This document shows positions 1 through 64,000 of a DNA stretch of 64,000 bases, piece after piece. A model generated the notes under the pieces. That model was given only the letters and a program-made list of their open reading frames with translations. It ran no database searches and was not told the DNA's origin. Where the stretch lies: the NCBI RefSeq assembly GCF_000348725.1, contig NC_020813.1, positions 682,001 through 746,000 of the forward strand, read 5' to 3'. The translations under genes were made by a program, and so were the position numbers. Position 1 is the first letter of the stretch. Each line of letters opens with the position of its first letter. The DNA is from Pseudobdellovibrio exovorus JSS (GTDB lineage: Bacteria > Bdellovibrionota > Bdellovibrionia > Bdellovibrionales > Bdellovibrionaceae).

Positions 1-1
1 T

Positions 2-1189
2 AAGATTAAGCATATTCGCACCTGTGTATACACTAACAGTAAACTACGCAGTAAAGAGCTTTTGATTGGACTCAGTTGGGATGTGACTTCAGAGATCATA
101 CTTCAAGAAGAGTTAAGTAAGGCGCAAAAGTTTACTGAAAATATTTTGAATTCAGTTCCCGATCCGATCTTTGTAAAAAATGAAAAGCACCAGTGGGTGT
201 ATACGAATACTGAATTCGAGAGGCTCTTAGGTAAGAAGCGTGAAGAACTCATCGGTAAAGATGACATGGCTTTTTTTAAAAAAGAGTTTGTCGAAATCTA
301 CTGGGCCCGCGATCAAGAGGTGCTTTTAAGCAATAAGCCTAACGAAAATGAAGAAAAGATCATTGATGCTTGGGGAAGAACTCGCGACATTCTAACAAAA
401 AAGACACCTCTAAATATTGGTGAGAATGAAAAAGTATTAGTCGGCGTTATTCGTGACATCACAGATATGAAGCGAATTCAGGATTCACTTGTTGAGCAGT
501 CTAAAATGGCGTCACTGGGTGAAATGGCCGCTGAAATTGCGCATGAAGTGAATAATCCCCTGATGATCATTCAAGGGAAAGCGCAACTTTTACAAGAGAA
601 AATCAGCAATCCCAATAGTGACATCAATGCTTTTCGTAAAGATTTAGAACTCATTGTTCAGAACTGTGTTCGTATTGATAAAATTATTAAATCGTTAAAA
701 TCCATTTCTCGCAAAGCGGATTTAGATCCTCCTGAAAACGTCAGCGTCTTGGGTTTAATTGACGAAGCATTTGAAATTTCTAAAGAGAGATTCAGAAAAA
801 AACGTCTGAACTTATTTGTCGTCACGGATGAAAAAATTGATTACACCTACCGAACGCGAGTTCGCCCTTCTGAGGTTGTACAGGTTCTAGTGAATCTTTT
901 AAATAACTCTTACGATGCGGTTTCTCACCAAACCAGTGGTTGGGCACGCATTAATCTGAGTATTGTAAAAGAAAAATATCGTGTAGAAGTGGTCGACTCA
1001 GGCCCTGAAATAGAGCCAGAGATCATCAATAAAATGATGGAACCTTTTTTTACAACTAAATCGACAGGAAAGGGAACTGGCTTGGGACTCAGTGTATCTA
1101 AGCAGATTATTCAAAAGTACAAAGGTGATTTTTACTTTGATAAAAAGAATCCGAATACGTGCTTCGTCTTCACCTTACCCAAAATTTAA
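2..1189 (+). CDS. PAS-domain sensor histidine kinase (5' end outside window)
   Basis: The reading frame is open to the left edge, so the N-terminus is missing. The first ~20 codons look like the tail of one PAS domain (IGLSWDVT), followed by a second PAS domain, a HisKA dimerisation helix with H-box AHEVNNPL (His near codon 161 counting from the TTG at 62) and a HATPase_c domain with N-box NLLNNSYDAV and G-box GKGTGLGLS. It should autophosphorylate and pass phosphate to an unlinked response regulator. No membrane segment is visible in the part seen. Oddity: the first glycine-rich box reads DSGPEIEP, where kinases usually have DxGPGI. It converges on lipB, with 7 nt between the stops. Confidence 0.9.
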   Translation, partial: KIKHIRTCVYTNSKLRSKELLIGLSWDVTSEIILQEELSKAQKFTENILNSVPDPIFVKNEKHQWVYTNTEFERLLGKKREELIGKDDMAFFKKEFVEIYWARDQEVLLSNKPNENEEKIIDAWGRTRDILTKKTPLNIGENEKVLVGVIRDITDMKRIQDSLVEQSKMASLGEMAAEIAHEVNNPLMIIQGKAQLLQEKISNPNSDINAFRKDLELIVQNCVRIDKIIKSLKSISRKADLDPPENVSVLGLIDEAFEISKERFRKKRLNLFVVTDEKIDYTYRTRVRPSEVVQVLVNLLNNSYDAVSHQTSGWARINLSIVKEKYRVEVVDSGPEIEPEIINKMMEPFFTTKSTGKGTGLGLSVSKQIIQKYKGDFYFDKKNPNTCFVFTLPKI

Positions 1190-1196
1190 GAGTTTT

Positions 1197-1856
1197 TTAG
1201 ACAAGGTCTTCGATATTTTTTTTGAGTTTATTGGCAAACTCGCTGCGATCTATTTTTTTATCAAGAAGTGTTTCAAGACAGATCATGGTGTTCGATGTAA
1301 ATCCACAGGGGTTCATTCCTTGGAAAGCTTCAGGATCATATTCTAGATTGATAGCGGCGCCATGAAAGCAGATCCACTTTTTGACAGCAATTCCCAACGA
1401 GGCGATTTTTTGCCGTCCGATCCAGACTCCAGTTTCGTCTGTTTCACTTTGTTGTCCGGCTAGCTTTTGTGGGGTCTTGCCAATGGCATTTACACCATAT
1501 TCAGCTAAGGTGACGACAATAGCTTTTTCTAAAGCGCGCAAATATCCACGAATCTCTTGTGCGCCTCTGTCGTGTCGAGGCTTTTTTAAGTTCAGTATAG
1601 GATAGACCACTAATTGAGAGGGACCATGATAGGTGGCACGTCCACCGCGCGAAACCTCAACAATCGGACCCTTCCACGAGAATATATCCTCGGGTTGAGT
1701 CTGACGTCCAGTGGTCACAACATGGGGGTGGGAACAAAAAACTAAAAAGCCAGAATGATCATCGTTCTGGCTTAGGATATCAACGAGTTCAAGCTGTTTA
1801 TCAAGAGCCGATTGATAGTCAATCAGCCCCCAATCTTGAAACTCTGGCTTATGCAT
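1197..1856 (-). CDS. lipB: Octanoyltransferase LipB
   Basis: Transfers octanoate from acyl carrier protein to lipoyl domains, the first step of lipoate assembly. At 219 aa it has normal length. It carries the family signature GGRATYHGPSQ (residues 71-81), the active-site lysine in GRQKIASLG (K150) and the catalytic cysteine in GMNPCGF (C184). It is the last gene of the minus-strand set lipA-E2-lpdA-lipB; its start overlaps the end of lpdA by 8 nt, so translation is probably coupled. With LipA it would lipoylate the E2 protein encoded two genes upstream. Confidence 0.96.
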   Translation of the reverse strand: MHKPEFQDWGLIDYQSALDKQLELVDILSQNDDHSGFLVFCSHPHVVTTGRQTQPEDIFSWKGPIVEVSRGGRATYHGPSQLVVYPILNLKKPRHDRGAQEIRGYLRALEKAIVVTLAEYGVNAIGKTPQKLAGQQSETDETGVWIGRQKIASLGIAVKKWICFHGAAINLEYDPEAFQGMNPCGFTSNTMICLETLLDKKIDRSEFANKLKKNIEDLV

Positions 1857-3291
1857 GCGCCGATTTACCAGATTTCGCTAATGGTTTTTGAATAATATGA
1901 ATGGCATGTCCTAAAGTCGCTTCGGCTGCTTCCATCATCGTTTCGCCCAATGTGGGATGAGGATGGATACTTAAAGCCAAGTCTTCTAGACGGGCACCCA
2001 TTTCGATAGCCAATACAGCTTCTGAAATCAGATTAGAAGCTTCAGGCCCTACGATGTGCACACCCAACAAAACATGCGTCTTTTTGTCGGCGATCATTTT
2101 GACGAAACCATCTGTTTCGCTCATGCTGACGGCGCGTCCATTAGCTGCAAATGGAAACTTAGAAATCAATAGATCGTTGTAGCCTTTAGCGCGGCACTCT
2201 GCTTCCGTCATACCTGCTGCTGCGATTTCCGGATCAGTGAAGACCACTGCGGGAACTGTTTTCGCATCGTAAACACGATTAGCGCCTGATAGAATCTCAG
2301 CCACCATCACGCCTTCGTGTGACGCTTTGTGAGCTAACATGGGTTGGCCACAGATGTCACCGATAGCAAAGATATTAGAAACATTCGTGCGTCTTTGAGC
2401 ATCGACCTTGATAAAGCCGCGTTCATCCACTGCAATACCGGCAGCTTTCAGGTTAGCTTGGTCTCCGTTTGGACGGCGGCCCACAGTCACTAAAATTTTA
2501 TCAGCTTTAAAGACTTCATCTTTTCCGTTGATCTCAGCGGTCACTTCGAAACCATCTTTAACTTTTTTCTGACCTTTAGCTTTAGCGCCATACTTAATGA
2601 TGATTCCCGCTTTTTCAGCTTTACGAGTCACCACTTGAGCACACTCAGGGTCAACAACACCGGCTAACAAAGATGAATTGGCTTCGATCACAGTGACTTC
2701 TGTCCCTAATTTTCTAAGGTATGATGAGATTTCTAAGCCGATATATCCACCACCAATAACCACAACGCGCTTTGGAATTTCATCAAATGCCAAAGCACCT
2801 GTTGATGAGCAGATATTCTTTTCATCAAATGGGAATCCTGGAATTTCAATAGGGCGTGAGCCTGTTGCGACGATAAAATATTTCGCTGCGATAGTGTCTG
2901 TTCCTGTTGAAGACTTAACAGTCAATTCTTTTGAATTTTTGAATTCAGCATTGCCTTTAATAATCGTGACTGAGTTGCCTTTTAAAAGTTGGTTAACTCC
3001 ACCAGACATTTTATCGCAGACAGACTGTTTCCAGTTTACCAATGTCTTCATGTCGACATCGATGCCACCTTTGATATTCAAACCCATGGTTTTAAAATCG
3101 TGCTGTGCTTTATGTAGTAAGTGTGTAGCTGTGATCATAGCTTTAGATGGGATGCAGCCCACATTTAAGCAGACTCCACCCAAAGCTTCTCGCTCGATAA
3201 TAGCTGTTTTAAATCCTAACTGTGCCGAGCGAATAGCGGCTACGTAACCACCGGGACCTGATCCGATAACAACAACATCAAAGTTTTGCAT
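1849..3291 (-). CDS. lpdA: Dihydrolipoyl dehydrogenase (E3)
   Basis: FAD flavoprotein that reoxidises the dihydrolipoyl groups of 2-oxoacid dehydrogenase complexes with NAD+. It shows the N-terminal FAD fingerprint GSGPGGYVAA, the redox-active disulfide motif GGVCLNVGCIPSK, the NAD-binding fingerprint VVIGGGYIGLE, the second FAD motif IFAIGDICG and the C-terminal active-site His-Glu region IHPHPTLGE. 480 aa, full length. Its ATG directly abuts the end of the E2 gene, so E2 and E3 are likely made together. The tail KPLAKSGKSAHA is poorly conserved and probably flexible. Confidence 0.96.
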   Translation of the reverse strand: MQNFDVVVIGSGPGGYVAAIRSAQLGFKTAIIEREALGGVCLNVGCIPSKAMITATHLLHKAQHDFKTMGLNIKGGIDVDMKTLVNWKQSVCDKMSGGVNQLLKGNSVTIIKGNAEFKNSKELTVKSSTGTDTIAAKYFIVATGSRPIEIPGFPFDEKNICSSTGALAFDEIPKRVVVIGGGYIGLEISSYLRKLGTEVTVIEANSSLLAGVVDPECAQVVTRKAEKAGIIIKYGAKAKGQKKVKDGFEVTAEINGKDEVFKADKILVTVGRRPNGDQANLKAAGIAVDERGFIKVDAQRRTNVSNIFAIGDICGQPMLAHKASHEGVMVAEILSGANRVYDAKTVPAVVFTDPEIAAAGMTEAECRAKGYNDLLISKFPFAANGRAVSMSETDGFVKMIADKKTHVLLGVHIVGPEASNLISEAVLAIEMGARLEDLALSIHPHPTLGETMMEAAEATLGHAIHIIQKPLAKSGKSAHA

Positions 3292-4943
3292 TACGACATC
3301 CCCATCATCAAAACGCCAGGGTTTTGAATTTTGCTGAAAAATGATTTTAAGAAGTTAGCTGCAACTGCACCATCGATAAGACGGTGATCGGCAGTCACTG
3401 TGTAGTTCATTGATTTGATGAATCCGATTGAACCATCTTTTTTCAACACAGGCTTATCTTGGATTTTGTACATACCTAAGATCGCCACTTCTGGGTGATT
3501 GATGATCGGAGTTGCGTATGTTCCACCAACAGAACCGATGTTTGTGATCGTGATAGTTGCACCTTTCATCTCATCTGGTTTTAGTTTTCCATCGCGTGCA
3601 CGCTTAGACAGATCAATGATTTCTTTTGAAATTTCTAAGATCGTTTTTTGATCTGCATTTTTAATTACAGGTACTAAAAGTCCATTTGGTGTGTCTGCTG
3701 CGAACCCGATGTTGAAGTACTTCTTGTAAACGATCTGTGAAGCTGCGTCGTCGATAGAAGCGTTGAATTGTGGGAACTCACGTAAAGTCGCTACTAAGGC
3801 CTTCATCACGATTGGTAAGTAAGTGATCTTAGTTCCATTTTTATCGGCGAAATCTTTCAGAGATTCACGCAAAGCAAATAACTGAGTTACGTCAGCCTCA
3901 TCCATAATAGTGAAATGAGGAATGATGGCTTTTGCCATCTGTAGATTTTGCGCGATTTTTTTACGGATACCCGCAAGTTCAACACGCTCTTCAGCTTGAG
4001 CTTGTGTCGAGTTGTAAGCTGGTTTTGGGAAGTTCATTGAAGGAGCACCTGCCGATACAGCGCCTGATCCAGTGCTGGCAACTGCGGATGAACCACCTTT
4101 GCTAGCCAATACATCGTCACGGGTAACACGACCAGCTAAGCCAGAACCATTTAGGCCATTGATATCCACGCCCATTTCGCGCGCTAAGCGGCGAGTCGCT
4201 GGAGTCGCTAACACTTTAGAGTCCGCTACAGGAGGGTAGATAGCTGCACCTGTTGTAGACGCTGCCGCCATAGATGCTGGAGCCAAAGATGAATGGGACG
4301 TTGAGTGAGAAGATGAAGCCGTAGCAGGTGCCGCAGCTTTTTCAGCCGTTTTAGCTGGAGCGCTGGCTGTCGCAGCAGCACCCGATAAAGTTAGAATCAC
4401 AGATTCAACTTTGATGATGTCACCTTTTTTGAATTTCAATTCTTTCACAACACCCGCAACCGGAGATGGAACTTCCACTGTTGCTTTGTCTGTCATGATC
4501 TCAGCAACTGTTTGATCTGGTTTAACAGTGTCGCCAACATTCACAGTCCATTTAACCAATTCACCTTCTGTTACGCCTTCACCTAACTCAGGTAATTTAA
4601 CGTCAGTGCTCGCACCAGTAGAAGCTGCCGCAGATGCCGCTGGGGCCGCGCTTGGAGCCGTTTGTTTGGCAGCTTCTGCCGCTGGAGCCGCTTTTGTCGC
4701 GCCAGCCGCTGAATCTAGAGTTAAAATCACAGATTCAACTTTGATGATATCGCCTTTTTTAAATTTCAATTCTTTCACAACACCCGCAACCGGAGATGGA
4801 ACTTCCACTGTTGCTTTGTCTGTCATGATCTCAGCAACTGTTTGATCTGGTTTAACAGTGTCGCCAACATTCACAGTCCATTTAACCAATTCACCTTCTG
4901 TTACGCCTTCGCCTAATTCCGGTAGTCTTACATCAGTTGCCAT
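3291..4943 (-). CDS. 2-oxoacid dehydrogenase E2 (dihydrolipoyl acyltransferase), two lipoyl domains
   Basis: Core acyltransferase of a pyruvate- or branched-chain-type 2-oxoacid dehydrogenase. Order: lipoyl domain 1 (residues ~1-78, lipoyl Lys43 in [11 protein letters not shown]), Ala/Pro-rich linker, lipoyl domain 2 (~113-190, Lys153), second linker, E3-binding domain with [16 protein letters not shown] (~245-282), and catalytic domain ending with the active-site DHRLIDG. The two lipoyl domains are almost identical, and their DNA shares a perfect 159-bp repeat. Substrate cannot be told from sequence and no E1 gene lies beside it. Its ATG overlaps the 3' end of lipA by 11 nt. Confidence 0.93.
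4432..4590. repeat. Direct repeat copy A inside the E2 gene (lipoyl domain 2)
   Basis: This 159-bp stretch is identical, base for base as far as I can read, to 4762-4920 at an offset of 330 bp. It encodes most of the second lipoyl domain. Identity including silent positions implies a recent tandem duplication or ongoing gene conversion. Confidence 0.9.
4762..4920. repeat. Direct repeat copy B inside the E2 gene (lipoyl domain 1)
   Basis: Partner of 4432-4590 (330-bp period), encoding the first lipoyl domain. Outside the perfect block the copies differ at a few silent or conservative positions, so the edges of homogenisation are visible. Confidence 0.9.
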
Positions 4944-5919
4944 TTGTTACACTCATTTCTGCAGTCATCTGAGCTTGGGACTGCTCTTGTTGTCGTTTCT
5001 TTTCAATTATACCCTTCATAAAGAATTCTCCAGCACGATAGGAGCTTCTGACAAGTGGTCCTGATGCCACATATAAAAAGCCCATACTCTCTGCCAGCTT
5101 TTGCCACTCAGCGAATTTTTCGGGAGTAACATATTCCATCACTTTTAGATGTTTGACTGTGGGCTGTAGATACTGCCCAAAAGTAACAACGTCACATCCA
5201 ATAGCGCGTAGATCTTTTAGGGATTGGATGACCTCTTCATCTTTTTCCCCAAGTCCTAACATAATGGAAGTTTTGGTGTAGATAGTCGGATCAAATTCTT
5301 TTACAGATTCCAATACACGCAGCGATTGACGATAGCCTGCGCGTGGATCACGTACAGAGCGAGTCAGTCTTTCGACTGTTTCAATGTTGTGAGCAAAGAC
5401 ATCTGGTTTTGCACCAGCAAGGTGATGAACTAATTTTTCGTCACCACGGAAATCTGGAGTTAGAATTTCTACGATTAAATTAGGATCCAGTTTTTTGATA
5501 GTTTTTACTGTGCGGGCGAAATGGTCGGAACCTTGATCGGGCATATCGTCGCGATCCACTGAGGTGATCACAACGTAATGCAATTTCATTTGTGAAATCG
5601 AGTAAGCCACTTTTTCTGGTTCGAAAGGATCAACCGGAGGAAGACCTAATTTCGCATTACCTGTTTTGACATTACAGAAACGGCAACCGCGAGTGCAGAC
5701 TTCACCCATCAACATGAATGTGGCTGTACCACCAGACCAACATTCGCCCATATTCGGGCAGCGAGCTTCTTGGCAAACAGTGGCCAGCTTCAGGTCGCCT
5801 AACATGTTTTTGATACGGACATAGTTTTCGCCGCTAGGAGCCCGTACTTTTAACCAATCGGGCTTCGGCTGATGCGGCTTTTGTGGAGGCTTTGAATCAT
5901 TTGTTGAGTCGCTAGACAT
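4933..5919 (-). CDS. lipA: Lipoyl synthase LipA (radical SAM)
   Basis: Inserts two sulfurs into octanoyl groups on lipoyl domains. With the start used here (328 aa), the auxiliary-cluster cysteines are C49, C54 and C60 ([12 protein letters not shown]), the radical-SAM cluster is C75-x3-C79-x2-C82 (CTRGCRFC), and the C-terminal cluster-ligand motif is RSSYRAG. The frame extends to a TTG at 5991, but that start has no Shine-Dalgarno. The ATG at 5919 is preceded by AGAGGG at good spacing, which decides the start. First gene of the lipA-E2-lpdA-lipB run, divergent from a secreted-protein gene. Functional call very secure; start moderately so. Confidence 0.95.
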
Positions 5920-6104
5920 TGCACCCTCTTTAAGCATTTTTAGTCCATCTTTTAGAGTGACTGTTCTAGCTTGGTCGCTACTACTTTTCAAGATGAAATA
6001 GGTAAAATTGATCGGACGATTCGGTGTGCGAATTTAGGGTGTGAACTAAATCGTTTTAAGAGCGGTTTGAGCTTTGCTTTTTGGATTTGTACAGGAGTTT
6101 GACG

Positions 6105-6644
6105 ATGAAATTGAAAGTGTTACAGCTTGTATTTTTAGGGTTAGTTTTTGGGACAGTGGGAGCAAGGGCTTTTCCTGTGGATTCAACGCAAGGCAAAGCG
6201 GATTTTTCACAGGTGGTGAAGCAGCTTTCTGATGCCTGTGGTGAGTCGAATTGTCAGCCTCCATTTAGTCGGCGAATTGTTTATCGATATGGTGAAGGCA
6301 GTAAGCTTAAGCCCGAACTGCAACAGCGGCTCGAGCAGTTAGCTTTTGATCAAGCTCAGGTCTGGGCTGATACGATTTTAGAAGGTGATTACGAAGCGCA
6401 AGGACCCACGCAGTTAGATCAAGTGGCGATTTTTTACGAGGCAGGAAAAGAAGTTGGATATTTAATCACCTATTCTGAGCGAGCGTGGGATGTAAGTGAT
6501 TGTGTGTATGATGGTATCAGTCAAGATCAGCTTCAAAACTGTTTGCAGGGGCGTATTGTCGAATCCAGTTATGTTTCAAAAACGTTACAGGACGTTATTG
6601 TGGACGAAAAAAATATGTCCACATTCTATCCGGACATTTTGTGA
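6105..6644 (+). CDS. Secreted protein of unknown function
   Basis: A 179-aa protein with a signal peptide (MKLKVLQLVFLGLVFGTVGARA, cleavage predicted before FPVD), so probably periplasmic or exported. I do not recognise a family. The mature part has four cysteines in two pairs (ACGESNC and SDC...QNC) that could form disulfides. The ATG at 6105 has AGGAG 7 nt upstream, which favours it over a TTG at 6081 in the same frame. An inverted repeat (ATGTCC 6615-6620 / GGACAT 6632-6637, followed by TTTT) overlaps the 3' end and may act as a weak terminator before argS. Confidence 0.75.
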   Translation: MKLKVLQLVFLGLVFGTVGARAFPVDSTQGKADFSQVVKQLSDACGESNCQPPFSRRIVYRYGEGSKLKPELQQRLEQLAFDQAQVWADTILEGDYEAQGPTQLDQVAIFYEAGKEVGYLITYSERAWDVSDCVYDGISQDQLQNCLQGRIVESSYVSKTLQDVIVDEKNMSTFYPDIL

Positions 6645-6697
6645 GGTTCTCTGAAAATTTATGGTCATAATGTCAAAAATGTTTTAGTTTAGGGGCT

Positions 6698-8524
6698 ATG
6701 TCACAAAGAAAAAATCAATCGTTAATGCACGAACCGCTACGCCTCAGTTTAACTGCGCCTATCCAAAATGCGTTGGAAAAAATGGGACTACCCCAAGTTT
6801 CGACATCGGCTATTTACAATGCATTAGTGGAACCACCGAATGCGGACATGGGGCATTTGGCTTTGGGGTGTTTTATCTTTGCGAAAGAGCTGAAAAAATC
6901 TCCGGCGGTTGTTGCGACGGATTTGAAACAACAACTCGGAACAGTCAACGGAGTGAGCTCGGTTGAGGCCGCAGGTCCCTATTTGAATATCAAATTTGAT
7001 GCCTCAATCTTATCGCAACACACAGTGCGTGCCGCTTTGGGCGGAGAATTCTTTGCGCGCAAACTTGTGGAAGATTCCGTGAAAATCATGATTGAGTACT
7101 CGCAGCCCAATACGCATAAAGAGTTGCATGTGGGGCATATGCGGAATCTCTGTTTAGGGGATTCATTGGTACGTCTGTCTCGTCGTAGTTTTGGCGAGCA
7201 GCAAGTGATCAGTTCTACTTTTCCCGGAGATGTGGGCACACATGTGGCTAAGTGCCTATGGTATATCAAAAATTACATTTCATCTGAAGAGTTTGAGCAA
7301 CGTCGTCAAGATTCCCATCGCGGTGAGTGGTTGGGACGCATGTACTCCACAGCCAATTTAAAATTAGAAGATGAAGCTAATGATCCTGTTCTCTTTGAAA
7401 AAAACAAGGCTCAGTTAACCGCGATTTTAAAACAACTAGAAGCTCATCAAGGTGAGTACTTCGATTTATGGAAAGAAACTCGTGAGTGGTCGATTGAGCT
7501 GATGAATAAGGTTTATGATTGGGCCAATGTAAAATTTGATCGTTGGTATTGGGAATCCGAAGTTGATGCGGACTCTGTGAAAACAGTAAAACGCTATTTA
7601 GCTGAAGGAAAGTTGCAAGAATCCCAAGGCGCTATTGGGTTAGATTTTTCAGAACAGAATTTAGGTTTTTGTATGCTACTAAAATCCGATGGAACCGGAT
7701 TGTACGCAACAAAGGATGTTGAGCTAGCTCGCCGTAAATTTGAAGATTTTAAAATTGATAGATCCATTTATGTTGTGGACATGAGGCAAGCTCTGCATTT
7801 CAAACAAGTCTTTAAAGCTTTAGAAGTGCTGGGTTTCGAACAGGCAAAAGACTGTTATCATCTTCAGTACAATTTTGTGGAGTTACCGGATGGCGCGATG
7901 AGTTCTAGAAAAGGGAATATCGTACCACTAACGGACTTAGTTGAAAAAATGAAAGCCCACGTTAAGCAAGAGTACTTAAATCGCTATGTAAATGAATGGC
8001 CAAGTGACGAGATCGAAACGGTGGCAGATGTCGTGGCTCAAGGGGCTATTAAGTACGGGATGCTTCGTCAGGATACGAATAAAAAAATCGTGTTTGAAAT
8101 GGGCGAATGGCTAAAGTTAGATGGGGAGTCGGGACCCTTTATTCAGTATTCGTATGCGCGAATCAATTCGTTAATTAAAAAACAGACACAAAATTCTTTG
8201 GGTGCTCTAACGTCAGGAAGTGCGAAAGATATGGCCTTTGATGGTCGTTTGCTTGTGCATGCTTCAGAAACAAAGCTGATGCAGCATTTGATGAACTTCA
8301 ACGGAGTGGTGTTATCGGCGGCTGAAAATTACAAACCGGCTTTGCTCTGCACGTATTTGTACGAAACGGCTAAGAAATTTAATATTTTCTACCATGACTG
8401 CCCTGTATTAAAAGCTGAAACACCAGAGCTGATTCAGTCCCGCATTGCTTTAACGGCAGCTACGGGACTTGTATTGAAGCAGGGATTAAGTCTTCTTGGA
8501 ATTCCTGTTCCAGAACGTATGTAA
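6698..8524 (+). CDS. argS: Arginyl-tRNA synthetase
   Basis: Charges tRNA-Arg with arginine. Class I synthetase with the HIGH-type motif HVGHMRN (about residue 145), a KMSKS-type motif reading MSSRKGNI, and the C-terminal anticodon-binding helical domain ending in PVPERM, typical of ArgRS. 608 aa, full length. The N-terminal additional domain (Add1) is present. The ATG follows an AGGGG-like ribosome site. It stands alone: secreted protein upstream, convergent small gene 2 nt downstream. Confidence 0.97.
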   Translation: MSQRKNQSLMHEPLRLSLTAPIQNALEKMGLPQVSTSAIYNALVEPPNADMGHLALGCFIFAKELKKSPAVVATDLKQQLGTVNGVSSVEAAGPYLNIKFDASILSQHTVRAALGGEFFARKLVEDSVKIMIEYSQPNTHKELHVGHMRNLCLGDSLVRLSRRSFGEQQVISSTFPGDVGTHVAKCLWYIKNYISSEEFEQRRQDSHRGEWLGRMYSTANLKLEDEANDPVLFEKNKAQLTAILKQLEAHQGEYFDLWKETREWSIELMNKVYDWANVKFDRWYWESEVDADSVKTVKRYLAEGKLQESQGAIGLDFSEQNLGFCMLLKSDGTGLYATKDVELARRKFEDFKIDRSIYVVDMRQALHFKQVFKALEVLGFEQAKDCYHLQYNFVELPDGAMSSRKGNIVPLTDLVEKMKAHVKQEYLNRYVNEWPSDEIETVADVVAQGAIKYGMLRQDTNKKIVFEMGEWLKLDGESGPFIQYSYARINSLIKKQTQNSLGALTSGSAKDMAFDGRLLVHASETKLMQHLMNFNGVVLSAAENYKPALLCTYLYETAKKFNIFYHDCPVLKAETPELIQSRIALTAATGLVLKQGLSLLGIPVPERM

Positions 8525-8526
8525 TA

Positions 8527-8829
8527 CTAATTTGCAGTAGAGGATGAACTTGGTGGACGAGGTCCACCACCTCTTGGCGCTTCGATGCCTTTAGATTTCA
8601 AACATTCACGTAATTGATCGTGCTGTTCCCTTGAAGGACGTGCTCCACCTTCACCTGGTGATGGTAGACCTAACTCCTCAGCACATTCTTCAAAGGCTGC
8701 CTTTGTGGCTGAGTCCATTTGGGGAGGGGCTCCTTGAGGTCCGCCTTGGCGACGTGGACCATTTTGACTTTGGGCCCAAGTAAGAGCTGCTGTGAAACTA
8801 ATAAGTAATACAAGAACAGTTTTTTTCAT
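8527..8829 (-). CDS. Small Pro/Gly-rich secreted protein, divergent from a two-component system
   Basis: A 100-aa product with a clear signal peptide (MKKTVLVLLISFTAALTWAQ) and a mature part rich in Gly, Pro, Gln and Arg (QGGPQGAPPQ near the N-terminus, GGGPRPP near the C-terminus). The central helical segment carries two cysteines (EECAEELGL and RECLKSKGI) that could form one disulfide. The ATG at 8829 has AAGGAG 5 nt upstream; the longer frame to 8865 lacks one. No family recognised. It faces the response regulator and kinase at 9037-11336, whose sensor domain is also GGGPPP-rich, so it may be a target or ligand of that pair. Confidence 0.75.
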   Translation of the reverse strand: MKKTVLVLLISFTAALTWAQSQNGPRRQGGPQGAPPQMDSATKAAFEECAEELGLPSPGEGGARPSREQHDQLRECLKSKGIEAPRGGGPRPPSSSSTAN

Positions 8830-8885
8830 AAGTTCTCCTTCTGTAGTCATAGAATGCCGCCACATCTATGAGAGATTGTGGAAAG

Positions 8886-8901
8886 TCATAAATTTTTATG
8901 A
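8886..8901. promoter_or_regulatory. 16-bp perfect palindrome between divergent genes (operator candidate)
   Basis: TCATAAATTTTTATGA is a perfect inverted repeat (7-bp arms, 2-bp centre) in the 207-bp gap between the secreted-protein gene and the response-regulator gene. A second dyad, TTAAG-N7-CTTAA, lies at 8960-8976. Such sites often bind a dimeric regulator; which protein binds is unknown. Confidence 0.4.
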
Positions 8902-9036
8902 TCTATTCTGAAACAGTAGGGGACAAAGGTAGGGGCCTCTTTCCATCTTGCATCCACAATTAAGGTTCATACTTAACAAAACAGCGGCCATGCGTGCACT
9001 ATATAAACAGAAGCCTAGAGGTTTTTAGGGGTTTTG

Positions 9037-9738
9037 ATGCAGATTCATATTGTGGAAGATGATCCGGTACTCGCACGAGGACTGCAGGTGAATTTAGAAC
9101 TAGAGGGTCACCAAGTTGTCGTCAGTCATAATATCAAAAGTGCCATCGAGGTGATGAATACACGTGGTGCGGACTTTGTCATTCTGGATCTAGGATTGCC
9201 CGATGGATCTGGTTTTGATTTTTTGAAAAATATTCGCGAAGTGAATAACCAAACACCTGTTATTATTTTAACAGCACAAACAGACGAAGATTCGGTGATT
9301 AAAGGTCTACAACTCGGGGCGAATGATTATATGAAAAAGCCCTACAGTTTTCGTGAGTTACTGGCGCGTATGCATGTGATTTTGCGCAAGCCAATAGGGG
9401 CGCAAAATACAGTTTCATTTGATCAACTCTCTTTAAATAAAGATGCACGTATGGCTAAGTTTGGTGAATACACAATCGAATTGAATCGACGGGAATTTGA
9501 TATTCTAGCTTATTTTGTTCAAAGAGCCGAAATGATTGTGACTCGTGAAGCTCTGGTATTGAATCTAGATAAAGACAGCGAAATTTTTGACCGCACTATT
9601 GATTCCCATATCAGTCATTTACGTAAAAAATTTCGCAAGGTGGGCGTCAATAGTATTAGAATTGCTTCGGTCTATGGACTTGGTTATCGCTTAGAGAAAG
9701 TCAGTGATCGCTCTGGCGAAAGAAATTCGGTGACTTAG
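9037..9738 (+). CDS. OmpR/PhoB-family response regulator
   Basis: Receiver domain with phosphoacceptor Asp51 (FVILDLGLPDGSG), Thr79 and Lys101 (YMKKPYSF), followed by a winged-helix DNA-binding domain (trans-reg C type, ending SVYGLGYRLEKV). 233 aa. The ATG at 9037 was chosen over an adjacent TTG because AGGGG lies about 6 nt upstream. It sits 2 nt before a histidine-kinase gene, its likely partner, and is divergent from a small secreted-protein gene whose promoter it may control (inference from layout, as in cpxP-cpxRA). Confidence 0.94.
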   Translation: MQIHIVEDDPVLARGLQVNLELEGHQVVVSHNIKSAIEVMNTRGADFVILDLGLPDGSGFDFLKNIREVNNQTPVIILTAQTDEDSVIKGLQLGANDYMKKPYSFRELLARMHVILRKPIGAQNTVSFDQLSLNKDARMAKFGEYTIELNRREFDILAYFVQRAEMIVTREALVLNLDKDSEIFDRTIDSHISHLRKKFRKVGVNSIRIASVYGLGYRLEKVSDRSGERNSVT

Positions 9739-9740
9739 AT

Positions 9741-11336
9741 ATGAGAAATAGAATTTTAAAAAAATATTTCTTATTAGCGGCAATCACGCTTATTCTTTTT
9801 ATTTTTTTAGGATTAATCTCTAGTTCTTATCTGAATGAAATGCTCAGAACACGGCGTGAAGCTTATCCTCCGATTTTTGTCGCCAAGTTAATTGATCTTT
9901 TGGGAGGTGCTGACAAAATCAAAGGCATTCAGCTTTTAGAGGAAGCCCAATCCAATGGCCCTAGGCCGCGTGTAGTTTTATATAATGAAAAAGGCGAAGT
10001 GATCTATCGCTCGGTAGCACCACCACCGCCTCCACATCCATCTTCCCGAGGTGAGTTGCCCCCGCCTCGTCCACCTGATTTGGTGCAAGAGGAAGTGAAT
10101 CTCAGTTTATCTTCTGATTTTTTAGCGCAATTCCAAAATGACTATGATTTTTTTTCGCGCGAGCCAGTGGATATCGGCCCAGCTCCGAAGCCAGATAGCC
10201 CTTTAAGATTTTTGCGATTTTGGGGAGGCGGCCCTCCGCCGATGCGTCCTCCATCTGCGGATGTCGTGATTCGACTTAGTGGAAAGCCAATCTATTACAT
10301 CGGATTTGTTGGTGGGCCACCACCTATGCGTCCGCCAGATGGTATGGAAAGATATTTACCGATTTTAGGACCTGCAATTTTATTGCTGTCATTGCTTTTG
10401 GGAGTGGGTGTAACAATCAGTCTTATTTATGCCTCTGTCCGCAAAAAAGTTTCTGAGGCTGACAAGGTTATTTCCGAGATTCAGAATGGAAATTTAAAAG
10501 CTCGTTTTGAAGTGCATCGTAAAGATGAGTTCGGCGAGGCTATGTTGCGCTTTAATAAAATGGCCGACGAAATTGAAGCCTTAGTGGAACATCTGAAGTT
10601 TGTAGAAACTGCGCGAAATCGTATTTTGCAAGAGCTAGCGCATGATTTAAGAACCCCAGTCGCTTCACTCAAAAATTTAATAGAAACACTTGAATCGCAA
10701 AATGAGCGATTAGAACCTGCTGTAAAAAAAGAATTATTACAACTGTCTTTGCGAGAAGTGGATTACTTCGGGCAATTAGTTGAAGATCTGTTGTTGCTAG
10801 CTCGTGTAGATGAACCTAAATATCGCCATGAAAATATTCAAATTCCTATTTGCGATATCATGGATGAGGTCTTAGCTGACTGTTTATCGCGTCCAGAATA
10901 TAAGCAAAAGCAAATTGAAGTTGTTAGAAACTATGCGGCGATTGATGCCGTTGTTTCGGGTAGTTGGAATTTATTGTATCGCATGTTCAGGAATGCGTTT
11001 GAAAATGCACTTTCATTTGCTCAATCAAAAATCACAATTGATGTGGCCTATGAGTCTGGGGTGGGATTAGTGATTCACATCCAAGATGATGGGCAGGGTT
11101 TAACGGACGAGCAATTGGTTAGTTTTGGTGAGCGTAAGTTGAGCCGTCAGATTACTTCTAGCGAAAAAGGGAAACGGCTTTCCGTTGGATTAGGGTCTGT
11201 GATTATTAAAAAAATATGTGAAATTCATCGCGGCCGAGTCAGTATCAAAAATATGCGAGATCCTTCAGGAAGGGTTGTCGGAGCCATTTTGACTATCGTA
11301 TTTGAAAGCGATAGTATCGGCTCTTATGAAGTTTAA
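9741..11336 (+). CDS. Membrane sensor histidine kinase with Pro-rich periplasmic domain
   Basis: 531 aa. TM1 at ~9-30, a periplasmic sensor region (~33-210), TM2 at ~207-230 (GPAILLLSLLLGVGVTISLI), HAMP domain, HisKA with H-box AHDLRTP (His301), and HATPase_c with N-box RNAFENAL and G-box DDGQGL. The sensor is unusual: it contains a run of prolines (APPPPPHP...LPPPRPPD, residues ~93-115) and two copies of GGPPPMRPP (near residues 164 and 191). Follows the response regulator by 2 nt, so they form one operon. sfsA overlaps its 3' end. Confidence 0.92.
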   Translation: MRNRILKKYFLLAAITLILFIFLGLISSSYLNEMLRTRREAYPPIFVAKLIDLLGGADKIKGIQLLEEAQSNGPRPRVVLYNEKGEVIYRSVAPPPPPHPSSRGELPPPRPPDLVQEEVNLSLSSDFLAQFQNDYDFFSREPVDIGPAPKPDSPLRFLRFWGGGPPPMRPPSADVVIRLSGKPIYYIGFVGGPPPMRPPDGMERYLPILGPAILLLSLLLGVGVTISLIYASVRKKVSEADKVISEIQNGNLKARFEVHRKDEFGEAMLRFNKMADEIEALVEHLKFVETARNRILQELAHDLRTPVASLKNLIETLESQNERLEPAVKKELLQLSLREVDYFGQLVEDLLLLARVDEPKYRHENIQIPICDIMDEVLADCLSRPEYKQKQIEVVRNYAAIDAVVSGSWNLLYRMFRNAFENALSFAQSKITIDVAYESGVGLVIHIQDDGQGLTDEQLVSFGERKLSRQITSSEKGKRLSVGLGSVIIKKICEIHRGRVSIKNMRDPSGRVVGAILTIVFESDSIGSYEV

Positions 11337-12087
11337 AGACGAATTGCTTGAAGGTGTCCTTTTACAGCGTTACAAAAGATTTTTTGCGGATGTCGAATAC
11401 CAAGGCCAGTTATACACAATTCATGTTCCTAATACAGGTAGCTTGAAGGGTGTGATTGAAAAGGGCCAACGCCAGCCTTGTTGGTTTAGTTTACACGGAG
11501 ATGAAAGTAAAAAGCTCAAAGGTACACTGGAAGCCGTGCAAGTCCCAAGTGGAGTATGGGTAGGGCTCAATACCTCTTCACCTAATAAGATTGTACAGGA
11601 GTCTATTCAGTCGGCGCGCCTTAAAGGTGGCGGCCATCTGCCTCACTGGAGCGACTATCAGTTTTATAAATCTGAATATAAAATATCCAAAGAAACGCGT
11701 TTAGATGGTGTGTTCTGTATGCAAGAAACAGATTTGCAGGACGAGAACATACCCAAACATTTTATTGAAATTAAGAATACGACATTGCTTGAAAAAGTAG
11801 ATGGAAAAAATATGGCCATGTTTCCTGACGCCGTGACAGAACGGGGACAGAAACATTTAAAAGAACTGATGGCTCTTATTGAAAAAGGGCACAAGGCTGA
11901 ATTGATTTTCACGATTCAAAGATCTGATGTCGAGGCGTTTACTACGGCTGATCACATAGATCCTGTCTATGGTCGACTATTTCGTGAAGCCATACAAAAA
12001 GGTTTAATAGTCACGCCACTGATTGTGGAAATAACACGACGTGAAGTCCGCCTAACAGACAAAGTCCTACCAGTCGTGGTGGGATAA
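11326..12087 (+). CDS. sfsA: SfsA family protein (sugar fermentation stimulation protein homologue)
   Basis: Matches SfsA over its length: N-terminal LLEGVLLQRYKRFFADVE OB-like region, VPNTGSLKG, and the nuclease-like core FIEIKNTTLL...MFPDAVTERGQKHLKEL. 253 aa. The molecular role of SfsA is poorly known; a nuclease fold has been proposed. The ATG at 11326 overlaps the kinase stop by 11 nt and gives the usual family N-terminus; a TTG at 11302 in frame is less likely. A strong terminator follows. Confidence 0.93.
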   Translation: MKFKDELLEGVLLQRYKRFFADVEYQGQLYTIHVPNTGSLKGVIEKGQRQPCWFSLHGDESKKLKGTLEAVQVPSGVWVGLNTSSPNKIVQESIQSARLKGGGHLPHWSDYQFYKSEYKISKETRLDGVFCMQETDLQDENIPKHFIEIKNTTLLEKVDGKNMAMFPDAVTERGQKHLKELMALIEKGHKAELIFTIQRSDVEAFTTADHIDPVYGRLFREAIQKGLIVTPLIVEITRREVRLTDKVLPVVVG

Positions 12088-12138
12088 TAAATGATTTAAA
12101 AGTTTTTTGAAAAAGTCTTGGAATAAAGTGATCCAAAT

Positions 12139-12167
12139 AAAAAAGCCGCCCTCTAGGCGGCTTTTTT
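12139..12167. terminator. Bidirectional rho-independent terminator (sfsA / DsbA-like)
   Basis: A-tract, GCCGCC stem, CTCTA loop, GGCGGC stem and T-tract: 12-bp arms including the A/T ends. Placed between convergent genes, it can end transcription from both sides. Confidence 0.92.
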
Positions 12168-12202
12168 GTGGAAATTTGTAAAGCTAGTTATTACTTAGCT
12201 AA

Positions 12203-12982
12203 TTATTTAGCTAAATGACGATCGATGATCGCTTTGAATTCAGGGAATGGGTAAGCACCTTTTAATGAAACACCATTGATGATGAAACCAGGAGTTCCAC
12301 TGATGTTAAATTTACGAGCTTCTTCCATATCAGCTGCGATTCTTTGAGCGATTTTTTCGTCTTTTAAATCAGCTGCTAACTTCTTCATATCAACACCTAA
12401 TTTTTTAGCTGTGTTATCGAAGAATTTATCCTCTTTCATTCTGTCTTGACCTTCAAATACAGCATCATGGAATTTTTCAGCTTTTTCATGACTTTGTTTT
12501 GCAATAGCTTCGAAGTATTGAGCTGCTGGCATTGCAAGTGGGTGGAAGTCTAAAGGTAAGTGTTTGAAAATGATGCGGACTTGATCGCCGTAAGCTTTTC
12601 TAACTTCGTGGATTGTTTGGTAACCACGTGCACAGTATGGGCATTGGAAGTCAGAGTATTCTACGATAGTGATTGGAGCATTCTTAGGACCGAAAACCAC
12701 ACGGCCATCTTCGATTTCAGGTTTCAATGGGTTGTTGAACTCTTCATCACGAGCTTTTTGCTCATCTTGTTGTGCTCTTTCACCAGCTGTGCGTTGCGCT
12801 TCTTGAGCTGCGCGATTTACGACTTCGATGAATTGTGCAGGGTCTTTTTCAATGGCAGCAAAAACAATAGAAGGATCTTTTTCAATAGCTTCTTTTAATT
12901 GTTTTGCCGAAGGGGCGCATGAAGCTAATGTCAAAGCTGCGGCGACAAATGTAAGTGTTGATAAAATGCGTGTTGTTTTCAA
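12203..12982 (-). CDS. DsbA-family thiol-disulfide oxidoreductase, lipoprotein
   Basis: 259 aa. Lipoprotein signal peptide with lipobox LASC (Cys22), a short helical region in which IEKDP occurs twice (residues ~33-50), and a thioredoxin-fold DsbA domain with active site CPYC (YSDFQCPYCARGYQ) and the cis-Pro loop SGTPGF. It resembles Com1/BdbD-type oxidoreductases and probably forms or shuffles disulfides in secreted proteins from a membrane-anchored position. The start is TTG, well supported by GGAGGA 5 nt upstream. Monocistronic by layout. Confidence 0.92.
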   Translation of the reverse strand: MKTTRILSTLTFVAAALTLASCAPSAKQLKEAIEKDPSIVFAAIEKDPAQFIEVVNRAAQEAQRTAGERAQQDEQKARDEEFNNPLKPEIEDGRVVFGPKNAPITIVEYSDFQCPYCARGYQTIHEVRKAYGDQVRIIFKHLPLDFHPLAMPAAQYFEAIAKQSHEKAEKFHDAVFEGQDRMKEDKFFDNTAKKLGVDMKKLAADLKDEKIAQRIAADMEEARKFNISGTPGFIINGVSLKGAYPFPEFKAIIDRHLAK

Positions 12983-13098
12983 GAAATCCTCCGTTGGGTT
13001 TGTTGCTTAAATTAACCACAATAGTCTGTCACAAGCCGCTTTAAACGAGAATCTTTTTTTAATTATGACTAGGGGCTAAAAAAGACCCGTCCGAGGTC

Positions 13099-13130
13099 CA
13101 GCTTGAAGAAAGCCCTCAACGCAGCTTGAA
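13099..13130. repeat. Paired 9-bp direct repeats upstream of the 13151 gene
   Basis: CAGCTTGAA at 13099-13107 and again at 13122-13130. The 23-bp start-to-start spacing puts both on about the same helical face, as for a tandem regulator site. Could be chance. Confidence 0.35.
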
Positions 13131-13150
13131 AAATTAGTTAGGATGGCCAC

Positions 13151-13798
13151 ATGAACAAGCTATTTAAAATCTTGGTAGGTTTATTTATTGGGCTAGGTGT
13201 TGGATCAGGTGTAATGACAATGACTTCTTGTGCCAGTGCTCCGCAGGTCAATACGCCATCTGCGATGACGTATAACTATGCACGTTTAAAGCTGCTGGAC
13301 CTAGATCAGATGTCGGACCTTATTCAAAAGCGTGTGCAGGGATATAAACGCACAGATAATGAAGAGCTGATGCAAGAGGCTCTTGAACTCTGTCTATCGC
13401 GCCCAGATGAAGACAGTATGGTTGAAAAGCTGATTGATTCTGTTCGTTTCAACGCGTCTTCAGAGGCGGCATGGGAGCAATGGGTAGAGGCTGCGGTGGA
13501 AAAGAGCATTGCCCAGTTAAAAAATGAAACAACACCTGCGGTAGATCAGGTTACCTATCTGATTTTACTTGAAAATTTAATAGCACAATTTCGCCCAGAG
13601 TTTTTAAAGCAGTGGGAGGCTCCGCAGTTTGAAAGTGAAGTGATCGAAAAGATTGCGGCGGCGGAACTGGTTGTTTCCGATGCGGCCGTGAGTGAGCGTC
13701 GCTTGAACTTAATGGAAACTCAGCGCTCGCCTTCACGTGTGGCGCAGGACCTAATCAAAGAACGTGAGCAAGCTAATACTCCTCCATCTCGTCGTTAA
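13151..13798 (+). CDS. Putative lipoprotein of unknown function
   Basis: 215 aa. The N-terminus has a hydrophobic signal with a lipobox-like MTSC|A (Cys27), followed by a mostly helical Glu/Gln-rich mature region with no transmembrane segment and a Pro/Arg-rich C-terminal tail. No family recognised. An AGGA ribosome site precedes the ATG. The upstream gap contains two copies of CAGCTTGAA 23 bp apart. A hairpin lies downstream, so it is probably a single-gene unit. Confidence 0.75.
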   Translation: MNKLFKILVGLFIGLGVGSGVMTMTSCASAPQVNTPSAMTYNYARLKLLDLDQMSDLIQKRVQGYKRTDNEELMQEALELCLSRPDEDSMVEKLIDSVRFNASSEAAWEQWVEAAVEKSIAQLKNETTPAVDQVTYLILLENLIAQFRPEFLKQWEAPQFESEVIEKIAAAELVVSDAAVSERRLNLMETQRSPSRVAQDLIKEREQANTPPSRR

Positions 13799-13829
13799 AT
13801 GCAGTTAAATCTCTGAGTTACGTCCTATG

Positions 13830-13862
13830 GTGAAGCCAGACTCGACCTAATTCTGGTTTCAC
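13830..13862 (+). terminator. Stem-loop after the 13151 gene, possible terminator
   Basis: GTGAAGCCAGA pairs with TCTGGTTTCAC (11-bp stem, one G-T pair, 11-nt loop). The following AAAATTTC is not a good U-tract, so termination would be weak or rho-assisted. Confidence 0.4.
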
Positions 13863-13968
13863 AAAATTTCATCAGTTTGTCTCAATCTGACTCAAGTTTT
13901 TTTAGAAATCCTCCGAAGAGTTTATTAACAGAAGCCATGATGGCGCTTAATAAACCAGGAGGTACAAC

Positions 13969-14247
13969 ATGTTTATTCAAGGTGATTTACAAGCAGTTTT
14001 CGATGCTCTTTATCGCGTAGGTGCGATTGATCCAGTATTGGGAATGGATTGGGAAAAAATCAACACGGATATGGTGTCCTCTCCTCAATTAGTTAATCGC
14101 GTGTGTGCTTCTATCAATGCCTGTGACGGGAATCCAGATTTACTTTTACAGACATTGCAATCATTAGAACCAAGATTATTGAATTTTGTCGCGTTGGAGG
14201 TGGCTCGTGAATTCTGTGAATTTCAAGACCGTAAAGAGCTTCATTAA
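13969..14247 (+). CDS. Small protein of unknown function, first of a cupredoxin/CpaF set
   Basis: 92 aa, acidic, predicted mostly helical, no signal peptide or TM segment. Two cysteines in VCASINACDG. No family recognised. A very strong ribosome site (AGGAGG, 7 nt spacing) precedes the ATG. The next gene starts inside its 3' end and cpaF follows, so the three are probably co-expressed; a role with the secretion ATPase is an inference from this order only. Confidence 0.72.
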   Translation: MFIQGDLQAVFDALYRVGAIDPVLGMDWEKINTDMVSSPQLVNRVCASINACDGNPDLLLQTLQSLEPRLLNFVALEVAREFCEFQDRKELH

Positions 14248-14713
14248 AATTTTTGTTAGAAGTTTTCTGTTCACTTTTTGCTTTTTTGTACAAGTAAAAG
14301 TGAATGCGCAGGAAGTTGGGACTCGCTCTACTGATGCGGTGTCACCTCAACAAAAAAATGCAGAACTTGTCAGTGCGATTCGTAAAGCCGTGCGCCCTGT
14401 AGAGCCAAGCAAAGAGATCGTTATTTTACATACGGAAAGTGGTTTTGTACCAGCTACTGTTCGTGTGCAAAAAGGCGTAGCTTATAAAATTCACGTGGTG
14501 AATTTGAATATGAAAGAAAAAAATGTGAGTTTTTTAATGGACTCATTTACTCAGTCGCATAACACCGTTTATGGCGAGCAAAAAAGTTTTAATATCGAGC
14601 CACAAGTAGAAGGGGTGTACTCTTATCAGTGCCCAGAAACTGGTGTGCAAGGAAAGTTAGTTGTCGTGCAAAGCACACCTGCAAGTCGCAGAGTGGCTTC
14701 ATTCGAAGACTAA
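14207..14713 (+). CDS. Secreted cupredoxin-like protein
   Basis: 168 aa from a GTG start at 14207 chosen because GGAGGT lies 5 nt upstream; a TTG at 14186 has no such site. N-terminal signal peptide ending VKVNAQ. The C-terminal ~100 residues look like a cupredoxin beta-sandwich: GFVPATVRVQKGVAYKIHVVN, then VYSYQCPETGVQGKLVVV. Only the Cys of the usual C-x(2-4)-H-x(3-4)-M copper loop is present; no His or Met follows, so a normal type-1 copper site is unlikely. Overlaps the preceding gene by 41 nt and precedes cpaF by 31 nt. Confidence 0.75.
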   Translation: MNSVNFKTVKSFIKIFVRSFLFTFCFFVQVKVNAQEVGTRSTDAVSPQQKNAELVSAIRKAVRPVEPSKEIVILHTESGFVPATVRVQKGVAYKIHVVNLNMKEKNVSFLMDSFTQSHNTVYGEQKSFNIEPQVEGVYSYQCPETGVQGKLVVVQSTPASRRVASFED

Positions 14714-14744
14714 GTAAGACGTTTTAACGAAACGTAGAGGAAGT

Positions 14745-15878
14745 ATGTCAGACGGACAATCAAACTTTAAAGAAGTTATCGCACGGGCTCTAGGGCCCGT
14801 TTCCGAGTATCTGGAAGATCCAGGTGTTTCGGAGGTTTTGATTAATGGTCCGAATCAAATCTTTGTAGAGCGCAAAGGTAAGTTAGAATTAACTCCAGCT
14901 AAATTTCCAGACGAAGACAATTTGCAGGCAGCGATCAACAGTATTGCTCAGTCAGTAGGTCGTCGGATCAATGCAGACGAGCCTCGTTTAGATGCACGTC
15001 TACCGATTATCGAAGGGTCTTCAGCGAGTGGGTCTCGTATCGCTGCCGTATTACCGCCGATTTCGCGCCAAGGCACTGTGATCAGTATTCGTAAGTTCAC
15101 AGCAAGTAAAATTACTCCGGCTGAATATATTAAATACGGTACGATCACTCCAGATGCATGGATGTTTATTGATCTGTGTATGTTTCTAGGTAAAAACATT
15201 ATCGTCAGCGGTGGTACCGGATCTGGTAAAACGACGTTGCTGAGTTTGATGTGTTCCCGTATTCCAAAAGGTCAACGTGTTTTGATTATCGAAGACTCGT
15301 CTGAGTTACAAGTCGAGTACGAACATGTAGTGCGTTTTGAAACTCGCCAAGCCGATACCTTAGGCAAAGGCGAAGTGACTATTCGTGACTTACTTAAATC
15401 TGCATTGCGTTTGCGTCCAGATCGTATTGTCGTCGGAGAGGTTCGTTCCAGTGAAGCTTTGGAATTGATCAATGCGATGAACACGGGGCATAAGGGCAGT
15501 ATGGGAACGGTGCATGCGAATTCACCGGAGGATGCGATCGTTCGTCTAGAGGCCTTAGCGGCTGGGGGCGATGCGAAAATCAGTGAAAAAGCTCTGGTGT
15601 CGCAGGTGGCATCAGCGATCGAGATTATTGTGCAAATTTCCCGCTATGCAGATGGCTCTAGAAAGATTGGCTCTATTTCAGAGGTGCGTGGTATTGGACC
15701 AGATGGCAAGTACATCGTTGTGCCTATATTTGAAATCACTAAGTTGGTCAGACGCCCGGATGGTAAGCTCGAAGGTGGTATCGAGCCCACTGGAAATGTG
15801 CCTTCTTTTTACCAAGAAATACTGGATAACAAGATCAATTATCCATTAACGAAGTTCCAAAAAGTCAAAGCTGCTTAA
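14745..15878 (+). CDS. cpaF: CpaF/TadA-family secretion ATPase
   Basis: 377-aa hexameric ATPase of the type II/IV secretion superfamily, the class that powers Flp/Tad pili. It has the N-terminal CpaF domain (VSEVLINGPNQIFVERKG), Walker A GGTGSGKTT (~residues 155-163), Asp box IIEDSSELQ, Walker B RIVVGEV and the His box MGTVHANS. The ribosome site GAGGAAG precedes the ATG. No other tad/flp gene (CpaB, secretin, TadB/C, pilin) is nearby, so it is either an orphan working with a distant Tad locus or serves another machine. Confidence 0.92.
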   Translation: MSDGQSNFKEVIARALGPVSEYLEDPGVSEVLINGPNQIFVERKGKLELTPAKFPDEDNLQAAINSIAQSVGRRINADEPRLDARLPIIEGSSASGSRIAAVLPPISRQGTVISIRKFTASKITPAEYIKYGTITPDAWMFIDLCMFLGKNIIVSGGTGSGKTTLLSLMCSRIPKGQRVLIIEDSSELQVEYEHVVRFETRQADTLGKGEVTIRDLLKSALRLRPDRIVVGEVRSSEALELINAMNTGHKGSMGTVHANSPEDAIVRLEALAAGGDAKISEKALVSQVASAIEIIVQISRYADGSRKIGSISEVRGIGPDGKYIVVPIFEITKLVRRPDGKLEGGIEPTGNVPSFYQEILDNKINYPLTKFQKVKAA

Positions 15879-15959
15879 ATAGGCAGCCCTTAAACAATTC
15901 AAAACTTACTGGCACATATTCGCTTGCATGGCCTCAGGCGGACGCAGTAAGTTGGATGC

Positions 15960-16925
15960 GTGCATTTTAGCTGTAAAATAACCCACGCCATTCTAAGCCA
16001 TTTAGAGTCGGAAAAAGTCGATTTATCGGCTTATTTTTCTGAAAGCGAAATCCCGTGGGAGTTACTGCGTGATACCTCGTATTGGATGCGCGCACCAGAT
16101 ATGGAAGCATTCTTAGAGCGTCTTTCCATTGATCAAGAAACTTTGATACGTGCTGGACATCGCACACCCAAAAATCGTGTTTGGGGTGTACTCGATAGTG
16201 TTTTACGAATGATGCCACAGCCGCAGGAAATTTTTCAGCAACCAGAAAAATTTCTGAGCTATTTTATTTCTCCGGAACCGCCTATTGAAAATCTGCAAAG
16301 AATTGAAAACGGGCTGTCATTTGATATTCCTCTTCCGGCGGAACAATATCCATTGGTGACGATATACTTGAAGGCAGCATTTGAATCTCTACCACTTTAT
16401 GTGGGACAGACGGCCGCTCAATGCGAATGGAAAGATATTCACTTTAAGATCGTGTGGTCGTCTTCACAGCAAAGTATTTTAAGTGAAGATTCTGATCGCA
16501 ATATCTCGCCACAGCTGATGCAAGATGTGATTCGTCAGTTGCAGCAAAGCAGTCGTGAACTAGAAGTTAAAAATCGTGAGTTACAACGACGTAACGAAGA
16601 GTTGCTACGTATGTCTCAGGATAAACAGAGCGCTACCACCACTAAAAGAGAAGTGGTGCAACAGGATTTTTCTGAATTTGATTTTATGAAAAAACCAGTT
16701 CATCAAGTGGCGCAAAATCTATCCCGCCTGCACGATTACATGGTGCGGGCACATCAATTGGTGACAATCTTATCTGCGGGACAAAAACAAACGCCAGCAG
16801 GGATCAAAGAAGCACTTCATCGTGTGGATTGGGAAATTGTAAAAAATCAATATCCACAACTGATTCTAGAAAGTCTTGAAACATTAAAAAAATTAAATAA
16901 ACCAGAAGGTCCTTCTGATAAATAA
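15960..16925 (+). CDS. Unknown protein with coiled coil, upstream of eno
   Basis: 321 aa starting at GTG; a stop 12 nt upstream in frame excludes a longer start. The first ~170 residues look like a globular alpha/beta domain reminiscent of N-terminal regulatory domains found before kinases or cyclases in deltaproteobacteria (weak impression). Residues ~185-225 form a Gln/Glu/Arg-rich coiled coil, and the C-terminal ~100 residues are helical. No catalytic domain, signal peptide or TM segment seen, so probably a cytoplasmic dimer. 23 nt before eno and likely co-transcribed with it. Confidence 0.75.
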
Positions 16926-16948
16926 TCAGAACGACGAAGGAGAATGTC

Positions 16949-18217
16949 ATGTCTGAAATTATCAGCGTCTTAGGTAGAGAAATTCTTGATAGCCGTGGAA
17001 ATCCGACAATCGAAGTAGAAGTCAAAACTTCAGCGGGTAATATGGGAAGAGCAGCGGTTCCATCAGGAGCTAGCACCGGAGCACACGAGGCTTACGAACT
17101 ACGTGACGGAGATAAAAAAAGATATTTAGGCAAAGGTGTTTTCAAAGCGGTTGATCATGTTCGTGAAAAGATTGCTCCTGAAATCGTAGGTCTTAATGTC
17201 TATGAGCAAGTTTATATTGATAAAATTTTACGTGATATCGATGGAACTGAAAATAAATCTAATTTAGGTGCTAATGCCATTTTAGGTGTTTCTTTGGCCT
17301 GCGCTCATGCAGCGGCTAAAGATGCGGGTTTACCACTTTATCGCTATGTGGGGGGCTCTCAAGCTTGTCGTCTTCCTGTGCCGTTGATGAATGTTCTGAA
17401 TGGTGGTGCGCACGCGAATAATGGTTTAGATATTCAAGAGTTTATGATTGTGCCGACAGTGAATAATTCTTTCGCTGAGTCGTTACGTGCGGGTTCTGAA
17501 ATTTTCCATACGTTGAAAAAGATTTTAAATAAAAAAGGTCTTTCAACGGCAGTAGGGGATGAAGGTGGATTTGCGCCGACATTGAAATCAAATGAAGAGG
17601 CATTAGAGCTTTTGATGCAAGCGATTTTGGAAGCTGGCTATGAAGCTGGTCAAAATGTTTTCTTAGCATTGGATGTGGCTTCAACAGAATTGTTCAAAGG
17701 TGGGAAATACACATGGGAGCAAAATCAAATCACAGGGCTTGAGCTTCAAGGCATTTATCAAAAATGGGCCGAGAAGTATCCGCTTGTCAGTATTGAAGAT
17801 GGTTTTGCCGAAGACGATTGGGATTCTTGGATTTCTGCGACTTCAAACTTAGGATCACATCTGCAGTTAGTGGGTGATGATTTATTTGTGACGAATCCAA
17901 AACGTCTTCGCCAAGGTCTCGAGAAAAAAGCGGCTAACGCGCTACTCGTGAAAGTAAATCAAATCGGTACTTTGACAGAAACATTTGAGGCTGTGAATTT
18001 GGCTCAACGCAACAAAATGAAGACAGTCATGTCACACCGAAGTGGTGAAACAGAAGATGTGACGATCGCAGATTTAGCGGTGGCTCTGAACTGTCATCAA
18101 ATTAAAACGGGTAGTCTTTGTCGTGGTGAACGCACAGCTAAATACAACCAACTTCTTCGCATCGAAGAAGACTTGGGCGGAATGGGTGTTTACTGGGATA
18201 AAGCCGGCTTTAGATAA
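16949..18217 (+). CDS. eno: Enolase
   Basis: Converts 2-phosphoglycerate to phosphoenolpyruvate in glycolysis. N-terminal [23 protein letters not shown], catalytic VGDEGGFAP, metal-binding region [21 protein letters not shown], the active-site lysine region [10 protein letters not shown] and the signature SHRSGETED. 422 aa, full length. Strong GAAGGAGA ribosome site. Confidence 0.98.
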
Positions 18218-18236
18218 GCTATCTTATTAAAATATC

Positions 18237-18289
18237 TTTACAAAAAGCTCACTGGACTTTGGTATGAGTCCAGTGACTCAGTTTGTAAA
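18237..18289 (+). promoter_or_regulatory. Large two-part stem-loop in the leader of the OmpA-like gene
   Basis: Outer arms TTTACAAA (18237-18244) and TTTGTAAA (18282-18289) are a perfect 8-bp match; inner arms TCACTGGACT (18249-18258) and AGTCCAGTGA (18267-18276) are a perfect 10-bp match with an 8-nt loop. No U-tract follows on either strand, so it is not a standard terminator. It may stabilise the downstream mRNA, protect the eno 3' end or bind a protein. Confidence 0.6.
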
Positions 18290-18317
18290 AAAAATAAAAA
18301 TCTGTGAGGATTCAAAT

Positions 18318-20258
18318 ATGACAAAAATAACGACATCTATGATTTTTCTCGTCTTGCTAATCACAGGTACAGCTCAGGCCAACGTTATCGGTACAGCTTA
18401 CCAAAACTTTAATCCAAGTATTTCAGGTACGGATTTCACCACGGTTCACTCGACCAGACCAGTGAAACCTTGTATGTGTAATCTTGGTGTGTTCTTCAAC
18501 TATGCGAAAAACACCCTGACATACTCTGATACTTTCTATCAAACCAACCAAGACTTAAAAGGTGTGCGTGCGAATGACTTCCTAGTTGGCGGTGATTTGT
18601 ACGGCGCTTTCGGTATCACGGAAAACTGGGATATTGGGGTTGCGTTGCCTTTTGTTGTCACAGCTAAAAATGATGACCCGTACGGAGTGGCTTACTTTGA
18701 TAAATTCGGTTTAACTGAAGTTCGTCCTATGACGAAATATCGTTTCTATGGTGATGATCAAGGTGGTTGGGCTGTTATCGTATCAGCCAACTTCAATATT
18801 ATTAAAGATGATCCATTTGCGGGTAACAATCCTGGTCCAACATTCAATATCGAGTTAGCAGCAGATACGACAACTGATAGCGGAATGAGACTTGCGGGTA
18901 ACATCGGCTACAGAAAAAGAAACTCAGGTTCTCAGTTGACGAGCCCTTCAACTGGTTTGCCTCCTCCGTTCCAGCCATTTAACGATGCTTTCATTTACTC
19001 TGCGGCTTTGGCTAAAAACTTCGATAGCATTAAATCTGATTTAATCGCCGAACTTAAAGGTAGTATTTCAGGTAGAACAAATGATGACAGCGTTAAGAAG
19101 TCTCAGCAGGCGTTAGAGCTTGGCTTAGGTATCAAACACGATGTTTCAAACACATTTAATATTCATGCCGGTTTAGGAACTAAATTAGCAGATGCTCAAG
19201 CGACACCAGATATTCGTGCATATGCAGGTATCAACTTCCAAGTTGGTCCGATGTGTAGCGACGAGCCAGCTCCATCTGAAATCGTAATCGAGATGCCAAT
19301 CGCAGTTGTACAAAACCATCCAGTTGGTGTTTCTTCTGTAACGGCGTTAAATATGCCAGTATCAGCTTTGAACCCAACAGACTACGCAGCTTATCGCTGG
19401 AAAATTGGTCCGACGCCACAAATGAACTGTTACAGCGAAGAAGGCTACAGTGCTGAAGTCGACGGGCAGATGCCAATCGTAACAGATATCGGTCCGATTC
19501 CAGATGGTGGTATCACACTATGTGCTGTGGCAAAAAACTTAGGTGGATACTGGCAGCCATTTACAGATCCAACGATCATCAATTGGACAAAAGGTAGTGC
19601 GCCAGTTGCTGTTGTACAAAATCATCCAGTAGGCGTTTCAGATGCTATTGATTTAAATATGCCAGTAACAGCACAGAACCCAGCAGACTACGCAGCTTAT
19701 CGCTGGAAAATTGGTTCGACTCCTGAAATGAACTGTTACGATGCTTTCGGGTACAGTGACGAGATCTCAGGTGAAAGACCAATCATCACTCATATCGGTG
19801 AAATTCCAGATGGTGGTATCACACTTTGCGCCGTAGCGAAAAGCTTAGGCGGGGTATGGCAGCCATTTGAAGCTCCAACAATCATTATGTGGGAGAAGAA
19901 AAAAGGATACGAGCTATTCAGATTGAATGCGAACGTATTGTTCGACTTCGATAAAGATGAATTGCAACCACGTTCTTATGGTGAGTTAGAAAAAATTAAC
20001 CGTCACTTGAACAGAAAACCTTTCACAAAAGCTATCATCGAAGGTCACACAGATAGTAAAGGTTCAGACGCTTACAACTTAGATTTATCAAGAAGACGTG
20101 CCATCACGGTAAAAAATCACATGGTGAAAACATATGGTTTTGATCCAGATAAGTTTGCAACTCAAGGTATGGGTGAAGGTTACCCAGTTGATACAAACGA
20201 GACTGATGAAGGCCGCGCAAATAACAGACGTGTGGAATTCAAAATCTACAGAAAATAA
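18318..20258 (+). CDS. OmpA-family outer-membrane protein with duplicated periplasmic domain
   Basis: 646 aa from the ATG at 18318 (GAGG upstream; a longer frame to 18264 lacks a signal peptide at its start). Order: signal peptide (cleavage after GTAQA), a ~300-residue region with beta-barrel character, two copies of a ~102-residue domain (~329-430 and ~431-532, both beginning VVQNHPVGVS and containing DYAAYRWKIG), and a C-terminal OmpA peptidoglycan-binding domain (VLFDFDKDELQ...GHTDSKGSDAYN...RRVEFKI). Likely anchors the outer membrane to peptidoglycan. The duplicated domain is unknown to me. Single gene between a leader hairpin and a strong terminator. Confidence 0.88.
   Translation: MTKITTSMIFLVLLITGTAQANVIGTAYQNFNPSISGTDFTTVHSTRPVKPCMCNLGVFFNYAKNTLTYSDTFYQTNQDLKGVRANDFLVGGDLYGAFGITENWDIGVALPFVVTAKNDDPYGVAYFDKFGLTEVRPMTKYRFYGDDQGGWAVIVSANFNIIKDDPFAGNNPGPTFNIELAADTTTDSGMRLAGNIGYRKRNSGSQLTSPSTGLPPPFQPFNDAFIYSAALAKNFDSIKSDLIAELKGSISGRTNDDSVKKSQQALELGLGIKHDVSNTFNIHAGLGTKLADAQATPDIRAYAGINFQVGPMCSDEPAPSEIVIEMPIAVVQNHPVGVSSVTALNMPVSALNPTDYAAYRWKIGPTPQMNCYSEEGYSAEVDGQMPIVTDIGPIPDGGITLCAVAKNLGGYWQPFTDPTIINWTKGSAPVAVVQNHPVGVSDAIDLNMPVTAQNPADYAAYRWKIGSTPEMNCYDAFGYSDEISGERPIITHIGEIPDGGITLCAVAKSLGGVWQPFEAPTIIMWEKKKGYELFRLNANVLFDFDKDELQPRSYGELEKINRHLNRKPFTKAIIEGHTDSKGSDAYNLDLSRRRAITVKNHMVKTYGFDPDKFATQGMGEGYPVDTNETDEGRANNRRVEFKIYRK
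19302..19913. repeat. 306-bp tandem domain repeat in the OmpA-like gene
   Basis: Two units, 19302-19607 and 19608-19913. A 30-bp segment encoding DYAAYRWKIG is identical between them (19380-19409 and 19686-19715); the rest is similar but diverged, so the duplication is older than that in the E2 gene. Confidence 0.85.
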
Positions 20259-20281
20259 GCCTGCCATCTAAAGCAGAAAAT

Positions 20282-20310
20282 AAAAAAGGCGCAGAATATG
20301 CGCCTTTTTT
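20282..20310. terminator. Bidirectional rho-independent terminator (OmpA-like / VWA-like)
   Basis: A6-GGCGCA, loop GAATA, TGCGCC-T6. A 12-bp stem with A and T tracts on the two sides, between convergent genes. Confidence 0.92.
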
Positions 20311-20332
20311 ATTTGTGTCTGATGGACCTCGA

Positions 20333-21964
20333 TTAGATTGGTCCGATTTCGACTTCTAAAACATCACCCAGTTGAAGAGTGAAGTTGGTCAGAGTAATAG
20401 TGGCACCGACAGCTTCGTAGTCAGAAAGACTTAAGATCTGTCTTTGGCCATTTCTTAAAATCACTACTGAGTTCACTTTTTCTGTGCTCAATAATCCAGG
20501 GACTACATAAGAAGAAGCGGCTTCAGAGGCCATAAAGGTTGAAACTTGTGAAAGTGTATTCGAGAAGTTTCCAGAGCATAAAGACTGCGTAGATGAGTTA
20601 TTATTTCCTAAGATAACCGATAGAGTCTCGTAGGCTGTTCCATAGCTTTGACCTGCATTTAGAGCACAGCTATCACCAACAAAGCGAGCCAGCGTAGCGA
20701 CTGTAAATCCCGAGCTACCGAATAATTCAACAGACTTATTGCGAATAGCTGAAATCAAGTTCTGAGCACTTGAAGCAGAAATATCTGATTTAATAACAGA
20801 GTCAAATTCGATGGCTGAACTGGCCACGTTACCCGGTAATACCTGTTTTGAACATGAGCTTGGACTTGCAGATAAACCCACTGCGTGCACAAGGTCATAT
20901 AGGTTAGGGTAGTTAACATTATTGAATGTCACTTGAGACGAGCAAAGATTTAAATTTGCATTAGATCCATTGTCGCCAAGATCAGCACCATAGTAAGATA
21001 CGGGTACTGTTTCATAGATACAGTCAGTTACGTTACGTACGATGTATCCCTGAGACGTAATACGATTTACAGCATAATCCTTATGGGCTTGAGTACAAGT
21101 CGCACCATTTGTAATGGTGTTTTGACCATTTAAGCTCACACCCCATTGAACAGGCATCCACTTCGTCACGCCATCTTGAGATAATTGATATTCTAAGCTG
21201 ACGCGCGCACGTTGCTGACCATACGAGTAATAAACCACTGGTTGGCTAGATACACGTTGAATGTAACGGCTCATACAGCTGGCGAAATTACTGGAGTCAT
21301 CTTCATCTGTTAAGATAACGATAGCGGCTTTATCGCCCGCTTGGAAGAAACGTGAACTGCTTTCATCAAATAACTGACGAGCTGTTGCACATAGGCCTTC
21401 TTCTGTATCAGAACCACTAGTACCCACAGCTAAAAGAGCATCGCGGATTTGAGTTTTTAAGATACCGAACTGAGAGTCAGTTGAATTTCTAAAAAGCTTA
21501 AGATTGTTATGGCGAACATTCTTATTCGAAATACTTCTTTCAATTAAATAAGATGAAAGTGATTGCGCCTGACTTTGCGAAACTGTGTTGCGGCTTTCAT
21601 CAAGATATTTAGTGGCAATAGTGTAGTCCACTTCGTTACTTGGAATACCTGAAGTCGAAACGATTTTTAAATCGACATTGTGTCCTTTAAGAGGAGTCAG
21701 TAATGAGTCCACAGCATTCGCCAGTTGTTGTTGCGATTGAGTCATCGTGTAGGAGTCATCGACCACAAACAAAACTTTAAGATTGGCTTTCACCTGATTG
21801 TAGGTGGGGTCAATAGTGACTTTACGAGATGTCCCCAAGGCTCCGCCAAGGCCGTTATTAAAAACATCGTAGTTGGTTTTGGCGCAGTTTTGAAACATCG
21901 GAGAAACAACTAGTAATCCAATGATGCTTAAGCCGACGATACCCATTTTCTGCTCACGTTTCAT
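20333..21964 (-). CDS. VWA-like lipoprotein
   Basis: 543 aa. Signal peptide with a lipobox-like FQNC (Cys27), then a von Willebrand A-like domain starting KVLFVVDDSYTMTQS, a MIDAS-type D-x-S-x-T variant, with a later acidic strand IVILTDEDDSSN (~residue 217). The remainder is Ser/Asn-rich with at least eight cysteines. Probably a surface or outer-membrane lipoprotein that binds another protein through a metal site. Family not recognised beyond the VWA fold. The ATG has AAGGGGA upstream. Confidence 0.8.
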   Translation of the reverse strand: MKREQKMGIVGLSIIGLLVVSPMFQNCAKTNYDVFNNGLGGALGTSRKVTIDPTYNQVKANLKVLFVVDDSYTMTQSQQQLANAVDSLLTPLKGHNVDLKIVSTSGIPSNEVDYTIATKYLDESRNTVSQSQAQSLSSYLIERSISNKNVRHNNLKLFRNSTDSQFGILKTQIRDALLAVGTSGSDTEEGLCATARQLFDESSSRFFQAGDKAAIVILTDEDDSSNFASCMSRYIQRVSSQPVVYYSYGQQRARVSLEYQLSQDGVTKWMPVQWGVSLNGQNTITNGATCTQAHKDYAVNRITSQGYIVRNVTDCIYETVPVSYYGADLGDNGSNANLNLCSSQVTFNNVNYPNLYDLVHAVGLSASPSSCSKQVLPGNVASSAIEFDSVIKSDISASSAQNLISAIRNKSVELFGSSGFTVATLARFVGDSCALNAGQSYGTAYETLSVILGNNNSSTQSLCSGNFSNTLSQVSTFMASEAASSYVVPGLLSTEKVNSVVILRNGQRQILSLSDYEAVGATITLTNFTLQLGDVLEVEIGPI

Positions 21965-21987
21965 AAAGATCCCCTTTATCAGGTCTT

Positions 21988-22015
21988 AAATCGGTTCGTC
22001 TTGGGACAAACTTAA
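21988..22015 (-). promoter_or_regulatory. Weak FliA (sigma-28)-like promoter candidate upstream of the VWA-like gene
   Basis: On the minus strand TTAAGTTT-N12-ACCGATTT, close to the enterobacterial FliA consensus TAAAGTTT-N11-GCCGATAA but one base longer and with a poor -10 end. A similar AAGTTT-N13-CCGA occurs upstream of the 13969 gene. Confidence 0.25.
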
Positions 22016-22130
22016 GTTGTCGCGTATTTAAAATTCATTTATCTCGTTTTGAGACAAAAACGTACAAACCTCAGTCCAGTGTCGCGCTTAAGAGTTTGCT
22101 AACAGTGGGGCTTTCGGATGAAATAGAGCT

Positions 22131-22436
22131 GTGGACAGTGTCTATCATTTCGGTTTTCGATTCCGTAACTTTCTAAATAAGCCATTCAAAGTATTTTGCG
22201 TGTGCATCTGCGTTTTCGTGCTCTCGCTTTTCTTTAATGGAGCTATTTGGAGGGTGTGGGGACTTCACCGTGATATGGCGACTATTGAGTCCCAAATCTT
22301 AAAATCCCGTGAGCAGGCCCAGCTTTTAGATATGCAGATCAGCCAAGCAAAGGACCCTTCTTTTATCGAAAGACAGGCCCTGGATAAGCTCGATATGGTC
22401 GGGGAACACGACTTAGTCTTCGTTTTTTCTGAATAA
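22131..22436 (+). CDS. ftsB: FtsB/DivIC-family septum formation protein
   Basis: 101 aa, GTG start (an upstream ATG in another frame stops at once). One TM helix (~residues 21-40), then a short coiled coil and the family end DPSFIERQALDKLDMVGEHDLVFVF. FtsB-type proteins link the early and late divisome with FtsL/FtsQ. The N-terminus is rather longer than in E. coli FtsB. No recognisable division genes adjoin it here. Confidence 0.82.
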   Translation: MDSVYHFGFRFRNFLNKPFKVFCVCICVFVLSLFFNGAIWRVWGLHRDMATIESQILKSREQAQLLDMQISQAKDPSFIERQALDKLDMVGEHDLVFVFSE

Positions 22437-22496
22437 ATAACAATTTGTATATTTTTTAAATAAAAATGCTGGACAAAACATAGAGCAAAAGCTCTA

Positions 22497-22724
22497 ATGT
22501 CCTCCATGAATTCCAATGATTTTTTAAAATCAGCTCATTTACTACTAGGGATCACGAAAGAAGAACTCAATAGACGTCTTCAATCTGGGGTCTTAGATCC
22601 GCAAATCCTAAAGGCTCAAATCGAGCAAAATTCGCACGAGACACAGCGGGAAGCCCTCTGTGAAAAGTGGATTGCGATGCAGTCTTTAGAGCAAATCGAC
22701 TTGGATAAAGAAGATATTGAGTAA
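22497..22724 (+). CDS. Small hypothetical protein upstream of polA
   Basis: 75 aa, mostly helical, no signal peptide or TM segment, Leu/Glu/Gln-rich with one cysteine. No family recognised. No good Shine-Dalgarno; instead a small hairpin (AGAGC-AAAA-GCTCT, 22482-22495) abuts the ATG. A second ATG at 22506 is possible. Real gene status rests on its position in a gene-dense co-directional stretch. Confidence 0.5.
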   Translation: MSSMNSNDFLKSAHLLLGITKEELNRRLQSGVLDPQILKAQIEQNSHETQREALCEKWIAMQSLEQIDLDKEDIE

Positions 22725-22776
22725 TCCCTGATCATCTTGAAATGAGCGACGACAAGCGCGTTGTCATGCCCTCTGT

Positions 22777-22797
22777 ATAAGGGTAAAACCCCCTTAT
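22777..22797 (+). promoter_or_regulatory. Hairpin that includes the polA start codon
   Basis: ATAAGGG (22777-22783), 7-nt loop, CCCTTAT (22791-22797). The second arm contains the A and T of the polA ATG (22796-22798), and the first arm holds the only SD-like AAGGG. A second dyad GACAA-N5-TTGTC lies at 22751-22765. Could limit polA translation. Confidence 0.4.
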
Positions 22798-25372
22798 GAA
22801 AAAGCAAATCTACGTAGTTGATGTAAGCTCCATGTTTTTCAGAGCTTTTTATGCCATTCGCCCCCTGACTTCCAGCAAAGGGGTCCCTGTGAATGCCGTC
22901 TATGGCTTTATCTCGATGATCATCAAATTGATGAAAGATAAAAAGCCAGATCATCTTGTTTTTTGCTATGACCGCAAAGAGCCCTCATTTCGCAAAGACT
23001 TATATGTCGACTACAAAGCTAATCGCACCGAGATGCCAGACGAGATGCAGGTGCAGATGCCTTATCTGAAACAGATCGCCAGCCTTTTGGGAATTTGTGA
23101 CTTAGAAGTACCTAGTTACGAAGCTGATGATTTGATTGGAACAATCGCCTGTATGGCACAAAAAGAAGACTATGAAGTCTTCATCGTTAGCGGTGATAAG
23201 GACTTCTGCCAGTTAGTGAATAAGAATGTTTTTCTTTATGATACGATGAAAGAGATCATCTTCGATGAAGAGCTAGTTAAAGCAAAACATGGCGTTCACC
23301 CTTTACAGTTTATTGATTATTTAGCTTTGACTGGGGATAGTTCGGATAACATTCCTGGGGTAGCCGGAATTGGGCCTAAAGGGGCACAAAAATTGATCGA
23401 ACAGTTTGGAACTTTAGAGGCCATTTATGAAAACATAGATCAGATATCGAGTGCTTCTATTAAAGAAAAACTTTTGAAGTCTAAAGACAGTGCATTTCTT
23501 TCTAAAAAACTGGTGACGATCGTCTGCGATGCTCCTGTCAGTGTAACTTTAGAGGACTTCACATTGAAACCCTTTAAAGTCGATGAACTACGTGCCTTTT
23601 TGCAGGATCTGAATTTTAAGACATTAGAAAAGAATCTTTTGGGTGAAGGAAAATCCGGCTTCGTCAAGCCAGCCGAGTCAGCATCTGAGCCACCTAAGGC
23701 TTCGGCCTCTTTAATGGCTGCGGTAGCCCCTGCTGCCGAGCAGATCTCGGTGGTTGTCGGTCAGTGGAATGAAGCTGAAATCCAAAAGCGTCTAAACCAA
23801 AATGAGAACTGTTTTATTTTTGTGGCAGAAGAGCAGATAGCTTTAGGATTTCAATCGGAGTTGTATTTTACTTCGATAGCCGAATGTAAATTAAATTTTA
23901 CGGATTTAGTTTGGAATGGTTTTGATCTAAAAAAAGTTTGGACGCATCTTGGAATTGATTCCGAGAAAACTCTAGAAGTAAATTGGGATCTGATGTTGGG
24001 CAGCTATGTTTTACGAGCAGCCGATTCATCTGATCCAGAAAAATTAGCCGATGTCTTTTTACAAAAAGAGTTAGATCTCGACAGTTTTGAGTCTGCGGCA
24101 GATAAACTGCAAAATCTTTATCAGACCTTCTTAGAGTTGAACCAAAAAGTCCAAGAAGAACTACAGTCAAAAGAGTTGATGATTATTTACGAAAAACTCG
24201 AAAGACCTTTAATTCCTATTCTGTATAAAATGGAGCGTAAAGGAATTCAACTCGACTTAGAATACCTGAAGAGCTTTTCTGAAGAGTTGGCTGCCGAGTT
24301 GGCAGGCCAAGAAAAGAAGATCCACGAGATTTCAGGTGAAGATTTTAATATCGCCTCGCCAAAGCAATTAGGAGTGGTGTTATTTGAAAAGATGGGGCTT
24401 GAGGCCACTAAAAAAACGAAGACGGGATACTCTACAGATAACGATGTTCTTGAGGGTCTAGATCATCCTATCGGAAAAGAGATTATTCATTATCGCGAGG
24501 TAGCTAAATTAAAATCAACCTATGTGGATGCCTTGCCTCAGCTCGCGGACAGTTCTGCACGTGTTCACACCCATTTCAATCAGGCTTTAACAACAACAGG
24601 ACGTCTATCAAGCACGAATCCTAATTTACAAAATATTCCGATTAAAACAGAAAAAGGTCAGCGTGTACGTAAGGCCTTTGTGGCCTCATCTGGAAATCGT
24701 CTATTGTCTGTGGATTACTCGCAAATTGAGCTTAGAGTCTTAGCCCATATTTCTGAAGATAAAGGCTTGATTAAGGCATTCCAAGACGATCTTGATATTC
24801 ACATGGCAACGGCGGCTGAGGTCTTTTCGGTGCCGTTGAATGAAGTCACTAAAGATCAAAGACGTATAGCCAAAGCTGTTAACTTTGGAATTGCTTACGG
24901 GCAAGGGGCTTTTGGTTTAGCGGACACTTTGGGGATTTCGCGTAAGGAATCCTCTGAAATTATTGAACGTTATTTTTCTAAGTTCGGCGGTATCAAAGAC
25001 TATATCGAAAAGACAGTGAAGATGGCCCATGAACAGAAGTATGTGGAAACACTGTTCGGAAGACGTCGCTATATTCCCGAGCTGGATAATAAGAATGTGA
25101 TGATGAAAAAGTTCGGTGAACGGGCAGCTATCAATGCTCCGATACAGGGAACTGCCAGTGACCTTGTGAAGATGGCGATGATTGAGCTGTGTTCAGATCT
25201 TAAGATCGACATGTTATTGCAAGTACATGACGAGTTGATCTTTGAAGGGACTGAAGAGCAAATTCAAATGCAGCTTCCGTGGATTGTAAAAACTATGGAA
25301 AATGTCGTGAAGCTAAAAGTGCCTCTGAAAGTGAATTACTCAGTGGGGAATAACTGGGATGAGGCGCATTAG
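22796..25372 (+). CDS. polA: DNA polymerase I
   Basis: 858 aa. N-terminal 5'-nuclease domain (residues ~1-290; YEADDLIGT, SGDKDFCQLV, TGDSSDNIPG with H3TH GIGPKGA), middle 3'-5' exonuclease-fold domain (~335-430) and C-terminal polymerase domain with motif A DYSQIELRVLAH (~640), motif B RRIAKAVNFGIAYGQ and motif C LLQVHDELIFEG (~810). The middle domain lacks the DxE of proofreading enzymes (FIFVAEEQIALGF at that place), so proofreading is probably lost, as in Taq. Used in Okazaki-fragment processing and repair. Confidence 0.97.
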   Translation: MKKQIYVVDVSSMFFRAFYAIRPLTSSKGVPVNAVYGFISMIIKLMKDKKPDHLVFCYDRKEPSFRKDLYVDYKANRTEMPDEMQVQMPYLKQIASLLGICDLEVPSYEADDLIGTIACMAQKEDYEVFIVSGDKDFCQLVNKNVFLYDTMKEIIFDEELVKAKHGVHPLQFIDYLALTGDSSDNIPGVAGIGPKGAQKLIEQFGTLEAIYENIDQISSASIKEKLLKSKDSAFLSKKLVTIVCDAPVSVTLEDFTLKPFKVDELRAFLQDLNFKTLEKNLLGEGKSGFVKPAESASEPPKASASLMAAVAPAAEQISVVVGQWNEAEIQKRLNQNENCFIFVAEEQIALGFQSELYFTSIAECKLNFTDLVWNGFDLKKVWTHLGIDSEKTLEVNWDLMLGSYVLRAADSSDPEKLADVFLQKELDLDSFESAADKLQNLYQTFLELNQKVQEELQSKELMIIYEKLERPLIPILYKMERKGIQLDLEYLKSFSEELAAELAGQEKKIHEISGEDFNIASPKQLGVVLFEKMGLEATKKTKTGYSTDNDVLEGLDHPIGKEIIHYREVAKLKSTYVDALPQLADSSARVHTHFNQALTTTGRLSSTNPNLQNIPIKTEKGQRVRKAFVASSGNRLLSVDYSQIELRVLAHISEDKGLIKAFQDDLDIHMATAAEVFSVPLNEVTKDQRRIAKAVNFGIAYGQGAFGLADTLGISRKESSEIIERYFSKFGGIKDYIEKTVKMAHEQKYVETLFGRRRYIPELDNKNVMMKKFGERAAINAPIQGTASDLVKMAMIELCSDLKIDMLLQVHDELIFEGTEEQIQMQLPWIVKTMENVVKLKVPLKVNYSVGNNWDEAH

Positions 25373-25391
25373 TAGCTCTATTAGAGCTACT
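25371..25391. terminator. Stem-loop at the polA stop codon, weak terminator candidate
   Basis: AGTAGCTCT / AGAGCTACT, a perfect 9-bp stem with a 3-nt loop, beginning in the polA stop codon, between convergent genes. No T-tract follows, so termination is uncertain. Confidence 0.4.
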
Positions 25392-25401
25392 TGAACTGCT
25401 A

Positions 25402-26109
25402 CTACTCTGTTTCCCAACCGACGACTCGTCCGCCTTCAAAATAAACGGAGCGCTTTTCTTGTTTGTAGCCATAGGCTGTTGGGATTTGTTTGATGTATTG
25501 CCAGCGCTCATTTTTATAAAGAGGATTCCCACTGGTTTCAACTTGATCGGGTTCTCCCCATGATCTTTTGACGTAATCTGCTGGCATCCCGATAGAGATA
25601 TCGTGGTTTTCAACTACAGCATCAAAAGTTTCAAGACTGTTTTTTGCACGTGTCCAAATTTTATTTTTATTAATCCAAACTTGGCGCCCTTCCGTTGACG
25701 GAATTGAAAGTAGATCTATTTTTTCTTGATCTGTTTCAAGCCAAGGAAGCACTTTTGAGTACTGCATCTTTTCTTTATGTGAATCCAATGTTCTTTCTAA
25801 ACGGCGTAATTTTTTTCTATTTTGTACTCTAGCGCGTTCATCAGCCGTCAAAGGCTTACGTGGATCTAATCCTATTTCATAGGCGTACTTTTGTAGCTCA
25901 GCCTCTGTAAGAGGCTCATCTGGAACAGCCGGCGGAGCTACAGTAGCATCGGGCAAAGCTGGCGTACTGGCCACTTCAGGTGTAGCGGGCGTTGAGGTGG
26001 GCTGTTCTTGCACGGGATCTGTATGGACATTCTTAATTGGCATGTCCGATGCGCAAGAAAACAGTACTAAAGAAAGGCTTAAAAGTCCGATGTGTCCAAT
26101 GTTTCTCAT
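25402..26109 (-). CDS. Lipoprotein with Pro-rich linker and SmpA/BamE-like C-terminus
   Basis: 235 aa. Signal peptide with lipobox LFSC (Cys19), a Pro/Thr/Ala-rich tether (~30-66), a charged helical segment, and a C-terminal ~55 residues with the SmpA/OmlA (BamE-like) pattern: ISIGMPADYVKRSWGEPDQV, then a WQY strand and SVYFEGGRVVGWE. BamE proteins assist outer-membrane protein assembly, but many unrelated small lipoproteins share this fold. No clear Shine-Dalgarno before the ATG. 48 bp from the divergent fliL-like gene. Confidence 0.78.
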   Translation of the reverse strand: MRNIGHIGLLSLSLVLFSCASDMPIKNVHTDPVQEQPTSTPATPEVASTPALPDATVAPPAVPDEPLTEAELQKYAYEIGLDPRKPLTADERARVQNRKKLRRLERTLDSHKEKMQYSKVLPWLETDQEKIDLLSIPSTEGRQVWINKNKIWTRAKNSLETFDAVVENHDISIGMPADYVKRSWGEPDQVETSGNPLYKNERWQYIKQIPTAYGYKQEKRSVYFEGGRVVGWETE

Positions 26110-26157
26110 AGTATAATTTTAGTGCAAATTAAGATGATTTATGATTAAAATTTTTTA

Positions 26158-26940
26158 GTGACGGATAAAAGAACAAAAAATCAAGACGTGGGGCCAGATC
26201 AAGACCCTTCTCTAGATACAGAGCAAAATATAGAGCTAAATGAAGAAGAGCTGTTGTCAGACGTAGACAACATATTGTCAGAGGAAGATCCTGAGTTTCT
26301 GGCAACTATTAGCGACATCACTGTAAGTGGTTCTGGTTTAGAAGCTGGTATTATTGGGCAAGCATTAGGAATGGGACCCAAGAAATCGTCTAAATTTGTT
26401 CAGTATCTATCTTACCCATTTGATTTTAAATCCAATCTAAAAGGCGTTCTGTTTTTTTGGCTTTCGATGCTGTTACTCGCAGGAGCTATTTATTTTGTAT
26501 GGAGCTACAGCGGCGGATTATTAGATCGTAAGTTGTTTGTACATTCACTAGCTGAGTTAGGCGAGGATGTACGTGACTACAATCCTAACAGTGAAACTGA
26601 AGTTTTTTACGATAATCCACGCTTTGCTAAAAACTTAGTAACGATCTCATCCATGCATGTGAACTTACGTCCTTCGGAAAATTCAGGCTCTAACCCCATG
26701 TTAGTTCTTGAGATCACTATTGAAGGGGCATCCACAGATTCCATCATTGAAATCAAAGACCGAGAAGCCGAGCTTAAAGATATGTTATTACGTCTGACAG
26801 AAGCCAAAACCTATGACGAATTGGCCGAGGCAGAAGGTAAACAGCTTTTGTGTGATCAGTACCGCGATGCTTTGAACTCTGTACTGACCACGGGACAAGT
26901 GCGACGCGTACTTTTGAAAAATTTTATTATTAAGTCTTAA
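26158..26940 (+). CDS. FliL-family flagellar basal-body-associated protein paralogue
   Basis: 260 aa from GTG (a stop 12 nt upstream in frame excludes a longer start). A ~95-residue acidic cytoplasmic extension, one TM helix (~96-116, GVLFFWLSMLLLAGAIYFVW), then a periplasmic FliL domain with the family end IKDREAELKDMLLRLTEAKT...LNSVLTTG. FliL sits around the flagellar stator and raises torque. No other flagellar gene lies nearby, so this may be an extra FliL with a separate job. The upstream gap has a consensus -10 TATAAT (26112-26117) with no good -35. Its end overlaps the convergent activator gene by 11 nt. Confidence 0.85.
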   Translation: MTDKRTKNQDVGPDQDPSLDTEQNIELNEEELLSDVDNILSEEDPEFLATISDITVSGSGLEAGIIGQALGMGPKKSSKFVQYLSYPFDFKSNLKGVLFFWLSMLLLAGAIYFVWSYSGGLLDRKLFVHSLAELGEDVRDYNPNSETEVFYDNPRFAKNLVTISSMHVNLRPSENSGSNPMLVLEITIEGASTDSIIEIKDREAELKDMLLRLTEAKTYDELAEAEGKQLLCDQYRDALNSVLTTGQVRRVLLKNFIIKS

Positions 26941-28171
26941 ATTCTTTTAAATCTAAGTTATAGCTTTTTATGCGATCATGTAGGGTTGATTTCGGCATTC
27001 CCAAATCGTGAGCCGTTCTTTTTTGATTGCCGTGATTTGCCATCAACCTTTTCATAATCATCTGTTTTTCAATTTCTTTAATGACGGGCAGAGTGTTCGT
27101 CACGGCGAGCTGAGCTTCAGTTGACCCATAGATAGACTGCTCTTTGCGACTCAGTAAAACGCTAAGGTGTCTTTCTTCAATAAGAGTTTGAGGAAATAGG
27201 GCGGATGCACGACTGACAACATTCTTGAGTTCCCTAATATTTCCGGGCCATTCATATTTCTTTAAAAGCTGTATAGTATTGTGGGAAAATCTCACCCGCA
27301 TTTGTCGTGCGAATTGATAAATTAAGTCTTCGAAGTCTTCTTTTCTATCTTTTAGTGCAGGAACTTCAACAGTGATGACATTCAGACGATAAAATAAGTC
27401 AGAACGGAAACTGCCCTCTTGAATTTTTTGATAGAGATGCTGGTGTGTAGCTGCAATGATTCGTACATTTGTTTTTATAGTCCGGTCGCTGCCGACAGGG
27501 CGAATTTCACTGTTTTCAAGGGCACGTAGTAGCTTTGCTTGCAACCCGTAGGGAAGATCACCGATTTCATCAAGAAACAAGGTTCCTCCACGTGCACTTT
27601 CAAAGGCACCTTTGCGGTCGGCAATAGCTCCGGTGAAGCTACCTTTGATATGTCCGAAAAGTTCACTTTCAACTAAAGTTTCACTTAAAGCAGAACAGTT
27701 AACACTGACAAAGCTGGCGTTAGCGCGGGGTGAATTGTGGTGTAGGGCTTGGGCGATAATGTCTTTGCCTGTGCCCGATGGTCCTAACAAAAGTACGGGA
27801 AATGAGGTATTGGAAACAGAGCTTAAGCACTGAAGTTGCTCATTCCAAGAATGACTGCGACTGCTCAATGAAAACTTAGACTGAATTGCGCGGTTGTCTT
27901 TCAGACAAAGCTCCAGTGAGCCAATACGAAGACAGTCCCCTATTTTCAGAACCGCTTCGAGCACGCGAACTCCGTTAACGAATGTTCCGGTCGTACTGCG
28001 CAGATCTTTTAAAATTAATTGTGTGTCCTGTAGCTCTAATCGAGCATGGCGTTCACTGACGCCTTCACCTTGTAGATGGATTTGGCAGTTGGGGTCTTGT
28101 CCTATGTAAGTTAGTTTTTGTAGACTCCAAGACTGACCTTTATCGTTAGCGAGTTCTATTTTGTATTGCAT
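26930..28171 (-). CDS. FHA-domain sigma-54-dependent transcription activator
   Basis: 413 aa. N-terminal FHA domain (~residues 10-95; IGQDPNCQIHL, GVSERHARL, STTGTFVNGVRV), AAA+ domain with Walker A GPSGTGKD, sigma-54 contact loop GSFTGA, Walker B GGTLFLDEIGDLP, and a Fis-type HTH (GNQKRTAHDLGMPKSTLHDRI). It should open sigma-54 promoters in response to a phospho-threonine partner, so a Ser/Thr kinase input is implied. Variations: GSFTGA for GAFTGA, and Asp after the Walker lysine. The ATG at 28171 has AAGGAG at 6-7 nt; the frame runs on to 28204 without such a site. rpoN lies 18 kb away in this window. Confidence 0.93.
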   Translation of the reverse strand: MQYKIELANDKGQSWSLQKLTYIGQDPNCQIHLQGEGVSERHARLELQDTQLILKDLRSTTGTFVNGVRVLEAVLKIGDCLRIGSLELCLKDNRAIQSKFSLSSRSHSWNEQLQCLSSVSNTSFPVLLLGPSGTGKDIIAQALHHNSPRANASFVSVNCSALSETLVESELFGHIKGSFTGAIADRKGAFESARGGTLFLDEIGDLPYGLQAKLLRALENSEIRPVGSDRTIKTNVRIIAATHQHLYQKIQEGSFRSDLFYRLNVITVEVPALKDRKEDFEDLIYQFARQMRVRFSHNTIQLLKKYEWPGNIRELKNVVSRASALFPQTLIEERHLSVLLSRKEQSIYGSTEAQLAVTNTLPVIKEIEKQMIMKRLMANHGNQKRTAHDLGMPKSTLHDRIKSYNLDLKEFKT

Positions 28172-28328
28172 GAGTGGCTCCTTTGCTATGAGGTTCCGAG
28201 GCACTTCAAAATACTTGCTAAGGAAAATAGGCTGAATCGCTATTTAATGGCGTTTGAACTCAGGAAATCCACAAAATAAGAAAAAATCTAAGAATTGAGA
28301 ATATCGTATTTTCGTAATAGGATGGGGC

Positions 28329-28901
28329 ATGCCAAAAATGAGTTTTATTAAAAGTGCAGTGAAAATGAAGGACTTCCCCGTATCCCCTTTAAAAGAAGTG
28401 GCTTTGGCGGGTAGATCTAATGCGGGAAAATCATCGCTTATAAATGTTTGGGCAGGAGGCAAGGTTGCGAAAGTCAGTCAGTCTCCAGGAAAAACACGTC
28501 TTTTGAATTTTTTTAGTATGGGTGATAGCTACATCATCGTTGATATGCCGGGCTACGGCTATGCTTCCCGTGGTGGCGATGAGTTGAAGACATGGAGAAA
28601 AATGATCGAGGGCTATTTAACTCAACGCCCTCAATTGGCGGGTTTAGTTTTATTGATGGATATGGCCCGTGATTGGACACGGGACGAAGAGTTAATGGCG
28701 CAGTTCATGATGAAGAACGATTTACCCGTGGTTATTGGATTAACTAAGTCGGATAAATTTTCTAAAAACGATATCAAAAAAGCGATTGAGCGTATTAAGC
28801 AACAGTCCCGCTTAGAAGATGTATTTGCGGTTTCATCACAGACGAAAAGTGGTTGTGCTGAGCTTGAAGAGTTTGTCTACAGAGCATGGATTAAAAAATG
28901 A
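28329..28901 (+). CDS. engB: Ribosome biogenesis GTPase EngB/YsxC
   Basis: 190-aa GTPase for large-subunit assembly. G1 AGRSNAGKSSLI, Thr of G2 in SQSPGKTRLLNFF, G3 DMPGYGYA, G4 LTKSDK, G5 VSSQT. Strong upstream site AGGATGGGG. Heads engB-kdsB-pyrG-kdsD; its stop overlaps the kdsB start by 4 nt. Confidence 0.96.
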   Translation: MPKMSFIKSAVKMKDFPVSPLKEVALAGRSNAGKSSLINVWAGGKVAKVSQSPGKTRLLNFFSMGDSYIIVDMPGYGYASRGGDELKTWRKMIEGYLTQRPQLAGLVLLMDMARDWTRDEELMAQFMMKNDLPVVIGLTKSDKFSKNDIKKAIERIKQQSRLEDVFAVSSQTKSGCAELEEFVYRAWIKK

Positions 28902-29620
28902 AAATTATTGGCGTTATTCCGGCGCGATTTGCATCAACCCGATTCCCAGGTAAACCTCTTGAAAAATTAAAAGGTAAACCTATTTTGCAATGGGTGGTGG
29001 AAGGCGCAAGGAAAAGCCAGTTGTTATCGGATTTATATGTTGCGACTGACAATCAGCAAATTGCGGAAGTAGCCAAGAGCATCGGTGTAAATGTGGCGAT
29101 GACAAGTCCTGACTGTGCAACGGGAACAGATCGGATCTTTGAGGCTATTAAAAATATTGAAGTGGATGTAGTGATCAACATTCAAGGCGATGAGCCCTTA
29201 ATAGATCAAAGTTACATAGATCCTTTGGCTCAGGCTTTTTTAGATGAGCCACGTTTGGACATGGCCACACTGGCGCATGGTTTGGCCATAGAAGATTTTG
29301 ACAATAAAAATGCTGTTAAAGTGATCACAAATATTCATCAAGAGGCTATTTACTTTAGCCGATTTCCGATTCCCTATTCCCGTGCAGAATTCAATCAACC
29401 CTCTGTCGCCCTTAAACACATTGGTCTTTATGGCTATAGTAGAGCCTTTTTGCAAAAGTTTTGCACAGCAGAGCCTGCTTTGATTGAAAAGTACGAAAGT
29501 TTAGAGCAGTTAAGAGCCCTTTATCTTGGGGCTAGAATAAAAGTACTACAGGTACAAAAGCCGACATATGGTGTTGATACTCCTGAGGACCTGCAAAAGC
29601 TTGAAGCTTTATTAGGGTAG
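28898..29620 (+). CDS. kdsB: CMP-Kdo synthetase (3-deoxy-manno-octulosonate cytidylyltransferase)
   Basis: Activates Kdo with CTP for lipopolysaccharide inner core. N-terminal nucleotidyltransferase motif [25 protein letters not shown], the substrate region [11 protein letters not shown] and [11 protein letters not shown]. 240 aa, normal length. ATGA overlap with engB. Its CTP supplier, pyrG, follows 17 nt later, and kdsD and kdsC complete most of the Kdo branch within 4 kb. Confidence 0.97.
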
Positions 29621-29637
29621 CTGTTACTCTAGGGGAC

Positions 29638-31275
29638 ATGTCACAAGCTAAGTCTACGAAATCCGGTAAGCGTTTAAAGCAAAAATTTATCTTTGTAACA
29701 GGTGGAGTGGTCTCTTCGATTGGTAAGGGATTAACTGCAGCTAGCTTAGGTTCTCTTCTTGAGGCCCGAGGTTTTAAAGTTACTCTTATGAAGTTCGATC
29801 CCTATCTCAATGTAGATCCGGGAACAATGTCTCCGTTTCAGCATGGGGAAGTCTATGTGACGGATGACGGAGCTGAAACTGATTTGGATCTGGGGCACTA
29901 CGAGCGTTTCACTAACAGTGTATTGCAAAGAGCTAACTCTGTCAGTGCGGGACAAATTTATGATCGTGTGATCTCACGTGAACGCCGTGGAGATTATCTG
30001 GGTGGAACAGTGCAAGTGATTCCACACATCACTGATGAAATTAAATCACGTGTGTATGAAGCCGCTCAAGGTAGCGAGATTGCGATCGTTGAAATTGGTG
30101 GAACTGTGGGTGACATCGAAGCACAGCCATTCTTCGAAGCCATTCGTCAGATGCGTTTGGATTTAGGTGTAGGCAATACAGCTTTGGTGCATGTGACTTA
30201 TGTTCCTTATATTGCTGTTGCCGGAGAACTGAAAAGTAAACCCACACAGCACTCGGTGAAGGAATTACGCGAAATTGGTCTTCAGCCAGATTTTCTAATT
30301 TGCCGTAGCGAAAAAGTAATTGATGATAATTTAAAATCTAAAATTGGTCTTTTCTGTTCTATTAAAAAAGAAAATGTAATTTCTGCGAAAGACTCAGAGT
30401 CTATCTATGATGTGCCATTGGCTTTACATAAAGAGAACTTAGACTATCTGGTGGTTGAAACATTGAATTTGAAGCAAACCAAGTACAGCATTGCTGGCTG
30501 GCAAAAAATTGCTAAGATTCAACGTTCACCTCTGTCTAAAGTAAAGATTGCCGTCGTGGGTAAGTACGTAGATTTGAAAGAGTCTTACAAGTCCCTACAT
30601 GAATCTTTAGTTCATGGTGGTTTGGCAAACCGAGCGAAAGTTGAAATCATTTATATCGATTCAGACAAACTCACTGCAAAAAATATCAAGACGATGCTTT
30701 CCGAGGCGCAAGGTATTCTTGTTCCTGGAGGCTTTGGAACGCGTGGGGTTGAAGGAAAAATCTTAGCGATCAAATACGCACGTGAAAAAAAGATCCCGTT
30801 CTTCGGAATATGTTTCGGTATGCAATTAGCGGCTATTGAGTTTGCGCGTAATGTCTGCGGTATTGCAGATGCCACATCTCGCGAGTTCGTCGGTGAAGAT
30901 AAACGCGGTGGAAATATCGTCATTGATTCTATGGCGGAACAACGTGGTATTGTCGATAAAGGCGGAACTATGCGTTTGGGTGCCTTTCAATGTACGTTGG
31001 CTCCTAAAAGTCGCGCTTTGAAGGTTTATAAAAAATCTATTATTTGGGAACGTCATCGCCATCGTTTTGAATTCAACAATCAGTACCGCGATCTATTAGA
31101 AAAAAATGGACTACGCGCGACAGGTGTTAATGAAGAAAGAAACTTAGTGGAGATTATCGAGATTCCGAAGCACCCATGGTTTGTGGCTGTGCAATTCCAT
31201 CCCGAATTTAAATCTAAACCGCTGAGCCCACATCCACTATTTGCCGATTTCATTCGTGCTTCACGACAGAAATAA
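29638..31275 (+). CDS. pyrG: CTP synthase
   Basis: Makes CTP from UTP, ATP and glutamine. Amidoligase domain beginning [22 protein letters not shown], with the metal and UTP-binding region [14 protein letters not shown], and a C-terminal class I glutamine amidotransferase with the nucleophile in [11 protein letters not shown] and the His/Glu in [11 protein letters not shown]. 545 aa. Lies between kdsB and kdsD, which fits CTP supply for CMP-Kdo. Confidence 0.98.
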
Positions 31276-31286
31276 AGGAAAAGACG

Positions 31287-32264
31287 ATGTCTAAGATTTT
31301 ACAGATCGCAAAAGAAACATTACAAATCGAGGCCGAAAGTATTTTGGGTTTGATTCCAAAACTCAATGGCGAATTTGAACGTGCGGTCCATGAAATCTTA
31401 AACTGTAAAGGTAAAGTCATCCTGACGGGTATTGGTAAATCAGGACAAGTGGCCCGTAAAATTTCCAGCACGCTTTCCAGTACAGGCACTCCATCTATTT
31501 TTCTGCACCCAGCAGAAAGTAGTCACGGCGACTTGGGGGTTATCTCTAAGAACGACTTAGTCATCGCCTTGTCCTATGGGGGAGAAACGGCTGAGTTAGG
31601 CTCGCTTTTGAACTTTATTTCTCGTAATGGAGTTTCTTTAATTGCTCTAACGGGTAAAAGTGGCAGCACGCTGGCACAAACAGCCAACATCGTTTTAGAT
31701 GTTTCTGTTGAAAAAGAAGCGTGTCCTTTAAGATTAGCTCCGACTTCTTCAAGTACGGCGACTTTGGCGATGGGGGATGCTCTGGCTATGGCAGTTTTAG
31801 AGTCCCGTGGATTTAAGTCAGAAAATTTCGCTGAGCTACATCCTTCTGGGTCCTTAGGTGCTAAATTGATGCGAGTGAAAGACATCATGCAAACGGGTGA
31901 TGCGTTGCCATTTGTAACAAAAGACACGTCTATGAAAGCCCTGTTGACGACTATGACTCATCAAAGTGTGCGCGGTGCTGCCGGAGTGCTTGATCACGAT
32001 GGTCAGTTGATTGGTGTGATTACTGATGGTGATATCCGTCGTTTCTTAGAAAAGAATCAAGATCCATTTTCAAGTACAGCGGCGAATTTAATGTCTCATT
32101 CCCCGAAGACGATTGATGCGAGTGAACTTGCAGAAAGAGCCTTGTTTTTGATGGAGCAATTTCGCACACAAATGTTGATCGTATTAGATAAAAATTCGGC
32201 AGCGCCATTAAAGCCTGTGGGTATGATTATCTACCAAGATTTGTTAAGAGCTAAAATCCGTTAA
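31287..32264 (+). CDS. kdsD: Arabinose-5-phosphate isomerase KdsD/KpsF
   Basis: Interconverts ribulose-5-phosphate and arabinose-5-phosphate, the first step to Kdo. SIS domain (GKVILTGIGKSGQVARKISSTL; HPAESSHGDLG; CPLRLAPTSSST) followed by two CBS domains (DIMQTGDALPF and NLMSHSPKTID). 325 aa. AAGGAAA ribosome site. A 6-bp stem hairpin (32269-32285, GTCGGA/TCCGAC) follows, without a T-tract. Confidence 0.96.
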   Translation: MSKILQIAKETLQIEAESILGLIPKLNGEFERAVHEILNCKGKVILTGIGKSGQVARKISSTLSSTGTPSIFLHPAESSHGDLGVISKNDLVIALSYGGETAELGSLLNFISRNGVSLIALTGKSGSTLAQTANIVLDVSVEKEACPLRLAPTSSSTATLAMGDALAMAVLESRGFKSENFAELHPSGSLGAKLMRVKDIMQTGDALPFVTKDTSMKALLTTMTHQSVRGAAGVLDHDGQLIGVITDGDIRRFLEKNQDPFSSTAANLMSHSPKTIDASELAERALFLMEQFRTQMLIVLDKNSAAPLKPVGMIIYQDLLRAKIR

Positions 32265-32424
32265 GCGAGTCGGACCTGTTCCGACCTAAGTCGATGTCCT
32301 CAAATAAATGACTGGAAACACACGACCTTTGTCGTCAGTCCAGAGCACATTACTTGCCCTGTGACTTTATATTTTTCACAATAAAATCATCGAAATAATC
32401 TATCTTTGGGATGGCAGCACGACT

Positions 32425-32928
32425 ATGGGATTAGATGTTCAAAAATTGAAATCTGTAAAAATGTTGGTCTTAGATGTGGACGGTGTCTTAACGGATTGTC
32501 GTCTATGGATGGACTCTAACGGCGAATGGAAACGTATTTATTGTGTTCGTGATGGTGTAGGGATTAAAGCTCTAGCTGAAGCGGGTTACAAATTAGCCAT
32601 TATCACAGGAGCTAAAGCCACTGATGTGCGTGCACGTGCTCAGATGCTGGGTTTTCATCACTTCTATGAAGGTGCTGTTGATAAGCGTCCTTATTTCGAA
32701 CAGTTACAAAAAGATTCAGGTTTAGCTCCGCATGAAATGGCCTATGTTGGGGATGATGTTTTCGATATCCCATTGATTCAAGCTGTCAGTTTCGGAGCTA
32801 CAGTTCCAGAGGCGGTGGATGAAGTGCTTGAGTGTGCTCAGTACGTGACTAAGCGTGCTGGTGGCAATGGTGCTGTTCGCGAGATCTGTGATTTTATTTT
32901 GAAATATGGTTTTTACTCTAAAAATTGA
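32425..32928 (+). CDS. kdsC: Kdo-8-phosphate phosphatase KdsC
   Basis: HAD-type phosphatase removing phosphate from Kdo-8-P. Nucleophile motif LVLDVDGVLTD, substrate cap region RIYCVRDGVGIKAL, motif II IITGAKA, motif IV YVGDDVFDIPL. 167 aa, as expected for the tetrameric C0 type. A 160-bp gap separates it from kdsD, while the next gene starts only 7 nt after it, so kdsC is probably the first gene of the long Glt-like/Lpt/rpoN transcription unit. Confidence 0.95.
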   Translation: MGLDVQKLKSVKMLVLDVDGVLTDCRLWMDSNGEWKRIYCVRDGVGIKALAEAGYKLAIITGAKATDVRARAQMLGFHHFYEGAVDKRPYFEQLQKDSGLAPHEMAYVGDDVFDIPLIQAVSFGATVPEAVDEVLECAQYVTKRAGGNGAVREICDFILKYGFYSKN

Positions 32929-32935
32929 GGTGAGT

Positions 32936-33673
32936 GTGGTCATTAACATGGTTAAGAGTATTCTGGTATCTGCCATATTAGCTGCGACGGTAATGGCATT
33001 TAGTTTCCAGTCGAAGGCAGCTGATTTGAATGTTCCTCAGGATGAATTAGCGCAAGAAACGGTTTACCCATTATTTGACAATCCCGTCAGTGTTCGCAAC
33101 CGTAACGTTCAAGATTCAGGGACATTTGATATTGGAATTTTTGGTGGAGCAGCCATCACAGAGCCCATCGCCAACACTTCGAAATTTGGTTTGTCACTGA
33201 ACTATCACTTTAATGAAGCTCACGCATTAGGTCTTTTATACGCTAAAAACAGCACAGGTCTTTCTAAAGATGCACAGGCGATGAAAGATGAATTCAATTT
33301 AGATTTCAATCGTGCTCCATTCCCTGAATACAGCTTGATGGCCGATTACAACTATAAACTTTACTACGGAAAACTGAGCGTAACGAAGAATGGGGTTTTA
33401 AATACATCCATCTTCGTTTCTGCAGCAGGAGGAATGATCAAGTATGTTCATAAATCCTACCCAGCCATCGCGATTGGTATTGGTGAGCGTTTTTACTTTA
33501 CAAATCATTTGGCTTTAAAAATCGATCTTAGAATGTTTTTCAATAATGCACCAATTCCATTTAAGGCAGGGGCTTTGCGTGAGGGTGTAGACCCCGTTCC
33601 TAGCTATGATTCATTTGCTGAAAGACTAACTTACACAACCAATCTTGAGATTGGTTTGAACTATTTATTTTAA
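32936..33673 (+). CDS. Outer-membrane beta-barrel protein, GltA/GltB-like
   Basis: 245 aa. Signal peptide (cleavage after QSKA), short linker, then an outer-membrane beta-barrel with alternating strands (FDIGIFGGAA, FGLSLNYHF, LKIDLRMFF) ending in a C-terminal Phe (GLNYLF), a classic outer-membrane insertion signal. It matches the myxobacterial-type OMP beta-barrel family. GTG start at 32936 chosen for the GAGGTGA at 32927-32933; an ATG at 32948 is the alternative. First of two barrel genes leading the Glt-like cluster. Confidence 0.82.
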   Translation: MVINMVKSILVSAILAATVMAFSFQSKAADLNVPQDELAQETVYPLFDNPVSVRNRNVQDSGTFDIGIFGGAAITEPIANTSKFGLSLNYHFNEAHALGLLYAKNSTGLSKDAQAMKDEFNLDFNRAPFPEYSLMADYNYKLYYGKLSVTKNGVLNTSIFVSAAGGMIKYVHKSYPAIAIGIGERFYFTNHLALKIDLRMFFNNAPIPFKAGALREGVDPVPSYDSFAERLTYTTNLEIGLNYLF

Positions 33674-33684
33674 GGAGTTCGCCT

Positions 33685-34572
33685 GTGCAAAACACGTATG
33701 TGAAAAAAACTTCGGCGAAATATGCCTTGGCGATTATCCTCGTGAATTCGTTATGCTGGAATGTTTTGGCTCAAGAGCAGAACGCAGAAGATATGGATGT
33801 TATCGGGGTCGAAAGTTTATATCGTAATAATCCACCTCCAGTTCAGACAGCTCCGGCACCTGTTGTTTCTGAGCCGACAACGGCAAAAGAACAACAAGAG
33901 TTACAGGCTATTCAAAGTAATCCTGAAGTGCAAAATAGCCGTGTACGCAGTTTGACAGATTTAAATCAGCTATCACCATTCCAAGATATTTCAGTTATTC
34001 AGAAGAAATACCTTCCTAAAACAGAGCGCTTTCAAATTTACGCAGCAGGTGGACTCACAACGAATTCCCCTTGGTTCACAAATTTAGGGGCTAAGTTGAA
34101 TTTAGGTTATCACTTTAGTGAGTCATGGGGATTAGAGCTTTCAGGAATGTTCTTAAGTAATTCTGAAAATCAATCGGCAAAAGATTTACGAACAAATAAT
34201 AACTTACAGCCAGATAAGTTTGTGACCACGAAGTATAATATGGGATTGGATTTGATTTGGTCGCCGATCTACGGGAAGCTGACGACGCTAGACAATCGGA
34301 TCATTCCATTTGATATGTATTTCTCTTTTGGTGGTGGGGTCTCAAATACGACATCGCAGGAAAAAACAGTTCCGACCTATCATATAGGTACGGGACAAAT
34401 CTTTGCTATTTCTAAGTCTATGGCATTTCGTTGGGACTACAGTTGGAATTTCTATCAAGCAACTCCGGTTGCAGATGCTACGGGTACAGTGGCGCCATCG
34501 AAAACGACTTATAATGATTTGATATTCACAGCTGGTATCAGCTTTTTCTTTCCGGAGGCTAGCTACAGATGA
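33685..34572 (+). CDS. Outer-membrane beta-barrel protein, GltA/GltB-like (second)
   Basis: 295 aa, GTG start with AAGGAG 7 nt upstream. Signal peptide (ending NVLAQ), a Pro/Gln-rich periplasmic linker (~48-85), then a beta-barrel domain of ~190 residues (FQIYAAGGL, LNLGYHFSESWGLELSG, YFSFGGGV, IFTAGISFFFP). Same family as its neighbour. In Myxococcus, GltA and GltB are paired beta-barrels tied to the TPR protein GltC; the gene order barrel-barrel-TPR is the same here. ATGA overlap with the next gene. Confidence 0.82.
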   Translation: MQNTYVKKTSAKYALAIILVNSLCWNVLAQEQNAEDMDVIGVESLYRNNPPPVQTAPAPVVSEPTTAKEQQELQAIQSNPEVQNSRVRSLTDLNQLSPFQDISVIQKKYLPKTERFQIYAAGGLTTNSPWFTNLGAKLNLGYHFSESWGLELSGMFLSNSENQSAKDLRTNNNLQPDKFVTTKYNMGLDLIWSPIYGKLTTLDNRIIPFDMYFSFGGGVSNTTSQEKTVPTYHIGTGQIFAISKSMAFRWDYSWNFYQATPVADATGTVAPSKTTYNDLIFTAGISFFFPEASYR

Positions 34573-36089
34573 TAAAAACAAGTTTGATTCTGATACCAAT
34601 TTTAATTGCATCCTTATCAGCGCAAGCCCAACAACCGGAAGGGCGTTCCTATAGAGCACAGATAGAAAATTCAGTGAATCTTATTAAAACTGGTAAAAAT
34701 CTAGCGGCAGCTCAACAGCTTTTAGGTCTTTCTAGAACCAGTACGATTCCGGCTGAACGTGCACGTATTAAGTATCTATTTGGATTGTCGCTTATGGAAC
34801 TTAACTTAAATCAAACGGCAGCCTTTCAATTTGCTGAGCTGATTCGTACCGGAGACCCTTCTTGGACGAAGCAGGCCATCGAGAAACTTTTAGTCGTAAC
34901 AGATAAGTTAGGTGATGAAACACTACTGAACTTCGCGATTCAGCGTGTAGATATTAATCAAATCCCAGCGCAAAACCGCGAAATGTTATTTTATCGTTTA
35001 GCCGAAACAAAGCATAAAGCGGGTTTAGCGAAAGAAGCGATTGAGTTCTACAGCAAAGTGACCCCAAGAAGTCGTTATTATTTTAATGCTCTTTATAATA
35101 TGGGATTAGCTCAAGCCGAGTCGAACCAACCAGATCTAGCATTACAGAGCTTCCGCCGCCTGTTGAACAGTCGCGCGAAAGCTAATGTAACAGATACTAA
35201 TAAAGTTGCGGCACAGATGGCGATTGCTCGTGTGCTTTATCAAAAGCAGGATTGGGCGAAGTCAATTGAGGCGTACTCTTTGATTCCACGTGACCATAAA
35301 TACTGGCATGATGCTCTTTTTGAAAAAACATGGGCTATGCTGAGAGCAGCGCGCTTTCGTTCAACACTAAGTAACTTCCAGTCTCTACATTCATCGTATT
35401 ATGAAGATGCTTATCTTCCTGAGACTTTATTGCTGCGCTCGATTGTGTATCTGTATATTTGTCAGTACGACGAGATGGAAAAAGTTCTTTCGCTTTATGA
35501 GCGTCAGTACGGGCCGGCACTTACACGTGTAAATAATTTTTTGAAAAACACAAATAGCGATATGTATTTCCAAGAGGTAAATAAAACTTACCAATTGAAA
35601 AAGAATACAGATGATAAAAAGCAACTGGCATTGCCTTATAATATCTTAAAGCGTGTGAGCGAAGAAGGGGATGTGCGTAGAAGCTACGCTTACCTAAAAA
35701 AGATTAATGACGAACGTAAACTCGTTGAAGGATCGTCACAGCTTAAAGGTTCTTCAGTTGGCAGTTATGCTTTAAGAATTTTAAACAATCGTATTAATAG
35801 CACGCGTGCGGTTATTGGCGATCAAGCTAAAAGACATTTGACGGCAATTAAAGAAGAGTTGACGGATCTAAATGAGCAATCCAGCTTCATCCGCTACGAG
35901 ATGATCAATGGTAAAAAAGAGACGATTAAAAAACGTCTTTCTGGAAAAGAGTTACCTAAGAGCAATGAAGAGACTCGCGACAGATCATTTTATGTTCAAA
36001 ATGGCTACGAGTATTATCCGTTCCAAGGTGAATACTGGTTGGATGAAATCGGTAACTATCACTACTTAGGAAAGCAAAGTTGTGAATAA
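34569..36089 (+). CDS. Periplasmic TPR protein, GltC-like
   Basis: 506 aa. Signal peptide (MIKTSLILIPILIASLSAQA), then a helical solenoid of TPR-type repeats over residues ~30-300 (for example YYFNALYNMGLAQAESNQPDLAL) and a C-terminal ~200 residues of charged helices ending in Tyr-rich YEYYPFQGEYWLDEIGNYHY. Likely a periplasmic or outer-membrane-associated scaffold under the two barrels. Assignment to GltC rests on position and architecture rather than on a specific motif. Confidence 0.78.
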   Translation: MIKTSLILIPILIASLSAQAQQPEGRSYRAQIENSVNLIKTGKNLAAAQQLLGLSRTSTIPAERARIKYLFGLSLMELNLNQTAAFQFAELIRTGDPSWTKQAIEKLLVVTDKLGDETLLNFAIQRVDINQIPAQNREMLFYRLAETKHKAGLAKEAIEFYSKVTPRSRYYFNALYNMGLAQAESNQPDLALQSFRRLLNSRAKANVTDTNKVAAQMAIARVLYQKQDWAKSIEAYSLIPRDHKYWHDALFEKTWAMLRAARFRSTLSNFQSLHSSYYEDAYLPETLLLRSIVYLYICQYDEMEKVLSLYERQYGPALTRVNNFLKNTNSDMYFQEVNKTYQLKKNTDDKKQLALPYNILKRVSEEGDVRRSYAYLKKINDERKLVEGSSQLKGSSVGSYALRILNNRINSTRAVIGDQAKRHLTAIKEELTDLNEQSSFIRYEMINGKKETIKKRLSGKELPKSNEETRDRSFYVQNGYEYYPFQGEYWLDEIGNYHYLGKQSCE

Positions 36090-39000
36090 TATGAAGTTGA
36101 CTCATTCTATTGTTGGAACGCTTGTTGTAGCAGGCTTGCTGGGCGGGTCTGTCGCGATGGCTCAACAGACAGGATCTAACCAAAAAAAGGTGACTCTAGG
36201 TGATCTCCTTCGCCGTGCGAAAGAAGAAAGTCGTGGATCAAAGGTCAACCAAATTGAAAAAAAGGCTACTGCTGTACCTAACTCGAATTTAACATTCGAG
36301 AAAAGCCAATCGGCTGTCAATTTGAATGATATCAAGCCTCCTGAGACGTCGCGCATTTATAGCTATGAAAATGCAGACCAAGCTGCATATGAAAGAACAT
36401 TAGATAGTCAAATTAAAGAGCTGTATCAACTGACTCAGCGTTTTAAAGATAGCCCTAATCGTGGTGAGCTTTGGCTGCGCCTAGCTGAGCTATATGTTGA
36501 AAAATCAGCTTTAGTCGATGCTCGAAAACAAAAAGAGTATGATCAAAAGCTGAAAGAGTTTCAAAGTGGTCGCAGTCGTGTACGTCCCACATTAGAAACA
36601 GCTGAGGCCCGCGACTACAATAAAAGAGCGATTCAACTATATGAATGGTTCTTGCGCGATTACCCGAATGATCCAAAAATCAGCCAAGCCTTATTTTTCT
36701 TAGGTTACAATAATTTCGAGATCGGTGAGGTTCAAAAGGGAAGCGCTTACTACAGTCAGTTGACGTCACGATTTCCGAATAGTCCATTTGCCGGAGATGC
36801 TCACTTCGCCGTGGCCGAAAATCTATTTGAAAATGAAAAGTGGGCGGATGCCTATAAAGAATATTCATTTTTAATTAAAGACAATAAGCACCACTTACAC
36901 CTTATTGCTCTGTATAAAGGGGCATGGTGTCTTTATCGTACAGGTAAGACCGAAGATGGGATCAAATACCTTGATTACATTGTAAAATCTGGAGCCCGAA
37001 ACTCTCAGCAGGTTAATCGAGCGACAGGTAGACGGATCGATGGTGCTCGCTTAGAAAATGAAGCCCTAAAAGATCTAGTGATCTTTTTTGCCGACAGTGG
37101 CGATACGAATCGCGCTCTTTCCTATTTTAAAAATGTGAATGGGAAAGAATACTTACCGAGTATTGAAAGACTAGCCTACGTGCTTTCCGATAAAGGGAAT
37201 CGCGAAGGGTCCCGAGAGGCCTTTCGTTATCTGATCAGTCGCGAACCGAATTCGAAAAAAGCTTTCGAATATCAGTACCAGATTGTACAAAATTACTTTT
37301 TTGCGAAGAATTCACCTGAGTTTAAAAATGAGCTTTATAAGTGGATTACAAACTACAACTCAAAGTCGCAATGGTATAACTTACACAGCAGTGACCGCTC
37401 GTTTATCGTAAAAAGCAATCAACTGCGCGAACAGACACTTAGAAATTATATTTTGCAACAACATCAGACAGCTCAAAACTCTAGAGCAGAGTTTTCACGT
37501 CAAAGTGCAGATGAAGGGTACAAGCTTTACTTCCAAGAGTTTGGCAACTCGACCTCTGCTGCAGACATGCGATTCTTCTATGGTGAGCTTCTATACGATA
37601 TGAAGCGCTATTCCGATGCCGCAAATGAATACACAGTTGTGGTCAATCGTTTTCCGAATAGCCAGTATGCCGAAAAGGCATCTCAGAATATCTTGTTGGC
37701 TTTAGAAAAAACGGTGCCGACGGATGCGGAATTCCAAAGAAGAACTGGAAACTCATTAGACCCAGTGCCATTGGACGAACCGACTAAGAAATTTATTGCG
37801 ACCTCTAATTGGTATTTACAGAAATATCCGAAATCTGAAAAAGCGGCCGAGATCAAGTTTCGTATAGGTCGTATTTATTATTTAACAAATAATTTTAATC
37901 CTGCGGAAAAGCAATTCCGTGAGATTGTTCAGCAGCATCCGCGCACGACTTATTCTGAGTACTCAGCTAACTTGTTATTAGATATTTATAATTTGAAACA
38001 AGACTATGTGGGCTTAGAAAAGATTGGGTCTGAGTTATTAGCAGACTCTTCGATTTCTAACGCTAAGTTAGGTGACGATATTCGTGGTGTGATCGAAAAA
38101 GCGAGCTTTAAACAAGCGCAAACTTTCGAGGTAGACAAGAAGTACGCAGAAGCGGCTACTCAATATCAAAGTTTTGGACTACAGAATCCAAAATCAAATT
38201 TAGCAGCTGTCGCTTTTTTCAATGCGGGTGTTAACTTTGAAAGAGCGGGTAAAACAAAAGATGCAGCAAGTAACTACCAGCGGGCTGTAGCCACCAATAC
38301 GACTGGAACTTCTGCTGAAGTAAAATCAAAAGCTAAACGTCTGTTAGCGAAAATTAAACAGGACGCGGGTTCTTTTGAAGAAGCTGCCGTTCTTTACTCA
38401 GATTTATACCGCGAGAACCCAAAAGATCCATTGGCTCCGAACTTTTTGTATAATGCGGCTTTGATGAAAGAAATTGCTGGTAATCCAGCAGAGGCATTTG
38501 ATGATTATAATGCCTACATCAAACTCAATACCAATAAGAGCGAAAATGCAGAAATCGTCTTTAAAATGGCTGAACAGCAAAGACGATTAAAAATGAATGC
38601 AGATTCTTTGGCGAACTATCGTCGCTATTTAGAGCTGCCAGAGGCACGAGTAGATAGACGTATCGAGGCTCAGTACTGGGTGGTCGATTTGTCATCTAAG
38701 TTAGGCCAACGATCGGAACTGGCAACAGCGGAAGCACGTATCAATACATGGAGGAATACTCTACAAGGTGCACGCCGTGAAGCGGCCGGAGTCTATTTAG
38801 CAAAAGTCAGAATCATGCAAAGCCAGCAGAACTTCCAACGCCTAAAAGAAGTGACGATTCCAAGTGTGCCAAGCCAACAAAAAGCGGCGATTGATAAAAA
38901 GCTGGAAATTATGGCTGTTTTAAATGAGCAGTTAGGGCAAGTGATTCAATTGGCATCTCCGGAAGAGATCGTGGACGCCTTATACATTTTAGCTGAAGCG

Positions 39001-39291
39001 AATGAGCATATGGCTTTATCTATCAGAGCTGTTCCTATTCCAGAAAATATCGCGGCTGAAAATCGTCAACAGTATTTAGATGAAGTGAACAAAATCGTGA
39101 TGCCATTTGCGACGAAAGCAGATGAAAGTTACAAGTTGGCTATCGAGCGTGGACAGGATTTGAAGGGCTACAATACTTCGTACCAAAACGCTTATCAGAA
39201 AATGAGTCAAAAGTATCCGGATCAGTATTACAGTGCAAAAGAAACTGTATCAGGAACTCGGGCTATTGATTGGGGAGTTAAAACAAAATGA
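36082..39291 (+). CDS. Large periplasmic TPR protein, GltD/AgmU-like
   Basis: 1069 aa. Signal peptide ending SVAMAQ, a basic/polar N-terminal region, then at least ten TPR or TPR-like repeats to the C-terminus (for example FADSGDTNRALSYF, YDMKRYSDAANEYTVVVNRF, FEEAAVLYSDLYRENP, GNPAEAFDDYNAYIKL). Size, secretion and repeat content match AgmU/GltD, the large periplasmic TPR protein of the Myxococcus gliding complex. GTG start at 36082 (AGGA upstream); an ATG 9 nt later is possible. Overlaps its neighbours at both ends, so translation is coupled. Confidence 0.82.
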   Translation: MNNMKLTHSIVGTLVVAGLLGGSVAMAQQTGSNQKKVTLGDLLRRAKEESRGSKVNQIEKKATAVPNSNLTFEKSQSAVNLNDIKPPETSRIYSYENADQAAYERTLDSQIKELYQLTQRFKDSPNRGELWLRLAELYVEKSALVDARKQKEYDQKLKEFQSGRSRVRPTLETAEARDYNKRAIQLYEWFLRDYPNDPKISQALFFLGYNNFEIGEVQKGSAYYSQLTSRFPNSPFAGDAHFAVAENLFENEKWADAYKEYSFLIKDNKHHLHLIALYKGAWCLYRTGKTEDGIKYLDYIVKSGARNSQQVNRATGRRIDGARLENEALKDLVIFFADSGDTNRALSYFKNVNGKEYLPSIERLAYVLSDKGNREGSREAFRYLISREPNSKKAFEYQYQIVQNYFFAKNSPEFKNELYKWITNYNSKSQWYNLHSSDRSFIVKSNQLREQTLRNYILQQHQTAQNSRAEFSRQSADEGYKLYFQEFGNSTSAADMRFFYGELLYDMKRYSDAANEYTVVVNRFPNSQYAEKASQNILLALEKTVPTDAEFQRRTGNSLDPVPLDEPTKKFIATSNWYLQKYPKSEKAAEIKFRIGRIYYLTNNFNPAEKQFREIVQQHPRTTYSEYSANLLLDIYNLKQDYVGLEKIGSELLADSSISNAKLGDDIRGVIEKASFKQAQTFEVDKKYAEAATQYQSFGLQNPKSNLAAVAFFNAGVNFERAGKTKDAASNYQRAVATNTTGTSAEVKSKAKRLLAKIKQDAGSFEEAAVLYSDLYRENPKDPLAPNFLYNAALMKEIAGNPAEAFDDYNAYIKLNTNKSENAEIVFKMAEQQRRLKMNADSLANYRRYLELPEARVDRRIEAQYWVVDLSSKLGQRSELATAEARINTWRNTLQGARREAAGVYLAKVRIMQSQQNFQRLKEVTIPSVPSQQKAAIDKKLEIMAVLNEQLGQVIQLASPEEIVDALYILAEANEHMALSIRAVPIPENIAAENRQQYLDEVNKIVMPFATKADESYKLAIERGQDLKGYNTSYQNAYQKMSQKYPDQYYSAKETVSGTRAIDWGVKTK

Positions 39292-40121
39292 GATATCTAA
39301 TTGTTTTTGTATTAGCTTTAGGGCTTTGGGGATGTTCATCAACACAGGAGCAAACGTCTTCGACGTTGACGGAACCACAGTTAAGCGAAATCGACTTGTT
39401 AGATGCCGAGACCAAGCCACAGGTGGCAGCACCAGTGGCTACGCCTCCAACGACAAGTATTCCGGCTGAACTCCAGCAGGCATTAGCTTCTGGAAATTCT
39501 GATCGTATTAAATCAGTAAGTCAGAGCATTCTATTGGGTGATAATAAGAACGTTCCGGCTTTAAATGCCTTAGCGATGAGTTATTACAATTCGTCGCAGT
39601 TGAATGCTGCAACCGTGTTGTTAGATAAAGCTGTTGTGCTGTCACCGCGGGCTTCGGAAGTTCATAATAATATTGGAGTTGTTAGACTTGCGCGCGGGGA
39701 TAAAAGTGATGCCATTGTTTCATTTCAAAAAGCGTTAGAGCTTAACCCAGACAGTTATATCGCGGCTTCTAACTTGTCGAGTATTTATCTGCGCGAAAAA
39801 GACTTCATTAAAGCGATCCCTGTTTTGTCTACATTTGTGAATAAAGGCGCGGCGGACTTGGACGGGCGTAGCAATTATGCTGTGGCTTTAGCAGCTACCG
39901 GCAAGACATCAGATGCCGTGGCTATATATGATAAAATTCTGCAAGAAAAACCAGATCATAAAAATGCTATGCTGAATTATTCAATTTTGTTGATTGAAAA
40001 ACAGCAGAAGTATCAAGAGGGACTAGACCTGCTGAACAGACTAAAGTTTGTAGGTTCTGCGAATGAGTCTCGCCAGTTAATAAATGATTTGGAAGTTAAA
40101 GCAAAAGCTGGTTTAAAATAG
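39288..40121 (+). CDS. TPR lipoprotein, GltE/AglT-like
   Basis: 277 aa. Short signal with lipobox LWGC (Cys16), Pro/Thr-rich tether (~45-58), then about five TPR motifs (VPALNALAMSYYNSSQ, VHNNIGVVRLARGD, YIAASNLSSIYLREKD, DGRSNYAVALAATGK, KNAMLNYSILLIE). Likely an outer-membrane-anchored scaffold. ATGA overlap with the large TPR gene. In Myxococcus the GltD and GltE homologues are likewise TPR proteins of the same complex. Confidence 0.82.
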   Translation: MRYLIVFVLALGLWGCSSTQEQTSSTLTEPQLSEIDLLDAETKPQVAAPVATPPTTSIPAELQQALASGNSDRIKSVSQSILLGDNKNVPALNALAMSYYNSSQLNAATVLLDKAVVLSPRASEVHNNIGVVRLARGDKSDAIVSFQKALELNPDSYIAASNLSSIYLREKDFIKAIPVLSTFVNKGAADLDGRSNYAVALAATGKTSDAVAIYDKILQEKPDHKNAMLNYSILLIEKQQKYQEGLDLLNRLKFVGSANESRQLINDLEVKAKAGLK

Positions 40122-40134
40122 GGATGGAGTTATG

Positions 40135-40434
40135 ATGAAACTGCTTAGAATCTTCTGCTTTACAACTCTGAGTATGGGTATTGGCCTGTCGTCTGCTTTT
40201 GCGCAAACGCCGGCGCCATCAACTCAACCGCAGCAACAAAATCGTCAAGAGACGGTACAATCCTTAAACTTTGAAGATGAGCTTGTTGAAGGTACGGCGC
40301 AAAAGCCCGAATTCTTTTATCTATTCCAACAAAAAAACTTCAATTACAAAAGATTGATTAAACTCAGAGAAAACTTTCTGCCAGAAATGCGCCGAACCTC
40401 TGAGGATATCCAAAGGCTCAGAGGTGGTCGTTGA
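40135..40434 (+). CDS. Small secreted protein of the Glt-like cluster (CglF/GltF-like?)
   Basis: 99 aa. Signal peptide (cleavage after SSAFAQ), Pro/Gln-rich spacer, then a compact conserved-looking segment with FEDELVEGTAQKPEFFYLF and IKLRENFLPEM. This pattern recalls small secreted proteins coded beside Agl/Glt genes in other deltaproteobacteria (CglF or GltF); that match is from memory and weak. The second of two adjacent ATGs is preferred because GGAG is 5 nt upstream of it. The last bases overlap the next gene. Confidence 0.65.
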   Translation: MKLLRIFCFTTLSMGIGLSSAFAQTPAPSTQPQQQNRQETVQSLNFEDELVEGTAQKPEFFYLFQQKNFNYKRLIKLRENFLPEMRRTSEDIQRLRGGR

Positions 40435-42392
40435 AATCTCCTCTTGTTTTTCGTGTCTTCAAAAAAGATCAAATCCATGTTGTTAAGCAATACATAGATG
40501 AAGATCGTATCACTGTCGGTAATGGCGGTGATGTTCATATTGATTTAGATTCAAATGAAGTTTCTCCGATTCACTGCCTTGTTGAAAAACGCGACAATCA
40601 ATATTTTCTATGTGATTTGGGTTCTACTCAGGGCACCTACAAAAATGGACAACGTATTTTAGATGAGGCCTTACAATCGGGTGACTCCTTTCAGGTGGGT
40701 CCATTCCATGTTTTCTTTTTCATCGGAGTGCCAAAGGCGGATCAAGTTGTTGCTCCACCCGTGGCAGCGCCAATACACACTGAAATTGCACGTCATGAGT
40801 CAGCACCTGTAGTTGCGGCAACAGCCGTAGCCACAGCGGGAGTAGCAAGAGCCGCTGTAACAGCGACACGCAAAAGAAAAAAAGGACAGAAGACTTTTCC
40901 TCCTCCAAGCAAGGTGACGGACTTACGTGAACATTTAAAAGTAGGTTCTGGTCCACGTGTAGAAGTATTGGTGGCATGGAAAGAGCGTATTCTTGAAACA
41001 TATCACTTCACTGGTGGTGGCAAAAAAACATTGGGGCCAGATGGTGACATCAAAGTGCCGCAAGGAGCTGCGCCGAAGAACTGGGAACTATTAGATTTAA
41101 GTAATGGGGCCGTGATTCATACGACCAGTGAAATGTCGATTGAGCGTTTAAAAGATGGTGAGGTATCACACCAAAGCACTGGCGATTATCGCCTAGGGCA
41201 AGGCGAAGTTTGTTTTATTGAGTTAATCAATGGGATGCAATTGATTGTGCGTTTTGCGCCAAAAGCTCCGGCTTTTGTGATGGCATCTCCGATGGTACTA
41301 GGTTCATCTGAGTTTGCGGGAGTATTAGCCGCTTTAATTATTGCAGTATTAACAAGTCTAATTGTATCGGTGAATAAGCCTAAAGATGCAGTGGTAGAAA
41401 CGGAAGTTGAGCGTTTAGCACAGATTACTTTTGTAACGCCGACGGCTCCACCACCACAAACTGTTTCAGATGTGGCTCCGCCAACGCCACCTCCAGCTCC
41501 GGAAGTGAAAAAAGTAGAACCTGAACCGATCAAAAAAGCGATCATGTTAGACGAAACGAAAAGCAGTCAGACTTTGGGTGAAACAAAGGCTTCAGCTAAC
41601 AAAGCACCACAAGAGGCTCAAAAAGAATCAGGTAAAGCAGCAGAAGTTAAGCCGAAGGATAATAATTTAACTACAAAAATGTTCACTTCGACCAAGCAGG
41701 GTGGCGCTGTACAAACAGGCCAAACTACCGGCGCTAATGCGCAAAGTGCCGAGCCAGATAATACAAACTCAGGCTTACTGGCCGCATTTGGCGAGGGCGG
41801 TGCTCGTTCGAAGTTAGATCAAGTCTACAGCGGTGCTGGTGAACTTATCGGTACGGCAGAAAAGGCCCAAGGTGTTTCTGGTTTTGGAAATACACGTGCT
41901 GGCGATGACTTTGGTTCACAAATCAAAGACACAGGTGCAGGCGGAGTCGGCACAGCAACTGAGGGTATTGCGGGCGTTGGAACTAAGGGACGTGGAACAG
42001 GTATGAGTGGCTACGGCGGCGGTGCAGGTTTTGGTGATAAAGACCGCGTCCAAATCGCTGCAGGTGGAAATGAAGAAGCTTTTATTGGCTCGATTGATCG
42101 CGAAGCTGTTCGTAGAACAGTTAGATCAGCGTTGCAACAATTCAAATCATGTTATGAACGTGAATATCGTGTGAATAGCAGCTTAGAAGGTAAGTTGGTA
42201 TTAACGTGGGAAATCCACACACAAGGTGTAGCGCGAAATGCACGAGTAAATAGTGATAGATCAACAATGCGTAATACCTCTATAGAAGAGTGTATTAAGG
42301 CAAGAATATTAGGATTAAGATTCCCAGAGCCTCCACCAGGTACGGCTGCTGAGGTAACTTATCCATTTGTATTTCAAGGACAAAAACTTTAG
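40431..42392 (+). CDS. FHA / transmembrane / TonB-like protein, GltG-like
   Basis: 653 aa, TTG start overlapping the previous stop (TTGA), with GAGG upstream. N-terminal cytoplasmic FHA domain (~20-100; ITVGNGGDVHI, EVSPIHCLVEK, STQGTYKNG), a second beta-rich region (~175-285), one TM helix (~293-315), a Pro-rich periplasmic linker (PTAPPPQ...PPTPPPAPE), a Gly-rich segment (GMSGYGGGAGFGDKD) and a C-terminal AgmX/PglI-type TonB-like domain (RTVRSALQQFKSCYERE...LRFPEPPPGTA). Same architecture as GltG: it can carry force or a phospho-signal from cytoplasm to the outer-membrane parts. Confidence 0.87.
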   Translation: MKSPLVFRVFKKDQIHVVKQYIDEDRITVGNGGDVHIDLDSNEVSPIHCLVEKRDNQYFLCDLGSTQGTYKNGQRILDEALQSGDSFQVGPFHVFFFIGVPKADQVVAPPVAAPIHTEIARHESAPVVAATAVATAGVARAAVTATRKRKKGQKTFPPPSKVTDLREHLKVGSGPRVEVLVAWKERILETYHFTGGGKKTLGPDGDIKVPQGAAPKNWELLDLSNGAVIHTTSEMSIERLKDGEVSHQSTGDYRLGQGEVCFIELINGMQLIVRFAPKAPAFVMASPMVLGSSEFAGVLAALIIAVLTSLIVSVNKPKDAVVETEVERLAQITFVTPTAPPPQTVSDVAPPTPPPAPEVKKVEPEPIKKAIMLDETKSSQTLGETKASANKAPQEAQKESGKAAEVKPKDNNLTTKMFTSTKQGGAVQTGQTTGANAQSAEPDNTNSGLLAAFGEGGARSKLDQVYSGAGELIGTAEKAQGVSGFGNTRAGDDFGSQIKDTGAGGVGTATEGIAGVGTKGRGTGMSGYGGGAGFGDKDRVQIAAGGNEEAFIGSIDREAVRRTVRSALQQFKSCYEREYRVNSSLEGKLVLTWEIHTQGVARNARVNSDRSTMRNTSIEECIKARILGLRFPEPPPGTAAEVTYPFVFQGQKL

Positions 42393-42404
42393 AGGAGGCT
42401 TAAA

Positions 42405-43061
42405 GTGAACCAGTTAGAAAATGTAAATCCGATAGCAAGAGCATTTATTGAAGGCGGATTTGTCATGTACGTGATCTTGGTCATTGCAGTTGTGACCGTG
42501 ATTCTTGTTGTCGAAAGATTTATGGCATTAAGATCGCTAAGAGTAGATAAGAAAGAATTCACTGATCATATTTTTAAAATGATTATTAATGGTGATATGC
42601 GCCAGGCGGTATCATTCTGCGATACGAAGTCGACTCCACTATCAAACACAGTGAAGGCGGGTTTAGTTCAGGTGATGAATAAAAGACCTGACGAAGAAGT
42701 TCAGGTGGCGATGGATGCCGCTGTTCTTAGAGAGATGCCAAAATTAGAAGGATTTACCTCTTTCTTAGCTGTTTTGGGTAATATTGCGGTACTTGCCGGA
42801 TTATTAGGAACGATCATCGGTATGATCGGTTCATTCCGTGGTGTGGCGATGGCAGATCCTGCGACAAAAGCTCAGCTACTTTCACAAGGTATTTCGCATG
42901 CCTTGAATTGTACGGGTTTTGGTTTGACAGTGGCGATTGTAGCAATCGTATTTTATGGTTTATTCCAGCACATGATTCAAAAAGCTGAAAATGAAATGCT
43001 AGAAACAAGCATGTCACTATTAAACTTAGTTTCAGCGAATCGCGATAAATTAAGAGATTAG
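42405..43061 (+). CDS. aglR: TolQ/ExbB/MotA-family proton-channel subunit, AglR-like
   Basis: 218 aa with three TM helices (~19-37, ~122-145, ~160-182) and the TolQ core GNIAVLAGLLGTIIGMIGSF and LNCTGFGLTVAIVAIVFYG. GTG start with AGGAGG. Together with the two ExbD/TolR proteins that follow it would form a proton-driven stator, as AglRQS does for Myxococcus gliding. It could alternatively be a Tol-Pal or Exb motor, but no tolA, tolB, pal or TonB receptor is present and Glt-like partners are. Confidence 0.88.
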   Translation: MNQLENVNPIARAFIEGGFVMYVILVIAVVTVILVVERFMALRSLRVDKKEFTDHIFKMIINGDMRQAVSFCDTKSTPLSNTVKAGLVQVMNKRPDEEVQVAMDAAVLREMPKLEGFTSFLAVLGNIAVLAGLLGTIIGMIGSFRGVAMADPATKAQLLSQGISHALNCTGFGLTVAIVAIVFYGLFQHMIQKAENEMLETSMSLLNLVSANRDKLRD

Positions 43062-43098
43062 TTTTTAGAAGTTACGGATAGGCAGAAAGCGGTAAAGC

Positions 43099-43569
43099 AT
43101 GGCGCACATAGATACATCAGGAAAAGGTCGAAATACCAATGTGGATTTGAATCTTGTTCCTTTTATTGACTTGATGTCTGTTTTGATTACGTTTCTGCTG
43201 ATTTCGGCAGTATGGACACAAGTTTCTATGATTCAGTTGGGAGCTTCGTTTGCTTCGCCGAAAGACTCTACAAATACCGAGTACAAAGTGCCTCCTCACG
43301 AAGACTTGGTATTTCGCTTAGATGTGGTGTCAGCAGGTTATGTGCTTAAATTTGGTACGCAAACAAAGCCTATTCCGAAGCGCAATAATGAATACGACAC
43401 GCAAACTCTATTAACCGAGTTGCAACGTGTGAAACAAGCTTATCCTGATAAAAACAATGTGAAGATCTCAATAGCAGATGAAATTTTATATGAAAATGTA
43501 ATCGCGGCTATGGATACTGGTTTACAAGCAGGGTTTTCTCCTGAGTTGTTAACAGGAGGACCTCGCTAA
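43099..43569 (+). CDS. TolR/ExbD-family stator subunit (first)
   Basis: 156 aa. Short basic N-terminus, one TM helix carrying the proton-binding Asp in VPFIDLMSVLITFLLI (Asp24), then a periplasmic domain. In Myxococcus the AglQ and AglS subunits are both of this family and act with AglR; which is which cannot be decided here. The next gene's start overlaps its stop (TAATG). Confidence 0.86.
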   Translation: MAHIDTSGKGRNTNVDLNLVPFIDLMSVLITFLLISAVWTQVSMIQLGASFASPKDSTNTEYKVPPHEDLVFRLDVVSAGYVLKFGTQTKPIPKRNNEYDTQTLLTELQRVKQAYPDKNNVKISIADEILYENVIAAMDTGLQAGFSPELLTGGPR

Positions 43570-44174
43570 TGGCAATTTATAAACCGGGGCAGCGCCATAG
43601 AAATCACAATCTTCTAAAAAGAAGAATGAATCGCCGAGGTGTTACGGCTATTTTGTCGTTAACGGCCATGGTGGATATGTTTACAGTACTCGCTATTTTC
43701 CTTTTGCAAAATTACAACTCAACAGGTGAGATTCTGTATCTTCCGAAGGAAGTGACACTTCCTACAGCCAATCGTGTGGTGGATTTAAAACCAGCGCTCG
43801 TGGTGACAGTTTCTACACAAGAGATATTGATTGATACGACTCCTGTCGCTACATTTGCTGAAGTGCAAGCGTCACGCACATGGGTCATCCCAGGTTTACG
43901 TGATCGGGCAAAAGAGATGATTGAAAAAGCTCGTCTCGATCAAGCAGCTCAGTTACAAAATCGTGTGAGCAACGTGGTTGATCAGACTTTAGGAAATAAA
44001 ACAGAAGATCCAAATCAGTGGAAAAAAGTAACAATTCAGGCCGACAAGTCAGTGGATTATCTGACGTTAAAAAAGATAATGTACTCTATATATGAGGCCG
44101 GTGGCGGTCCTATTAATTTTGCGGTCGCGAAAGATTTAAGTAAAGACGATGCGACTTCAAACGCCGAAAATTAA
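43569..44174 (+). CDS. TolR/ExbD-family stator subunit (second)
   Basis: 201 aa. Basic N-terminus (RHRNHNLLKRRMNRRG), TM helix with the conserved Asp in SLTAMVDMFTVLAIFLLQ, then a periplasmic domain longer than in its neighbour with a helical insertion (~110-150). Two different TolR-type proteins beside one TolQ is the AglR-AglQ-AglS arrangement. Its end overlaps the LptC-like gene by 26 nt. Confidence 0.86.
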   Translation: MAIYKPGQRHRNHNLLKRRMNRRGVTAILSLTAMVDMFTVLAIFLLQNYNSTGEILYLPKEVTLPTANRVVDLKPALVVTVSTQEILIDTTPVATFAEVQASRTWVIPGLRDRAKEMIEKARLDQAAQLQNRVSNVVDQTLGNKTEDPNQWKKVTIQADKSVDYLTLKKIMYSIYEAGGGPINFAVAKDLSKDDATSNAEN

Positions 44175-45129
44175 TAAATATTCAATTTTATTTTTTTTAC
44201 TTGTTGCTTTCATTTTTCTTGAAATCATCATTATGTCTCCGAACTTACTTGAGCAAACAAGTGACGAAGAGGCCGCATTTGAAGCGACCCGCTTAGCTGC
44301 TCAGAATCAAGAGCAAAAGTCAGGTTCTATAGAACAAAAACTACAAGGAGTGCACCTTGTAGAGAATGCCGAAAATGAAAAAGGATGGGAGCTTTTTGCT
44401 CACGAAGCCATTGGTAGTGCGGATTCTAAATGGGTTGTGAAGGAAGTTAAAGTTCACTTCTTTAATGAGAACAAACTCAGCTTCACCGTTACCGGAGACG
44501 TTGGTGAAGTGGATGGTGAAACGAAAGATATGGTGATTCGTGGGAATGTGACCACGACAAGTACGAATGGCTATTTCTTTAATACAGATACCTTACGCTA
44601 TACGGCTAGTAACAAGATGATGAGCAGTCAAGATAAGGTGATTATGCGTGGTCCACCAGATAATCATGGTGAAGGCTTTAAACTGACGGGTGAAAAGTTG
44701 CAGGTCGATATTGCACAAAATAAAATGTCGATCTTAGAAAAAGTCGTCGCAACTAAAAAAATAGACGGAAAAGACTTTAAGCTGACCTCGGTGCGCGCTG
44801 ATTTTTACAATACGAATCAAGAGGCCACATTTTCAAAAGATGTAAGAATGAATTTGGGTACAATGCATTTGAATGCACCTGTAGCACATTTCAAATACTC
44901 GCAAGCGAATAAGTCTTTGATGCGAATTCTCTTGCAACAAGGTGTGCAGTTATCTGATGAAGATAAACGTGGCTTCAGTGAAGAGTTAGAACTGAATCTT
45001 TTAGAAAATAAGATGACCATGCGTGGTCGGCCCAAGGTCCAGCAAGGTGAAGATGAGATCAGCGGTGAAGAAATCGTCTTTATCGATGGCGGAAAAAAAG
45101 TTAAGATAAACAAGTCTTCGAAAAAGTAG
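44149..45129 (+). CDS. LptC-LptA-like fused LPS transport protein
   Basis: 326 aa. N-terminal TM anchor (~12-31), then an LptC-type region (~65-205, beginning KGWELFAHEAIGS with repeated beta-strands such as GDVGEVDGETKDMVIRGNV) and a second OstA/LptA-type region (~206-320, ADFYNTNQEATFSKDVRMNL...ISGEEIVFIDGGKKVKI). Typical LptC is about 190 aa, so the extra ~120 residues look like a fused half LptA. It would form the periplasmic bridge carrying LPS from the inner-membrane LptB2FG. lptB follows 34 nt downstream. Confidence 0.8.
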   Translation: MRLQTPKINKYSILFFLLVAFIFLEIIIMSPNLLEQTSDEEAAFEATRLAAQNQEQKSGSIEQKLQGVHLVENAENEKGWELFAHEAIGSADSKWVVKEVKVHFFNENKLSFTVTGDVGEVDGETKDMVIRGNVTTTSTNGYFFNTDTLRYTASNKMMSSQDKVIMRGPPDNHGEGFKLTGEKLQVDIAQNKMSILEKVVATKKIDGKDFKLTSVRADFYNTNQEATFSKDVRMNLGTMHLNAPVAHFKYSQANKSLMRILLQQGVQLSDEDKRGFSEELELNLLENKMTMRGRPKVQQGEDEISGEEIVFIDGGKKVKINKSSKK

Positions 45130-45163
45130 ATAAGTAAATCACGTAAGTAGATCGGGAAATGAT

Positions 45164-45889
45164 ATGGCCAGTACGCTGAAAATCAATAAAATATCGAAGC
45201 AGTATGGTGGACGCCAAGTTGTGAAAGAGGCCACTTTTGAAGTGGAGTCAGGTCAAGTTGTGGGTCTTCTTGGTCCCAACGGAGCTGGTAAAACAACATC
45301 CTTTTACATGGTTGTGGGTTTAGTTAAGCCGGATGAAGGCGAGATTCTATTGAACGACACGAATATCACGACATTCCCCATGTACAAACGTGCACGTACA
45401 GGCTTAAGTTATTTGGCGCAAGAGCCCAGCATTTTTAGAAAATTAACAGTTGAAGAAAATATCTTGGTGGCTTTAGAGGCCCATGGTTTTAGCTCTCAAG
45501 ATAAGCGCGAAAAATTAGAGCTTTTACTACAAGACTTTCGTGTGAACCATATTCGTGAATCCTATGGATATGCATTATCCGGTGGTGAAAGACGGCGTGT
45601 TGAAATCGCACGTGCGTTGGCCGGAGATCCGCACTTTCTACTGCTAGATGAGCCATTTGCCGGTATCGATCCGATTGCCGTAGCTGATATTCAGAATATT
45701 ATTCGTGAACTCAAGGCCAAAGGTATAGGAGTTTTGATCACAGATCATAACGTGCGTGAGACTTTGGGCATTTGCGATTATGCTTATATACTAAAGGACG
45801 GACAGATTCAGGTCGCCGGAACATCAAATGAAATTGCCAATTCAGAGTTGGCACGAAAATTTTATTTGGGCGAGAACTTCCGACTATAA
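45164..45889 (+). CDS. lptB: LPS export ABC transporter ATPase LptB
   Basis: 241 aa. Walker [13 protein letters not shown]-loop [12 protein letters not shown], signature [15 protein letters not shown], Walker [14 protein letters not shown] and H-loop [10 protein letters not shown]. The string [19 protein letters not shown] is characteristic of LptB. The order LptC/A-like, lptB, rpoN, hpf is shared with many Proteobacteria. Powers LPS extraction from the inner membrane. Confidence 0.97.
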
Positions 45890-45907
45890 GGAGATAATGG
45901 GGTCCCA

Positions 45908-47365
45908 ATGGCATTAAGACAGACAATGAACCTAAGTCAAAATTTGGTCATCACGCCGCAATTGCAGCAGGCGATCAAACTTTTGCAAATGTCACGTCTT
46001 GAATTGGAATCTCAGGTTCGAAATGAATTAGAAGAAAACCCAATTCTAGAAGAAGCTGAAGTTCTGCGTGAAGAAGATTTTCAGCGAACAAAAGAAGCAG
46101 AAGCTCAGACTTCAGATGCTTCCGAGGCTGTGCCCGAAAGCGGAGCGGTTGATAATGTTCAAGATCCTCAGAAGCAAGATGAGTTTGAATGGGAATCTTA
46201 TTTAGAAACTCAGCATAAAGCTCCACGTGAAGCGTCCCATGGCAACGAAGAGATCATGAACTATGAAAATCTGATCTCGACGACTCAGACTTTACATGAT
46301 CATTTATATTGGCAGATCAAGATGACGGGTTTTTCAGATAACGAAGAGCGCGCCGCAGATGCGATCATTGGTCATATTGATGATGATGGGTATTTAAAAG
46401 TTCCTCTAGATCAAATTGCCGCCGAAGAAAAATTGGATATCGAAGATTTAGAAGATGCATTAAGTTTAATCCAAGAGTTTGATCCTCCAGGTGTTGGGGC
46501 TCGCGATTTACGTGAGTGTCTATTGATTCAAGCGCGTATTCTTGAAGAGGATACAAATGATTTAGTTAATCTAATCAATAATCATCTTAAGGACTTAGAA
46601 AAGAAAAACTACGAAGCTATTGCTAAGGGGTTAAATCGCTCTTTGGAAGAAATTATTGAAATCTGTAAAATTATTTACGCGATGGAACCAAAACCAGGGC
46701 GTGGATATGCAGGTACAGAAACTCAGTATGTCACACCGGACGTTTACGTTTATAAAGTAGGCGATGACTATGTCGTTTCGTTAAACGAAGATGGCTTGCC
46801 GAAACTAAAAATTTCAAATTATTACAAGAATATGCTGAAGGGTGGAAGCAACCCGACAGGTGATCAGCAGGCCACAGAGTATATTCAAGAAAAATTGAAA
46901 TCAGCAGTATGGCTAATTAAGTCTATCCATCAAAGACAGCGTACGATTTACAAAGTGACGGAAAGTATTGTGAAGCATCAACGCGACTTTTTTGAAAAAG
47001 GCGTCAGTGCACTTAAGCCGATGGTTTTACGTGATATTGCCAATGATATTGGGATGCATGAATCTACTGTCAGTCGTGTGACAACAGCGAAGTATGTGCA
47101 CACTCCGCAGGGTATTTACGAGTTAAAATACTTCTTTAATTCAGGCATCAGTTCGTCACAGGGCGGGGAAGACCTTGCCTCTGAATCTGTGAAGTTAAAA
47201 ATTAAAGAATTAGTCGCAAAAGAAGATCCAAAGAAGCCGCTTTCAGATCAAAAAATCGTTGATCTCTTGAAAAAAGAAGGTATTGATATTGCTCGCCGTA
47301 CGGTGGCGAAATATCGTGACGTTCTTAAGATTTTGCCATCAAGTCAGCGTAAAAAATATTTTTAA
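45908..47365 (+). CDS. rpoN: RNA polymerase sigma-54 factor RpoN
   Basis: 485 aa. Region I at the N-terminus (LRQTMNLSQNLVITPQLQQAIKLLQMSR as two adjoining Gln/Leu-rich stretches), acidic region II, core-binding domain, HTH around IGMHESTVSRVT and the RpoN box ARRTVAKYRD near the C-terminus. Works with activators such as the FHA-AAA+ protein at 26930-28171. Lies 18 nt after lptB, as in many Proteobacteria. A purine-rich AAGGAG lies rather far upstream of the ATG, with GGGG closer. Confidence 0.97.
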   Translation: MALRQTMNLSQNLVITPQLQQAIKLLQMSRLELESQVRNELEENPILEEAEVLREEDFQRTKEAEAQTSDASEAVPESGAVDNVQDPQKQDEFEWESYLETQHKAPREASHGNEEIMNYENLISTTQTLHDHLYWQIKMTGFSDNEERAADAIIGHIDDDGYLKVPLDQIAAEEKLDIEDLEDALSLIQEFDPPGVGARDLRECLLIQARILEEDTNDLVNLINNHLKDLEKKNYEAIAKGLNRSLEEIIEICKIIYAMEPKPGRGYAGTETQYVTPDVYVYKVGDDYVVSLNEDGLPKLKISNYYKNMLKGGSNPTGDQQATEYIQEKLKSAVWLIKSIHQRQRTIYKVTESIVKHQRDFFEKGVSALKPMVLRDIANDIGMHESTVSRVTTAKYVHTPQGIYELKYFFNSGISSSQGGEDLASESVKLKIKELVAKEDPKKPLSDQKIVDLLKKEGIDIARRTVAKYRDVLKILPSSQRKKYF

Positions 47366-47376
47366 GGAAGCTTTTT

Positions 47377-47883
47377 ATGGATTATCGTTCTTTGATTCGC
47401 GAAGTACCTGACTTTCCGATTGCTGGGGTTTTGTTCCGCGATATTTCTCCGTTACTACAAAATGCTGAGGCTTTCTCTCAAGTCGCGATGGACTTTTCTA
47501 AAATGATTGATCTAGAGAATGTGGATTTGTTTGTTGGAATCGAATCGCGCGGATTTATTTTGGCATCACAGTTGGCTGCAAAATTTAATAAAGGTTTTTT
47601 GCCACTCAGAAAAGCGGGTAAACTTCCACCGCCAACGATCAAGCAATCTTATAAATTAGAATACGGCGAAGCGACTCTTGAAGTTGTACCTGCATCTCAA
47701 GGTGCGAAAGTGGTTATTTGTGATGATGTTTTGGCCACTGGCGGGACTTTGCGAGCTGCTATGGAATTGTGCGAAAAAGCAGGGTACCAAGTCGAAGATG
47801 TGCTGGTCCTCATTAATTTGAAATTTTTGAACAGTCTTCAGTTTCGTAATAAAGAAATTAAGTCACTTCTACAGTACGAATAA
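47377..47883 (+). CDS. apt: Adenine phosphoribosyltransferase
   Basis: 168 aa. Salvages adenine to AMP. N-terminal FPIAGVLFRDISPLL, IESRGFILAS, substrate loop FLPLRKAGKLPPP and the PRPP-binding motif VVICDDVLATGGTLRAA. AAGGAAG ribosome site; 11 nt after rpoN, apparently closing the long operon. Its placement between rpoN and hpf is unusual. Confidence 0.96.
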   Translation: MDYRSLIREVPDFPIAGVLFRDISPLLQNAEAFSQVAMDFSKMIDLENVDLFVGIESRGFILASQLAAKFNKGFLPLRKAGKLPPPTIKQSYKLEYGEATLEVVPASQGAKVVICDDVLATGGTLRAAMELCEKAGYQVEDVLVLINLKFLNSLQFRNKEIKSLLQYE

Positions 47884-48037
47884 ATCTTAATTCTATATCT
47901 GAAACATTTAACCCACCGGATGATGTCTCTTGTCTCAGTACGAGATGTTGAGCTTTTTTAAATTTTTAGAAAAGCCTCCTCATCTTTGGTCTGGGTCTTA
48001 CCGATAGGTAATTCACAGCAACTCAATCAAGGGTTCT

Positions 48038-48055
48038 AAGGCGTAAGGCCTTTTT
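48038..48055 (+). terminator. Short hairpin with T-run before hpf
   Basis: AAGGC-N5-GCCTT followed by three more T. Only 5 bp, so a weak terminator or attenuator at most. The rest of the 190-bp gap (47884-48073) shows AT-rich dyads but no clear promoter. Confidence 0.3.
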
Positions 48056-48073
48056 CACATCAAAGGAGAAAGA

Positions 48074-48445
48074 ATGAAGTCGAATTTCACGTTCAAGCAT
48101 CTAGACTATTCTGAGTCATTGGTTAATTACACAAATACCAAGCTAGATGAGATTGGACAGTTTTTATTAAAGGATGGGCGCTGCAATGTTTATTACTCGA
48201 AAAATCAGCACGACTTTGTGGTTGAGGTTTCGATCAATACAAAGCAGAAATTCTTTAAGGCGACGGCAAGTGCTCCTGATGTGTATGTAGCTGTGGACTT
48301 GATGGTGGATAAGCTGGAAAAACAATTCCTTAAAGTAAAAGAGATCTATGTGGATCACAAGAAGTTCAGCTTATCGAAAGAGGGACGCCTACGTGATTTC
48401 AATGGTCAGTTTGAGTATCAACCTCGATGGAAGAAAGCGGGCTAA
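48074..48445 (+). CDS. hpf: Ribosome hibernation promoting factor HPF/RaiA
   Basis: 123 aa. Beta-alpha fold with FKHLDYSESLVNYTNTKLDEI, VEVSINTKQKFFKATASAPDVYVAVDLMVDKLEKQ as consecutive conserved segments; short form without the C-terminal dimerisation domain. Binds 30S subunits and silences ribosomes in starvation, a plausible need in a non-feeding attack phase. AAAGGAG ribosome site. Found near rpoN as in many Proteobacteria but separated here by apt. Confidence 0.93.
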   Translation: MKSNFTFKHLDYSESLVNYTNTKLDEIGQFLLKDGRCNVYYSKNQHDFVVEVSINTKQKFFKATASAPDVYVAVDLMVDKLEKQFLKVKEIYVDHKKFSLSKEGRLRDFNGQFEYQPRWKKAG

Positions 48446-48471
48446 TCTTTCGATTTCCTCTCTCCGAACTT

Positions 48472-48502
48472 GAAAAAAGCCCTCGTTTTAGAGGGCTTTT
48501 TT
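48472..48502 (+). terminator. Rho-independent terminator after hpf
   Basis: A6-GCCCTC, loop GTTTTA, GAGGGC-T7. Strong stem and T-tract 27 nt after the hpf stop. Confidence 0.93.
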
Positions 48503-48646
48503 TGTTTTTTCGCCTCACTAAAACCTCACACTCTCGATATGCTTACAACATAAGCAAATTCAACTCTCTACAAGGCATTGTCAGAGCCATTGTTCATTGA
48601 CCCAAGGTGACAAATCGAGTTACTTTTTGGCGTTTGTAATGAATCG

Positions 48647-48669
48647 TTCCCGACTGTTTTTTAGTTGGG
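48647..48669 (+). promoter_or_regulatory. Stem-loop in the metK leader
   Basis: CCCGACT and AGTTGGG pair over about 7 bp (one G-T) around a T-rich loop. Lies ~30 nt before the metK start. I could not fit it to a known SAM riboswitch class. The rest of the 48503-48696 gap shows no feature I can name. Confidence 0.3.
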
Positions 48670-48696
48670 GCTAAATCTTTAACTGAGGTGAGTGAA

Positions 48697-49863
48697 TTGA
48701 AAAATTTTATTTTTACCAGTGAGTCGGTTTCTGAAGGGCATCCAGATAAAATGGCTGATCAAATCAGCGATGCCATTCTAGATAAAATCCTAGAACAAGA
48801 TCCTACGGGACGCGTAGCTTGTGAAACTCTTTTGACAACAGGCCTAGTTGTTGTTGCTGGTGAAATTACGACAAGTGCTAAGGTGAACTTTTCTGAAGTG
48901 GCGCGTGAAACAATTAAGCGTATTGGATACGACCATTCCGATAAAGGTTTTGACTACAAAACATGCGGAGTAACAATTGCCGTAGGTCAACAGTCTCCAG
49001 ATATTTCTATGGGAGTGAAGCAAACAGGAAGCGACGATCAAGGTGCCGGTGACCAAGGATTAATGTTTGGTTATGCAACTAATGAAACACCGGAGCTAAT
49101 GCCATTGACGTTAGCGATGTCTCATAAACTTGTGAAAGACCTCGCAACTATTCGTAAAGAAAACAAAGTGAACTGGTTAAGACCGGATGCAAAATCACAA
49201 GTTTCTGTTCAGTATGAAAATGGTGTGGCAAAACGTATTGAAACAATCGTGATTTCAACTCAACACGCAGAAGATGTTTCTTTGAAGCAGATTCAAGATT
49301 TCATCATGGAAGAGTTGATTAAAAAATCAATTCCTTCTCAGTGGGTAGATAAAAATACTAAATTCCACATTAATCCAACAGGTCGTTTCGTAACAGGCGG
49401 TCCAATGGGCGATGCGGGCTTAACGGGAAGAAAAATTATCGTTGATACTTATGGCGGACACGGAGCACATGGTGGCGGAGCTTTCTCAGGAAAAGATCCT
49501 ACAAAAGTGGATCGTTCAGCAGCTTATGCCGCTCGTCACGTAGCAAAAAATATCGTAGCTGCAGGCTTAGCCGAAAGATGCTTAGTGCAAGTAGCTTATG
49601 CGATCGGTGTGGCCGAGCCAGTCAGTATCAGCATTAATGATTATGGTACCAGTACAGTGGGGCCTGAAAAGTTAGAAAAAGCGGTACGTGCGGTATGGGA
49701 TTTACGCCCATCTCGTATTGTAAAAGAATTAGATTTATTAAAACCAATTTACTCGCCAACAGCTGTTTATGGTCACTTCGGTCGTGAAGAGAGATTGAGT
49801 GAAGGCTTCTTCTCTTGGGAAAAAGTAAATAAAATTGAACAACTCAAAGAGGCTGTTAAGTAA
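48697..49863 (+). CDS. metK: S-adenosylmethionine synthetase
   Basis: Makes SAM from methionine and [16 protein letters not shown] at the N-terminus, [12 protein letters not shown], the [15 protein letters not shown] loop and [17 protein letters not shown]. 388 aa from the TTG at 48697. That start is preferred because GAGGTGA is 5 nt upstream and the N-terminus then matches the family ([12 protein letters not shown]); a GTG at 48688 would add three residues but has no ribosome site. Confidence 0.97.
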
Positions 49864-49890
49864 TTCTTAATAGCTAGGATGTGATCAGGC

Positions 49891-51693
49891 ATGGACCCGA
49901 AATTTATTCGTAACTTTTCAATCATCGCGCATATTGACCATGGTAAATCAACTTTGGCAGATGCGCTTTTATCTTTCACAGGGGCTCTGTCTGATCGCGA
50001 GAAAAAAGAGCAATTCTTAGATAATATGGAACTTGAGCGTGAGCGTGGAATCACGATCAAAGCTCAAACAGTTTGTCTAAAGTACAAATCAAAAAAAGAT
50101 GGTGAAACTTACCAGATTAATTTGATCGATACTCCGGGCCATGTGGATTTTTCTTACGAAGTGTCTCGCTCGTTGGCGGCCTGTGAAGGTGCCATTCTTG
50201 TTGTCGATGCGGCACAAGGGGTTGAAGCGCAGACATTAGCCAATGTTTATTTGGCGTTAGAGAATAATCTCGAGATTATTCCTGTTTTGAATAAGGTTGA
50301 TTTGCCGACAGCTGATCCAGAGGGCGTAAAAAAACAAATCGAAGATACAGTTGGTCTTGATTGTACAGATATCATCCATGCATCAGCCAAAGAAAAGCTG
50401 GGCATCGAAGATATCTTAGAGGCTATTATTGCAAAAGTTCCACCGCCAAAAGCTGATCGTAGTTTGCCAGCACGCAGTTTGATTTTTGACTCGTGGTTTG
50501 ATGCCTATCAAGGTGTTGTGGTTTTAGTGCGTGGTGTGGATGGCGTTATCAAAAAGGGCGATCGTATCAAGTTTGTCTCTACGGATAAAGAGTACGAAGT
50601 TCTGCGCATGGGTAAGTACATGCCATTTCCCGAGCCTGTTACAGAGTTAGCTGCAGGTGAAGTGGGATTCATCATTTGCGGTATTAAAGACATTCGCGAT
50701 GTTCAAGTGGGTGATACGGTAACTTCCGCTAAGAATCCGGCTTCGGTTCCGTTGGCGGGTTTTCAGCGTATTAAGCCGATGGTATTTGCTGGGATCTTTC
50801 CTGTGGTTGCCAGTGAGTATCAAAACTTAAAGGATGCTTTAGATAAGTTATGTCTGAATGACTCATCTTTGACTTACGAAATTGAAAAATCATTGGCTCT
50901 AGGCTTTGGCTATCGCTGTGGTTTCTTAGGTCTACTTCACATGGAAATTGTGCAAGAGCGCTTAGAGCGTGAGTTTAACTTGAATCTGATCACGACGGCA
51001 CCAACGGTGGTTTATCGTATCACTAAAAAAGATGGCACAATATTAATGTTAGAAAATCCATCTGGTATGCCGGATGAAACGCAGATCGAAAAAATGGAAG
51101 AGCCATATGTAAAAGTAACTTTGCATACTCCAACTGATTATATTGGTGGACTTCTTAAGCTTTGCGAAGATAAACGTGGCATACAAATTAAGATGGACTA
51201 TATCACCGAGAAAAAAGTGATCATTGAGTACAAGTTACCAATGAATGAAATGGTGATGGACTTCTATGATCGCCTGAAATCAATTACTAAGGGCTATGCA
51301 TCACTTGAGTATGAATTCTTAGGCTTTGAAGAAGCTGATTTAGTCAAAATGGATATTTTGATCAATGCAGAACCTGTGGATGCCTTATCTTTGATTATTC
51401 ATCGTTCAAAGGCGACAACGCGCGGAAGAGCTTTAGCAGAGAAAATGAAAGAGTTGATTCCACGTCAACAGTACCAAGTGGCAATTCAAGCAGCAGTTGG
51501 AGCTAAAATTATCGCGCGTGAGACATTAGGAGCCATCAGAAAAGACGTGACGGCTAAGTGTTATGGTGGTGACATATCAAGGAAAAGAAAACTTCTAGAA
51601 CGACAAAAAGAAGGTAAGAAGCGCATGAAGCAGATCGGTTCTGTTGACGTGCCGCAAGAAGCCTTCTTGGCGATCCTAAAAGTGGAGGACTAA
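49891..51693 (+). CDS. lepA: Elongation factor 4 (LepA)
   Basis: 600-aa translational GTPase. G1 [10 protein letters not shown]2 [12 protein letters not shown]3 DTPGHVDF, G4 NKVDLP, then EF-G-like domains II, III and V and the LepA-specific C-terminal domain ([20 protein letters not shown]). Promotes back-translocation or late initiation of ribosomes. Followed after 5 nt by a signal peptidase gene: lepA-lepB, as in E. coli. Confidence 0.97.
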
Positions 51694-51698
51694 GCGAT

Positions 51699-52544
51699 AT
51701 GTTCGGACGCAAGGGCACAACACCAAAACCACAAAAACAACCAAAAAAAGAGAAGTACGGCGGCTGGGACGTCAAAAACAAATTATTTTGGACTGAGGGT
51801 TGGGGCTCGATGTTGTTGGCGGTTCTGGCGGCTTTAACTATTCGTTGGTTATTGTTAGAAGCGTATGTCATCCCATCAGGATCTATGTTTCCGTCATTGC
51901 TCAAGAACGACCATATTTTCGTAAATAAAATGACTTATGGAATCCGTTTTCCTTTCAGTGAAAAGTGGATGGTGAAATTCCGTGAGCCAGAGCGCGGGGA
52001 AGTCATTGTTTTCAAGTACCCTCAAGATATGAGCACATTCTTTATTAAAAGAATCGTAGGCGTACCGGGCGATAAAGTTAAATTTGAAAATGGTATCTTG
52101 TACGTTAATGACAAGCCACAGCCGAAAAGCGTTCCTAAATCATCTGCTGACTTTGACTATCTTCGTGAAGAGGATTTCCAAAGTGAAGGTGGTTATCATG
52201 CGACTAAAGCGAACTATGTGCACTTCACAGAATCGCTGGATGGCGGTTACCATGATGATAAGTCTCCTAAAATTGTTGAGCACAGTATCTTGATGAAAAA
52301 AGGTGAAATCATGGGTTTCCCAGGTGATGGTGAATGGGTTGTGCCTCAAGATGCCTTATTTGTAATGGGTGACAATCGTTATCATTCGCACGATTCACGC
52401 TTCTGGGGCTTTGTTCCTCAGAAAAATATTTTGGGTCGAGCGAGCTTTGTTTGGTTAAGCTGTGAAGAGATGCTTCCTGTGGTCTCTGTTCTGTGTAACC
52501 CAATAACAATCCGCGGAACCCGTTTCTTTCACAGTATTCACTAG
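51699..52544 (+). CDS. lepB: Signal peptidase I, copy 1
   Basis: 281 aa. N-terminal TM (~28-48), box B with catalytic Ser VIPSGSMFPSLLKNDHI, box D with catalytic Lys FFIKRIVGVPGDK, box E MGDNRYHSHDSRFWGF. Removes signal peptides at the outer face of the inner membrane. Ribosome site GGAGGAC. Most similar to the classical enzyme and probably the general housekeeping peptidase of the three. Confidence 0.96.
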   Translation: MFGRKGTTPKPQKQPKKEKYGGWDVKNKLFWTEGWGSMLLAVLAALTIRWLLLEAYVIPSGSMFPSLLKNDHIFVNKMTYGIRFPFSEKWMVKFREPERGEVIVFKYPQDMSTFFIKRIVGVPGDKVKFENGILYVNDKPQPKSVPKSSADFDYLREEDFQSEGGYHATKANYVHFTESLDGGYHDDKSPKIVEHSILMKKGEIMGFPGDGEWVVPQDALFVMGDNRYHSHDSRFWGFVPQKNILGRASFVWLSCEEMLPVVSVLCNPITIRGTRFFHSIH

Positions 52545-52553
52545 GTTGTAGAA

Positions 52554-53297
52554 GTGATTTTCCCCCGTAAAAAAATTGGAAAACAAGGGCGCTGGCCGCA
52601 AGCTTTAGCATTGATAGCGGCGCCAGTTGTTTTGATATTTGCTTTTCGTTGGGTAGTCTTTGAACCTTTCGTGATTCCCTCTGAAAGTATGTTACCTAAT
52701 CTTTTAGTGCACGATCACATTTTGGTGTCTAAATCGAGCTACGGAATTAAAATTCCATTCAGTGACTCGTGGCTCTTGCGCTTTTCTGGTCCTCAGCGGG
52801 GCGATGTTGTCGTTTTTAAATACCCTCTGAATACGAATGTTTTCTTTATCAAACGTGTCGTCGGATTACCGCATGATAAGATCAGTGTGCAAAATGGACA
52901 GGTTATTGTGAATGATCAACCTTGGACAATCCAAGGTGTAACGTCTGGTGCTTTTAAAGACGAAGACAGCTTTTCTTATTTCTTAGAGTCGATTCCTTCC
53001 TCGGTTGAAGGGAAGGCTCTTTCTGAACATTTAATTCGTCTGAGCGTCGGTGGACACATTGATCCTAATGAAGTGGTTTTTGAAGTTCCAGAGGGACAAT
53101 ACCTTGTTTTAGGTGATAATCGTGATCAATCACAGGATTCTCGCTTTTGGGGATTTGTGGACGATAGACTGTTAGTCGGGCAGGCTAAATATATCTGGTT
53201 AAGCTGTGAAAACACGTTAGAAGCGACTCCGATGTTGTGTGATCCTGCCACCTTACGAGCCGATCGTATTTTTACCAGAATAAGAGGGGCTAAATGA
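52554..53297 (+). CDS. Signal peptidase I, copy 2
   Basis: 247 aa, GTG start 9 nt after copy 1. TM (~13-33), catalytic Ser in VIPSESMLPNLLVHDHI, catalytic Lys in FFIKRVVGLPHDK, box E LGDNRDQSQDSRFWGF, all intact. The region between Lys and box E (~110-180) differs from copy 1, which suggests a different substrate range. Last 4 nt overlap copy 3. Confidence 0.95.
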   Translation: MIFPRKKIGKQGRWPQALALIAAPVVLIFAFRWVVFEPFVIPSESMLPNLLVHDHILVSKSSYGIKIPFSDSWLLRFSGPQRGDVVVFKYPLNTNVFFIKRVVGLPHDKISVQNGQVIVNDQPWTIQGVTSGAFKDEDSFSYFLESIPSSVEGKALSEHLIRLSVGGHIDPNEVVFEVPEGQYLVLGDNRDQSQDSRFWGFVDDRLLVGQAKYIWLSCENTLEATPMLCDPATLRADRIFTRIRGAK

Positions 53298-53953
53298 AGT
53301 ACACTATAGTTGCTATAGCCATTGCGGGGGCTCTTTTTTTTCGCGCCTTCCTTATTTCAGTATACAAGGTGACCACTCAAAGTATGGCTCCTGTCATGTT
53401 ATCAGGGGATTTCGTTTTGAGTTCTCAGTACTCCTATGGGTTGCGTGTGCCATGGGATTCGGATGTCTATTTTCAATCGGCTCCCAAGCGTGGTGAGTTA
53501 GTGGTCTTTTCGAAGAACTATAAAACGTATATTAAACGTGTGGTGGCTGTAGAGCGCGATGAAGTGGCCTACCAGCAGGGCATTTTACACCTTAATGCTC
53601 AGCCATGTTCTTATGAAACCATAGCCACTCAGCCCGAGTTATTGCGCCAGCCTGTGCTGGAAGTTTGTGGCGAGCGCCAAACGCCGGTGATGCCAGTTTT
53701 GGCTCAAGAGGCCTCTAAGGAAGGTTCTGTGGAAGGCTCTGCTGTCGAAGAGGTTGCTAAAACTAAGCTGAATTCGGGTCAGATTCTTGTAGCGAGTGAC
53801 AATCGTGATACAGAAGGTGCTGTTGAAATCGTTTATGTTGATCAAATTATTGGCAAGCCACTTTTTGTTTGGATGTCATTTGCCTCAACGCAAGATTCCA
53901 TTTCTGCAACAAGCGGAATACGTTGGAATCGAATTTTGACAAAGCTCCAGTGA
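53294..53953 (+). CDS. Signal peptidase I-like protein, copy 3 (divergent)
   Basis: 219 aa. TM at the extreme N-terminus, Ser in TTQSMAPVMLSGDFVL and Lys in YIKRVVAVERDE are kept, so catalysis is possible. Box E is changed (SDNRDTEGAVE instead of GDNR..S.DSR.WG), and an Ala/Glu/Ser-rich insert (~135-160) precedes it. It resembles TraF-like or specialised signal peptidases. ATGA overlap with copy 2. Likely processes a narrow set of proteins; not a pseudogene by sequence. Confidence 0.85.
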   Translation: MKYTIVAIAIAGALFFRAFLISVYKVTTQSMAPVMLSGDFVLSSQYSYGLRVPWDSDVYFQSAPKRGELVVFSKNYKTYIKRVVAVERDEVAYQQGILHLNAQPCSYETIATQPELLRQPVLEVCGERQTPVMPVLAQEASKEGSVEGSAVEEVAKTKLNSGQILVASDNRDTEGAVEIVYVDQIIGKPLFVWMSFASTQDSISATSGIRWNRILTKLQ

Positions 53954-53972
53954 AGACATAGCATTTAGTTCA

Positions 53973-54911
53973 ATGCCTGTGAGCAAAAGCTCTCTGATAA
54001 CATTAAAAAAAATAGATGAAAAATTCGTTCTTCATTTATTTTCAAAGTCGATTGAACTCAAAAAGAATTTTAATGAGCATCGACTGTCATCCGGTCCTTA
54101 CCACTCTGGATATAAAGGAACCGCAGCTCTTCTGTTTTTTGAACCCAGTACTCGTACACGTTTTAGTTTTGAAGCGGCTAGCAGCCGTGCTGGTTATCAT
54201 CCCATGATTTTGGATGGTGGTATCGGAACAAGCATTGAAAAAGGCGAAACCATTGAAGATACAATTAGTAATATTCAAGCATTACGACCTTCTTTCTTTG
54301 TGATTCGCTGTCAAGATCATGTGAATCTAGAGCAAATAGATAGTTTAATTGATGTTCCTATTATCAATGCGGGATGGGGTAAAAGAGGGCATCCAACACA
54401 GGCCCTCCTTGATGGATTAACCATTCATGAAAAATTAGGCTCGATTGCTGCGAAAAATATTCTATTTGTAGGGGACATTAAGCATTCGCGTGTTGTGGCG
54501 TCTCATCGTGAACTTTCTGAAGTTTTGAAATACAATATGGGATTTTGTGCGCCTCGGGAATTCTTGCCGGAAGTGATCTCCACGGGAATTCAGTGTTTTT
54601 CTAATTTACCAGAAGCTCTTGAATGGGCTGATGTTGTGATAGCACTTCGTGTTCAGAAGGAAAGACACGAAAACGAAAATCTTTTTTTAATAGAAGATTA
54701 TCGTGAAAACTTCGGACTAAATAATGAAAGACTCAAGTTAGCAAAGCCGAATGCTGTGATTATGCATCCGGGGCCAATCAACTACGGAGTTGAAATTGAA
54801 TCTGAAATACTTCAAGACCCTCGTTGTGTGATCTTAAAGCAAGTCGAAAATGGCGCATTTCTAAGGGAAGCTCTTATACGTAGTATTGTGGATAAAGAAA
54901 AAGGTGACTGA
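53973..54911 (+). CDS. pyrB: Aspartate carbamoyltransferase catalytic subunit
   Basis: 312 aa. Carbamoyl-phosphate motif FFEPSTRTRFSFE, aspartate-binding GWGKRGHPTQALLD, and MHPGPINYGVEI. First committed step of pyrimidine synthesis. No regulatory subunit (pyrI) nearby. The ribosome site is weak. carA starts 1 nt after its stop. Confidence 0.95.
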   Translation: MPVSKSSLITLKKIDEKFVLHLFSKSIELKKNFNEHRLSSGPYHSGYKGTAALLFFEPSTRTRFSFEAASSRAGYHPMILDGGIGTSIEKGETIEDTISNIQALRPSFFVIRCQDHVNLEQIDSLIDVPIINAGWGKRGHPTQALLDGLTIHEKLGSIAAKNILFVGDIKHSRVVASHRELSEVLKYNMGFCAPREFLPEVISTGIQCFSNLPEALEWADVVIALRVQKERHENENLFLIEDYRENFGLNNERLKLAKPNAVIMHPGPINYGVEIESEILQDPRCVILKQVENGAFLREALIRSIVDKEKGD

Positions 54912-54912
54912 T

Positions 54913-56034
54913 ATGGCATTAAAAAAAGGGTTTCTAGTCTTAGAAAGTGGTGAGGTCTTTGAAGGCTCACGCCTATCAGAACAGTCGGCCTTTCCCGAAA
55001 AAGCCGGAGAAGTGGTTTTCAATACATCCCACTCTGGTTATGAAGAAATTGCGACCGACCCTTCTTACTTTTCACAGATAGTCGTTATGACGGCTCCCAT
55101 GCAAGGCAACTACGGAGTTGATAGACAGGTGTGGGAATCTCGTCAGCTTTGGATACAGGGTTTTATCTGTGTGCAAATACAAAATACAAAACGTGAAAAC
55201 TCATGGGTGCGCCTACTTGTGGATCACCAAGTCCCTGTGCTGACAGAAGTCGACACTCGCCGTTTAGTGCTGCACCTTCGTAGCGAAGGAACTCCATGGG
55301 GTGCTATTGTCGCAGCTTCGAATGTCGAAGAAGCTAAAAAGAAAGCGGCTGACCTGATTCAAAAACAAAAAGGTTTAGAAGCTGACTGGGTCCACCTTTG
55401 CTCACGCCAAGAAATAGAAGATCATCAAGGTAAAAATCCAACTGGTCCGCGTGTAGCTGTGATCGACTTAGGTGCGAAAGAGAATATCCTACGCGAGCTT
55501 TTAAGTCGCTGTTCGCAGGTTCGTGTATTCCCATCACGTGTGTCTCCAGAGACAATTCAAGAATGGAAACCAGATTCCATCATGTTAACTAATGGTCCTG
55601 GGGACCCAAGTGCGGTACAACAAGTGCCAGATACAATTCGCCACTTTTTGGGGAAACTTCCGATCTTTGGTATTTGTATGGGACATCAGGTTCTATCTCT
55701 GGCTTTGGGGGCGAAAACTTATAAGTTGAAGTTTGGTCATCGTGGAGCCAACCACCCTATACGGGATACATTGCTAAATAAAATCTATATGTCGAGTCAG
55801 AATCATGGTTATGCTGTTGAAGATTCAACTTTACCTACAGATATTGAAGTGACACATAGAAATTTGAATGATCAGACTGTCGCTGGATTTTATTCTAGAC
55901 GTTACAATTGCTTGGGCATTCAATACCACCCAGAAAGCCGCCCAGGTCCTCACGAAGCCAGTGAGCTATTTGATTATTTTATATTTGAAATGCACAAGAC
56001 AAACAAAACAGAAATGGTGAATCATGGACTATAA
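54913..56034 (+). CDS. carA: Carbamoyl-phosphate synthase small subunit
   Basis: 373 aa. N-terminal CPSase small-chain domain (VLESGEVFEGS, FNTSHSGYEEIATDPSYF) and a C-terminal glutamine amidotransferase with nucleophile FGICMGHQVLSLAL and QYHPESRPGPHE. Supplies ammonia to CarB. The ATG at 54913 has AAGGTGA upstream and the family N-terminus; a longer frame to 54886 would overlap pyrB and is unlikely. Its end overlaps an unknown gene by 11 nt. Confidence 0.96.
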   Translation: MALKKGFLVLESGEVFEGSRLSEQSAFPEKAGEVVFNTSHSGYEEIATDPSYFSQIVVMTAPMQGNYGVDRQVWESRQLWIQGFICVQIQNTKRENSWVRLLVDHQVPVLTEVDTRRLVLHLRSEGTPWGAIVAASNVEEAKKKAADLIQKQKGLEADWVHLCSRQEIEDHQGKNPTGPRVAVIDLGAKENILRELLSRCSQVRVFPSRVSPETIQEWKPDSIMLTNGPGDPSAVQQVPDTIRHFLGKLPIFGICMGHQVLSLALGAKTYKLKFGHRGANHPIRDTLLNKIYMSSQNHGYAVEDSTLPTDIEVTHRNLNDQTVAGFYSRRYNCLGIQYHPESRPGPHEASELFDYFIFEMHKTNKTEMVNHGL

Positions 56035-56680
56035 TACATTCAAGCTGAGTCTGCAAAAGTTGATCGAGTACTACACGAACCCCGAGTTTTCTGTAGAGCT
56101 TAACGAAGCAAAAAGAGAGTTTTTTGATAATACGGGAACTGTTGATGAAGAAAACCCAAATTATGATTTAAGAATGCACCAATTTTATGAGTGGTATTTT
56201 TTAACTCGAAATTTAAAGAGCTATATGAAGACACCATTGGCGGCAAGTGGACAGCATCGTGATTTAAGATTAAATGAACAAGACATCCAAGCTATTGATG
56301 TTCTACAGAACACGCACCAACACACATTGTTTGAGTACTTGAAATCTAAAAATGGCATCGTTTACGTACGTAATTTGATGACTAATAAAAAAATTGAAGT
56401 GCAGCAAGAAAAGATGGTCTTTGGTTTTGATAGCAAAGAGTTTTTTCAAGCTCGCATCGTGACTATTGAGGGAAAAAATTACTTCTTAGATAGTTTTTGT
56501 TTTCATCCTGAGTCATCTCAGAAATTCATCTTAAGCGAGATCAAGATTTTGCAAAAAAATCCAGACTTGAGCTTAGAGACATTTTTATTACGCCTTAATA
56601 AAATGCGTTACAAATACGAGCAGTATAAACACGTCACTCCTGAAGCTATCTACACAAACGACAATAAGTTAGGACTTTAA
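56024..56680 (+). CDS. Unknown protein encoded between carA and carB
   Basis: 218 aa, no signal peptide or TM segment, so probably cytoplasmic. Rich in Tyr, Phe, Asn and Lys; a helical N-terminal half and a beta-looking middle (NGIVYVRNLMTNKKIEV, FGFDSKEFFQARIVTIEGKNYFLD), then a helical C-terminus. No family recognised. It overlaps carA by 11 nt and its stop touches the carB start codon, so it is translated between the two subunits of one enzyme. Could be a regulator, assembly factor or unrelated passenger. Confidence 0.8.
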   Translation: MDYNTFKLSLQKLIEYYTNPEFSVELNEAKREFFDNTGTVDEENPNYDLRMHQFYEWYFLTRNLKSYMKTPLAASGQHRDLRLNEQDIQAIDVLQNTHQHTLFEYLKSKNGIVYVRNLMTNKKIEVQQEKMVFGFDSKEFFQARIVTIEGKNYFLDSFCFHPESSQKFILSEIKILQKNPDLSLETFLLRLNKMRYKYEQYKHVTPEAIYTNDNKLGL

Positions 56681-59600
56681 ATGCCGAAACTAAACGATGT
56701 AAAAAAGATATTAATCATTGGTAGCGGGCCGATTCAAATTGGACAGGCTTGTGAATTTGATTATTCAGGGACGCAGGCATGTAAGGCATTAATGAAAGAA
56801 GGGTTTGATGTTATCTTAGTTAACTCAAATCCTGCGACCATTATGACCGATCCAGAGATTGCGACCAAAACTTACATCGAACCATTGAAATTCGACTATC
56901 TAAAGAAAATCATCGAAGTAGAAAAACCAGATGCAGTTATTCCGACACTAGGCGGACAGACCGCATTGAATCTGTCTTTAGAGTTAGCACAAAAAGGTGT
57001 ATTAGAAGCTAACAATGTCAAAATGTTAGGGGCCACACCAGAGGTCATTGAAGCGGCAGAAGATCGTGAAAAGTTTCGTACGATCCTAGATGAGTTAGGA
57101 GCCCGTTACCCGCGAAGTGAAATGGTTAAAAATTTTGATCAGGGTCTTAAGGCGGCGGAGGTTTTAGGTTACCCACTTATTCTGCGTCCCAATTATACTT
57201 TGGGTGGTGGCGGTGGCGGCGTGGCTTATACGCCGGAAGAGTATCAATCGATGCTCGTGCAGGCTTTGCATGAAAGTCCAACATCTGAAGTTCTTGTAGA
57301 AGAAAGTATCTTGGGGTGGAAAGAGTTTGAACTCGAAGTGATGCGTGATGCTTCGGGTACATTTGTTGTTGTCTGCTCGATTGAAAACCTAGATCCATGT
57401 GGCGTACATACGGGCGACAGTATCACTGTAGCTCCACAGCAGACTTTGACGGACTGGGAATACCAAGAAATGCGTGACGAAGCCTGTAAAATTATCAACC
57501 GCGTAGGTGTACAGACGGGTGGGGCCAACGTTCAATTCGCAGTTCATCCAACAAGCCGCGAGCGCGTCGTGATCGAAATGAACCCACGAGTATCACGTTC
57601 ATCGGCTCTGGCAAGTAAAGCTACAGGATTTCCAATAGCAAAAATTGCAGCCATGTTAGCTGTGGGATATCATTTAGACGAAATTCAAAATGACATCACT
57701 AAAGTGACTCCGACATGCTACGAACCAGCGTTAGATTATGTTGTGACGAAAATTCCAAAATTTGCATTTGAAAAATTTCAAGGTTCAAAGGATTTATTAA
57801 CAACACAAATGAAGAGTGTTGGTGAAGTCATGGCTATCGGCAGAACTCTGCAAGAGTCTTTGATGAAAGCTCTTTGTGCATTAGAGATGTCTCCAGAAGG
57901 TATTCCTGATATTCACTTCAGTTTAGAAAAAATCTCGTATCCCAATAGCTTGCGTATTTGGCATATTTTCCAAGCGTTCCGACATGGATTGTCTATTGAC
58001 CAAATTCAAGAATTAACGAAAATTCATCCATGGTTTCTAGAGCAAATTTCAGGTTTAATTCAGCATGAATCTGAAATAAAAAAAGCTGATTTAGATGCCC
58101 CTACTTTGCGTAAAGCCAAACGATTAGGATTTAGCGATGCCCGCATTGCAAAGTTAAAAAATAAAAGTACAGATTTTATTCGTAAGCTCAGATTAGATTT
58201 AGGGGTAAGACCATCGTTTCTGCAAATTGATACCTGTGCCGGAGAATTCCTTTCTTCGACTCCGTATTACTACTCAACCTATTGGAGTCAGGCTGATATT
58301 CAAAAACCAGCAAAACCGATAGTTGCTGTTATTGGAAGTGGACCAAATAGAATTGGCCAAGGTATTGAGTTTGATTATAGTTGCGTACGTGGCGTGAAAG
58401 CTCTGCAAAAAGCAGGGTATTTAGTCGCTATGATTAATTCCAATCCTGAAACTGTGTCGACGGATTATGACACGTCGGACTTTTTATTTTTCGAACCATT
58501 AACGGCGGAATCTTTAAGCGAGATTTTTGACGTGATTAAGCCTGTGGGTTTTGTGTCACAACTCGGTGGTCAAACACCGATCAATCTGGCTTCTGAACTA
58601 CAGAAAAATGGCTACACTTTATTAGGTTCCTCTTTAGAGTCTTTAGATCAAGCTGAAGATCGTAAGCAGTTTGCTCGTATATGCCGTGAGCTCAACTTAA
58701 AGATCCCTCAATCAGCAATGGTAGGATCTTTAGAAGAGGCTTTAGAACAAGAAACTGTTGTTGGCTATCCGATGATATGCCGTCCAAGTTATGTCTTGGG
58801 TGGGCGTCGCATGGAAGTGATTGAAAATCGTCAAGAGCTGCAATCTTACTTTTTTCGTCATCAAGATTTTATCAGTCCTAATAGCCCATGTCTCATGGAC
58901 CAGTTTTTATCGGGTGCTTTAGAGGTAGATGTTGATTTAGTGCGCGGAGTAGATTGGATTCTTGTTGGTGGGGTGATTGAGCACATCGAAGCTGCAGGTA
59001 TTCACTCGGGTGACAGTATGGGTGTCGTGCCTCCACAGCGATTGAAACCGGAAACTTTATTAAAAATTGAAGAGATGAGTCAGGAACTAGCTCACAAGAT
59101 GGATATCTTGGGACACTTGAATTTACAGCTGGCGATTAAAAATGATGAGATTTTCGTATTAGAAGCAAATCCAAGAAGCTCACGTTCAGTTCCCTTTTTA
59201 GCCAAAGCGACAGGGATTCCTCTGATTGATTTAGGGATTCGTGCGCAAATGAAAGAGAGTATTTCTGCGGAAACCCTATCCCGATATAATTGGAAAAAAA
59301 TAGATAAAATTTGTGTTAAGGGCGTTGTCTTTCCTTTCAAAAAATTTGCAGACAGTGACTCTATCTTGGGACCTGAAATGAAATCCACAGGCGAGACGAT
59401 GGGACGAGCGGACGATTATCCTGAAGCGTTGGTGAAAGCTTTCGTTGCGAGCTCACTTAACTTGCCTTCACAAGGGGAAGTCTTCTTATCTTTACGTGAT
59501 AAAGATAAAGAGCCTATGTTACCACTATTGAAAAACCTTAAAAAAATGGGGTTTCAATTTTCAGCAACAAAAGGAACGGCAGAGTTTTTAAATCGTTTTG

Positions 59601-59857
59601 ATATCGAGTGCTTATCTTTAAATAAAGTGCATGAAGGCCGTCCGAACTGTGTTGATAGGATCAGATCAGGACAGGTGAGCTTTGTTGTGAATACCACTTC
59701 GAGTCGTGAATCTGTGGCTGCGAGTTACGACATCCGTCGAGCTTGTACCGACTATAGTATCCCATGTCTGACCGAGAGTGATGCGGCCGAGGCTTTTGGA
59801 TTAGCGCTGGAAAAATCTAGGGCTGGACGTATAGAGGTCTCTCCGTTATCATTGTAA
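56681..59857 (+). CDS. carB: Carbamoyl-phosphate synthase large subunit
   Basis: 1058 aa. Two homologous halves: [20 protein letters not shown] at the start and [20 protein letters not shown] at ~residue 550, each with an ATP-grasp domain ([26 protein letters not shown]), an oligomerisation linker and a C-terminal MGS-like allosteric domain (ATKGTAEFL). Makes carbamoyl phosphate for pyrimidines and arginine. An AGGA site lies in the end of the preceding gene. The downstream gene starts 2 nt later. Confidence 0.97.
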
Positions 59858-59859
59858 GC

Positions 59860-60720
59860 ATGGTAAAAACGGCGTTTTTAAGTGTCCTATTTTTTTCATG
59901 TTTGCTATTTGCGAGTACAGAAAAAATTTCTATTGGAATACTGTCTGGTGGTAACCCGCAGGCAGTAGAAAAAGAGTCGTTGTTATTAGCTCAGAAGCTA
60001 CAAAACAAATTGGGTAGCCCCATTCAAGTTTACATTCCTAAAAGCCCTGAAGCGATGGTGAGCGCCATTAAAAGTAAAAAAGTGGATTTAGCTATTCTTC
60101 CATCGGCAGTTTATGTAGCGGCGGATCGTGAAGCCTCAGTTAAGGTTTTGCTGAAAAAAACATGGAATAATGGTCCATTTTATTATGCAACCTTTCTGAC
60201 TCTGGCGAATTCTAAAGTGAAGTCACTCAAAGACCTAAAAGGTAAAAAAGTCGCATTTGTTGATGAAAATTCATCGTCTGGTTATCTTTATCCTCGCCAA
60301 GAGCTAGAGTCGCAAAAAATTAATTTAAAAGAGGTCAACACTGTCTTTTCGGGTAATCATGCGGCTTCCATTGAAATGTTAGAAGCAGGTAAGGTAGATG
60401 CTGTCGCCGTTTTTGCCGATGACGAAAAGGCCAAGGTCAGCGCTTGGAGCCGTTTTGCTAAAAACAAAGGTAAAAAAATACGAGTTTTGTGGGTTAGTGA
60501 ACCAATCCCTAATGATCCGATTATAGTGCGTCAGGACTACTACGATAAGAACGCCAAGATCGTTCATGAAATCATGTATAATTTGATCGAAACACAACAT
60601 GAGAGTAGCTCTGATTTGGTTGAGGTTTTAGGAATGTCGGCTCTTATGCCGGCAACATCTAGACAGTATGATTCTGTACGTGAAGTGTTTAAAGCTTTTA
60701 GAAAAGGGTCAGAGTTATGA
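59860..60720 (+). CDS. PhnD-like periplasmic binding protein, in pilG position
   Basis: 286 aa. Signal peptide (to LLFAS) and a phosphate/phosphonate-type substrate-binding domain: SIGILSGGNPQA, VDLAILPSAVYVAA, LKDLKGKKVAFVDENSSSGY, AGKVDAVAVF, PNDPIIVRQDYY. This fold usually feeds ABC importers, but the next two genes encode an ABC-2 (exporter-type) pair. In Myxococcus the gene ahead of pilH-pilI is pilG, so this may be its counterpart by position. No separate ribosome site; coupled to carB. Confidence 0.82.
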   Translation: MVKTAFLSVLFFSCLLFASTEKISIGILSGGNPQAVEKESLLLAQKLQNKLGSPIQVYIPKSPEAMVSAIKSKKVDLAILPSAVYVAADREASVKVLLKKTWNNGPFYYATFLTLANSKVKSLKDLKGKKVAFVDENSSSGYLYPRQELESQKINLKEVNTVFSGNHAASIEMLEAGKVDAVAVFADDEKAKVSAWSRFAKNKGKKIRVLWVSEPIPNDPIIVRQDYYDKNAKIVHEIMYNLIETQHESSSDLVEVLGMSALMPATSRQYDSVREVFKAFRKGSEL

Positions 60721-61463
60721 CTATTCTAGAAGTTAGAAAACTGAACAAAAAATTCCGCACGGATTTTTATAAACGTCCGACTCAAGCTCTGAAAGATGTC
60801 TCTTTTAGTATTGAACGTGGTCGATTTGTAGGATTTATCGGACCCAATGGAGCCGGAAAATCAACGACGATTAAGTGTTTGCTCGAGCTTATTTTTGCAG
60901 ACTCGGGTGAGGTATTATTTTTTGGTGAAAAGTTTAACTTACGCCATAAAGCTAAAATTGGTTTTTTACCTGAGCGTCCTTTCTTTCAAGAGTTTCTTAC
61001 TGGGCAGGAGTTTCTGAAGCTTCACTGGGACCTAGCGCAGATGCCGCGTAAAGATTTCCCTAAGCGTGTTGAAGAAGTTCTTCAACTGGTGAAATTGGCC
61101 CATGCTAAAGATAAGAAATTAAAAGAGTATTCTAAGGGAATGCTACAGAGAATTGGAATTGCGCAGGCTCTGATCTGTGCACCAGAGTTTCTCATTTTAG
61201 ATGAACCGATGTCGGGTCTTGATCCAGACGGACGAATTCTTATCAAACAAATTTTAAGAGCTTTAAAAGAACAGAAAACCACAGTGTTGATGAGTACACA
61301 CTTACTGGAAGACGTAGAAGAGTTTTGCGATGATTTACTTGTGATTCACAGCGGAGTCTTAGAGTATTCGGGTGAAGTGAAAGGGTTACAGAAAAATTAC
61401 GAGAGTCTTGAAGAAGCCTATCGCCATTTTAAGATCGCCTTAACAGAGAACTTAAACGCATGA
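60717..61463 (+). CDS. pilH: ABC transporter ATPase, PilH-like
   Basis: 248 aa, NatA/CcmA-type ATPase. Walker A GPNGAGKSTTIK, Q-loop FLPERPFFQ, signature YSKGMLQRIGIAQAL, Walker B FLILDEPMSGLDPDG, H-loop MSTHLLEDVEE. ATGA overlaps on both sides tie it to the binding protein and the permease. Adjacent pilD and pilM genes and the order G-H-I-D-M known from Myxococcus support PilH, needed there for type IV pilus assembly. Function in pilus assembly is inference. Confidence 0.85.
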   Translation: MTILEVRKLNKKFRTDFYKRPTQALKDVSFSIERGRFVGFIGPNGAGKSTTIKCLLELIFADSGEVLFFGEKFNLRHKAKIGFLPERPFFQEFLTGQEFLKLHWDLAQMPRKDFPKRVEEVLQLVKLAHAKDKKLKEYSKGMLQRIGIAQALICAPEFLILDEPMSGLDPDGRILIKQILRALKEQKTTVLMSTHLLEDVEEFCDDLLVIHSGVLEYSGEVKGLQKNYESLEEAYRHFKIALTENLNA

Positions 61464-62233
61464 AACAAATTTTAACTATTCCTATCCTAGCTGTATTGAA
61501 TATCCGCGAGTGGGTGCGCTTAAAGTTTTTTTACATTATCGTGTTTTTCGGTATTTTATTTATAGCCTTCAGTCATATCTTGAGCGCTTTAACGTTCTCT
61601 GTACAAGAAAGACTCTTGTACGATTTCGGTCTTGCTGGTTTAGAGATTGGGGTACTTGTTATTTCAAGTTTGATTGGATCGCATTCGATTCAACGCGAGA
61701 TTGATCGTAAAACACTGTTTGTTATTTTAGCTCGTCCTATTCCACGCAGTCATGTGGTCATCGGGGCATGGTTGTCTACTTTGGGGTTATGTCTTCTTTT
61801 TTCATTTGGGTTTTTATTGAGTTTTACTCTATCGGCTGAAGTTTCCGGTCGTTATTATCAAGGATTGTTAGTCGCAGCTGTTTCTACCAGTTTAAAAGCC
61901 GCGATCATTTCTAGTTTTGCGATTGCCTTCAGTTTGATTGTGCGCCCAATTTTAGCATTGGGAGCCACAGTCAGTTATTGGTTATTGTGTTACTCAATGC
62001 CTGATGTTCGATTTTTCGTTTCTAAAATGGAAGATGCCGCTTTAATGAAAGTGGTGGATGTCATTGATTTATTACTTCCTAAATTTTACCTTTTCAATTG
62101 GAAGTCCTATTACTACGTTACGAATATTCCAGCGGGCCAAGATATTTTGTGGGCGGTCGTTCACAGTATGGCTTGGGCTTTAACGTGGCTTGTTGTGGGT
62201 ATTTTATTTTTCCGAAGGAAAGAAATTGTTTAA
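61460..62233 (+). CDS. pilI: ABC-2 type permease, PilI-like
   Basis: 257 aa with about six TM helices (IIVFFGILFIAFSHILSAL, IGVLVISSLIGSH, LGLCLLFSFGFLLSFTL, and others) and the ABC-2 signature region REIDRKTLFVILARPIPR. Partner of the preceding ATPase. In Myxococcus PilI occupies this place. Its last bases overlap the pilD start. Confidence 0.84.
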   Translation: MKQILTIPILAVLNIREWVRLKFFYIIVFFGILFIAFSHILSALTFSVQERLLYDFGLAGLEIGVLVISSLIGSHSIQREIDRKTLFVILARPIPRSHVVIGAWLSTLGLCLLFSFGFLLSFTLSAEVSGRYYQGLLVAAVSTSLKAAIISSFAIAFSLIVRPILALGATVSYWLLCYSMPDVRFFVSKMEDAALMKVVDVIDLLLPKFYLFNWKSYYYVTNIPAGQDILWAVVHSMAWALTWLVVGILFFRRKEIV

Positions 62234-63011
62234 TTTTGATTGGTTAACCGCTTCAATAGGTTTTTTATTTGGTGCGTGTCTTGGTAGTTTTGCAAACGTC
62301 ATCATTTATCGCTGGCCGCAGGGATTATCCCTTTTAGGTCGTAGTTACTGCTATAATTGTAAAAACACAGTGGCGTGGTATCACAATATACCTATTTTTT
62401 CTTATTTCTGGCTGAGAGGCCGCTGCGCTCGCTGTAAAGCTCCATTTTCTATCCGTTACCCTCTGGTTGAGTTTCTTATGGGAGCCTTATTCTTTGCTGT
62501 GATTGCTTATTACGGCGTAAGCTGGCTGACCCTTGAATATCTTGTTTTGGTTTTTGGTTTAGTGACCGCCAGCTTTATTGATTTAGATCACATGATTTTA
62601 CCGGACGAGATCACCTTAGGGGGATTAGCTCTGGCTTTAATCGGTGCCGCTCTTAACCCTGAACGGGAATTTTTAGATGCCCTCTGGGGTTGCCTTTTCG
62701 GAGGCGGAATTCTGTGGTTGGTGGCCTATGTGTACTATGCTTTCACAGGGCGTGAAGGTTTAGGTGGCGGGGATATTAAGCTTCTCGCATGGTTGGGCGC
62801 TCTTTTGGGGTGGAAGGCGATTCCTTTTATTATCTTAAGTTCTTCAATTGTCGGTTCGGTGGTGGGGCTTCTGGCTTCGCGAAAAACGGAAGATGGTCTT
62901 AGAACCATGATTCCATTCGGGCCTTTCTTAGCTATGGGCGCTCTTTTGTACATTCTCGGACTAAGGTCCGTAGGTGTTTGGTATGTACAGCTCTTTTTCC
63001 CCGATATCTAG
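62226..63011 (+). CDS. pilD: Prepilin peptidase / N-methyltransferase PilD
   Basis: 261 aa. N-terminal GACLGSFANVIIYRWP, zinc-type cysteine quartet (CYNC near residue 40 and CARC near residue 65), then the aspartic peptidase core with catalytic Asp in SFIDLDHMILPDE and GLGGGDIKLLAW. Cleaves and methylates type IV prepilins. TTG start at 62226 chosen for AAGGAAAG upstream; the frame extends to 62190 without a ribosome site. Confidence 0.95.
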   Translation: MFNFDWLTASIGFLFGACLGSFANVIIYRWPQGLSLLGRSYCYNCKNTVAWYHNIPIFSYFWLRGRCARCKAPFSIRYPLVEFLMGALFFAVIAYYGVSWLTLEYLVLVFGLVTASFIDLDHMILPDEITLGGLALALIGAALNPEREFLDALWGCLFGGGILWLVAYVYYAFTGREGLGGGDIKLLAWLGALLGWKAIPFIILSSSIVGSVVGLLASRKTEDGLRTMIPFGPFLAMGALLYILGLRSVGVWYVQLFFPDI

Positions 63012-63063
63012 CAGGGATCTAATTTTTAGCTAGACCTATGCTAGACCAAGATACCCACAATCT

Positions 63064-63092
63064 TTGACAGACCTAAGGCTGAGGTCAATAAT
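63064..63092 (+). promoter_or_regulatory. Sigma-70-type promoter for pilM with dyad in its spacer
   Basis: A perfect -35 TTGACA (63064-63069), exactly 17 nt, then AATAAT (63087-63092, 5/6 match). The spacer itself is GACCT-N7-AGGTC (63070-63086), a perfect 5-bp-armed dyad filling the whole spacer, so a repressor could sit there. Related AGACC sequences lie at 63032 and 63043. Confidence 0.65.
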
Positions 63093-63115
63093 TAGATTGG
63101 GAGTATACTCGCAGC

Positions 63116-64000
63116 ATGTTTTTTACATCCAAGAAGATTATTGGAATCGATATCGGTTCCAGCTCTATTAAATTAGCCGAAGTGAGCCAAAACTCAAAGG
63201 GCGTCGTATTAGAGAACTTTGCTGTTATCCCATCCCCTCAACAAGCCATTAATAATGGTGAAATTACAGATACAATCCTTGTGGCGGAAAGCATCAGAAC
63301 AGCCTTTAAAGAACATGGATTTAAGAATAAGAGTGCCTCTGTGGGCTTGTCGGGAACAGCTGTTATTATCAAAAAAATTAGTATTCCCAAAGTCGATCCT
63401 AAAAAACTGCGCGAGCAAATTCGCTATGAGGCTTCTCAGTACCTGCCGTTTGATGTCAGTCAGGTAACGATTGAGCATCATGTGCTGTCTTTTACAAGTC
63501 AGCCGGACAATATGGATATCTTAGTTATTGCGGCTCAGAATGAATTTATTTTGAACTACTTAAGCTCAGTAAATCAGGCTGGTCTGAAATGTGGGATATT
63601 AGATGTAAATAGCTTGGCTTTAGCCAATGTATTCGAACTGAATTATGGACGCATGAATGAACCGATTGCGCTATTTAACTTCGGCTCCAATATCACTAAT
63701 TTTCTAGTGCTTTTACAGGGCGAAGTGATCTTTTCGCGTGATATTCCGGTAGGTGGATTCCACTTTACGAATGAGATCAGTAAAAATATGGGTGTTACCT
63801 TTGATGAGGCTGAAACCCTAAAAATTTCTCAAAGTGCTCAGCAAGAAGTTCCTGAAGAGACGCGAACTTTTATGAATATGGCTCTGGACTATGTCACAGA
63901 GGAAATTCGCAACAGTATTGATTTCTACACGGCTACGGCGCAAGGGCACATCATCAATAAAGCGTATTTTACAGGTGGAGCGAGTTTAACAGCAGGATTG
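63116..64000 (+). CDS. pilM: Type IV pilus assembly ATPase-like protein PilM (3' end outside window)
   Basis: The first 295 codons are present and the frame stays open to the window end. Actin/FtsA-like fold: GIDIGSSSIKLAEVSQ (phosphate 1), the PilM segment YEASQYLPFDVSQVTIEHH, ILDVNSLALANVFELNYG, FNFGSNITNFLVL (phosphate 2), VGGFHFTNEIS and AYFTGGASL. Forms the cytoplasmic ring that binds PilN and recruits the pilus motor. Own promoter upstream. pilN-O-P-Q would be expected next. Confidence 0.94.
   Translation, partial: MFFTSKKIIGIDIGSSSIKLAEVSQNSKGVVLENFAVIPSPQQAINNGEITDTILVAESIRTAFKEHGFKNKSASVGLSGTAVIIKKISIPKVDPKKLREQIRYEASQYLPFDVSQVTIEHHVLSFTSQPDNMDILVIAAQNEFILNYLSSVNQAGLKCGILDVNSLALANVFELNYGRMNEPIALFNFGSNITNFLVLLQGEVIFSRDIPVGGFHFTNEISKNMGVTFDEAETLKISQSAQQEVPEETRTFMNMALDYVTEEIRNSIDFYTATAQGHIINKAYFTGGASLTAGL

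Follow-up and report, generated by a model that had tools for sequence, protein, structure and literature searches.

The carA–carB interval in Pseudobdellovibrio exovorus

The window, a stretch of 64,000 nucleotides from the single-contig genome (2,657,893 bp) of Pseudobdellovibrio exovorus JSS, carries a run of forward-strand genes headed by lepA, which encodes elongation factor 4 (49891–51693). Three tandem lepB-like genes for signal peptidase I (51699–53953), which like lepA are members of a conserved cluster, lead to pyrB, encoding aspartate carbamoyltransferase (53973–54911), and in the same gene run to carA (54913–56034) and carB (56681–59857), which encode the small and large subunits of carbamoyl-phosphate synthase (CPS). 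The last three genes were each assigned by an NCBIfam equivalog. The carA frame extends from an ATG at 54913 to a TAA at 56032–56034, and the TTG listed as its start, at 54886, probably lies too far upstream. A phnD-like binding protein, an ABC ATPase and an ABC permease follow carB on the same strand (59860–62233), as they do in most Bdellovibrionia, the class to which the window belongs. The triple lepB paralogues 5′ of pyrB are likewise retained in this order in most members of the class.

Between carA and carB lies gene X (56024–56680, forward strand), which runs from ATG to TAA and encodes a protein of 218 aa. It overlaps carA by 11 nt (56024–56034), an arrangement that, judged from the nucleotide sequence, makes translational coupling possible, and its TAA (56678–56680) abuts the ATG of carB at 56681 with a gap of zero. 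An AGGA motif at 56671–56674, within the 3′ end of X, is a putative ribosome-binding site for carB. Given that carB follows X and that this putative site lies inside X in the window, X is probably co-produced with CarA and CarB. The size, the overlap and the junction with carB reported in an earlier note on this DNA are exact on the sequence, and the existence of relatives, their position and conservation and the pLDDT of 94 of an AlphaFold model support its view that X is a gene between carA and carB and not a chance open reading frame. G+C at codon positions 1 and 2 of X (0.40 and 0.24) is lower than in pyrB, carA and carB, which fits a product rich in Lys, Asn, Phe and Tyr. A scan for promoters and terminators returned no more sites than shuffled sequences did.

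A widespread family and its operon history

Homologues of X were found in 55 of 60 relatives, in one copy each except in one split assembly. Across 53 aligned sequences mean column identity is 44%, and F54, H161, P162 and Y210 are invariant; W57 and R144 also count among the conserved residues. On a larger scale, the gene is present in 327 of 369 genomes of the window's phylum and in 167 of 195 genomes of the phylum of a Myxococcales MAG, two large groups in which it is single-copy and near-universal; a third phylum, that of a 'Deltaproteobacteria' MAG, yielded matches in 18 of 395 genomes, eleven of them strong. A scan of genome contigs also detected X in a MAG labelled Nitrospinaceae, and no relatives were found in viral contigs. 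As the earlier note had supposed, the gene is unrecognised: searches gave no Pfam family at E values up to 10, no significant match to PADLOC or to PDB sequences, and insignificant matches only to NCBIfam and PHROGs. FAIM1, DUF1235 and glucokinase were considered as identities and rejected, the matches being weak and isolated. X therefore belongs to a widespread protein family without a name or a known function, for which the libraries searched, including Pfam and NCBIfam, hold no domain model, even though, in two large groups with many predatory and social bacteria, more than 85% of the genomes searched carry it. We found no paper on X, and the car genes go unmentioned in the main texts of two Bdellovibrio functional studies and of a comparative-genomics paper. 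To our knowledge, this family has no earlier description, nor has its connection with SEC-C proteins, discussed below.

The earlier note asked whether the insertion is conserved in relatives, and adjacency to carA indeed extends far beyond the genus. In the Bdellovibrionia, a class label that, like Bacteriovoracia, reflects our interpretation of genome groups, the order carA-X-carB occurs at 54 of 60 loci; four of the remaining loci reach a contig end, and two, from family f2, read lepB-X-abc. Other classes of the phylum have the order carA-X-carB or carA-X. At 15 of 20 loci in the Myxococcales-type phylum the order is lepA-lepB-(pyrR)-pyrB-pyrC-carA-X, with pyrC-X at two others, and at none of the 20 does X adjoin carB. 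Bacteriovoracia-like genomes (family f12) have lepA-X at 11 of 11 loci, none of which adjoins carAB, and in a few genomes of the third phylum X directly follows carA, or follows pyrC where carA is lacking. These counts indicate that the old association of X is with a lepA-lepB-pyr-carA operon and that contact with carB is narrower in distribution. They demonstrate that X has long belonged to the lepA-lepB-(pyrR)-pyrB-pyrC-carA operon in the Myxococcota and Bdellovibrionota.

Occurrence of X with and without carbamoyl-phosphate synthase

The position of X had led to the proposal that it is a dedicated regulator or assembly partner of CPS. The conserved place next to carA fits this idea; the dedicated role is poorly supported by comparison among genomes, in which X is retained independently of CPS, lost, or relocated. 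Nine genomes that are at least 90% complete contain X with no CarB found (G082, G115, G119, G120, G121, G123, G187, G188 and G323), absence of CarB meaning that neither of the best two candidates scored per genome rose above the level of ATP-grasp paralogues; since these are draft assemblies, single cases may reflect gaps. Conversely, reduced genomes of family f4 have lost X and retained native carA-carB. In five of them (G238–G241 and G258) carA and carB are separated by 2–78 bp, in G259, G260 and genus g49 the pair is rearranged, and the CarB of G238 falls within the native clade of a CarB tree.

Relocation is seen in two further families. In f2 (L087 and L088; G037 and G045), X stays between lepB and the ABC genes and pyrB-carA-carB lies elsewhere, and f2 CarB clusters with that of f12, separate from the native clade (support 0.997). 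In f2 a foreign set has replaced the family's own pyrB-carA-carB, with X kept in place. In the two f12 genomes examined (G080 and G164), pyrB-carA-carB is contiguous and away from lepA-X. Two other f12 loci (L219 and L220, from G173 and G102) show CarA and CarB apparently fused in one open frame of ~1475–1490 residues.

X and CarB are both absent from G013, G234, G293 and G329. For G013, a single contig of the same genus at 99% completeness, the window's lepB, pyrB, carA, X and carB all lack a match, which is either a real loss of the block or a data gap; because lepB and pyrB are missing as well, the joint loss of X and CarB may be one block deletion. G008, which has carAB and no X, was rejected as a simple case of X loss, its carAB being foreign. 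That carA-carB pair (L086:4743-9087) lies among polysaccharide and carbamoyltransferase-like genes and perhaps serves surface-sugar carbamoylation.

X is thus neither confined to genomes with CPS nor present everywhere that native CPS occurs. Its retention without CarB and its loss beside CarB make X unlikely to be a dedicated part of the enzyme. The evidence speaks against an obligatory role in pyrimidine synthesis and is compatible with an accessory one; being "locked between carA and carB", in the words of the earlier note, need not imply a function with CarAB.

Predicted fold, SEC-C-linked relatives and possible function

An AlphaFold2 model of X (pLDDT 94, pTM 0.89) predicts a small soluble protein composed of five helices (spanning residues 3–97), an OB-like barrel (99–161) and a basic C-terminal helix pair (163–209). 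The modelled helices are 3–16, 20–34, 47–60, 71–77, 85–97, 163–178 and 184–200, with six strands within 99–161. On average, each of the 13 groups combines an acidic N-terminal part with a basic C-terminus.

Partial matches to X in larger proteins surfaced in the third-phylum search. Among five such proteins compared with Pfam, SEC-C lies just upstream of the match in four (L376 lacks it), HEAT and TPR repeats occur in two, and a tail resembling Xre_MbcA_ParS_C in three. L377–L380 are giant proteins of ~1250–1300 aa that combine HEAT, TPR, SEC-C, an X-like domain and an Xre/MbcA/ParS antitoxin-like tail. X matched the post-SEC-C regions in hmmsearch at 2e-12 to 2e-7, and hhalign against seven of these regions gave probabilities of 98.7–99.4% and E values of 3e-16 to 6e-21 over ~175 columns; control comparisons, with reversed profiles and with families unrelated to X, reached a probability of at most 0.7%. 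The SEC-C-linked region was also modelled separately, on the basis of seven sequences of that region (pLDDT 85), giving helices at 2–17, 20–34, 46–61, 71–82, 85–96 and 163–184 and strands at 100–108, 112–117, 123–126, 140–148 and 151–161, an order and spacing that agree with those of X within a few residues up to residue 161. The profile match and the near-identical register identify X as a stand-alone version of the unnamed domain found behind SEC-C in the larger proteins. The SEC-C motif itself (PF02810) had no match in X or in 53 relatives. X is accordingly related to the domain next to SEC-C without being a SEC-C protein itself. X differs from the SEC-C multidomain proteins, whose post-SEC-C region is its homologue and shares its predicted secondary structure, in having no SEC-C motif, no repeats and no antitoxin-like tail. 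This tie gives the unnamed domain a first context and provides an idea that can be tested.

A structure search with the predicted model of X, as the earlier note had suggested, returned weak OB-barrel matches only. OB-like barrels head the lists for both models, with Z scores of at most 4.4 (the best, VIA, at 4.4) and Foldseek E values above 1e-2; against PDB and BFVD, Foldseek gave no match with E below 1e-3. The OB barrel is a shape common in nucleic-acid-binding proteins, and because the structural matches are weak, binding of nucleic acid by X is at most suggested.

From these observations we infer a biochemical role. We favor, tentatively and with a probability of roughly 0.4, the view that X is a general growth-linked adaptor that binds RNA, ribosomes or nascent or secretory proteins, and that it is not an obligatory component of CPS. 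Its production would keep pace with nucleotide and protein synthesis, and in the Bdellovibrionia X would be expressed from the operon with carB next in line. We prefer an adaptor in translation, RNA handling or export because lepA, which functions in translation, and lepB, a signal peptidase, are its old operon neighbours. Together with these neighbours, the near-universal occurrence in single copy, the independence from CPS, the homology to regions behind SEC-C, a domain type tied in SecA and YecA to Sec export and chaperone activity, the OB-like barrel and the acidic and basic halves suggest such a role. Against it are the lack of a SEC-C motif in X itself and the weakness of the structural matches, and the cross-phylum place beside carA and pyrC would also be expected of a protein specific to pyrimidine synthesis.

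That last point leads to the explanation we rank second, which is somewhat doubtful: X may be useful but dispensable in pyrimidine synthesis, as an accessory factor that regulates or helps to assemble CPS, aspartate carbamoyltransferase or dihydroorotase and that can drift from carAB in some lineages. Its position behind carA, or behind pyrC at loci without carA, in the Bdellovibrionia and other classes of the phylum, in the Myxococcales-type phylum and in a few third-phylum genomes fits this explanation, as does the joint absence of X and CarB from four genomes, but in G013 one block deletion could account for that absence. The nine near-complete genomes that carry X but yielded no CarB, the native carA-carB without X in reduced genomes and the persistence of X after replacement of its own carAB all argue the other way. 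Another reading, in which X serves the pyrimidine enzyme complex of the Myxococcota and Bdellovibrionota as a third, lineage-specific component or regulator that became dispensable in reduced genomes and acquired a second role in Bacteriovoracia, appears quite improbable.

Ranked third, and unlikely, is that X is a passenger whose function, perhaps enzymatic, lies apart from pyrimidines, translation and export and whose place reflects a stable old operon. The retention of X behind varying upstream neighbours (lepA, lepB, pyrC or carA) and the lack of a match to any family model or solved structure are consistent with a passenger, yet the carA-X order across at least two phyla exceeds what drift would lead one to expect. 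It has also to be considered whether the frame acts chiefly as a translational spacer, fixing the ratio of CarA to CarB, with a product of no importance in itself. The overlap with carA, the zero gap to carB and the putative ribosome-binding site within X would suit a spacer, but sequence and predicted fold are conserved away from carA and carB, which refutes this as the main role and leaves the idea with hardly any probability. The natural losses and relocations of X already show which experiments are worthwhile.

Comparison with known systems places X apart from each of them. YecA/AscA and YchJ of E. coli carry metal-binding domains like that of SecA, and the SEC-C-type domains of SecA and YecA are connected with Sec-dependent export or with chaperone activity (PMC8076867). 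The relation of YecA/AscA and YchJ to X is distant and conceptual, by way of the SEC-C of its larger relatives; X matches neither family model and has no metal-binding domain. PyrR and PyrI are regulators found in pyrimidine operons; they resemble X as small proteins of a pyr operon, and pyrR also occurs in some X operons, but X matches neither family. In Pseudomonas, the orf PA4757, presumably a LysE-type exporter, likewise lies between carA and carB. X has no LysE or other Pfam match and a predicted mixed helix/barrel fold in place of a membrane bundle, and the two genes would have come to lie between carA and carB independently.
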